Shown piece after piece: positions 1 to 33,878 of a stretch of 33,878 nt of DNA. The first letter of the stretch is position 1; each line of letters starts with the position of its first letter. Under the pieces are notes generated by a model, which was given only the letters and a program-made list of their open reading frames with translations, had not been told where the DNA came from and made no database searches. The position numbers and the translations under genes are program-made. Location: NCBI GenBank assembly GCA_015066845.1, contig SVNO01000020.1:1-33878 (forward strand), given 5' to 3'. Source of the DNA: Ruminococcus sp. (GTDB lineage Bacteria; Bacillota; Clostridia; Oscillospirales; Ruminococcaceae).

Positions 1-1800
1 TCTCAGCTTGCACTGTATAAGAAATACCATTACAATCCATTTCTGGATACGCTGCCGCTGCTCTTGCAGATTCCGATTGTTCTGGGATTGGTCGGTGTTA
101 TCTACAGACCGCTGCGTTTTGTACTGAACATTGACACAGATGTCATTGACCAACTGCATACATGGCTGACGGATACCTGCGGCATCACGGATGCAGGAAA
201 TATGTACGAGCTGAAAATTATGGAACTGCTGCAGGCAGGCACTCCCCCTCCCTCCGCTGCCGCACCGGATATGATTACAAAAATCACCGAATTCAGCATG
301 ATGTTTCTGAAGATTGATCTGGGCAGAACACCGTCCCTGCACGATAACCCGATACTGCTGCTGATTCCGCTTCTGGCAGGTGTCAGCGCGTGGGTACTGT
401 GCGCTGCACAGAATCGTCTGAATGTTTTGCAGCTGGCACAGGGAAAGCTGAACAAAATTCTCACAACCGTGTTTCTGGTCGCATTTTCCACATATTTTGC
501 ATGTATCGTACCCTGCGGCGTTGGCTTGTACTGGATTGCAGGCAATCTGTTTGCAATCCCGATGATGCTTCTGACAAATCTTCTGATTCCGCCTAAAAAG
601 TATGTCGATTATGCACGTTTGCAGGAAATGCGGACGCAGAAGCTGCAAAAGGAAGCGGAATTCCGGCAGTACAGAAAACGGGAGAGGGCAGATTACAAAC
701 GCTTTTTTGCGCAGAACAATATGCAGCTCATGTTCTATTCGGAGCAGAATGGATTCTACAAGTATTTTTCCGGTATGATTGATTATCTCTGTCAGCATAC
801 GGATATCACCATCCATTATGTCACCAGTGACCCGAATGACCGCATTTTTGACGATACAAGGGAACAGATTCAGGCATACTATATTGCAAGTGACCGGTAT
901 CTGGTGCCGTTGTTCATGAAACTGGAAGCGGACATGTGCGTTATGACCATGCCGGACCTTGAGAAGTACCATATCAAGCGTTCAAGAGTCCGCGATGATG
1001 TAGAATATGTATTTGCCTGTCATGGAATGGGCAGTATTTCCCTTTACCGCAAGGGTGCATTGGATTGGTTTGATACAATTCTCTGTCCGAATGCAGACCA
1101 GGCAAAGGAAATCCGAGCCTATGAAACACTTTATGATACGCCGCAAAAGCTGCTCGTAGAAGCAGGCTATCCCTTCATTGACCAGCTGATCGCTGATTAT
1201 CAGAAGCAGGAACATCCACGCCATGAAATTCCGCAGATCATCATTGCACCGTCATGGCAGAAGGATAATATCATTGACCTTTGTGCAGAGCAGTTATTGG
1301 ATGTACTGTCTGAATCGGGATTTTCCATTATTCTGCGTCCCCATCCGCAGCAGGTGCGGCATGAACCGGAACGGTTTTCTATGATGAAAGAACGCTTCCA
1401 GAAGTATCCGAACATCGAAATACAGACGGATTTTTCAGGGAATAACCCCATCATGGAATCCGACCTTCTGATTACGGACTGGTCGGATATTGCATGGGAA
1501 TATGCGTTTGCAACAAAGCGTCCCGTTCTTTATATTGACACGCCCATGAAGGTCATGAATCTGGAATATGAACAGATCGGCATTGAGCCTATCAATAAGA
1601 CCTTGCGTACACAAATCGGAGAGGTGCTGTCACTGGAGCGTATGGACACCGTTTGCGAGGTAATACGCAGGATGCTCCAGAACAAGGAAGAATACAGTGA
1701 ACGTATCACAAGAGTGATGCATGAACATTTGTACAATGTTGGTTCGAGCAGTGAAATCTGTGGAAGATATATCTCAAAATCACTGCAAAACAGACTATAG
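1..1800 (+). CDS. YidC/Oxa1 insertase fused to CDP-glycerol glycerophosphotransferase (5' partial)
   Basis: The frame is open from base 1, so the true start lies outside the window; 599 residues are visible. The first ~200 residues match the YidC/Oxa1 core: a loop with LALYKKYHYNPF, then LPLLLQIPIVLGL (TM2), LIPLLAGVSAWVLCAAQ (TM3 region) and PCGVGLYWIAGNL (last core helix), as in YidC. A basic linker (about 200-235) leads to a soluble domain typical of TagF/TagB-like CDP-glycerol:glycerophosphotransferases, with APSWQ (about 416), LRPHPQ (about 444) and ITDWSDIAWEYAF (about 491). The family transfers glycerol-phosphate (or related polyol-phosphate) from a CDP donor to wall polymers at the cytoplasmic membrane face. 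A fused insertase core is unusual; here it may simply anchor the transferase or help place it at the membrane. It heads a run with choline kinase and cytidylyltransferase genes 106 bases downstream, suggesting surface polymer modification. Fusion is seen directly; substrate is inferred. Confidence 0.85.
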   Translation, partial: SQLALYKKYHYNPFLDTLPLLLQIPIVLGLVGVIYRPLRFVLNIDTDVIDQLHTWLTDTCGITDAGNMYELKIMELLQAGTPPPSAAAPDMITKITEFSMMFLKIDLGRTPSLHDNPILLLIPLLAGVSAWVLCAAQNRLNVLQLAQGKLNKILTTVFLVAFSTYFACIVPCGVGLYWIAGNLFAIPMMLLTNLLIPPKKYVDYARLQEMRTQKLQKEAEFRQYRKRERADYKRFFAQNNMQLMFYSEQNGFYKYFSGMIDYLCQHTDITIHYVTSDPNDRIFDDTREQIQAYYIASDRYLVPLFMKLEADMCVMTMPDLEKYHIKRSRVRDDVEYVFACHGMGSISLYRKGALDWFDTILCPNADQAKEIRAYETLYDTPQKLLVEAGYPFIDQLIADYQKQEHPRHEIPQIIIAPSWQKDNIIDLCAEQLLDVLSESGFSIILRPHPQQVRHEPERFSMMKERFQKYPNIEIQTDFSGNNPIMESDLLITDWSDIAWEYAFATKRPVLYIDTPMKVMNLEYEQIGIEPINKTLRTQIGEVLSLERMDTVCEVIRRMLQNKEEYSERITRVMHEHLYNVGSSSEICGRYISKSLQNRL

Positions 1801-1853
1801 GCAACCGCATAAAGGACGTGCAAAGCCCCAGGCGGTCTTTGCGCGGTGCTGTC
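1800..1853. repeat. Imperfect hairpin, possible member of a dispersed repeat
   Basis: Just after the fusion gene, GTGCAAAG (1818-1825) pairs with CTTTGCGC (1837-1844), and a wider left part (GCAACCGCATAAAG) resembles the inverse of the right arm CTTTGCGCGGTGCTG. The arms look like degenerate versions of the better-conserved copy at 20445-20500. No T-tract follows, so a simple terminator is unlikely. Confidence 0.35.
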
Positions 1854-1864
1854 TATAACGCTTC

Positions 1865-1893
1865 AGCTGCCCCTCCCTCAGGGAGGGGCAGCT
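1865..1893. repeat. Perfect 13-bp GC-rich palindrome between cistrons
   Basis: AGCTGCCCCTCCC (1865-1877) and GGGAGGGGCAGCT (1881-1893) form a perfect 13-bp stem with a three-base loop. It ends two bases before the AAAGG ribosome site of the choline kinase gene (1896-1900) and has no T-run after it. It could act as an mRNA stability or translation-control hairpin, or be a REP-like element. Confidence 0.7.
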
Positions 1894-1906
1894 ATAAAGG
1901 TGCAAG

Positions 1907-2833
1907 ATGATGCATATTTCAAACAAGCAGAACATACCGTTTTCCGCGCAGAAACTCGAACAGCTTGCAGGAATCCTGCACTGTCAGCCGGAGGACATTA
2001 CCGAAATTGAAGTGCTGAAAAAAGGAATGACCAATCAGTCCTTTCTGTTCTCCTGTCGGGGAGAACAGATGATTTTCCGCATTCCCGGAAAAGGAACGGA
2101 CTGCCTTATCAATCGGTTTCAGGAAGCGGAGGTATACCTGAAAATCGCTGGTCTGGGACTGTGTGACGATGTGGTATATATTGATGCTGCCACAGGTTAC
2201 AAAATCACCCGATACTTAAAAAATGTACGTTCCTGTCATCCGGAAAACGAAGCGGATGTCCGGCTCTGCATGAAAAAACTCCATGCTTTGCATGATATGC
2301 GGCTTGAGGTGGCGCACAGCTTTGATATTTTTCAGCAGATTGCTTATTACGAAAGTCTTTGGAACGGGATGCCCTCTGTTTATGCGGACTATTTGCAGAC
2401 CAAAGCTTCCGTCTTTTCTCTCATGCCATATATCCGCAAGCATTCCAAGGAATGGTGTCTGGCACATATTGACGCAGTACCGGATAATTTTCTGTTTACA
2501 ACGAATGATGACGGAACGGAACAGCTTCAGTTGACCGACTGGGAATATGCGGGTATGCAGGATCCGGATATTGACCTTGCCATGTTCTGTATTTACAGCG
2601 GCTATGACCGCAGCAGAATCGACGCACTGATTGACATTTATTTTGACGGAACATGTGAGGATTCGATACGAATCAAAATTTATGCCTATGTTGCAGCCTG
2701 CGGATTACTGTGGAGCAACTGGTGTGAATATAAAAGTCAGCTTGGCATAGAATTCGGAGAATATGCTTACAGACAATATACCTATGCCAAGGAATACAGT
2801 GCATTTGTAAGGAGGCTTCTGAACAATGCATAA
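1907..2833 (+). CDS. licA: LicA-like choline kinase (phosphotransferase family)
   Basis: 308 residues of the aminoglycoside/choline kinase fold. The N-terminal lobe has the LicA-type GMTNQSFLF and FRIPGKGT stretches. The catalytic loop is HIDAVPDNF (Brenner motif, HxDxxxxN) and the metal-binding Asp is in LTDWEYAGMQDPDIDLA, the choline-kinase form. LicA enzymes phosphorylate imported choline with ATP in the cytoplasm, giving phosphocholine for CDP-choline synthesis. The gene sits directly before a LicC-like gene (8-base overlap) and a BCCT transporter, so the pathway reads as uptake, kinase, cytidylyltransferase. ATG 1907 follows AAAGG by six bases; ATG 1910 is also possible. Ethanolamine or another amino alcohol as substrate cannot be excluded. 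Confidence 0.85.
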   Translation: MMHISNKQNIPFSAQKLEQLAGILHCQPEDITEIEVLKKGMTNQSFLFSCRGEQMIFRIPGKGTDCLINRFQEAEVYLKIAGLGLCDDVVYIDAATGYKITRYLKNVRSCHPENEADVRLCMKKLHALHDMRLEVAHSFDIFQQIAYYESLWNGMPSVYADYLQTKASVFSLMPYIRKHSKEWCLAHIDAVPDNFLFTTNDDGTEQLQLTDWEYAGMQDPDIDLAMFCIYSGYDRSRIDALIDIYFDGTCEDSIRIKIYAYVAACGLLWSNWCEYKSQLGIEFGEYAYRQYTYAKEYSAFVRRLLNNA

Positions 2834-3542
2834 AATTGAACGTGCGGTGATTCTTGCAGCAGGTAAAGGGGAACGGCTGCGTCCGGTAACACTTGATACG
2901 CCTAAGCCGCTTGTCAGAGTCAATGGCGTGAGGATGATCGACACCATTCTCAATGCGCTTCTTCATCATGGGATTACTGAGATCTATGTCGTGACAGGCT
3001 ACTGCAAAGAGCAGTTCTGTGAACTTGCCCATGACTTTCCGCAGATTGTATTACTGGACAATCCGTGGTACGAAAGCTGCAATAATATTTCCTCCCTGTA
3101 TGCAGCAAGGGAACACCTTGAGAATGCCTTTATCATTGACGGGGATCAGATGATTCATTCGGAAGCGGTGCTTTCGCCGTATTTTGAACGTTCCGGCTAC
3201 AATGCCGTCTGGATGGAACGGTCTGAAAACGAATGGATGATGACTGTACAGGATGGGATCGTAACCGGCTGCCAAAAAAACGGCGGAACGGATGCGTGGC
3301 AATTATACAGCATCTCACGCTGGAGTGCGGAAGACGCCAGAAAACTGCGCCGACATCTTGAACTTGAATTTGTGCAAAACAATAACCGCCAGATTTACTG
3401 GGATGATATTCCGATGTTCTGCCATGCGGATGCCTATACACTGGGCATTACGCAAATGAATGCGCAGGATGTACTGGAAATTGATACACTTGCAGAGCTG
3501 ATTCATGCCGACAGCTCCTACCGACATTATCATGAGGGCTAA
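2826..3542 (+). CDS. licC: LicC-like phosphocholine cytidylyltransferase
   Basis: 238-residue nucleotidyltransferase. The N-terminus has the pyrophosphorylase signature ILAAGKGERLRPVT followed by TPKPLV, the nucleotide-binding loop. VVTGYCKEQF, NNISSLYAAR and IIDGDQMI (metal-binding Asp) follow, as in LicC rather than sugar-phosphate enzymes. LicC makes CDP-choline from phosphocholine and CTP in the cytoplasm, the donor for decorating teichoic acids or glycolipids. The ATG lies inside the end of the kinase gene with AAGGAGG at 2809-2815, so the two are translationally coupled; the transporter starts three bases after the stop. A related substrate such as phosphoethanolamine is the main alternative. 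Confidence 0.82.
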   Translation: MHKIERAVILAAGKGERLRPVTLDTPKPLVRVNGVRMIDTILNALLHHGITEIYVVTGYCKEQFCELAHDFPQIVLLDNPWYESCNNISSLYAAREHLENAFIIDGDQMIHSEAVLSPYFERSGYNAVWMERSENEWMMTVQDGIVTGCQKNGGTDAWQLYSISRWSAEDARKLRRHLELEFVQNNNRQIYWDDIPMFCHADAYTLGITQMNAQDVLEIDTLAELIHADSSYRHYHEG

Positions 3543-3545
3543 ACA

Positions 3546-5108
3546 ATGAAACATACAGCAACCAACAAAAGCAAAATCGACTGGATGATTACCCTTGTTC
3601 CGCTGATTCTGATATGCGGACTAAGTTTTCTGTTTTTTCTTCTGCCTGAACAATCCAACGCGATATTGAGCAGGCTCCGCTTTTTTCTGGGAGATAAGCT
3701 GGGGCTTTATTATCTTGTCATCGGTATCGGCATCTTTGGATTATCCATTTACCTTGCACTGTCAAAATATGGGGATATTGTCCTTGGAAAGGAAGAAAAC
3801 AGCAAACCGAAATACAGTTTCTTCACCTGGGGAGCTATGATGTTTACCTGTGGGCTTGCAGCGGACATCTTGTTCTACTCATTTTCTGAATGGGTAATGT
3901 ATGCCGCTGACCCCCATCTAAGTGAACTTGGAACGGTGCAGGACTGGGCAGGGGTATTTCCACTCTTTCACTGGAGCTTCATTCCATGGGCGTTCTATCT
4001 TGTTCTTGCCGTTGCGTTCGGCTTCATGCTCCATGTCAAAAAGCGCAGCAGAAAACGGTATTCCGAAGCCTGCCGTCCGCTTCTCGGCAAGCAGACCGAT
4101 GGATTTGCCGGCAGACTGATTGACCTGCTGGCAGTATTTGCACTTCTTGCAGGTACGGCAACGACCTTCAGCGTCGCAACCCCACTCATGGCAGAAATCA
4201 TCACGGAATTGTTCGGTCTTACCATCAGCCGCCGCCTGATTACTGTCATCATCCTGTTGATTACCTGTGCGGTTTACACCTATTCCCTGCTGCACGGATT
4301 CAAGGGTATCAGCATACTGGCAAAGCTCTGCATTTATCTCTTTTTCGGATTGCTGCTCTTTGTCCTGCTGACAGGCGGTCAGACAGGGTACATCCTTGAA
4401 ACTGGTTTTTCCTCCTTTGGAAAAATGATACAGCATTTTATAGAGCTTTCCACCTATTGTGACCCATTGCGTACAACGTCCTTTCCGCAGAACTGGACGA
4501 TTTACTATTGGGCATACTGGATGGTATGGTGTGTTGCTGCACCGTTCTTTATTGGGAGCATTTCAAAAGGCAGAACAATCCGTCAGGTGATTTTTGGCGG
4601 TTATCTGTTCGGTGTCGGCTCTACACTTTGCAGTTTCATCGTTCTTGGGAATGAAACGATGGGCATTCAGATGCATGAACAGGCAGATTTTATTCAGGAA
4701 TATGTAAGTACAGGAGATTTGTATGCCATGATTATTCACATGATGGAAAAAATGCCGTTTTCTGTACCAATCATGCTGGTTGTGTTGGTGACGATGATTG
4801 CATTTTATGCGACATCCTTTGATTCCATTGCGCTCATTGCATCCTGCTACAGCTACCACAAGCTTGAAGAACAGGAACAGCCGCACAAACTGGTGCAGCT
4901 GATGTGGTGCATTCTTCTGATTATTCTGCCGATTGCACTGGTTTTCTCTGAAAGCTCGATGAGCAATTTGCAGTCAGTCAGCATGATTGCGGCATTTCCG
5001 CTTGGCATCGTGATGCTGCTGATTATTGCAAGTTTCCTGAAGGATGCCAAGAACAGCATTCGGAAACACAAGGAAAATGCTGATAAAAAGGCAGAGGACA
5101 ATTCATAA
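3546..5108 (+). CDS. BCCT-family choline/betaine transporter
   Basis: 520 residues with about twelve hydrophobic segments. BCCT-type signatures are visible: TWGAMMFTCGLAADILFYSFSEW in the TM3-4 region and the family block around WTIYYWAYWMVW with FIGSISKGRTIRQV, matching the WxxFYWxWW...RISRGRTIRE consensus. The family imports choline, betaine or carnitine, usually driven by sodium or protons. It occupies the position of the LicB choline permease of Streptococcus and Haemophilus, which belongs to a different (drug/metabolite transporter) family, so it is probably a functional replacement that feeds the kinase. The C-terminus is a short charged tail. It is the last gene before a bidirectional terminator. 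Confidence 0.85.
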   Translation: MKHTATNKSKIDWMITLVPLILICGLSFLFFLLPEQSNAILSRLRFFLGDKLGLYYLVIGIGIFGLSIYLALSKYGDIVLGKEENSKPKYSFFTWGAMMFTCGLAADILFYSFSEWVMYAADPHLSELGTVQDWAGVFPLFHWSFIPWAFYLVLAVAFGFMLHVKKRSRKRYSEACRPLLGKQTDGFAGRLIDLLAVFALLAGTATTFSVATPLMAEIITELFGLTISRRLITVIILLITCAVYTYSLLHGFKGISILAKLCIYLFFGLLLFVLLTGGQTGYILETGFSSFGKMIQHFIELSTYCDPLRTTSFPQNWTIYYWAYWMVWCVAAPFFIGSISKGRTIRQVIFGGYLFGVGSTLCSFIVLGNETMGIQMHEQADFIQEYVSTGDLYAMIIHMMEKMPFSVPIMLVVLVTMIAFYATSFDSIALIASCYSYHKLEEQEQPHKLVQLMWCILLIILPIALVFSESSMSNLQSVSMIAAFPLGIVMLLIIASFLKDAKNSIRKHKENADKKAEDNS

Positions 5109-5115
5109 AAGAGAA

Positions 5116-5150
5116 AATCCGGTCTGTACAGCCAGACCGGATTATTTTAT
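5116..5150. terminator. Bidirectional terminator between convergent operons
   Basis: AATCCGGTCTG (5116-5126) and CAGACCGGATT (5133-5143) form an 11-bp stem with a six-base loop. ATTTTAT follows on the plus strand and TTCTCTTTT on the minus strand. It closes the lic-type operon and, in reverse, the recN operon. Confidence 0.88.
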
Positions 5151-5320
5151 GGAATAATTTCATAAACGCCCCACTGCCAGCAGAGCTTTGTGCCAATGTC
5201 GCAGCCGAACGGGAGCAGTGCCATGGCAATCGGCATCATTTCCTCGCTGTCAATATCCGTGCGGCGCAGCTGTGCGTAATCGCCCTGAATATCGACAACT
5301 ATGTAATAATAAGGTCCCAT
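5147..5320 (-). CDS. Small 57-residue protein downstream of recN
   Basis: A short reading frame begins with ATG at 5320, preceded by a strong GGAGGA site (5325-5330) only 12 bases after the recN stop, and ends at TAA 5147-5149. The product starts MGPYYYIVVDIQGDYAQLRR, continues with IDSEEMMPIAMALLPFGCDIG and ends in GVYEIIP. It looks like a compact beta-rich domain with two cysteines and no signal peptide or membrane segment. The ribosome site, spacing, operon position and terminator immediately after it argue that it is real. I do not recognise the family and give no function. Confidence 0.7.
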   Translation of the reverse strand: MGPYYYIVVDIQGDYAQLRRTDIDSEEMMPIAMALLPFGCDIGTKLCWQWGVYEIIP

Positions 5321-5331
5321 TTGTTCCTCCT

Positions 5332-6999
5332 TTATTCCGCGGCAACACGGCGCAGTTCCTCGCGTGCGTTTTCGAGCATGAGTGCGCTGGGATTGTCGCC
5401 GCCCATGATACGCGCGATTTCTTCCGTCCTGCCGTCAAAATCGAGCAGATGCACCTGTGTGACGGTGCGTTCGTCCTCGGTATGCTTTTCAATCATGTAA
5501 TGCGTGTCCGCCATCACGGCTATCTGGGAAAGATGGGTAACGCAGAGCACCTGTCGGCTGCGGCTGATTTCGCGTAGCTTAATGCCGATTTTCTGCGCTG
5601 CCTTGCCGCTGACACCGGTGTCGATCTCGTCAAAAATCAGGGTGGGGATGCTGTCGCGGTCTGCGATCACAGATTTGAGCGCGAGCATAATACGCGACAA
5701 TTCACCGCCGGATGCGATTTTTGAGATGGGTTTTGGCAATTCGCCCTTATTCGCGGAAATCAGGAACGTCACCGTATCGCGCCCCTGAATGGTCAGCTTG
5801 CCCTGTTCCTGCTGTACGGTCAGCACGACATTGGGCATGTCCAGAAACCGCAGTTCCTCGGAAACACGCGAAACGAAACGATTTCCGACCTGCTCGCGGT
5901 ACTCGGAAAGTGCTCGTGCCTTTTCAGTCACGTCCGCAAGCAAAGCCTGCTTTTTCTCCTCAAGCTCCGTGATTCTGGCAGTATCGGTCTGCATCTGCCC
6001 CATTTCCGTTGTCGCGCTCTCGTAAAGGGTGAGCAGCTCGTCAAAGTCGCAGAAAAACTGCTTTTTCACCTGCGCAATGGCATGGTATCGCTGGCGCAGC
6101 TTCTGGGCGCGGCTTTCATCAAGACTCACACCGTCTGCCATATGCCGCAGGTCGCCGGCAATGTCTTTCAGCTCAATGATTGCCGCCCTGAGTCGCTCCA
6201 TCGGCTCGTCCGTGCCGGAATAAACATCCTCAATCTCGCGCAATTGCTGCATGGCAATCTGGAGCAGTTCCACCACGCTGTCCTCCCCTTCTCCGTTGAG
6301 GATGCCGGCGGCGTTATTGAGTCCGCCGAGAATGCGCTCTGCATTTTCTGCCTGTATCAGGGCATTCTCAAGTTCTTCCTCCTCGCCGGGCTTTGGCTGG
6401 AGTGCGCCGATTTCCTGAATCTGTTTTTGCAGGAGCATTGCCCTCTGGCGGCGGTTCTGTTCCTCGCGGCGGAGTTTGCCAAGCTCCCGTGCAACTGTTT
6501 GCAGTTCGCGGAACGTATTCTGGTAAGCAGTCAGGCAGGAAGTATCACCGCCGAATTCATCGAGCACCTGCAAATGGTGCTCCGATGAAAGTAAAATCTG
6601 GTTGTCATGCTGCCCGTGGATGGAAATGAGGAGCGTACCGATTTCACGCAATGCGGAAACGGACGCGGTTTTTCCGTTAATTCTGCCAACGCTGCCGCCG
6701 TCCGCGCGAATCTCACGCGTCAGCGTAATCTGGCGTTCTTCGCAGGAAATCGCCATTTCTGCAAGCAGCTCCAACACATTGTCGGACAGATTGGTAAATA
6801 ATGCCGTCACGCAGGCACGTTCGCAGCCCGTGCGCACCCAATCCTTGGAAACGCGCTGCCCAAGGACTGCCTGAATGCCGTGAATCAAGATGGATTTACC
6901 GGCACCGGTTTCACCTGTGAACACATGGAATGCATCGCGGAAACGGATACATGCCTTTTCAATGACGGCGAGGTTTTCAATATACAATTCTTCTAACAT
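5332..6999 (-). CDS. recN: DNA repair ATPase RecN
   Basis: 555 residues, the usual RecN length. It has an SMC-like layout: Walker A GETGAGKS at 29-36, a long central coiled coil (about 150-370, rich in E, Q, R and L), the ABC signature ASGGELSR near 430, and Walker B LIFDEIDTG near 455. RecN is a cohesin-like ATPase recruited early to double-strand breaks and acts with RecA in recombinational repair. It follows argR by four bases in the conserved tlyA-nadK-argR-recN order. In many spore formers spoIVB and spo0A come next; here only a small gene and a terminator follow. Confidence 0.97.
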   Translation of the reverse strand: MLEELYIENLAVIEKACIRFRDAFHVFTGETGAGKSILIHGIQAVLGQRVSKDWVRTGCERACVTALFTNLSDNVLELLAEMAISCEERQITLTREIRADGGSVGRINGKTASVSALREIGTLLISIHGQHDNQILLSSEHHLQVLDEFGGDTSCLTAYQNTFRELQTVARELGKLRREEQNRRQRAMLLQKQIQEIGALQPKPGEEEELENALIQAENAERILGGLNNAAGILNGEGEDSVVELLQIAMQQLREIEDVYSGTDEPMERLRAAIIELKDIAGDLRHMADGVSLDESRAQKLRQRYHAIAQVKKQFFCDFDELLTLYESATTEMGQMQTDTARITELEEKKQALLADVTEKARALSEYREQVGNRFVSRVSEELRFLDMPNVVLTVQQEQGKLTIQGRDTVTFLISANKGELPKPISKIASGGELSRIMLALKSVIADRDSIPTLIFDEIDTGVSGKAAQKIGIKLREISRSRQVLCVTHLSQIAVMADTHYMIEKHTEDERTVTQVHLLDFDGRTEEIARIMGGDNPSALMLENAREELRRVAAE

Positions 7000-7003
7000 G
7001 CAC

Positions 7004-7444
7004 TCACCTGCCCTGAATTTCTGACAGCATCTCTGCTGCGTAGCGTTTCGCCTGCGCGGCGGTGCGGATCAACACGAAAATTGTGTCATCTCCGGCAAGC
7101 GTACCGACCACATCGGGACGGACGATTTCATCCAACACCGTGCAGACTGCCTGTGCAGTGCCGCTGCGGCATTTGATGGCAACCGTATTTCCGGCATAAT
7201 CCACGCCAACGATATTACCGGCGAACAAATCCGAATGGGGCAGCGGTGCATCGGATACGACATAGCGGTAATTGCCGCTGCTGTCGGCTTTTTTGATGAG
7301 ATTCAGCTCGCGGATATCGCGGGAAATAGTTGCCTGTGTCACAGGATAGCCGCGCTCCGTGAGCAATGCCTGCAATGCATCCTGATTGGAAACGGCATTG
7401 GTTCGAATGAGTTCCATGATTTCCATTTGTCTTGCGTATTTCAT
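7004..7444 (-). CDS. argR: Arginine repressor ArgR/AhrC
   Basis: 146 residues. The N-terminal winged helix carries the diagnostic recognition helix TQATISRDIRELN (about 36-48). The C-terminal hexamerisation and arginine-binding domain shows CRSGTAQAV and GTLAGDDTIFV, where the GTxAGDDT aspartates contact arginine. ArgR represses arginine biosynthesis and activates catabolism when arginine is bound. ATG 7444 is preceded by GGAGG. Its place before recN and after nadK is the standard clostridial and Bacillus arrangement; that location reflects genome order rather than arginine genes nearby. Confidence 0.96.
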   Translation of the reverse strand: MKYARQMEIMELIRTNAVSNQDALQALLTERGYPVTQATISRDIRELNLIKKADSSGNYRYVVSDAPLPHSDLFAGNIVGVDYAGNTVAIKCRSGTAQAVCTVLDEIVRPDVVGTLAGDDTIFVLIRTAAQAKRYAAEMLSEIQGR

Positions 7445-7462
7445 GTACGTTTCCTCCGGCGG

Positions 7463-8335
7463 TTATTGTTCGGGGAAGCCCTTGACGGAGTGCATGAGTT
7501 TGTGGTGCACTGCGTCATAAAAATTGGATTTTTTCAATTGCAGCAGGGAGATTTCATGCGACGACCGGCAAAGCTCCAGCCGGTAGTTGGATGGGAATGC
7601 AATGGGGGCTTCGCCATCCGCGCTCAGGAAAATCTGCCGTTCGCTGCCTGCGGTATGTGTGATTGCAATGCGGCGTTCCGCGGACAAAAGCATGGGACGA
7701 TTAAAGAGGGAATGCGGACAAATCAACGCAATTTCCATGCATTGCAGCTCCGGTTCAATGATTGGCCCGCCTGCGGACAGGGCATAGGCTGTCGAGCCTG
7801 TCGGCGTACTGCACACCATGCCGTCTGCACGGAATTGTCCGAGCAGGATGTTGTCGGCGTAGATGGAGAACGGGAAAACCTTCCCCATGGACGCAGAAAC
7901 AGCAATGTCATTGAGTGCGGTAAAGCAGGTTTTTGTACCCTCGCCCGTCAGTTCGCCATGCAGAAGCATCCGTCTGGAAACGGAATAGTCCCCCTCCGTC
8001 AGCCTGCCCAGCATATCCAGTTCATCTGCCTCCATACTTGCCATGAAGCCGAGATAGCCGGTATTGATGCCGAGCAGCAGAGCCTTTGAACCGATCATCT
8101 GCTTTGCGCAGCGCAGGATTGTGCCGTCACCGCCGATGGCAATGACAATATCCACCTCATGCGCAAGTGTGAAAAATGTCCCGCATTGCACCTGCGCGAG
8201 GGAGGAAAATTCCGCTGCATATGCGGTATCCACATAGCAGACCGCGCCGAGCTTATCAAGGCGTTTGCAGACCTCCAATGCACAGGGGAATGCATTTTGC
8301 TTTTGAAAATTCGGAAAAATCGCCACTTTCAGCAT
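7463..8335 (-). CDS. nadK: NAD kinase
   Basis: 290 residues. The ATP/polyphosphate-NAD kinase signature GGDGT is at 68-72, followed by LLGINTGYLGFMA. The NAD-binding region holds ALNDIAV, and the conserved block FRADGMVCSTPTGSTAYALSAGG is complete. The enzyme phosphorylates NAD to NADP in the cytosol and sets the NADPH supply for biosynthesis. The start follows GGGGGA, which overlaps the end of tlyA, so translation is coupled. Length and motifs are normal. Confidence 0.96.
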   Translation of the reverse strand: MLKVAIFPNFQKQNAFPCALEVCKRLDKLGAVCYVDTAYAAEFSSLAQVQCGTFFTLAHEVDIVIAIGGDGTILRCAKQMIGSKALLLGINTGYLGFMASMEADELDMLGRLTEGDYSVSRRMLLHGELTGEGTKTCFTALNDIAVSASMGKVFPFSIYADNILLGQFRADGMVCSTPTGSTAYALSAGGPIIEPELQCMEIALICPHSLFNRPMLLSAERRIAITHTAGSERQIFLSADGEAPIAFPSNYRLELCRSSHEISLLQLKKSNFYDAVHHKLMHSVKGFPEQ

Positions 8336-8338
8336 AAT

Positions 8339-9148
8339 TTATCCCCCATTTATCTCCGCTTCACGAATCATTTTTACCAAATCAAGCTGCGGTTCTGCCT
8401 GATTGCTGCCCTTGACAAGATAGACAAGGTATTCTGTATTTCCCTTTCCCTCACCGCCGCGGATGGGGGATACGCATAAGCCCTGCACGGAAAAACCGAT
8501 GCTTCGCGCAAAAGCCGTTACATTCTCAATCACGGACTTGTGCGCAGATTCGGACTTGACAATACCACGCTTTCCGATTTGTTCCCTGCCTGCCTCAAAC
8601 TGGGGCTTAATCAGTGCCACGCATTCGGAATGCTCTGCAAGCAGTGCATAAACGGCAGGGAGAATCAGCGTCAGAGAAATGAATGAAACATCAACGCTGC
8701 AAAAGTCCGGTATTTCGGAAAAATCCGCCGGTGCCATCAGACGGACATCCCGTTCTTCCAGACAGACAACCCGTGCATCCTGCCGCAGCTTATCGTCAAG
8801 CTGTTTCTTGCCGACATCAATTGCATATACTTTCTTTGCGCCGTGCTGGAGCATACAATCCGTAAAACCGCCCGTGGACGCGCCGACATCCATGCAGATT
8901 CGTCCCTCCACGGTGACAGGAAAGCGGTGCAGTGCTTCACGCAGCTTCAGTCCGCCCTTGCCGACATAGGGAATATCCTCCCCGATGAGCGTGAGCGTGT
9001 CATTGTCCCCCACCATCTGTGAGGGCTTGGTGCAAATGCTGCCGTTATGCAGCACAAGTCCGTCTTTCAGCAGCCGCTTTGCGCGGGAACGGCTCTTACA
9101 AACGCCGCGTTCTGCCATTGCAATATCAATTCTTTTTTCCATACTCAT
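8339..9148 (-). CDS. tlyA: TlyA-family rRNA 2'-O-methyltransferase (YqxC type)
   Basis: 269 residues. An S4 RNA-binding domain occupies about 5-60 (RIDIAMAERGVCKSRSRAKR), followed by the linker YVGKGGLKL and an FtsJ-like methyltransferase domain with the SAM motif MDVGASTGGFTDC at about 86-98 and VDVSFISLTLILP further on. TlyA proteins methylate ribose positions in 16S and/or 23S rRNA; some homologues affect sensitivity to capreomycin-type antibiotics. The gene overlaps the end of dxs by 23 bases. ATG 9148 and ATG 9142 are both possible starts; neither has a strong ribosome site, which fits coupling. Confidence 0.9.
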   Translation of the reverse strand: MSMEKRIDIAMAERGVCKSRSRAKRLLKDGLVLHNGSICTKPSQMVGDNDTLTLIGEDIPYVGKGGLKLREALHRFPVTVEGRICMDVGASTGGFTDCMLQHGAKKVYAIDVGKKQLDDKLRQDARVVCLEERDVRLMAPADFSEIPDFCSVDVSFISLTLILPAVYALLAEHSECVALIKPQFEAGREQIGKRGIVKSESAHKSVIENVTAFARSIGFSVQGLCVSPIRGGEGKGNTEYLVYLVKGSNQAEPQLDLVKMIREAEINGG

Positions 9149-11027
9149 AAATATACCGGCAAACAGCGTGTTCGGACAGCTTCAGCCTTTCCAGCAAAGA
9201 CGGAATGGAGGCATGGCGCAGGAAATCCGTACATGCCACGCGCATATACCTGCCGCCAAAGCCGTGCTCTGCAAGCATCGTGCCGAAAATTGATGAAATA
9301 CCGCCGTTTTCCATACTCTCCTCAAAGAAAATGATGGTCTGATAACGCTTCACAAGCTCTGCAAGCTCCTGCGCAACCGGCAGAATTCTGGTAAGCTTGA
9401 GAAGGCTTGTGGGATAGCCGCTTTTCTGGCAGGTGCAGTGTGCGCGGTATACTGCGTCATAGGTTCTGCCATAGGAAATGAGCAGAATATCGGCATTTTC
9501 ATCCTCTGTGAGGGTGTAATCCGTATTCAGCTCGCCGCGCGGAAAGGACATCAGCTTCTCATCGCCGCGCGGATAGCGCACAGCGGCAATGCCGGTGTCA
9601 CGGAGGATTGCCTGCTGCATACACAGGCGCAGCTCCTCATAACACGCAGGGGCGTAGATGGTTGTATTGGGGATGGAAGTGAGCATGGGAATATCAAACA
9701 TGCCCTGATGGGTTTCGCCGTCCTCACCAACCACACCAGCGCGGTCAATGCCCAGTACCAGATGATGACCGCCAATGGCAACATCGTGGACAAGCTGGTC
9801 ATAGGCGCGTTGTAAAAATGTGGAATATACTGCAAAAACCGGAACCATTCCCGTACTTGCAAGTCCTGCGGCAAAGGTGACGGCATGTTGCTCGGCAATG
9901 CCCACATCGAAAAATCGTTCGGGAATTTCCGCTTCAAAATACTGCAATCCCGTGCCGTATTTCATTGCCGCAGTAATGGCGCAAATCTGCGGATGCTCCT
10001 TGGCAAGGTGCACAAGCTCCTTTCCGAACACGGTCGAATAGCAGTCCGCGCCAGAGATTTCAGGGTTGCCTGTCATCATGTCGAACTTGGAAACGCCATG
10101 GAACTGGCTGGGGTTCTTTTCTGCCGGAAGATAGCCCTTTCCCTTGATGGTCTTGACATGGATAAATACGGGACAGTCATAGCGTCTGGCAGTGCGCAGA
10201 ACTTCTTCCAGATCCTGCTGGTCATGCCCGTCCACAGGCCCGAAATAGACAAAGCCCATCTGTTCAAACAAGGTCGCCTGCCGCACAAGAATATTGCGCA
10301 CACCGTCCTTTGTGCCCTTGAGCACCTTGGCAACGGGCATTCCGACATGGGGCGTATTCACAAGCACCTTTTCCACTGCCTGCTTGGTGCGCACATAGCT
10401 TTCCTTTTCGCGGATGGAACGCAGATAACCGGATACTGAACCAACATTGCCGGATATGGACATATTGTTGTCGTTGAGAATAACAATGAGATTCTTCAGC
10501 TTTCCGGCGTTATTGAGTCCTTCGAAAGCCAGACCGCCCGTCATTGCACCGTCACCGATAATGGCAACGACATGGTGATTGTCCCCACGCAGGCGCATGG
10601 ATTCTGCAATACCGCAAGCCACGGAAATGGACGTGCTGCTGTGACCGCTGATAAATGCGTCATGGGGGGATTCATCGGGCTTTGGAAATCCGGAAATACC
10701 GTTTTCCTTGCGGATTGTCTGAAAATCGCGCATTCTGCCCGTCAGAATCTTGTGGGTATAGCACTGATGCCCGACATCCCAGACGAATTTGTCCTGCGGT
10801 GAGTCAAAGACGCGGTGCAGTGCCATGGTCAGCTCCACTGTGCCGAGATTGGAGGCGAGATGTCCGCCGTTTCTGGAAATGACGCGTACCATCAGGGAAC
10901 GGATTTCCTTGGCAATACGGCGGCACTGTGGATAGCTGAGTTTTTTCAGTTCCTGCGGAAGCTGGAGCTGGTCCAGATGAATCTCCTGCATTTCCTGCTT
11001 TTTATCAAGATTATTCATCATACTCAT
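9126..11027 (-). CDS. dxs: 1-deoxy-D-xylulose-5-phosphate synthase
   Basis: 633 residues, full DXS length. The thiamine-diphosphate domain contains GGHLASNLG (54-62), the motif IIGDGAMTGG (156-165) and a following LNNAG. The transketolase pyrimidine domain has GIAEQHAVTFAAGLA with its catalytic Glu, and DRAGVVGEDGETHQG, characteristic of DXS. The enzyme condenses pyruvate and glyceraldehyde-3-phosphate in the first step of the MEP isoprenoid pathway, so it works with ispA in the same operon. No strong ribosome site precedes ATG 11027; translation may be coupled to the upstream gene three bases away, or use an ATG three codons later. Confidence 0.97.
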   Translation of the reverse strand: MSMMNNLDKKQEMQEIHLDQLQLPQELKKLSYPQCRRIAKEIRSLMVRVISRNGGHLASNLGTVELTMALHRVFDSPQDKFVWDVGHQCYTHKILTGRMRDFQTIRKENGISGFPKPDESPHDAFISGHSSTSISVACGIAESMRLRGDNHHVVAIIGDGAMTGGLAFEGLNNAGKLKNLIVILNDNNMSISGNVGSVSGYLRSIREKESYVRTKQAVEKVLVNTPHVGMPVAKVLKGTKDGVRNILVRQATLFEQMGFVYFGPVDGHDQQDLEEVLRTARRYDCPVFIHVKTIKGKGYLPAEKNPSQFHGVSKFDMMTGNPEISGADCYSTVFGKELVHLAKEHPQICAITAAMKYGTGLQYFEAEIPERFFDVGIAEQHAVTFAAGLASTGMVPVFAVYSTFLQRAYDQLVHDVAIGGHHLVLGIDRAGVVGEDGETHQGMFDIPMLTSIPNTTIYAPACYEELRLCMQQAILRDTGIAAVRYPRGDEKLMSFPRGELNTDYTLTEDENADILLISYGRTYDAVYRAHCTCQKSGYPTSLLKLTRILPVAQELAELVKRYQTIIFFEESMENGGISSIFGTMLAEHGFGGRYMRVACTDFLRHASIPSLLERLKLSEHAVCRYIYEYGKKN

Positions 11028-11029
11028 AA

Positions 11030-11473
11030 TTACGCAGCTGCAAGCGGAACGAGTGCACCGACAAGAATTCCGAGCATTGCACCGCAGAATACCTGTAACG
11101 GCGTATGCCCCAGCAGCTCTTTCAACTCCTTCTTTTTGCTCTCCGCATCTGTTTCCTGAGAGAACAGGCGCAGACGAATCTGGTTCAGCTCTTTTGCGTG
11201 CATACCGGCTGCACGGCGCACACCGGCTGCGTCATACATGACAATGACACTGAGTACGCACAAGGCTGCAAAAACGGAGGATTCCCAGCCATCAACTCTG
11301 CCGGCAGCAATGGTGGCAGCGCAGGTCAATGCGGAATGGGAGCTGGGCATACCGCCAGAACCGTAAAGGCGTTCCACCTTGAAGTCGGAATGCTGGAAAA
11401 AGAACAAAATAAATTTCAATACCTGTGCACTCGCCCAGCCAACAAAGCCGGCGAGCATAATCGGATTATACAT
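11030..11473 (-). CDS. Divergent PAP2-family membrane protein (YuiD/DUF212)
   Basis: About 147 residues from ATG 11473, which has AGGGGA just upstream and avoids overlap with ispA; an upstream in-frame ATG would overlap. The family's blocks are present: GSGGMPSSHSA (the phosphatase-like SxxH), VMYDAAGVRRAAGMHAKELN and LKELLGHTPLQVF. There are three to four hydrophobic segments. Relatives of acid phosphatase/vanadium peroxidase membrane enzymes, these proteins are often found near isoprenoid genes, so a role in prenyl-phosphate handling is plausible but not demonstrated here. It lies between ispA and dxs, which fits that idea. Confidence 0.88.
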   Translation of the reverse strand: MYNPIMLAGFVGWASAQVLKFILFFFQHSDFKVERLYGSGGMPSSHSALTCAATIAAGRVDGWESSVFAALCVLSVIVMYDAAGVRRAAGMHAKELNQIRLRLFSQETDAESKKKELKELLGHTPLQVFCGAMLGILVGALVPLAAA

Positions 11474-11489
11474 GGATTCCCCTACTTTC

Positions 11490-12386
11490 TTATTGTACGC
11501 GGACGAGAAGTGCATCGGTCAGCGCATGTAAAAATTCTGTGTTTTCAAACACGTCAAGCTGTGCATGGGCATAGCTTGTCAATTCCTGTGCACACTTCTG
11601 TGCTTCTTCAATGCCCAGTACTGTGACAAAGGTTTTCTTGTCCTCCTGTGCGTCACTGCCGATGGGCTTGCCCAACAGCTCCGCAGTACTGGTGACATCC
11701 AGAATGTCGTCAATCATCTGGAATGCAAGACCGACTGCTCTGCCATAGGCAGCAGCCGCCTGCTGCTGTTCCGGCGTGCCGCCGCCGCAGATGCATCCCA
11801 TCTTGCAGGATGCTTCCATCAATGCGCCGGTTTTCCCAAGGCACATTGTTTCGAGCTGGTCAGCAGTCACCTGCTCCTGCGTTTCAAACTGCATGTCCAT
11901 GAGCTGTCCGCCAATCATGCCGTTTGCGCCCTCGCGCTCGGAAAGTACGGAAATCAGCTCGATTTTCTGCGCCAGTGTCAGGGCAGGATGGTTTGCAAGA
12001 ATCCGGAACGGCGCGACAATGAGCGCGTCCCCTGCAAGAATTGCGGCAGCCTCACCGAATGCCTTGTGACAGGAGGGCTTGCCGCGGCGCATGTCATCGT
12101 TGTCCATTGCCGGCAGGTCATCGAAAATCAACGAGGAGGTGTGCGTCATTTCCATGGCACATGCTGCTGCATCTGCCTGTTCCATCGTACCGCCGCAAAT
12201 CCGGCAGAACTCATAAATGAGCACGGGGCGAATCCGCTTGCCGCCTGCGGACAGCGAGTGGCGCATGGCATCGTAAAGCATGTCAAGCGGCATGTCCGTT
12301 TCTTCCTGCATCTGTGCGACACAGCGGAGCATATACTCCTCCAAGTGGGCTGCATATTCTTTCAGCCTGCTATTCACTTCACTCAT
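11490..12386 (-). CDS. ispA: Short-chain polyprenyl (farnesyl) diphosphate synthase
   Basis: About 298 residues from ATG 12386; a GTG at 12395 overlapping the xseB stop is an alternative. It carries GGKRIRP (diphosphate binding, about 48), the first aspartate-rich motif DDLPAMDNDD (about 89) and the second, IDDILD (about 225), then KPIGSDAQEDKKTF. The spacing and two-residue insertion in the first motif match bacterial farnesyl/geranyl synthases. The enzyme adds isopentenyl units to make farnesyl diphosphate, the precursor of undecaprenyl phosphate and quinone tails. Direct neighbour of xseB, as in Bacillus. Confidence 0.95.
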   Translation of the reverse strand: MSEVNSRLKEYAAHLEEYMLRCVAQMQEETDMPLDMLYDAMRHSLSAGGKRIRPVLIYEFCRICGGTMEQADAAACAMEMTHTSSLIFDDLPAMDNDDMRRGKPSCHKAFGEAAAILAGDALIVAPFRILANHPALTLAQKIELISVLSEREGANGMIGGQLMDMQFETQEQVTADQLETMCLGKTGALMEASCKMGCICGGGTPEQQQAAAAYGRAVGLAFQMIDDILDVTSTAELLGKPIGSDAQEDKKTFVTVLGIEEAQKCAQELTSYAHAQLDVFENTEFLHALTDALLVRVQ

Positions 12387-12391
12387 AGTAT

Positions 12392-12583
12392 TCACACTTT
12401 CTCGTTCAGCGGTACTGGGATTTCCTGCACGGAAAGCACCGCGTTCTGTAGTAATTTATGGCACTGTGCCGAAAGCTCCATTCCCTCGGCATAGAGCGTT
12501 GCCGCTTCTTCCAGCGACAGCTGCTCCTGTTCAAGACGGGCTGTGATTTCTGCCAGTCTTTGCATCATTTCTTCATAATTCAT
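12392..12583 (-). CDS. xseB: Exodeoxyribonuclease VII small subunit
   Basis: 63 residues beginning MNYEEMMQRLAEITARLEQ, the usual XseB N-terminus, with the conserved LSLEEAATLYAEGMEL helix and CHKLL. ATG 12583 is preceded by GGAGG and overlaps the end of xseA by 11 bases in another frame, so the subunits are translationally coupled. A longer open frame upstream is only read-through inside xseA. The small subunit binds the coiled-coil arm of XseA to form exonuclease VII, which degrades single-stranded DNA in both directions. Confidence 0.94.
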   Translation of the reverse strand: MNYEEMMQRLAEITARLEQEQLSLEEAATLYAEGMELSAQCHKLLQNAVLSVQEIPVPLNEKV

Positions 12584-13769
12584 GGGTTTCCTCCACTTTT
12601 GCTGTAATCGTTCCGTCCTGCATCCGGATATGGATGGTATCCTGCGCATGTACCTGTGCGGCAGTGGGGAGAATCTTCCCCTGTGCGTCATAGACTGCTG
12701 CATAACCGCGCTGGAGAATCCGCAGAGGGTCAAGCTGCGTGAGCTTTTCCTGCATTCTGCTGTAGTCGGATTGCCTGCGCGCAAGATAGAGCTGCATGTT
12801 CTTTTGCAGCCTTGCCGTCAGCTGTACACGCTTTTCCTCCTGAATGCGGAACCGCTGCTGTGGGGAGCACAGGCGCAGCCGGCTTTGGAGGCGTTCAAGG
12901 CGGTGCAGTTCGCGCTGTAATCTGCCCTGATAGGCAGTATGGAGCTGACGCTGTGCAATGTCTGCGCGTTCTGCAAGATGGCGCAGCTCCGGCACAGCAA
13001 GCTCTGCGGCTGCCGAGGGAGTGGGTGCACGGCGGTCTGCTACGGCATCGGCAATGGTGGTGTCGGTTTCGTGTCCGACTGCCGAAATAACGGGAATGGG
13101 GCAATTGTAAATGGCATAGGCAACGGCTTCGGAATTGAAGGCATCCAAATCCTCGGATGCACCGCCGCCTCTGCCGAGAATCAGTACGTCACAGTGCGCC
13201 TGCTCCGCTGCAAGCAATGCCGCACAGATGGACTGCGGAGCTTGCTCACCCTGTACAAGCACGGGAAAAACCTTAACGTGCACAAGGGGGCATCGTCTGC
13301 GAAGTACATGCAGAATATCCTGCAATGCCGCACCCGTGCCAGAGGTAAGTACACCGATGGTGTGCGGCAGAAAGGGCAGCTGCCGTTTGGCGGATTCTTC
13401 AAACAATCCCTCTGCACGGAGCTTGCGGATGCGCTGTTCAAGCTGTATACGCACTGCGCCCACGCCCTCGGGCTGCATATCGGTGACATTGAGCTGGTAC
13501 ACACCGTCACGCTCATAGACGGTTAGTGCCGCGCTGAGAATGACGTGCATTCCGTTTTCCGGCAGAAACCGCAGACGGGATGCCATGCTGCGGAACATCA
13601 CCGCCTTGATGACGCTTTCTTCGTCCTTGAGGGAAAAATAGAAATGACCGGAGCGATGCGCAGTAAAATTGGAGATTTCGCCTTTGATCATGAACCGCTT
13701 CAGATTTGCATCCTCTCGGATTTTTGACGACATATAGCGGTTAATCTGTGACACTGTAAGAACCGCCAT
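12573..13769 (-). CDS. xseA: Exodeoxyribonuclease VII large subunit
   Basis: 398 residues from ATG 13769, one base from the previous stop (TGATATG). An OB-fold domain occupies the N-terminus (LTVSQINRYMSSKI, KGEISNFTAHRSGHFYFSLKD). The catalytic domain has GVLTSGTGAALQD, LILGRGGGASEDLDAFNSE and PVISAVGHETDTTIADAVADRRAPTPSAAAE, all standard for XseA. The arginine- and glutamine-rich C-terminal coiled coil binds XseB. GVLTSGTGAA replaces the more usual TSxxGAA but the site is otherwise normal. It takes part in recombination and mismatch repair. Confidence 0.96.
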   Translation of the reverse strand: MAVLTVSQINRYMSSKIREDANLKRFMIKGEISNFTAHRSGHFYFSLKDEESVIKAVMFRSMASRLRFLPENGMHVILSAALTVYERDGVYQLNVTDMQPEGVGAVRIQLEQRIRKLRAEGLFEESAKRQLPFLPHTIGVLTSGTGAALQDILHVLRRRCPLVHVKVFPVLVQGEQAPQSICAALLAAEQAHCDVLILGRGGGASEDLDAFNSEAVAYAIYNCPIPVISAVGHETDTTIADAVADRRAPTPSAAAELAVPELRHLAERADIAQRQLHTAYQGRLQRELHRLERLQSRLRLCSPQQRFRIQEEKRVQLTARLQKNMQLYLARRQSDYSRMQEKLTQLDPLRILQRGYAAVYDAQGKILPTAAQVHAQDTIHIRMQDGTITAKVEETHEL

Positions 13770-13770
13770 A

Positions 13771-14706
13771 TCACGCACCATCCTTTGCAGCGCACAGAGC
13801 TGCGTAAATTGCCGTACCTGCGGCATTGTCACAGGAAAATTCCGGCTTTGCAAACACGGCATTGCGCACGGATTGCAGACGGTTCTGGATGAGCATATCG
13901 GACATCACGCCGCCGGCATACACTACAGGCAGTTCGCCCGTCTTTGCAAGGGCGCGGCTGGTCATTTCCAGAAGTACATCGGAAATGGCACAAAGGCACC
14001 GCTTGGCAATATCCGCCGGAGATTCGCCATTTTTTAATGCATTGGCGCATTGGTTCTCCAGTCCCGAAAGACAGCAGTCCAGTTCTTTCATGGTGGGCTT
14101 ATAGCAAAATTGCGCCATACTCTGCATGGCAAGCTGTTCAAGAGCAACACCGCAGGGAAATTGCAGCCCCAGCATCAGTCCCACCCTGTCCACAAGCTGT
14201 CCGGCTTTGAGGTCAAGCGAGCTGGAAACGGGAGTCACACGGATGGTCAGTGTTTCGTCCGGCTCACAGAGTACGCAGTCCGTTGTACCGCCGCTGACGT
14301 GGAACGCAAGAAACCGCTGTTCCACCCAGTCCGGCTTGCCGGCAGAATGCAGTGCTGCCAGAATATGCCCGACCTGATGGCTGGTGGTATAAACCGGAAC
14401 GTGCAATGCCTGTCCAAGCATCCGTGCCGTTCCTTCTCCGCAGAGAAAGCAGGGCATGTACGAGCCTTCCGCATTGCGCGGTTTTGTGGAAACGCCAATA
14501 CCGGAAATACCGGAAATATCCAGTGCAGACAGGATGTCCGGCAGCTGGACGGTATGGTGGAACACCGCGTCACTCTGGCGCAGTCCCTTTTCACCAGCTT
14601 TGACAGGGAGCAGCTTCTTGGACTGCACCACTGTACCTGACAGGCTGTCATAGACGGCGGCAGAGGTGGTATAGTTACTGGTGTCCAGACCAAGGAACAA
14701 TGCCAT
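13771..14706 (-). CDS. TsaD/Kae1-like ASKHA protein (M22 glycoprotease-type paralogue)
   Basis: 311 residues, shorter than true TsaD (about 335-345). The N-terminus GLDTSNYTTSAAVYD is the ASKHA phosphate loop but differs from the TsaD form GIETSCDDT. A metal-type HxxxH is present as HQVGH (110-114), followed by HVSGGTTDCV (136-145) and a C-terminal VYAGGVMSDMLIQNRL. This is the clostridial paralogue often annotated as O-sialoglycoprotein endopeptidase. True TsaD makes the t6A37 tRNA modification with TsaB/E; whether this paralogue does is doubtful, because it sits alone between nusB and xseA, where folD lies in Bacillus. Function unknown. Confidence 0.8.
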   Translation of the reverse strand: MALFLGLDTSNYTTSAAVYDSLSGTVVQSKKLLPVKAGEKGLRQSDAVFHHTVQLPDILSALDISGISGIGVSTKPRNAEGSYMPCFLCGEGTARMLGQALHVPVYTTSHQVGHILAALHSAGKPDWVEQRFLAFHVSGGTTDCVLCEPDETLTIRVTPVSSSLDLKAGQLVDRVGLMLGLQFPCGVALEQLAMQSMAQFCYKPTMKELDCCLSGLENQCANALKNGESPADIAKRCLCAISDVLLEMTSRALAKTGELPVVYAGGVMSDMLIQNRLQSVRNAVFAKPEFSCDNAAGTAIYAALCAAKDGA

Positions 14707-15125
14707 TATGCCTGCTCCTGTGCAGCTTGACGCGGCAGGCTGCGCGCATAGGCACCGAGTACACCGTTGATAAACGCGGTGTCCTCCTGATAGGTATATT
14801 TTTCGGAAATATGGATCGCCTCGCTGATGGCTACGTTGATGGGCGTTTCGGGCATGTAGGTCATCTCGAAAATTGCCATGCGCAGCAGAATCAGGTTGAT
14901 ACGGGCAATACGGCTGACTGCACGTTTCTTACTGAACGAAGCGATGATGCCGTCAAGCTCCTCAAGATGGGAGAGAACACCCTCCACCAGCATTCTGACA
15001 GGCTCGTCCACAGTGATTTCCTCAACTTCCTCTGCAATCGCATACAGCTCATCAATGCTGTCATCACGAAGGGATGCTTCAAATAAAATCAGATATGCAT
15101 TTTCTCTGCACTCATGCTTTGTCAT
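14706..15125 (-). CDS. nusB: Transcription antitermination factor NusB
   Basis: About 139 residues from ATG 15125, chosen because AGGAGG lies just upstream; the longer frame runs through a hairpin. It has the all-helical NusB pattern: RENAYLILFEASL at the start, VEGVLSHLEELDGIIASF, RIARINLILLRMAIFEM and the C-terminal TPINVAISEAIHISEKY with FINGVLGAYA. NusB binds boxA RNA with S10 (NusE) to promote antitermination on rRNA operons. Its stop overlaps the start of the TsaD-like gene (TAATG). Confidence 0.95.
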   Translation of the reverse strand: MTKHECRENAYLILFEASLRDDSIDELYAIAEEVEEITVDEPVRMLVEGVLSHLEELDGIIASFSKKRAVSRIARINLILLRMAIFEMTYMPETPINVAISEAIHISEKYTYQEDTAFINGVLGAYARSLPRQAAQEQA

Positions 15126-15144
15126 AATTACCTCCTGCATATTC

Positions 15145-15175
15145 CTCCGGTATGCGGCAGCACCGCACACCGGAG
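15145..15175 (-). promoter_or_regulatory. Strong hairpin in the asp23-nusB gap
   Basis: On the transcript, CTCCGGTGTGCGG pairs with CCGCATACCGGAG (13 bp, one G-U pair, five-base loop). No T-run follows, so it is not a classical terminator. It lies 20 bases before the nusB start and could be a processing or stability element that sets the ratio of Asp23 to the downstream products. Confidence 0.65.
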
Positions 15176-15184
15176 CTACTTTTG

Positions 15185-15502
15185 TTACGCGTCAAATTCC
15201 ACGCCGCTGACTTCTACATTCACATTGACAGCCGTTACGCCCGTCATATCCTGTACGCTCTGCTTGACCGTCTGCTGAATTTGCTTTGCCACTGTCACGG
15301 CACGGTAGCCGCTTTTGAGGACAACGCGGATGGTCACGGCAATTGCACCGCCGAGGTTTTCAATGCTCACCGGAGCTGTCATTATTCCGGAGGAGGCAAG
15401 ATGTGCCACACCCTCAACTTCACGCGCTGCAAGGGATGCAACCTTGCACAGAACTTCATCAGAGATTCTGATAGAGCGTTCGCCGGATTTCACTTTATCC
15501 AT
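15185..15502 (-). CDS. Asp23/Gls24 family protein (YqhY-like)
   Basis: 105 residues. The Asp23 fold is recognisable: IRISDEVLCKVASLAAREVEGV, a central GGAIAVTIRVVLKSGYRAVTVAKQIQQTV, and a C-terminal VTAVNVNVEVSGVEF. In Bacillus the orthologue YqhY sits at the same place before nusB and is linked to acetyl-CoA carboxylase control through accBC; no accBC genes are present here. It is the first gene of the housekeeping operon and follows a good promoter by about 90 bases. ATG 15502 has AGGAAG upstream. Confidence 0.92.
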   Translation of the reverse strand: MDKVKSGERSIRISDEVLCKVASLAAREVEGVAHLASSGIMTAPVSIENLGGAIAVTIRVVLKSGYRAVTVAKQIQQTVKQSVQDMTGVTAVNVNVEVSGVEFDA

Positions 15503-15595
15503 GATACTACTTCCTTTCCTTGTCTGAATGCGTATGATTTTCCAGAAATTGGTAAATTACAGTGATTTTTTCTGAAAAACATTCACCCATCTTCT

Positions 15596-15624
15596 ATTAT
15601 ACCAAAAAAATCAGAAAAGTACAA
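15596..15624 (-). promoter_or_regulatory. Sigma-A promoter of the asp23-recN operon
   Basis: On the minus strand TTGTAC (15619-15624) and TATAAT (15596-15601) are separated by 17 bases, with TGG before the -10 box (extended -10). It lies between the spoIIIAH stop and asp23, giving the housekeeping genes expression independent of sporulation. Confidence 0.85.
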
Positions 15625-16218
15625 CTATTTTACTTCAAAAATTCTGATATTTTCTGAAGAAATTGAAACTTCCCCCAAAATGATGTCCTTGATGAGGGCT
15701 GCATCGGCGGCTTCGAGCCCCTCCGACCGGACAACGACCTTGGCAGATTCGCCGTCAAGGTACACAACACAGTCGGTAAAGCCCTGTGAACGGATGAGGG
15801 ATTCAATATTTCCCTCGCATTCGATGAGATTGGACACCTCGACAGCATTGAGGGCGGTGGTAATGATTTCATTCTCTGTCAGGTCACCCCCGCCCATAAT
15901 CATCTGGAGCGTCTGAACAGCTGCATCACGGTTGGTAGTCTTTTCCAGCCGTGCCTGTGCAAAGAAATCCGCGCTTGCCGATTCCGCATCGGTGGTGGTC
16001 TGTGCCTCCTCCTGCGGTTCAGGGGATTGTGCCTTTGCGCTGACAAATTCCGTATCGCCGTACTGCTCCTCACCGGCGGTCAGCTCCGCGGTGGGGGTGG
16101 TGACGGATAATTCGGAACCGGCAAGGGCATAGTTGATGTACACTGCCACGGCGAGCATGACGCTCAGGCAGGAAAGAACGATCTGACGTTTACCGATAAT
16201 GATGGATGGTTTTTTCAT
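15625..16218 (-). CDS. spoIIIAH: Stage III sporulation protein AH
   Basis: About 197 residues from ATG 16218, eight bases after GGAG; upstream in-frame ATGs are too close to that site. One N-terminal membrane segment (IVLSCLSVMLAVAVYINYAL) is followed by an acidic, Ser/Thr/Gln-rich linker and the conserved ring-forming domain (about 115-197) with ARLEKTTNRDAAVQTLQMIM and VEVSNLIECEGNIESLI, the YscJ/FliF-like fold. SpoIIIAH forms a ring in the mother-cell membrane facing the forespore and pairs with SpoIIQ across the intermembrane space. Last gene of the spoIIIA operon. Confidence 0.93.
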   Translation of the reverse strand: MKKPSIIIGKRQIVLSCLSVMLAVAVYINYALAGSELSVTTPTAELTAGEEQYGDTEFVSAKAQSPEPQEEAQTTTDAESASADFFAQARLEKTTNRDAAVQTLQMIMGGGDLTENEIITTALNAVEVSNLIECEGNIESLIRSQGFTDCVVYLDGESAKVVVRSEGLEAADAALIKDIILGEVSISSENIRIFEVK

Positions 16219-16249
16219 AAACATAACTCCTTTCATATGCAAATGGCTG

Positions 16250-16765
16250 CTATGCAAGCCGCGTCACATAGATGTTTGCGGTGGAAATACCGCAGGCAAC
16301 GGAAACGGCATTGTAAACAGCTTCCTTCACAGTACTGCGTTCGCCGCCCTCACAGGCTACCACAACGCCGGTAATGGGCGGATGGGTGACGGATTCCACA
16401 AGGGCTTCGCCGCCGCTGCCGCCGATGGTCACATAGGTGCTGCGGTTACGCACCTGTGCATCGGATACAAGACTGTCCCCCTCTCTGGCATAGTGAAATT
16501 CCTCGCTGCCCTGTACTGTCACAAGTACCTGCACTCTGCCGACACCTGCCATGCCTGAGAGCATTGCTGTCAGGTCCTCCTGCATCCGCAGGCGGTAGGC
16601 TTCGGGGGTTTCGGTTTCCGTCTGCATCAGCGGTGCTGCATCCTGCGGCACATCCGTGGACAGGACGGAGGACAGGAGAATACAGCCCATGCCGAGAATG
16701 CCGAGCAGGACAATGGCATGTACCGGATCAATCCGCCGTATCTTCTGCAGGATGCTGTGAAACAT
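16250..16765 (-). CDS. spoIIIAG: Stage III sporulation protein AG
   Basis: 171 residues from ATG 16765, preceded by AGGAGG; the longer open frame upstream is antisense-like read-through of spoIIIAF. One membrane anchor (HAIVLLGILGMGCILLSSVL), a short linker, then the ring-building domain with AMLSGMAGVGRVQVLVTVQGSEEF and ITGVVVACEGG, and the conserved end VKEAVYNAVSVACGISTANIYV. SpoIIIAG forms a large ring within the feeding-tube complex between mother cell and forespore. Its start overlaps the spoIIIAF end by 38 bases. Confidence 0.94.
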   Translation of the reverse strand: MFHSILQKIRRIDPVHAIVLLGILGMGCILLSSVLSTDVPQDAAPLMQTETETPEAYRLRMQEDLTAMLSGMAGVGRVQVLVTVQGSEEFHYAREGDSLVSDAQVRNRSTYVTIGGSGGEALVESVTHPPITGVVVACEGGERSTVKEAVYNAVSVACGISTANIYVTRLA

Positions 16766-17213
16766 TGAGCAAAACCTCCTTTCCGCAGTGGGTTTGCAGA
16801 ATTGTACGCGCCCGCTGTACATCGCTGCACACAGCACTGACCTCACTAATAGATATGCACTGCTCGTCATCAATATGAATCTGCACGGTAAGCTGGGTGC
16901 AGGAGATGCCGTTTTCAGCGAGGAGCTTTTCAATTGCTGCCTGTGTGCACCGCTTGGTTTCGTCAAGCAAAATTTCCTGTGCATCCTGCGCCAGACGGTC
17001 GGTCTGTGCATTTACCTGCGCACTGGCAAGCGCAGTCGGGGGGATGCGCAAATCCATCCGCAGAAGCGGCGCGCCCAGTCCGATGGCAAAGAGGAGGGAT
17101 ACGAGGAAGCGCACCTGCCGTTCAAAACGGCGGGCAGGACGGAGCATATTGCAGATACCGATGGCAATGCTGAGCATACAGGCGGTGATGAAGATGGTTC
17201 TGAGTTGGTTCAT
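16728..17213 (-). CDS. spoIIIAF: Stage III sporulation protein AF
   Basis: 161 residues. Two N-terminal membrane segments (IFITACMLSIAIGICNML and FLVSLLFAIGLGAPLL) flank the conserved basic stretch RPARRFERQVRF. The rest is a soluble domain related to the ring-building folds of AG and AH, ending in HCGKEVLLN. ATG 17213 follows AAAGGAG. The family is part of the engulfment-stage channel; order and spacing match the standard operon. Confidence 0.9.
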   Translation of the reverse strand: MNQLRTIFITACMLSIAIGICNMLRPARRFERQVRFLVSLLFAIGLGAPLLRMDLRIPPTALASAQVNAQTDRLAQDAQEILLDETKRCTQAAIEKLLAENGISCTQLTVQIHIDDEQCISISEVSAVCSDVQRARTILQTHCGKEVLLNVSQHPAEDTAD

Positions 17214-17224
17214 GCATTCTCCTT

Positions 17225-18364
17225 TCAGGGATTGGTACCGCCGCCGAGGACGAGCATCATGGCAATGGACACAATGAAAATAACAGAAAAGCTGACGGAG
17301 ATGGAAAAGGCGGCAGAGAGGATGGATTCCGTATGCTGCAGCAGCTTTGTCACACGCTGCACCCCGAACAGCTCTGCCACGGCACCTGCGGCTGCCATGA
17401 GCAGGCGGTAAATGCCAAGGCGCAGGAGGATGGGCAGGAGCAGGGCAAGGACTGCGAAGATGCCCACAACACCGGTGGTGGTTTTGAGAACATCAAGGCT
17501 GCCAAGGACGGTGGAGTAGGCATCGGAAACGGCACTGCCGACAAAGGGAATGGCATTGGAGAGGACAAACCGCGTGGTTTTCGAGGTGGCACGGTCGGTG
17601 GAGGCAGCCACCATGCTCTGGAGGGAGAGCAGCCCCAGAAACAGGCTCATGAGCAGACCGAGCAGCCAGATGACGGACTTATGCAGCAGCCGGACAATGC
17701 CGCCGAGGGAGATGGCAGGATTGACCGCATCGACAATGCCCAGTGCCAAGCCCATACTCAGCATGGGCAGCATGGCATGGGATACAAGCTGCATGACCAG
17801 TTCACAAGCGGCAAGCATCATGCCACGGTAGGCAGCTGCGGTCGTCAGTCCTCCGCAGACACCGAGGACCGAACCAAAAATCAGTGAAAACTGCATCATG
17901 AAATCAGCGCAGGCGGCAAGATGCGCGGACGTTTCGAGAAATACGGCACTGATGGGCTGTACCATTACGCCGACCGCACAGAGAACGCAGAGCATTTCAT
18001 AGACCTCGGCGGTGGATGCCTGCTTGCTCTGGAGGCTTTCAGCAAGAGCTGAAAAGAGAATTACAGCAAGGAGAATGCCGAACAGGCGCAGGGGTTCTGC
18101 CGCCGCGTCCACTGCCTGCTGTGCAAGGCGGTGGAGCATCTGGGGAACGGAAAGTCCGGTGATGGTTTCCGGCGCGTCAAGGGAAATGCCGTCCTGTGCA
18201 AGGAGTTCTGCAATCCCCTCTCCCTCCAGAAGCTCCGGTGCGCCGCTGGATTCGAGCAATGCCGCAAGGCTTTCCGAACAGGTCAGTTCCCCTTCGGCGG
18301 CATATACCGGCATGGGGAGCATGAGCAGACAGAATGCGAGGAGCAATGCACAGCAGTACTTCAT
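17225..18364 (-). CDS. spoIIIAE: Stage III sporulation protein AE
   Basis: 379 residues with an N-terminal signal peptide (ALLLAFCLLMLPMPVYA then AEG) and about eight membrane segments. Family features include MVQPISAVFLETSAHLAACADFMMQFSLIFGSVL, LLHKSVIWLLGLLMSLFLGLLSLQSMVAASTDRATSKTTRFVLSNAIPFVGSAVSDA, and a C-terminal hydrophobic pair. SpoIIIAE is the polytopic membrane subunit thought to resemble export-gate or permease components of the feeding channel. It overlaps spoIIIAD by four bases (ATGA). Confidence 0.95.
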   Translation of the reverse strand: MKYCCALLLAFCLLMLPMPVYAAEGELTCSESLAALLESSGAPELLEGEGIAELLAQDGISLDAPETITGLSVPQMLHRLAQQAVDAAAEPLRLFGILLAVILFSALAESLQSKQASTAEVYEMLCVLCAVGVMVQPISAVFLETSAHLAACADFMMQFSLIFGSVLGVCGGLTTAAAYRGMMLAACELVMQLVSHAMLPMLSMGLALGIVDAVNPAISLGGIVRLLHKSVIWLLGLLMSLFLGLLSLQSMVAASTDRATSKTTRFVLSNAIPFVGSAVSDAYSTVLGSLDVLKTTTGVVGIFAVLALLLPILLRLGIYRLLMAAAGAVAELFGVQRVTKLLQHTESILSAAFSISVSFSVIFIVSIAMMLVLGGGTNP

Positions 18365-18747
18365 CCAATCACCTCCAGTACTGTCCGGACAAGGACGGAA
18401 AACAGGGGCAGGGCAAGTGTGAGCAGGCTCACACGTCCGAATAGCTCCACGGCGGTGCAGATGGCATTTTCACCGCAGTCGCGGCAGAAATCCATCCCAA
18501 GCTGCGTTAAGTAGGTAATGCCGACTGCTTTACACAGGATGGTGAAATATTCAGCATTCATGCCGGACATGGAAAATATCATGCTGGCAGTATACAGGAT
18601 GTCCTCCAGCTGCGGCAGAACGGCAAGCAGGAGAATGCCGCTGACTCCCAGACCAAGGAGGACTGCCTGCGGTTTCTGGTACTGGCGCAGTACCAGTCCC
18701 AGAATGCAGCCGCAGATGCAAATGCCGATGGCAGCCTGTATTGTCAT
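18361..18747 (-). CDS. spoIIIAD: Stage III sporulation protein AD
   Basis: 128 residues, four hydrophobic segments (IQAAIGICICGCILGLVL, AVLLGLGVSGILLLAVL, FTILCKAVGITYLTQLG, VSLLTLALPLFSVLVRTVLE). The conserved CRDCGENAI-type loop with the helix before the last membrane segment is intact. It is coupled by four-base overlaps to AC before it and AE after it, as in other spore formers. Structural part of the mother-cell complex. Confidence 0.93.
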   Translation of the reverse strand: MTIQAAIGICICGCILGLVLRQYQKPQAVLLGLGVSGILLLAVLPQLEDILYTASMIFSMSGMNAEYFTILCKAVGITYLTQLGMDFCRDCGENAICTAVELFGRVSLLTLALPLFSVLVRTVLEVIG

Positions 18748-18938
18748 AACCCGAACACCTGCTTGACAGTGTCGAACAGTTCACCGATTTCCTCAATCAT
18801 CAGCATGAGCACAACCACAAGTCCGGCAAGCGTGGTCATCATCGCCTGTTCCTCGCGTTCAGCGCGTTTAAGCACAAGATTGAGCACGGCAACGATGATG
18901 CCGACACCGGCTATTTTGAAAATCAGATCAATGTCCAT
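18744..18938 (-). CDS. spoIIIAC: Stage III sporulation protein AC
   Basis: 64 residues, the family's usual length, with two membrane helices (IFKIAGVGIIVAVLNLVL and MTTLAGLVVVLMLMIEEIGELF) separated by a charged KRAEREEQA loop. ATG 18938 follows AAAGGAG. SpoIIIAC resembles small export-apparatus subunits and is encoded directly before AD with an ATGA overlap. Confidence 0.94.
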   Translation of the reverse strand: MDIDLIFKIAGVGIIVAVLNLVLKRAEREEQAMMTTLAGLVVVLMLMIEEIGELFDTVKQVFGL

Positions 18939-18976
18939 GATTTCGCTCCTTTGTTCATAGTGCGCCTGCTTACAGC

Positions 18977-19477
18977 TCAGAGCAGCAGAATGGCAAGCAT
19001 CGCGCCCGTCAGAACGCCAAGCCTGCGGCAGAGCGTTCCTTTTTTCTCATATGCGGCATCCAATTCCTCCGCCAGTCCCTCCAGCTCGCGCCGGTGCATG
19101 GCAATGGCTGAAAGCTGTCCTGCCATATCCGTAGTTCCCAGTACATTCCCCAGTGCGCAGAGCGTCTGCACTGCCTGCGGCGGTACGGCGGAATCTGCGG
19201 AAACGGCATCCCTCCAGAGGACATGGGGTGGAATACCGGTGCAGAATTCCTCGCTGACATTGCGCAGGAATGTGAAGCTCTGGTAATTCGGATGCACGGC
19301 AAACAGTGCAAGCAAATCCTCAAGGGGCAGGCATTGGTAGCGGATGTGGATGGAAAAATCCTCCAGCAATGCCGAAAGTCTGCGCATATGGGCAAGTCTT
19401 GTCCGCATCTGCCGTGCGGTGACAATGCCCAATCCGGCACAGGTGCAAAACAGGCAGAGAATCCCCAACCACTTCAT
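18977..19477 (-). CDS. spoIIIAB: Stage III sporulation protein AB
   Basis: 166 residues. An N-terminal membrane segment (LGILCLFCTCAGLGIVTA), a helical cytoplasmic domain with RLSALLEDFSIHIRYQCLPLEDLL, and a C-terminal pair of segments (AYEKKGTLCRRLGVLTGAMLAILLL), as in SpoIIIAB, which resembles type II secretion GspF-like proteins. It overlaps spoIIIAA by four bases, with GGAGG upstream inside AA. Likely docks the AA ATPase at the membrane. Confidence 0.92.
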   Translation of the reverse strand: MKWLGILCLFCTCAGLGIVTARQMRTRLAHMRRLSALLEDFSIHIRYQCLPLEDLLALFAVHPNYQSFTFLRNVSEEFCTGIPPHVLWRDAVSADSAVPPQAVQTLCALGNVLGTTDMAGQLSAIAMHRRELEGLAEELDAAYEKKGTLCRRLGVLTGAMLAILLL

Positions 19478-20379
19478 CGTACTGCAAGCCTCCTGATGGT
19501 CTGCACCGTACCTGCATGTCCGAGCATGACACAGAACCGGAACATTCCGGCATCGAGCAGGGGGCGCAGGACGGGGCGACGGTAGAGGTCATCGGGGGTG
19601 GCGGCATGACAGGTTGCTGCAAACTGCACACCGCATCCGGCTGCCTGCAATACTGCCTGTACATCCTCCTGCGTACTCAGCTCATCGCAGACGATGTATT
19701 CCGGCGTGAGCACACGCAGTGCGGTCAGAATGCCGACAGCGCGTGGATAGCCGTCCAGAACATCGGTTTTCAGCCCCACATCATGCTGTGGAATCCCACG
19801 ATGTACTGCAGCAATTTCGCCGCGCTCGTCAACGAGGGAGGTGCGGCTGCGGTTGCCAAGGAGTCTGCACAAATCGCGGAGCATTGTGGTTTTTCCGCTG
19901 CCGACTGTGCCGGCAAGGAGGATGCTGACCGGTTCTGTGCCAATCTGCCGGAAAATCTGCGAGGCGCAGCCGATGAATTCTCCGGCAATGCGGAAATTCA
20001 GACCGCTGATATGCCGGAGCGTCATCGGCATGTCCGGCTGATTGGATGCCGTGCCGCAGATGCCCACACGACAGCCGCCGCGTATGGTCACAAAACCACT
20101 GGCAATGTCGCGTTCGTGGCTGTAGAGCGAATACGCACAGACTGCCTGAAAACTCTGGGCAATGTCCTCAGTGCGCATATGCAGTGCCTGTTCGGGCGTG
20201 TCGGTGAGCATTCCGGATTCCGTCAAAAAGCGTTCGCGTCCGGCAATGCAGACGGCAACCGGTCGTGCACAGCGCAGGCGGATTTCCTCAATCCCGTCCG
20301 GTTTCAGCCTTTGCAGGCTTTGCCGGACTGCCGGCGGGAGGTATTCGAGTGTTGTTTTCAGATTTTCATGGGCTTGCAT
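19474..20379 (-). CDS. spoIIIAA: Stage III sporulation protein AA (ATPase)
   Basis: 301 residues from ATG 20379, preceded by AGGGAAGTG; an upstream in-frame start lacks a ribosome site and would run into the repeat. The Walker A motif is LLAGTVGSGKTTMLRDL and Walker B lies in EYIVCDELST, with GEIAAVHRGI between, as in secretion ATPases. SpoIIIAA hydrolyses ATP to power or gate the channel that feeds the forespore after engulfment. It is first in the eight-gene operon, which should be mother-cell specific. Confidence 0.96.
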   Translation of the reverse strand: MQAHENLKTTLEYLPPAVRQSLQRLKPDGIEEIRLRCARPVAVCIAGRERFLTESGMLTDTPEQALHMRTEDIAQSFQAVCAYSLYSHERDIASGFVTIRGGCRVGICGTASNQPDMPMTLRHISGLNFRIAGEFIGCASQIFRQIGTEPVSILLAGTVGSGKTTMLRDLCRLLGNRSRTSLVDERGEIAAVHRGIPQHDVGLKTDVLDGYPRAVGILTALRVLTPEYIVCDELSTQEDVQAVLQAAGCGVQFAATCHAATPDDLYRRPVLRPLLDAGMFRFCVMLGHAGTVQTIRRLAVR

Positions 20380-20422
20380 TTCATCACTTCCCTTTCTGTT
20401 CCATCCTATGCCCGTCCGCTGC

Positions 20423-20430
20423 GATGTATG
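20423..20430 (-). promoter_or_regulatory. Possible sigma-E -10 element for spoIIIA
   Basis: CATACATC on the minus strand, about 45 bases before the spoIIIAA start, resembles the sigma-E -10 consensus (CATACAnT). No clear sigma-E -35 was found at the right distance, so this is weak. Sigma-E control is the known pattern in Bacillus. Confidence 0.3.
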
Positions 20431-20444
20431 CCTGTGCATATAAG

Positions 20445-20500
20445 GCAACACCTAACAAAGTCCACCCGTGGCTGAATATGTCATCTTTGTGCGGTATTGC
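20445..20500. repeat. Inverted-arm intergenic repeat (best copy)
   Basis: Left arm GCAACACCTAACAAAG (20445-20460) and right arm CTTTGTGCGGTATTGC (20485-20500) are complementary at 13 of 16 positions. A 24-base centre contains CCACCCGTGG. The right arm recurs exactly at 27869-27884, and the centre shares CGTGGCTGAAT with 33683-33693. It occupies the gap between spoIIIAA and the LTA synthase terminator. Confidence 0.6.
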
Positions 20501-20502
20501 AA

Positions 20503-20539
20503 TAAAAAACGGGCTGATGCATTCTCTGCATCAGCCCGT
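20503..20539 (-). terminator. Terminator of the LTA synthase gene
   Basis: ACGGGCTGATGCA (20509-20521) and TGCATCAGCCCGT (20527-20539) make a perfect 13-bp stem. On the minus strand it is followed by TTTTTTATT, ten bases after the gene's stop codon. Confidence 0.93.
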
Positions 20540-20548
20540 GGAACGGAA

Positions 20549-22336
20549 TCATTCAGTTTGTGTCACATCATCAAACATCCGGTAATGCTGCAAACGCTGG
20601 TATTCCTGCACCTGCGCGGAAGTATCAACAACCTCGCGGAGCTGGCAGAAATTCCCCTGTGCGTCCACTGCACCGTAAGAATTGAGCGCGGGGTATTCCT
20701 CCATCAGTCCCAGACGGAAGGTGTCCCAGCTATCCAGCGGCAGTCCGGCATTTTCCTTGAGGATTGCCGAGAGGTAGTTCAGGCTGGTTACGTCCTGCGT
20801 TTCCCAGTCCACATCGTAATTCGCCCACATCACATAGGGCAGCGTGTAGTTTGCCTCACGCACTGCAACGGGATTTTCGGGGTCTGCAAACAGCGATGTA
20901 TAGGGCATATCCAGTGCCGGCTGATGGTCGCCGAACAGCAGGATGATGGTATCTTCCGGATAATTCTCAAAATATGTAATCAGTTCGGCAAATGCCTTGT
21001 CGCTTTCGTGGGCAACGGTCAGATATTGGTTGACTTCCTCGGACGCACCCTCGCAAAGCTCCAGAGCCTCAAAATCCTCGCCCTCGTAACCGTAGGAGCC
21101 GTGGTTCTGAATCGTGACATTGAAAATGAACTGCGGAACACCTGCCGGCTTTTCCTCCATGACTTCCATGACCTTGCGGTAGTTTTCAGAATCGCTGACA
21201 AAGCCGCGGATGTAGTCAAGGTCGCCGAAATACAGGGATTCTTCCGTATCTGCTGGCAGTGTTTCAAGCATTTCCTCCGTCACCTCGCCGAAGTCCTCAC
21301 CCGTCACGAAGCGGTCAAAGCCCATCAGTGGGTAGTTGACATCACGGTTCCACTCGATGCCGTGGTAGGGATGCACTGCCGTGGTCGCATAGCCCATCTT
21401 TTTGAGGGATGCGGCAATGGAATCAATCGGCTGTTCAATGCACTGGTTGTAGGGAACGGCTGTCACAGGCAGGAATGCCATGGAATTTCCCGTCAGAAAT
21501 TCCCATTCCGACTGGCAGGTATAACCGCCGAATACGGACACAAGCACCTTGCCCTTGATGCAGTTTTCTTCCATGCTGTGCAGGTACGGCAGGATATCCT
21601 GCGTGAGGGGCATCTCCCCTACTAAGTCATAATCCGCGAGGGATTCGTTCATTACGACAATGATATTCGGACGTTTGTGCTGCTGCACAACTGGCGTACT
21701 CTGGAGCACGGTTTCCGCGGTATCCTTGCAGTAGCCGACAGGTTCTTCAATATCATGCTGCTTCGCCTCGACATAAAGCGAATAGAGAACGCCGTTTTCC
21801 TTGGTGAAGCGGTTGATATCGAATTTGATATCGCCGTCGCTGTGGTCCTCCAGATTGAGGAACAAAGCGGCTGGAAGTGCGGTGCAGAACAATGCGGCAC
21901 TGCGTTTGAATGTGGTATGCTTGTAGGGTGTGTCGTCATAGTCACGCAGGAGGCAGAGCGCAGTGCTCAGCAGAATCGTGCTGAAAATCGTGTCGCGCAC
22001 CATCACAGAAGTGACTTCAAAGCTGTAGCGTCCCGACAAACGCATGGCATCGGCAAGACAGAAGAAATCGCTGATTTGAAATGCAACGGAACGTGCGTTG
22101 ATGGAAAATTCATTGGCTATGGAAAGTCCCAGCATCAGCACGGTAATGGCAATCAACGCAGGACAAATGCGGCGGCATAGGACGAGTACAAGTGCATAGA
22201 CAATAAAAAGCAGCAGAATATTAAATATCTGCACATACCAGATTACGTTGAAATATAGGGCAATTTCCAGTAGAATAGGGTACAGCAGCGCAAGTGCTGT
22301 TGCGGCTTTCTGACTTTGGATTGCAGGAATTTTCAT
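20549..22336 (-). CDS. LTA synthase-like sulfatase-fold polymerase
   Basis: About 595 residues from ATG 22336, preceded by GAGGAGGAG. The N-terminal ~170 residues have four to five membrane segments. The extracellular domain follows: IIVVMNES (metal Glu about 231), FGGYTCQSEWEFLTGNS with the probable catalytic Thr (about 273), AVHPYHGIEWNRDVNYPLMGFD, and LLFGDHQPAL (metal Asp/His about 469). These match LtaS/MdoB enzymes, which transfer glycerol-phosphate from phosphatidylglycerol to build polyglycerol-phosphate teichoic acid outside the cell. Two tandem promoters and an operator precede it. It may be a polymer partner for the lic-type genes elsewhere in the window, but that is inference. Confidence 0.88.
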   Translation of the reverse strand: MKIPAIQSQKAATALALLYPILLEIALYFNVIWYVQIFNILLLFIVYALVLVLCRRICPALIAITVLMLGLSIANEFSINARSVAFQISDFFCLADAMRLSGRYSFEVTSVMVRDTIFSTILLSTALCLLRDYDDTPYKHTTFKRSAALFCTALPAALFLNLEDHSDGDIKFDINRFTKENGVLYSLYVEAKQHDIEEPVGYCKDTAETVLQSTPVVQQHKRPNIIVVMNESLADYDLVGEMPLTQDILPYLHSMEENCIKGKVLVSVFGGYTCQSEWEFLTGNSMAFLPVTAVPYNQCIEQPIDSIAASLKKMGYATTAVHPYHGIEWNRDVNYPLMGFDRFVTGEDFGEVTEEMLETLPADTEESLYFGDLDYIRGFVSDSENYRKVMEVMEEKPAGVPQFIFNVTIQNHGSYGYEGEDFEALELCEGASEEVNQYLTVAHESDKAFAELITYFENYPEDTIILLFGDHQPALDMPYTSLFADPENPVAVREANYTLPYVMWANYDVDWETQDVTSLNYLSAILKENAGLPLDSWDTFRLGLMEEYPALNSYGAVDAQGNFCQLREVVDTSAQVQEYQRLQHYRMFDDVTQTE

Positions 22337-22416
22337 AAGCTCCTCCTCACGATTCTTTGCAGCATTGACATCCCCCTTATGCAGACTGCACAAAACATTC
22401 TCTTTTCTTTTATACA

Positions 22417-22445
22417 ATTATACCAGATACCATGGAATTTGTCAA
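22417..22445 (-). promoter_or_regulatory. Consensus promoter P2 of LTA synthase gene
   Basis: Minus strand: TTGACA (22440-22445), 17 bases, TATAAT (22417-22422), with TGG before the -10. A perfect sigma-A match about 80 bases before the start codon. Confidence 0.9.
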
Positions 22446-22455
22446 GACAGATTTC

Positions 22456-22472
22456 CTTAAACTTTCTTTAAG
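22456..22472. promoter_or_regulatory. Small inverted repeat upstream of P2
   Basis: CTTAAA and TTTAAG separated by five bases, just upstream of the P2 -35 box. It could be a second regulator site or a weak hairpin on the P1 transcript; support is limited. Confidence 0.3.
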
Positions 22473-22481
22473 ACTGTCCAT

Positions 22482-22504
22482 CTGTATTAGTTCTTCTAAT
22501 ACAG
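22482..22504. promoter_or_regulatory. Palindromic operator at promoter P1
   Basis: CTGTATTAG, five bases, CTAATACAG: a perfect 9-bp inverted repeat that overlaps the last two bases of the P1 -10 box. The position is ideal for a repressor; the half-site style resembles GntR/YtrA-type operators. No such regulator gene is in the window. Confidence 0.7.
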
Positions 22505-22531
22505 TATAGCACAGAAAAAGGGTTTTGTCAA
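22503..22531 (-). promoter_or_regulatory. Upstream promoter P1 of LTA synthase gene
   Basis: Minus strand: TTGACA (22526-22531), 17 bases, TATACT (22503-22508). It reads through P2 into the LTA synthase gene; no convincing separate gene lies between. The 22337-22717 gap otherwise holds P2, operators and the divergent promoter. Confidence 0.82.
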
Positions 22532-22602
22532 GAGAAAGAACGCACATATGGAAGAAAAAAGTATACAATTTGGAATAATTTGAATTTTTTTCAAAAAAAC
22601 CA

Positions 22603-22631
22603 TTGAAATCTGCGCTTTTATATGGTATAAT
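22603..22631 (+). promoter_or_regulatory. Promoter of the Spx/ArsC-like gene
   Basis: TTGAAA (22603-22608), 17 bases, TATAAT (22626-22631) with TGG before the -10. A leader of about 80 bases follows, containing CAGTG/CACTG arms (22669-22689), before the AGGAGG site. Confidence 0.85.
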
Positions 22632-22717
22632 GGTAACGTGACAACACAGTAAAGGCAGGATGGAGCTGTCAGTGCAAATTCGGCTCACTGCCCAACATTT
22701 TATAGGAGGCGCATTCC

Positions 22718-23086
22718 ATGTTATTACTTTGCTATCCCAAATGCAAGACATGCCAGAGAGCAAAGGACTGGCTGGTTCAAAAAGGATATAGTTTTGATGA
22801 ACGCTCTATTACGACGGAGAATCCAAGCTATGAAGAACTTTTGGTGTGGTACAGTCAAAGCGGGCTGCCACTGAAGCGTTTTTTCAACACAAGCGGACAT
22901 CTCTACAAGGAGATGCAGCTCAAGAACAAGCTTGCGGATATGACGGAAGAAGAACAGCTGCGTTTGCTTGCAACGGACGGTATGCTTGTGAAGCGGCCGC
23001 TGATGATTACGGACAAGTCCGTGCTGGTCGGATTCCGCGAGAGTGAATGGTGGCTTGCGCTGCGGCAAACCAGAGCAAAACACTGA
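22718..23086 (+). CDS. Spx/ArsC-family thioredoxin-fold protein
   Basis: 122 residues. The N-terminus MLLLCYPKCKTCQRAKDWL carries a CxxC (Cys9, Cys12), then the ArsC-family signatures ERSITTENPSYEEL, LPLKRFFNTSGHLYKE and the C-terminal LVKRPLMITDKSVLVGFRESEW. Members are glutathione- or thioredoxin-linked arsenate-reductase-like proteins (YffB) or the RNA-polymerase-binding regulators Spx/MgsR. The CxxC favours a redox role, but I cannot choose between enzyme and regulator. ATG 22718 follows AGGAGG by eight bases. It has its own promoter and a terminator directly after it. Confidence 0.85.
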   Translation: MLLLCYPKCKTCQRAKDWLVQKGYSFDERSITTENPSYEELLVWYSQSGLPLKRFFNTSGHLYKEMQLKNKLADMTEEEQLRLLATDGMLVKRPLMITDKSVLVGFRESEWWLALRQTRAKH

Positions 23087-23101
23087 ATGAGCATGTAACA
23101 G

Positions 23102-23131
23102 AAAAAGCCTGCCGATTTGGCAGGCTTTTTT
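23102..23131. terminator. Bidirectional terminator
   Basis: AAAAAGCCTGCC (23102-23113) and GGCAGGCTTTTT (23119-23130) with a five-base loop, T-runs in both directions. It separates the Spx-like gene from the convergent membrane protein gene. Confidence 0.93.
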
Positions 23132-23132
23132 A

Positions 23133-24236
23133 TCAGAGTTTCTTCTTTTCAGCTTCCAGTACACGCAGCAAATCGTCAATGGAGTCGGATGCCACAATGT
23201 CGGGGTTGATTTTCTGTCCGGACTTTGCTGCACGGAATTCGGCAGGATTGATGATATCATCAATATTCGGCGGCGGTGTTGCCGGTCTTGCAGGCTGTCT
23301 GGGCGGTGCAGGCTTGGGAGTGGGTGCAGGTGCAGGCTTGGGTTCTGTAAAGGATGCCGGCTGATTCTGCTGCTGCGCAACCTCGTCCACCTTCTGCGCG
23401 GAGAATACCTGTGTGCCCATCTGCTGCGCACGGCTTGACGCTGCCTGATAACGCTGTGCCTCTTCAATGTTCTGCTGCTGAATGCGGAACTTCATTGTAC
23501 GTTCCTGTACAGCCTTCTGGTACGGAGAATTCTCATTAACGGGCTTACGCTCGAAGTTTTCGGAAATCGAGGATTTCTTACGCTCCAGAGTTTCCGCAGC
23601 AGGCGGTGCCTGACTCGGTTCAAACAGTGGATTTTCAGCCGTTTTGGGCTTTCTCGTCATCACCTCAAGTTCTTCCATCTCGTTAAAGAGGAAGTCCTCG
23701 TCACTGACTGCTTCCTTACCGTTGCGCGCGATCTTTGCAAGAATCATCATGATCAGAATGACGCAGGGAACAACCAGCAGCAGCATGATGCCGCCGACGG
23801 AAGTAACAAAGGTCAGGTACTTGTACAAATCGCGGCTCTGCCATTCACAAATAGCGAAAATATCCTCACGCTTGAGCATCAGCTCACTTCCCTGCTCCAC
23901 AGCTGTACCCGGATAATAGCTGCTCGTGCCATCGGCATTGACGGTAATCTGGTAAATCACACGCAGACCAACCGTGCCGTCACTGAGTGTGCACAGCACC
24001 TTGTTGCCCGGAACAATGGTTGCAGTGGGTGCGTCCTTTGCGAGAACAAGGGAGTTTTGCGGAATATCCGGCTCCATGTCCTCGGTTTCATGCAGATACA
24101 GATAATTGCTGCCAAGCTTCGGCATCTTGTTGCGAGCGAACAGGATATTGAAATAGATGGTGGATGCTACCACCAGCAACAGGACAATGACAAGCAGAAT
24201 TGAAAAAACGGATCTGAATTTTTTGGTTCTTTTCAC
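23133..24236 (-). CDS. Signal-peptidase-like (S26/SipW fold) membrane protein lacking catalytic residues
   Basis: 367 residues from GTG 24236, eight bases after GGAGAG; the longer ATG frame begins inside the promoter. Layout: membrane segment at about 10-32, an extracellular S26-type beta domain, a second membrane segment at about 138-168, then a long cytoplasmic tail rich in Gln, Pro and Ala. The domain shows DMEPDIPQNSLVLAKD where SipW-type peptidases have SMEPxIPxGSLVxVK, so the nucleophile Ser is Asp (about 53); VGLRVIYQI stands where the catalytic HRV lies, so that His is Leu. It is probably a non-enzymatic scaffold or regulator, with a tail for protein contacts. Function unknown. Confidence 0.75.
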   Translation of the reverse strand: MKRTKKFRSVFSILLVIVLLLVVASTIYFNILFARNKMPKLGSNYLYLHETEDMEPDIPQNSLVLAKDAPTATIVPGNKVLCTLSDGTVGLRVIYQITVNADGTSSYYPGTAVEQGSELMLKREDIFAICEWQSRDLYKYLTFVTSVGGIMLLLVVPCVILIMMILAKIARNGKEAVSDEDFLFNEMEELEVMTRKPKTAENPLFEPSQAPPAAETLERKKSSISENFERKPVNENSPYQKAVQERTMKFRIQQQNIEEAQRYQAASSRAQQMGTQVFSAQKVDEVAQQQNQPASFTEPKPAPAPTPKPAPPRQPARPATPPPNIDDIINPAEFRAAKSGQKINPDIVASDSIDDLLRVLEAEKKKL

Positions 24237-24273
24237 GTTGGTCTCTCCTTCCAATGTAACGTCTCTGTCATTT

Positions 24274-24302
24274 ATTATACCATATCTTATTGACTTTTGC
24301 AA
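24274..24302 (-). promoter_or_regulatory. Promoter of the S26-like gene
   Basis: Minus strand: TTGCAA (24297-24302), 17 bases, TATAAT (24274-24279), extended by TGG. It lies 38 bases before the GTG start. Confidence 0.85.
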
Positions 24303-24357
24303 GTAATTTTCAAAAAAATTACCAGAATTTTATAGGGTTTTTTGAGATTTACACAGA

Positions 24358-24384
24358 AAAGGCGGTAGGTATGCTACCGCCTTT
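24358..24384 (-). terminator. Terminator of rpsB-tsf
   Basis: AAAGGCGGTAG and CTACCGCCTTT with a five-base loop, 21 bases after the tsf stop. On the minus strand TTTTC follows the stem. Confidence 0.85.
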
Positions 24385-24405
24385 CGGAATTGGTGTATCA
24401 GTGAA

Positions 24406-25332
24406 TTAGCCAATCATGCTTGCAACTTCGTCAGCGAAGTTGTCAGCCTTCTTCTCAATGCCCTCACCCAGCTCGAAGCAAACATAGCCAGTTACAGTGA
24501 TTGCTGCGCCAGCTTCCTTTGCCTTGCTGTCTACATACTGCTTGATTGTCATGTTGTTGTCCTTAACAAAGGTCTGCTCCATCAGGCAGTTCTCAGAGTA
24601 GTACTTGCCAACCTTGCCCTCAGCAATCTTAGCCTTAACCTGCTCAGGCTTGTTAGCCATCTTCGGGTCTTCGTCCATCTGCTTGATAACGAGCTTGGTT
24701 TCTTCCTCAATAACAGATGCCGGAACATCCTCACGAACGAGGTATGCCGGATGCATTGCTGCAACCTGGAATGTGCAGTCCTTCAGAGCTTCTACAACTG
24801 CCGGAGCTGCGCCAGCCTCTGTTTTAGCAGAAACCAGTACACCTGCCTGACCGCCCTGATGAACGTAAGGAACGATTGCATCACCTGTCAGTCTTGCGAA
24901 ACGACGAATCTTCATGTTCTCGCGCATTACGAGGAACAGCTCCTGCAGAGCCTCTGCAACGGTCATTGTGCCGCCGCTGATGGTGCAGGCATTCAGAGCA
25001 TCCAGATCAGCCGGATCCTGCTCGATAACTGTGTTTGCTACGTCAGCAACGAACTTCTTGAAGTTCTCATTGCTTGCTGCAAAGTCAGTTTCGATGTTTA
25101 CTTCTACAACTGCGCCTACTGTAGCGTCAGCATTTGTTGCAGCCAGTACGATACCTTCAGCTGCTACTCTGCCAGCCTTCTTAGCCTGTGTTGCCAGACC
25201 CTTTTCACGCAGAATCTTGATTGCTTCGTCAACATTGCCGTCAGCCTCTGTGAGTGCCTTCTTGCAGTCCATCATGCCAACGCCTGTCATCTTACGCAGT
25301 TCGTTTACGTCTTTTGCTGTAATATTAGCCAT
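24406..25332 (-). CDS. tsf: Elongation factor Ts
   Basis: 308 residues. The N-terminal UBA-like domain has ITAKDVNELRKMTGVGMMDCKKAL and the TDFVAxNE equivalent is VEVNIETDFAASNENFKKFV. The core dimerisation modules follow, including MHPAYLVREDVP and CLMEQTFVKDNNMTIKQYV. EF-Ts recycles EF-Tu by exchanging GDP for GTP. Codon choice (for example the frequent GCT, CGT and GTT of a highly expressed gene) differs from neighbours, as expected. It follows rpsB by 36 bases in the universal rpsB-tsf order. Confidence 0.98.
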   Translation of the reverse strand: MANITAKDVNELRKMTGVGMMDCKKALTEADGNVDEAIKILREKGLATQAKKAGRVAAEGIVLAATNADATVGAVVEVNIETDFAASNENFKKFVADVANTVIEQDPADLDALNACTISGGTMTVAEALQELFLVMRENMKIRRFARLTGDAIVPYVHQGGQAGVLVSAKTEAGAAPAVVEALKDCTFQVAAMHPAYLVREDVPASVIEEETKLVIKQMDEDPKMANKPEQVKAKIAEGKVGKYYSENCLMEQTFVKDNNMTIKQYVDSKAKEAGAAITVTGYVCFELGEGIEKKADNFADEVASMIG

Positions 25333-25368
25333 TTTAACCGCCTCCAGAACAAATTTTATCGGAAAATC

Positions 25369-26112
25369 TTATTCAGCTGCTGCTTCTTCAGCAACCTCAG
25401 CAGCTGCTTCTTCAACTGCTGTATCATCTGCGCCCTGACGGCCTTCGATGATTGCGTTTGCAATTGTGCCAGCGATGAGCTTTACAGCGCGGATAGCGTC
25501 ATCGTTACCCGGAATTACATAGTCAACCTCATCGGGATCGCAGTTTGTGTCAACGATTGCAACGATCGGAATGTTCAGCTTCTTAGCTTCTGCAACTGCA
25601 ATCTTTTCCTTGCGGGGGTCTACGATGAAGAGTGCGCCCGGCAGCTTCTTCATATCCTTGATACCGCCCATGAACTTCTCCAGACGCTCGATCTCAAGGT
25701 TGAGCTTTACAACTTCCTTCTTCGGCAGGAGTGCGAAAGTGCCGTCCTCAGCCATCTGATGGAGCTGTTCGAGTCTCTGGATTCTTCTCTGGATGGTCTT
25801 GAAGTTTGTCATCATACCGCCCAGCCAGCGTGCATTTACATAGTGTGCGCCTGCACGGATAGCTTCCTCGCGAATGGAATCGCCAGCCTGCTTCTTTGTG
25901 CCGACGAACAGAACGGTTTCGCCCTGTGCTGCGATGTCGCGGATGAACATGTAAGCTTCTTCCAGCTTCTTCACTGTCTTCTGCAGGTCAATGATATAAA
26001 TACCATTGCGCTCTGTAAAAATATACGGAGCCATTTTCGGATTCCATCTTCTGGTCTGGTGACCGAAGTGTACGCCTGCTTCCAGCAGCTGCTTCATTGA
26101 TACTACGCCCAT
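25369..26112 (-). CDS. rpsB: 30S ribosomal protein S2
   Basis: 247 residues starting [27 protein letters not shown], the standard S2 N-terminus, with [36 protein letters not shown], and [28 protein letters not shown]. The end is an Ala/Glu-rich tail ([14 protein letters not shown]), common in clostridial S2. S2 joins the small subunit late and helps bind S1-type proteins and the mRNA. ATG 26112 follows AGGAGG. A 105-base structured leader precedes it. Confidence 0.98.
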
Positions 26113-26217
26113 TTGTAGTTCCTCCTAAAAAAGTTTGGTTTTTTTGAATCCTCCGTCCGCTGTCCGAGCGACAACCCGAAACGGGCACCATGCCGTGGAA
26201 TCACAGACGTGTGAAAT
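26113..26217 (-). promoter_or_regulatory. Structured rpsB leader, candidate S2 autoregulation site
   Basis: The transcript between promoter and start can close with CGTCTG (26204-26209) paired to CGGACG (26154-26159). Inside are small stems: CCA/TGG, CCCG/CGGG and CGCT/AGCG. A poly-A and T-rich stretch leads to AGGAGG. Binding of S2 to its own leader is known in other bacteria; the fold here is my reading and untested. Confidence 0.4.
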
Positions 26218-26224
26218 CTCATAT

Positions 26225-26253
26225 ATTATACCATATCTTGCTTGAATTTGCAA
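26225..26253 (-). promoter_or_regulatory. Promoter of rpsB-tsf
   Basis: Minus strand: TTGCAA (26248-26253), 17 bases, TATAAT (26225-26230) with TGG before the -10; an A-run of nine lies just upstream of the -35 and may act as an UP element. Confidence 0.88.
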
Positions 26254-26298
26254 GCTTTTTTTTTCGCTCGCGGCACAAAGTTTTCCTGTTGAAAGAAA

Positions 26299-26562
26299 TT
26301 ATTTTTGTACATGTCCTCCAAATCCCTCGGCAGACTCGGTTAAGAGCACATCTTTTCCGTAAAGACGGACACTTTCACAGGGGATGAACAAATCCTCCTC
26401 ACGGCGGAGCAATCCCCAGAAACAGCGTCTGCCGTAAATGACAAAGCCCCTGATGGTGCGGCTGTCGGTGTCAAGTTCCACGTCATCTATGTAGCCAAGT
26501 TTTTCGCCGGTGCGCAGGTCGATGACCTCTTTATGCCGCAAATCCTCCAGTTTCCACTGCAT
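26299..26562 (-). CDS. YlmC/YmxH family PRC-barrel protein
   Basis: About 87 residues beginning MQWKLEDLRHKEVIDLRTGEKLGYIDDVELD, the family's PRC-barrel signature, followed by RTIRGFVIYGRR and the conserved end of the barrel DLFIPCESVRLYGKDVLLT. ATG 26562 is eight bases from AGGAG; nearby GTG/ATG codons upstream are too close to that site. These small proteins are widespread in spore formers (YmxH) but their role is unclear. No promoter or terminator of its own is evident, so it may be co-transcribed with the small gene upstream. Confidence 0.9.
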   Translation of the reverse strand: MQWKLEDLRHKEVIDLRTGEKLGYIDDVELDTDSRTIRGFVIYGRRCFWGLLRREEDLFIPCESVRLYGKDVLLTESAEGFGGHVQK

Positions 26563-26602
26563 CGCCATCACTCCTCTCGTGATATGCTATGCAAAGGGAC
26601 GG

Positions 26603-26749
26603 TTATTTTTTCTTCTTCGTGATAAATGAAAGCACGCTTGTGATAATGATGAGGAGCAGTGCAATGCCGGCAATCGTGCCGAGAATCATGACGATGGTAT
26701 CACCGGTCTGTACGCTTGATTCGGTAAGGGTGGAAATAGGATAATTCAT
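26603..26749 (-). CDS. 48-residue membrane peptide resembling a sorting signal
   Basis: From ATG 26749 (AAAGGAG upstream) the product is MNYPISTLTESS, then VQTGDT, a hydrophobic run of about 25 residues (IVMILGTIAGIALLLIIITSVL) and a KKKK end. That order (xxQTGD, hydrophobic helix, basic tail) is the layout of LPxTG-type cell-wall sorting signals, but here it is almost the whole protein. A clear promoter 38 bases upstream supports expression. It could equally be a small single-pass membrane protein with its C-terminus inside. Function unknown. Confidence 0.72.
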   Translation of the reverse strand: MNYPISTLTESSVQTGDTIVMILGTIAGIALLLIIITSVLSFITKKKK

Positions 26750-26786
26750 GGTGTTCTCCTTTCGGCGGAAAATATTGTATATATAG

Positions 26787-26815
26787 AGTATAGCATATTC
26801 CCGCGATTTCGTCAA
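26787..26815 (-). promoter_or_regulatory. Promoter of the 48-residue peptide gene
   Basis: Minus strand: TTGACG (26810-26815), 17 bases, TATACT (26787-26792). Its -35 is only four bases from the -35 of the divergent promoter, so one bound factor could affect both. Confidence 0.82.
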
Positions 26816-26819
26816 GTAC

Positions 26820-26848
26820 TTGCAGTTTTCGGGAGAGTGTGGTATAAT
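26820..26848 (+). promoter_or_regulatory. Promoter of the radical SAM gene
   Basis: TTGCAG (26820-26825), 17 bases, TATAAT (26843-26848) with TGG before the -10. AAGGAGG (26869-26875) then leads to ATG 26881, a very short leader. Confidence 0.85.
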
Positions 26849-26880
26849 GGTAGCATTGACCGATCACAAGGAGGCAGCAC

Positions 26881-27771
26881 ATGGAATTTTCACCTACCAA
26901 CTGCACACTCTGTCCGCGCAGATGCGGTGCGGACAGGACAAAACACGCAGGATTCTGCGGTGGAGGCGATGGCATCCGCGCAGCAAGGGCGGCACTGCAT
27001 CACTGGGAAGAACCCTGTATCAGCGGCACGAACGGTTCGGGGACGGTGTTCTTTTCCGGCTGCCATCTGCGCTGCTGTTTTTGTCAGAATTCACCGATTT
27101 TCCTTGAAAATGCAGGGAAAGCCATCCCACCGCAGCGGCTTGCGGAAATTTTTCTCGATTTGCAGGCGCAGAATGCGCACAACATCAACCTTGTCACTGC
27201 CTCCCACCTGCTGCCGTGGGTGGTGGACGCGCTGGAGCTTGCCAAACCCTCGCTTCACATTCCCGTGGTCTGGAACTGCGGAGGCTATGAAACGGAGGAG
27301 TGTGTGGCAGCTCTGGAGGGACTTGTGGATATTTTCCTGCCCGATTTCAAATTTTTTGACGAACAGACAGCCCGTGCCTATGCCAATGCGCCGGACTATC
27401 CGCAGGTTGCCCACCGTGCCATCGCAAGAATGCTGCGGCAGGTCGGCGCACCTGTAATGGAAAACGGCATTCTGCAAAGCGGCTGCATCATCCGGCATCT
27501 GGTACTCCCCTCTCACAGGCACGAATCCATTGCACTGCTGCATCACTTGGCAGAAAGCTTCGGAACATCGCAATTTTTGCTTAGTCTGATGTCCCAGTAT
27601 ACACCGATGGGTGAATTTCCTGCGCATCCGGAGCTCAACCGCCGGATCACGAAAATGGAGTACAACAGTGTACTGAAAACTGCACAGGAATTGGGCTTTG
27701 AGGGGTATTTGCAGGATGTATCGGCGGCACAGAGCCGGTACACACCGGATTTCAACGGTGAGGGTGTATAG
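26881..27771 (+). CDS. PflA-like radical SAM protein
   Basis: 296 residues. The radical SAM cluster motif is SGCHLRCCFCQN (Cys61, Cys65, Cys68; CxxxCxxC). An N-terminal cysteine set (Cys8, Cys11, Cys15, Cys26 in CTLCPRRCGADRTKHAGFCG) precedes it, typical of the PflA-related subfamily found widely in clostridia and archaea. Further blocks: NINLVTASHLLPWV, VVWNCGGYE, DIFLPDFKFFD and LLSLMSQYTPM. These proteins use S-adenosylmethionine and a 4Fe-4S cluster for radical chemistry; true pyruvate formate-lyase activases lack this N-terminal Cys set, so the substrate is unknown. No partner enzyme gene is adjacent. Confidence 0.88.
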   Translation: MEFSPTNCTLCPRRCGADRTKHAGFCGGGDGIRAARAALHHWEEPCISGTNGSGTVFFSGCHLRCCFCQNSPIFLENAGKAIPPQRLAEIFLDLQAQNAHNINLVTASHLLPWVVDALELAKPSLHIPVVWNCGGYETEECVAALEGLVDIFLPDFKFFDEQTARAYANAPDYPQVAHRAIARMLRQVGAPVMENGILQSGCIIRHLVLPSHRHESIALLHHLAESFGTSQFLLSLMSQYTPMGEFPAHPELNRRITKMEYNSVLKTAQELGFEGYLQDVSAAQSRYTPDFNGEGV

Positions 27772-27815
27772 GGCTGCACCACATCAAAAAATGCCGTTAT
27801 ATGGCAGTATGTCTG

Positions 27816-27847
27816 CGGATTTTTTGTTCAACCTGACGAAAAATCCG
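27816..27847 (+). terminator. Weak terminator-like hairpin after the radical SAM gene
   Basis: CGGATTTTT (27816-27824) pairs with AAAAATCCG (27839-27847) around a 14-base loop; a smaller TGCC/GGCA stem (27792-27806) precedes it. The T-run lies inside the stem, so termination is uncertain. Confidence 0.35.
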
Positions 27848-27866
27848 ACTATGCAGTTCATGCACG

Positions 27867-27885
27867 ATCTTTGTGCGGTATTGCA
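27867..27885. repeat. Second copy of the dispersed repeat arm
   Basis: These 19 bases, ATCTTTGTGCGGTATTGCA, are identical to 20483-20501. A faint left arm (GCTGCACCACATCAAA) may lie near 27774-27789. The copy ends two bases before the metG -35 box. Confidence 0.65.
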
Positions 27886-27886
27886 C

Positions 27887-27915
27887 TTGCAATTTTAGAA
27901 TACTTGTGTTATAAT
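27887..27915 (+). promoter_or_regulatory. Promoter of the methionyl-tRNA synthetase gene
   Basis: TTGCAA (27887-27892), 17 bases, TATAAT (27910-27915). The leader of about 60 bases contains TTCCGGAAGCTGTTCCGG; no T-box (no TGGGTACC-type element) is seen. Confidence 0.85.
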
Positions 27916-27980
27916 AAAGAGTAATGTCCTGTTCCGGAAGCTGTTCCGGTGCAGAAAACTTTCTGAAAGGAACTGAATTT

Positions 27981-29999
27981 ATGGCAAAGAATAATGCTGA
28001 GGGCAAAAAGCCCTTTGAAATTCCCCGTCCGGATTTTCCCAAGCGCGCTGTCGTGACAGCTGGTATGCCCTATGGCAACAAGGAGCTGCATTTCGGGCAT
28101 GTGGGCGGTATGATGGTATTTGCGGATACCTACGCAAGATTCCTGCGCGACCGCATCGGCAAGGAAAATGTCATTTTTGTCAGCGGCACGGACTGCTATG
28201 GCTCTCCGATTGCAGAAGGCTGGCGCAAAAAGGTGGAAAGCGGCGAATTCGAGGGTTCTCTGGTGGATTTCGTGACACGCAATCATGAAAAGCAGAAAGC
28301 AACGCTGCGTGATTATGCCATTGCGCCGAATCTGTTTGCAGCGTCCGGCATCGGACATTCCAAGGATGTTCATGCACAGTACACGCTCGAATTCCTGAAT
28401 GCGCTGTATGAAAAGGGACAGCTCGAAAAGATTTCCACAATGCAGTTCTTTGATGAAAAGGCTGGTGTTTTCCTCAACGGCAGACAGGTTGTGGGCAAGT
28501 GTCCGGTTGAGGGCTGCTGCTCGGAAAAGGGCTATGCGGATGAATGTGATCTCGGTCACCAGTACATGCCCGAAAACCTGCTCAACCCCATCAGCACTCT
28601 GACAGGCGAAAAGCCCGTCATGAAGCCGGTTGTCAACTGGTATTTCAAACTGCGCGACTATGAAAAGCTGCTGCAGGACTGGGTTGCAGTGATGCAGAAG
28701 GACAAGTCCATCCGTCCGGTCGTGCACAAGACGATTTCCGAATTTCTCAAGCCGCCGGTAATTCACATCAAGCGTGAATTTGAGGAAAGCTACCTCGCGC
28801 TGAAGGATTCCATGCCGGCGCATGAATATCTGGAGGAAAAGAAAAAGCCCTCCTTTACCATTGCATTTGCAAATCTCCCAGACTGTGACGAGGCTTGCCG
28901 CATTCTGACAGAAAACGGCATCCGTTACCGTACCGGCAAGACGCTTGTACCGTTCCGTCTGACGGGTAATATTGAATGGGGCGTACCTGCGCCGAAATTT
29001 GAGGCAGACGGCGAGGATTTGACAGTATGGGTATGGCCGGAATCCCTCTGGGCACCGATTTCCTTTACCAAGACCTATCTGGATGAACAGGGTGCGGACG
29101 CGGATGCGTGGAAGTCCTACTGGTGCAGCAAGGAAGCAAAGGTGTACCAGTTCATTGGTCAGGACAATATTTATTTCTACGGTGTTGCTGAGCCGGCAAT
29201 GTGGATGGCACAGCAGGCTGCTGCGGAAAAGACCGCTGACCCTGCGGATGGTGAGCTTCAGATGCCGACAATTGTGGCAAATCATCACATTCTGTTTCTG
29301 GATAAAAAGGCATCCAGCTCCGGTGCGGTCAAGCCTCCGATGGCGGATGACCTGCTCAATTATTACACACCTGAACAGCTGCGTATGCACTGGCTGGGAC
29401 TGGGACTGGGACAGCGTTCTGTCAGCTTCATGCCCAAGCCCTACAATCCGGATGCAAAGCCGGAGGATGCGGATCCCGTTGTGAAGGATGGATTGCTGCT
29501 GTCGAATGTGTACAACCGCATGATCCGCACGGCATTCTACACCACACAGAAAGAATTTGACGGAATTCTGCCGGATGTACAGCCGGAGGAAAAATTCCTT
29601 GCAGAGGCAAAGAAAGCTGTGTTGGAATATGAGCGTCATATGTCAAAATTCGCGTTCCATCAGTGCACCTATGTACTGGACAGCTACATCAGAAATGGCA
29701 GCAAGTACATGGCAAAGGCACTCAACAACGAGGCTGCATCTCCTGAGGAGCGCAAGCAGGCATTGGCGAACCTGTTCTATATGATTCGCATTACAGCCAT
29801 TCTGCTGCATCCGATGGCACCCATCGGCACGGAAAAATTGCAGGAATACCTGCAGGTGGACGATAGAATCTGGAGTTGGGAAACCATTCTGGAGCCTGTG
29901 AATTATTTTGTTGGTGAGAACCACCAGCTGAAATTCCTGCCGCCGAGAACGGACTTCTTCACACGTCATGAAAGTCAGTTTGCGACAGAAGAAAACTAA
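27981..29999 (+). CDS. metG: Methionyl-tRNA synthetase-like class I ligase, atypical form
   Basis: 672 residues from ATG 27981, preceded by AAAGGAA; an upstream ATG would start in the leader. The Rossmann domain has a HIGH variant HFGH (37-40) and IFVSGTDCYGSPI. A zinc-type region resembles MetRS (CPVEGCCSEKGYADECDLGH, then LLNPISTLTGEKPV). YQFIGQDNIYFYGVAEPAMW is MetRS-like. The KMSKS loop reads KKASSS (442-447), and about 60 extra residues precede the NIEWGVPAP block. The C-terminal helical anticodon-binding domain is present but no EMAP-type tRNA-binding extension. It most likely charges tRNA-Met; a second, normal MetRS elsewhere would change that view. Confidence 0.8.
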   Translation: MAKNNAEGKKPFEIPRPDFPKRAVVTAGMPYGNKELHFGHVGGMMVFADTYARFLRDRIGKENVIFVSGTDCYGSPIAEGWRKKVESGEFEGSLVDFVTRNHEKQKATLRDYAIAPNLFAASGIGHSKDVHAQYTLEFLNALYEKGQLEKISTMQFFDEKAGVFLNGRQVVGKCPVEGCCSEKGYADECDLGHQYMPENLLNPISTLTGEKPVMKPVVNWYFKLRDYEKLLQDWVAVMQKDKSIRPVVHKTISEFLKPPVIHIKREFEESYLALKDSMPAHEYLEEKKKPSFTIAFANLPDCDEACRILTENGIRYRTGKTLVPFRLTGNIEWGVPAPKFEADGEDLTVWVWPESLWAPISFTKTYLDEQGADADAWKSYWCSKEAKVYQFIGQDNIYFYGVAEPAMWMAQQAAAEKTADPADGELQMPTIVANHHILFLDKKASSSGAVKPPMADDLLNYYTPEQLRMHWLGLGLGQRSVSFMPKPYNPDAKPEDADPVVKDGLLLSNVYNRMIRTAFYTTQKEFDGILPDVQPEEKFLAEAKKAVLEYERHMSKFAFHQCTYVLDSYIRNGSKYMAKALNNEAASPEERKQALANLFYMIRITAILLHPMAPIGTEKLQEYLQVDDRIWSWETILEPVNYFVGENHQLKFLPPRTDFFTRHESQFATEEN

Positions 30000-30056
30000 A
30001 GACTTTTCACATTCAATCAGCATATTCATTTTATGTGAACGGACTCTGAAATCAAG

Positions 30057-30084
30057 AGGGCTTCTGCGGTAGTGCAGAAGCCCT
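30057..30084. terminator. Hairpin terminator between convergent genes
   Basis: AGGGCTTCTGC (30057-30067) and GCAGAAGCCCT (30074-30084) form a perfect 11-bp stem. T-rich sequence on either side is modest (AATTGTTTAG on plus, CTTGATTTC on minus), so strength is uncertain. Confidence 0.75.
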
Positions 30085-30118
30085 AATTGTTTAGAAATAA
30101 TCTGTTTTCCGAGGTTAT

Positions 30119-30364
30119 TCAGGTTTCCTGATACTTCTCCTCCAGCCACACGAGCATCTGCGCGTGTCCATCGGCTGTCAGGGGGAAGCTTGCTTCCTGC
30201 TCCATTTCCGCAAGCTCGGAATTGAGAAAGCCATGCCATGTGGATACTTTCAGTTCGCCATCCGGTACGATCTTATAATTGAACGTTTTCCGGCTGCCGG
30301 TGAATGTGTTCTTGCTCTCGAAATAATAAATTCCGGGAATGTCAAATGCATTCGGTTTTGCCAT
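30119..30364 (-). CDS. 81-residue hypothetical protein
   Basis: From ATG 30364, preceded by GGGAGGTGG and overlapping the HAD gene stop by 23 bases, so it is translationally coupled. The product starts MAKPNAFDIPGIYYFESKN, continues TFTGSRKTFNYKIVPDGELKV, then STWHGFLNSELAEMEQEA and a C-terminal helix. It looks like a small soluble alpha/beta protein without signal or membrane segment. I do not recognise the family. Its position at the end of the CLC-HAD run suggests a shared role, unproven. Confidence 0.78.
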   Translation of the reverse strand: MAKPNAFDIPGIYYFESKNTFTGSRKTFNYKIVPDGELKVSTWHGFLNSELAEMEQEASFPLTADGHAQMLVWLEEKYQET

Positions 30365-31025
30365 GTGTTTCCACCTCCCTCTCCTGCAATATCATAATCA
30401 CCTGCTCCAAATCCGGAACACAGGCAGTCAGAAGCTCCAGAATCTCCGGTTCCGGTTCGGATAAATCCGGAACCATTACTGCCTTGCAGCCTGCTGCATG
30501 TGCGGAACGGATACCGTTCGGGGAATCCTCCAGTGCCATGCATTCCTCCGGCGCAAGCCCCAGCTCCCGACTGGCTGTCAGGTAGATTTCAGGATCGGGT
30601 TTGCCTTTCTGCACCATATCGCCGCAGACAAAGGCATCGAAATACCCGTGCACTCCGACCTGTGTCAGGTACGCGTCCGTTCGTTCACGGTCGGTCGCCG
30701 TTGCAACGGCAATCCGGTAGCCGTGGGTTTTGAGGTAATCGAGCAAGGGGAACAATCCCTTTTTCGGCTCTACACCATGGGCGGCAAGGTGGGCTGCGGT
30801 CAGCTCCCTACGTCTGGCACGGATGGCTTCGTAGTTGAAATTTTCGCCGAAAATGCCCTGCAGCTGCGGTTTTGCGTAGATTGCCGCAAGACTGCGGATG
30901 CCCAGTACATGGGATAATTCCATGGGAAATCCAGCTTCGTGCGCTGCCTGCATCCAGAAACGGGCAAGCAGCTTTTCCGTATCGAGCATCAGCCCGTCCA
31001 TATCAAAAATCACGCCGCGTATCAT
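30342..31025 (-). CDS. HAD-superfamily phosphatase/phosphoglucomutase-like hydrolase
   Basis: 227 residues. Motif I is VIFDMDGLMLDTE (nucleophile Asp8 and acid Asp10), motif II VATATDRERT, motif III KGKPDPEIY, motif IV ALEDSPNGIRSAHAAG. The helical cap between motifs I and II is of the beta-phosphoglucomutase/phosphonatase class. Such enzymes act on small sugar phosphates or nucleotides; the substrate cannot be read from sequence. It begins 12 bases after the transporter gene and overlaps the 81-residue gene. Confidence 0.9.
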   Translation of the reverse strand: MIRGVIFDMDGLMLDTEKLLARFWMQAAHEAGFPMELSHVLGIRSLAAIYAKPQLQGIFGENFNYEAIRARRRELTAAHLAAHGVEPKKGLFPLLDYLKTHGYRIAVATATDRERTDAYLTQVGVHGYFDAFVCGDMVQKGKPDPEIYLTASRELGLAPEECMALEDSPNGIRSAHAAGCKAVMVPDLSEPEPEILELLTACVPDLEQVIMILQEREVETHGKTECI

Positions 31026-31037
31026 TGGCGCACCTCC

Positions 31038-32351
31038 CTATTGTTTTGTTCCGTGATGCACGGGGGCATCTGCAAATTTGGATGTTGCAAATTTCTGTGT
31101 TGCGTACAGTCCGTAATAGCCCGACAGCAGGTAGCTCACGGCAATAACCAGCAAACAGTACGGAACGGATTCCATCCCGAACAGCTCCGCGCCGATGAAC
31201 AAGGTGGCAACGGGGCAGTTGGTTACACCGCAGAAAATGCCCATCATCCCGACTGCCGCGCAGAGGGACGGGGATACACCCGCAAGCTGTCCGAACAAAC
31301 AGCCGAATGTCGCGCCGATGAAGAATGAGGGGACAATTTCGCCGCCCTTGAAGCCGCCGCCGATGGTCACAGCAGTGAACAGCATTTTCAGCAGAAAGGC
31401 GTACCAGACTGTTTTTCCGGCAATGGCGTTCTGAATGATCCCCTCCCCGATGCCGTAATAATCACCGCTTTGCACCAAGAATCCGAACAGCAGGAGAATA
31501 CCGGCAGTAACGACAATACGCAGGTAGGGATTGCGGAAATGGTGTTCGAGCAGGTGCTCCGTCCTGTGCAGGAGGGTGCAAAAACAGATGCTCAGAACGG
31601 CGCAGAGAATACCCAGTAACAGGAGCTTTGCGCCGACAACGGCAGTCAGCTCCGGAAATGCGGTGACATTGAAATGGGCAAGGGGCTGTCCGAGCTGCTG
31701 TGCGATATGGGATGCCGTAAGGGAGGCAATCGCACAGGGAACAAGTGCCGCGTACTGCATTGTGCCGATGCAGCCGACTTCCATGGCAAAAATGGCAGCA
31801 GCGATGGGTGTGCGGAAAATCGCAGAAAATGCCGCGCTCATGCCGGCAAGTATGAGAATCCGCTTGTCACGGTCGCGCAGTTTCAGTGCATGTCCGAAGA
31901 TGCTGCCAATACTGCCGCCGAGCTGGAGTGCCGCGCCCTCACGTCCGGCACTTCCGCCGCAGAAATGGGTGATGACAGTGGAAATGAAAATCAGCGGTGC
32001 CATCTGCACGGGCAGTTCGGCTTCGGAACGGATGGAGGCAATGACCATATTGGTGCCCTTGTCGTTGTGGTTATGCGTGACGCGGTAGAGCCAGACAATG
32101 AGCAGACCACCAAGCGGCAGTGTCAGGAGAATCCATGGGTGGGTGTGGCGCAGCTGTGTACCGGCATGAATGCAGTGGACGAATGCTGCCCCGATGAGTC
32201 CCATGACTGCACCGAGTACCACGGAAAAGAGAATCCAGCGGAAGAGCAGCCGGAACTGGAGCAGGATGTGCGACAGACTGCGCAGGAGTTTTCCGCGAAT
32301 TCTGTAGAAACGTTCGTGTTTTTTGTGACGGATGCCATCGAATAACGTCAT
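31038..32351 (-). CDS. CLC-family antiporter, fluoride (CLC-F) type
   Basis: About 437 residues from ATG 32351, nine bases after GAGGG; the longer frame starts in the promoter. More than ten membrane segments. Key blocks: GGSAGREGAALQLGG (136-140 GREGA with the gating Glu about 138), GGGFKGGEIVPSFFIGATFG and TNCPVATLFIGAELFG. The FKGGE(V/I)xPxFFIGAT form is that of CLC-F fluoride/proton antiporters rather than chloride channels, which have GxPGGxFxP. It would export fluoride from the cytoplasm. No fluoride riboswitch was found in the leader. A chloride-type function remains possible. Confidence 0.82.
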   Translation of the reverse strand: MTLFDGIRHKKHERFYRIRGKLLRSLSHILLQFRLLFRWILFSVVLGAVMGLIGAAFVHCIHAGTQLRHTHPWILLTLPLGGLLIVWLYRVTHNHNDKGTNMVIASIRSEAELPVQMAPLIFISTVITHFCGGSAGREGAALQLGGSIGSIFGHALKLRDRDKRILILAGMSAAFSAIFRTPIAAAIFAMEVGCIGTMQYAALVPCAIASLTASHIAQQLGQPLAHFNVTAFPELTAVVGAKLLLLGILCAVLSICFCTLLHRTEHLLEHHFRNPYLRIVVTAGILLLFGFLVQSGDYYGIGEGIIQNAIAGKTVWYAFLLKMLFTAVTIGGGFKGGEIVPSFFIGATFGCLFGQLAGVSPSLCAAVGMMGIFCGVTNCPVATLFIGAELFGMESVPYCLLVIAVSYLLSGYYGLYATQKFATSKFADAPVHHGTKQ

Positions 32352-32420
32352 TGGCAATACCCTCTTTCCTTCAATTTCATGGATGCGGCAAGCCTTGCAG
32401 AATGCATGGCTGCCATTTCT

Positions 32421-32449
32421 ATTGTAAGATATTTTCTCTGGTTTGTCAA
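32421..32449 (-). promoter_or_regulatory. Promoter of the CLC-HAD operon
   Basis: Minus strand: TTGACA (32444-32449), 17 bases, TACAAT (32421-32426). The leader is about 65 bases. Confidence 0.82.
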
Positions 32450-32520
32450 TCATTTTTTCAGCGCGGCGAATTTGGGATAATATCGCTGAAAAGAAATTTG
32501 TAAAAATTCCGAAAAAAGTG

Positions 32521-32549
32521 TTTACATATGACGTTTTTTATGTTATAAT
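32521..32549 (+). promoter_or_regulatory. Promoter of the VanY-like gene
   Basis: TTTACA (32521-32526), 17 bases, TATAAT (32544-32549). It is divergent from the CLC promoter with about 70 bases between the -35 boxes. Confidence 0.85.
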
Positions 32550-32601
32550 AGAAGTATTCATGGGAAGCTCCCATGTTGGAACAGAAAGGAAGGAAAGAAA
32601 G

Positions 32602-33657
32602 ATGGCACAAAGACAACAGAAAAAAACATACAGAGTCAGATATGACCGTATTGTTTTCGTACTCGCACTTCTTGCAGTAATGATTTGGATTCTCTCATCC
32701 TGCATCAGCAGCTGCTCAAAAAAGGATGATAAGCCCAGTAATAACAGCTCCGTGGTGGATAATATGTCCTCAACAGATCCCATTTCCGTTGGCACTGCGG
32801 ATTCACTTTTGACCTCAACGCCCACAGAACCGACCATCACCTATGCAGAAATCACCCTCATGGCAGAGGAACTGCACCGCGGTGACCTGATTCTTGCAAA
32901 TTCCACATATCCGTGCGAGTTTGACGCGTCTGCAATCAAGAACGGCAGCGCGGAGGAAGTAGAATTTGTCACCATCAAGAGTGTGCTCGATACCAAGAGC
33001 GAAAAGCACTACACTGCAAGGGACTGGGAAGTCGGCATGGATAAGGACGCAGCACTTGCAATGGATGCAATGCTTGAGGGCTTCTATACAGTCACAAAGA
33101 ATACGGACATCCGCATGATCAGCGGTTATTCCGGTGATTCTGAGGATCAGGATTACCGTACTGGAAGAACCTGCAAGTTCGGCATCTTCCCCAACGGCGC
33201 AGGCTCTTACCATTACAGAAACGAGGGCACTTACGCATGGATCGCTGAAAATGCCCATAACTACGGTTTTATTCTGCGTTACCCCGATGACAAATCCGGT
33301 TATTTTGATGAAACCATCACTGACCACACATCCGCAACATTCCGCTATGTCGGCGTTGCAGCTGCAACCTACATTGCACAGAATGGTCTGTGTCTGGAGG
33401 AATATCTGGATACCGTCAAGACCTACAGCATCAACAACATGCTCGAAATCAAGGGCAGTACCAATACATATGGCGTATATTACGCAGCAGCAAATCCGAA
33501 TGGTCCGACCGTTCTTTCTGTACCGGAAAGCGGCACACCCTATGAAGTATCCGGCAACAACAAGGATGGCTTCATTGTAACCGTCACACTTAGCGGCGGT
33601 ACAACTGCTCCGGCTGAAACAACTGCACCGTCAGAAACGACTGCTCCCCTTGTATAA
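32602..33657 (+). CDS. VanY-like (M15B) lipoprotein with degenerate active site
   Basis: 351 residues from ATG 32602, after GGAAGGAAAG. An N-terminal basic region and hydrophobic run (IVFVLALLAVMIWI) end in LSSC, a lipobox (Cys34), so it is probably a membrane-anchored lipoprotein. A Ser/Thr-rich linker precedes the M15B domain: IRMISGYSG, WIAENAHNYGFILRYPDDK, FRYVGVAAATYIAQNGLCLEEYL. In VanY enzymes zinc is held by SxHxxGxAxD and ExWH; here those places read RTCKFGIFPN (189-198) and DHTSATFRYVG (241-251), so the ligands appear lost. The tail repeats TTAPAETTAPSET. It may bind peptidoglycan peptides rather than cleave them. Confidence 0.8.
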   Translation: MAQRQQKKTYRVRYDRIVFVLALLAVMIWILSSCISSCSKKDDKPSNNSSVVDNMSSTDPISVGTADSLLTSTPTEPTITYAEITLMAEELHRGDLILANSTYPCEFDASAIKNGSAEEVEFVTIKSVLDTKSEKHYTARDWEVGMDKDAALAMDAMLEGFYTVTKNTDIRMISGYSGDSEDQDYRTGRTCKFGIFPNGAGSYHYRNEGTYAWIAENAHNYGFILRYPDDKSGYFDETITDHTSATFRYVGVAAATYIAQNGLCLEEYLDTVKTYSINNMLEIKGSTNTYGVYYAAANPNGPTVLSVPESGTPYEVSGNNKDGFIVTVTLSGGTTAPAETTAPSETTAPLV

Positions 33658-33682
33658 TGCAATGAGAAAATCCCCGCGTTAT

Positions 33683-33710
33683 CGTGGCTGAATTAGGGAA
33701 CACTTAATTC
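33683..33710. repeat. Fragment related to the dispersed repeat, with small inverted repeat
   Basis: CGTGGCTGAAT (33683-33693) matches the centre of the 20445-20500 element. It is followed by GGGAACACT inside GAATTA/TAATTC arms (33690-33695, 33705-33710). Probably a decayed relative or the edge of the adjacent mobile element. Confidence 0.35.
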
Positions 33711-33715
33711 AAGAT

Positions 33716-33750
33716 AGTGGATAGCAGAAATGCTATCCACTTTTCTTTTT
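33716..33750 (+). terminator. Terminator of the VanY-like gene
   Basis: AGTGGATAGC (33716-33725) and GCTATCCACT (33732-33741) form a 10-bp stem with a six-base loop, followed by TTTCTTTTT. Confidence 0.9.
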
Positions 33751-33757
33751 GTGCGGA

Positions 33758-33878
33758 TTACTTCACAGATCCGATGTGTGTGAAGTAAATGTCAATATCC
33801 TGATGCTCTTTGCCGAAGCTGTCGATGGTTCTTTCATGCACTTCTATCCGTGATACGAAGGTGTGGAGTACTTCTTGG
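33758..33878 (-). CDS. Large serine recombinase, C-terminal end (partial)
   Basis: On the minus strand an open frame enters from the right edge and stops at TAA 33758-33760. The 39 visible residues read QEVLHTFVSRIEVHERTIDS, then FGKEHQDIDIYFTHIGSVK. This is the C-terminal DUF4368-type ending of TnpX/TndX-like large serine recombinases (IEVHE...QxIDIYYxxIG), which excise and insert Tn4451/Tn5397-type or related mobile elements. Only the end is present, so integrity and the element's other genes cannot be judged. Its 3' end lies close to a terminator and the repeat-like fragment, as expected near an element boundary. Confidence 0.75.
   Translation of the reverse strand, partial: QEVLHTFVSRIEVHERTIDSFGKEHQDIDIYFTHIGSVK

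Follow-up and report, generated by a model that had tools for sequence, protein, structure and literature searches.

A YidC core fused to a TagF-type transferase beside choline- or phosphonate-type genes: a candidate head-group transfer machine in Ruminococcus sp. and its relatives

The first gene of a contig from Ruminococcus sp. encodes a YidC/Oxa1 core and a TagF/TarL-fold transferase in one reading frame, and the same fusion was found in relatives. The analysis shows how the domains are arranged and permuted, how they fold, which residues they conserve, and how the operon and its linked genes are laid out. We propose that this module is a head-group transfer machine, in which a dedicated YidC paralogue with a TagF/TarL-fold tail would act together with a small Y-I-D-P protein and an outer enzyme. 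We give this proposal about even odds.

The window, by which we mean the whole analysed stretch of 33,878 bases, is contig C83 of an assembly of 106 contigs that is about 93% complete (genome G000). Its positions 1-1800 on the + strand are one uninterrupted frame of 599 aa that runs off the 5' end of the contig. PF02096 matched aa 3-192 of this frame (profile 56-161 of 163, 55.6 bits, Pfam cut-off 35), and PF04464 matched aa 371-513 (profile 146-293 of 367, 36.2 bits, cut-off 22.1). Both matches exceeded their cut-offs and no frameshift was found, in agreement with a preliminary description of this DNA, which had read a YidC core and a TagF-type domain in one frame. That description had also called for the missing upstream sequence, and this was recovered on contig C18 of the same assembly (L002/L007), where the 5' part of the fusion gene is the last gene. 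The last 129 bases of C18 equal window 1-129 except for bases 1-3, and the C18 piece contributes the start codon, the first YidC core helix and the groove Lys. The earlier question whether the first core helix and its groove Arg are kept was thereby answered for the helix and the charge, but the residue is Lys, not Arg. In the structure model of the fusion the pTM was 0.57, and the placement of the domains is unsure. The features of the window are as follows.

1..1800, + strand: yidC::tagF-type fusion gene, 3' 599 codons (5' part at the end of C18, L007 19256-19621)
4..129, + strand: 126 bases identical to the end of C18 (129-base overlap, bases 1-3 differ)
7..576, + strand: YidC/Oxa1 core after the first core helix (PF02096, profile 56-161)
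676..1794, + strand: linker end and GT-B transferase of TagF/TarL fold, with invariant His, RPHP and D-x-S
1111..1539, + strand: PF04464 match proper
1907..2833, + strand: choline kinase, LicA-like (PF01633)
2826..3542, + strand: nucleotidyltransferase, LicC-like by context (PF12804/PF00483)
3546..5108, + strand: BCCT choline/betaine/carnitine transporter (PF02028)

Further along, at 5332-9148 on the - strand, lie ordinary frames unrelated to the fusion, which we take to be recN, argR, NAD kinase and tlyA.

A profile of the transferase half was run over 394 genomes of the order, and 30 of them matched, in two groups. The first consisted of 17 genomes with E <1e-120 and frames of 599-729 aa, which are fusions; the second consisted of 16 places with E 1e-39 to 1e-53 and frames of 416-473 aa, which are stand-alone transferases. 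One fusion and one stand-alone transferase each were present in G177, G214 and G375. In G037, of the same order, one 711-aa frame spans both domains (249 of 627 columns identical) and a separate yidC lies on the contig of the fusion; in alignment A3, PF02096 and PF04464 were matched by 17/17 sequences. Because relatives carry both domains in one frame, there is no assembly join between the domains. The scan of named genomes gave at least 587 relatives of the transferase half, and among the best 80 of these matches, which we examined, 77 were fusions and the other 3 begin 4-70 bases from a contig end. At least 5 of these 80 loci are contigs also in the order set (e.g. L115, L050), so the two sets are not independent. 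The 80 loci came mostly from uncultured Clostridia and also from some cultured strains, among them Angelakisella massiliensis, Bittarella massiliensis, Clostridium aminobutyricum and Anaerotruncus sp. G3. A genome survey had been suggested earlier, and the architecture was thus found in 17/17 order genomes with a close match and in 77/80 of the best named loci. These results confirmed that the yidC::transferase fusion is real.

Among 37 genomes of the window's genus, many of them incomplete, G000 and G012 gave a match, which suggests gain by transfer or repeated loss. In G012, the sulfatase-family gene, the small protein and the YidC N-terminus lie on one contig, which stops inside YidC, before any fusion could be seen. 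Fusions were also seen in MAGs labelled Planctomycetia and Treponema (L140, L152, L157), by lateral transfer or in mis-binned contigs. Anaerotruncus sp. G3 (L184) carries two fusion genes, at 3070 and 6272 on opposite strands; one has a TagD-like gene close by, and past the other lie genes of phosphonate type. Among the papers listed in literature searches that covered few subscription journals, no title or abstract opening described the fusion.

Upstream of the fusion on C18, in the same direction, we found a gene for a 595-aa sulfatase-family protein and then one for a 102-aa Y-I-D-P-A-T protein, with gaps of 112 and 2 bases between the three genes; LicA, LicC and BCCT follow downstream. The position at the head of choline-activation genes, as first described, holds for the genes on the window, but the operon begins upstream, on the other contig, with the sulfatase-family gene and the small protein. 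The C18 sulfatase-family protein matched PF00884 with 33.7 bits (cut-off 25); NCBIfam gave no match for this copy. The D, H and DH residues were present in 27/27 sequences, and Thr at the likely nucleophile position in 26/27; the catalytic roles of this Thr and of the metal ligands are those known for the family. The domain, the Thr nucleophile and the metal ligands are in place in the C18 protein. It may use a lipid head group as donor.

The three parts recur together in several arrangements. A sulfatase-type gene adjoined 14/16 other fusions of the order set, and the small protein adjoined 13/16. When 10 of the 16 stand-alone transferase places were fetched, 10/10 adjoined an 877-984-aa frame with both PF02096 and PF00884 (a YidC-sulfatase protein), and 16/16 have a PF02096 place next to the transferase, the frame being 885-996 aa long in all but G149 (230 aa). 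In G821 (fusion: PF02096 112 bits, PF04464 57 bits), the fusion is adjoined by a 756-aa sulfatase-family frame (L225 2781-5051), which also matches the small Y-I-D-P protein. In three Lachnospiraceae MAG loci one frame runs from YidC through the transferase to the sulfatase domain. These triple fusions (YidC + Glyphos_transf + Sulfatase) and the small protein of the window's genome are located as follows.

L151 6050-9847: triple fusion, 1265 aa
L154 6056-10135: triple fusion, 1359 aa
L155 1223-5485: triple fusion, 1420 aa
L007 18945-19253: small membrane protein, Y[ILV]DP after a signal-peptidase-like site

Such domain permutations are strong evidence that the YidC, transferase and sulfatase parts act together. 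The idea of a dedicated surface machine was supported and extended, with the outer enzyme as its third domain; the glycerol substrate that had come with it was not supported. In the small protein, Y[ILV]DP was found in 76/77 sequences (some contigs counted twice) and in 67 it stands directly after a signal-peptidase-like site; every Pfam match was below cut-off. A signal-peptidase-like gene was present in 34/80 named loci (the best 80 of at least 587). By the rule used, the small protein was absent from all 10 YidC-sulfatase loci. One neighbour at L061, 9483-11030, had no Pfam match.

To class the neighbours in these best 80 named loci, we ran phmmer with single reference sequences taken from the loci themselves, and part of the result was then checked. 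Choline kinase was found in 17/80, all 17 backed by PF01633. For PEP mutase, Pfam backed 13/18 phmmer candidates, and a candidate together with a decarboxylase occurred in 13/80 loci (L066 rechecked). A phnS2-like binding protein was present in 11 loci, and 11/11 matched TIGR03261; the scores shown, 162 and 172 bits, are under the cut-off of 393, so that its ligand is inferred. The phmmer class "PepM" proved too wide, with four members having class I/II aminotransferase domains and one a radical SAM domain, and the strict phosphonate count is therefore 24 loci rather than 28. Phosphonate genes in 24/80 and choline genes in 17/80 loci never occurred together (p = 0.001, an optimistic value as the loci are related). 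LicD was found in 0/80 and a TagD-like gene in 1/80 by single-reference phmmer. Four loci, L144, L169, L174 and L175, hold PepM-class frames with no decarboxylase nearby; these frames are probably the four nucleotidyltransferase-aminotransferase fusions counted, and together with the HisC/CobD-like enzyme of L051 they may represent a third kind of head group.

By the same rules, activation genes were found in 0/20 housekeeping-yidC loci versus 55/80 (Fisher p 6e-9; in 10 of the 55 the sole such gene is LicC-like, and this family is broad), 9/16 (1e-4) and 9/10 (7e-7). None of the activation genes sought was present in 25/80 named loci, nor in the 16 kb read around the fusion of G037, the best-aligned relative of the order.

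At the genome level, LicA was present in 17 of the 394 order genomes. The module was carried by 11 of these, while 19 module genomes had no LicA (Fisher p for the association 7e-10), and all 11 LicA places of module genomes sit on the contig of the module. LicD was present in 4 of the 6 LicA genomes without the module and in 5 of the 11 with it, leaving 6 without LicD. The window's genome had no match to LicD (PF04991). Choline-binding repeats occur in three of its frames, one of which (L222 676-2454, on C12) combines six Choline_bind_3 stretches with a transglutaminase-like domain and has a start that we take to be a signal peptide and a dockerin. Such repeats were found in 4/36 genomes, namely G000, G012, G273 (with LicA and LicD) and G191 (once), and were missing from 14/16 LicA genomes searched. 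They suit a surface phosphocholine in G000 but do not amount to a rule.

Based on these data, the proposed head-group transfer would run in three steps. The C-terminus of YidC is cytosolic, which places the fused transferase where CDP-choline is made. There, the transferase domain would transfer a head group, activated by CMP, to an acceptor in the membrane, the donor being CDP-choline from the adjacent licA and licC in the window's genome and CMP-2-aminoethylphosphonate or a similar phosphonate in relatives. The YidC domain, its helical core kept, would then let the lipid-linked product reach the outer leaflet by lipid scrambling of the kind measured for E. coli YidC, or, alternatively, would hold the enzymes together. 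Finally, as its conserved residues lead us to infer, the outer enzyme would pass the head group to a surface glycan. E. coli YidC, yeast Oxa1 and Get1 are reported to scramble lipids in liposomes (PMC10491306). That YidC scrambles a phosphocholine- or phosphonate-loaded lipid outward, between inner loading and outer transfer, is a tentative part of the proposal, the version in which every part has a use; we rate it as less likely than not. Against the head-group machine as a whole stand the 25/80 loci without activation genes and the 10 where a LicC-like gene is the sole one, G037 with none in the 16 kb read, the LicD found in 5/11 LicA genomes with the module, L065 with LicD and a TagD-like gene at the module, the choline-binding repeats missing from 14/16 LicA genomes, the two further PF04464 proteins of G000, the G800 locus without YidC, and a groove Asn in 10/10 YidC-sulfatase proteins, at a position that varies among housekeeping copies as well (Lys or Arg in 19/28 readable).

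The YidC part of the fusion is a copy distinct from the general insertase, as the preliminary description had supposed. The ordinary yidC for which that description had proposed to look lies separately on C88, beside frames that are presumably jag, trmE and dnaA, and PF02096 was matched outside the module in 31/31 module genomes, which were chosen for carrying the module. A model of the relative L018 gave a fold match of the YidC part to Bacillus halodurans YidC. The groove position was Lys in 17/18 and Arg in 1/18 readable fusion rows, the Lys of the window's gene being on C18, whereas the YidC-sulfatase proteins (L065-L074) have lost the charge. Among 28 readable housekeeping copies there were 17 Lys, 2 Arg, 5 Glu, 3 Gln and 1 Asn; since the housekeeping copies vary here, the groove charge is no proof of function. 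Thus the YidC domain of the fusion has the core fold, the Pfam match and the groove charge of a putative insertase. In a tree of 55 YidC domains, from which the window piece, the C18 piece and HK_L088 were left out, the fusions grouped in one clade (100/100) whose neighbour was the housekeeping YidC of the genus to which the window belongs (98/91); a second clade (100/100), on a long branch, comprised the YidC-sulfatase proteins. A single clade of both fusion types was not rejected (p-AU 0.12), so independent recruitment of YidC is not claimed. The YidC part of the YidC-sulfatase model was poorly modelled, and no YidC was among its best 50 structure matches.

As the main rival to the head-group proposal, YidC may be a dedicated insertase or chaperone for the outer phosphotransferase and the Y-I-D-P protein, with the transferase merely sharing the location. 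Retention of the core fold, the groove Lys/Arg in 18/18 fusion rows, the small protein as a likely client (its motif in 76/77, in 67 after the signal-peptidase-like site) and the signal-peptidase-like gene in 34/80 loci all fit such a role. We consider it unlikely, as the YidC-sulfatase proteins have Asn in the groove and their 10 loci are without the small protein, and at the locus read in one genome, G800, the small protein and the outer enzymes occur in the absence of this YidC.

G800 came from a sample of the phylum, in which the transferase was matched in 6/398 genomes: the window's own, the G821 fusion, G674 and G744 (frames of 428-433 aa), G739 (cut short) and G800. The G800 protein (L224) is a close relative of the transferase, scoring 379 bits; its 389-aa frame includes no YidC. 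Within the 12.5 kb read around it there are genes for PEP mutase, a decarboxylase-type TPP enzyme, a nucleotidyltransferase and a class-V aminotransferase, as well as a small Y-S-D-P protein and two sulfatase-family proteins, and no YidC. This complete-looking aminoethylphosphonate pathway supports CMP-aminoethylphosphonate as a donor, and the locus speaks against the YidC part being always required. If the G800 system works alike, its crossing would be managed in some other way. The YidC part could also be a mere membrane anchor that now recruits enzymes, its insertase past playing no role. Fusion of YidC to two unlike partners, loss of the groove charge in one group and a G800 transferase that does without YidC would agree with an anchor. 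However, the entire core, and not one helix, is kept in 16/16 full-length fusions, the window's two pieces and 3/3 triple fusions, which makes an anchor quite unlikely.

For the transferase half, the closest solved folds were TagF and TarL, and with its Pfam gathering score and GT-B fold it belongs to the PF04464 family. One His and the His of RPHP were invariant in 27/27 sequences; TagF H444/H548 and TarL H300 are named in the titles of solved-structure entries. The sequence profile found no solved structure at E 0.01, and the sole match of a stand-alone homologue was a TagF-like capsule polymerase (E 0.055). Of two further PF04464 proteins in G000, the one tested has a GT2 domain, and both could use, and compete for, CDP-choline.

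Glycerol is a doubtful substrate for the fused transferase. The term glycerophosphotransferase in the preliminary description is only Pfam's name and probably wrong as to substrate, as the neighbour genes resemble choline or phosphonate activation instead and the TagD model TIGR01518 passed in 1/31 module genomes, that of the window not among them, versus 2/14 control genomes, with a strict cut-off. In the window's genome its best score was 28.4 bits (cut-off 165.4; assembly about 93% complete), and one CDP-alcohol phosphotransferase was found. Five module genomes had nearly full-length matches of 97-109 bits, below the cut-off, and given these and the strictness of the cut-off, other alditol donors may be involved. 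A true glycerophosphotransferase on a YidC scaffold, as was first suggested, would build a polymer of glycerol phosphate to which choline is added later; the PF04464 score, the TagF and TarL folds and L065, where LicD and a TagD-like gene lie beside the module, favour it. We judge it distinctly improbable, in view of the rarity of TagD in module genomes and in the named loci (1/80, with LicD in 0/80) and of the window's genome, which has no LicD to decorate such a polymer. An assembly or binning artefact is practically out of the question: the window does begin inside the gene and disagrees with the overlapping contig in its first three bases, but the fusion was present in 77/80 of the best named loci, cultured strains included, and in 17/17 aligned proteins.

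Compared with YidC/Oxa1/SpoIIIJ (PF02096), the fusion has a GT-B transferase of about 400 aa as its C-terminal tail, next to a separate housekeeping copy. Insertases scramble lipids in vitro, and no bacterial pathway is known to depend on that; a YidC inside a two-enzyme envelope module makes such dependence testable. Compared with TagF/TarL (PF04464), the transferase is joined to YidC and linked to choline or phosphonate genes, and the window's genome has no clear source of CDP-glycerol. The LicD phosphocholine pathway consists of licABC-licD. The window's genome shares with it LicA, LicC, a choline-type transporter and choline-binding-repeat proteins, but lacks LicD, in whose place the fused transferase stands. 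The module offers a candidate for phosphocholine transfer in bacteria with LicA and LicC but without LicD, and a candidate user of CMP-2-aminoethylphosphonate. Both around 13/80 fusions and around the G800 form lie genes for PEP mutase and a decarboxylase, as in Pnt phosphonate tailoring (PEP mutase, PntC). The later tailoring steps are termed enigmatic in the Pnt paper, the main text of which mentions LicD once and neither YidC nor sulfatase (PMC6697681). If the YidC-scrambling reading is true, the module would bypass LicD, show insertase lipid scrambling put to use in nature, and offer a candidate for the CMP-phosphonate transferase that is missing from the Pnt pathway. With LtaS/LtaP/EptA/PbgA (PF00884), the outer enzyme shares the sulfatase fold (on the YidC-sulfatase relative), the Thr and the metal-binding D, H and DH; unlike them, it occurs together with a YidC domain, either as a neighbouring gene or in one protein. 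YidC fused into such an envelope module points to a machine, not previously described, for placing small head groups such as phosphocholine at the cell surface.
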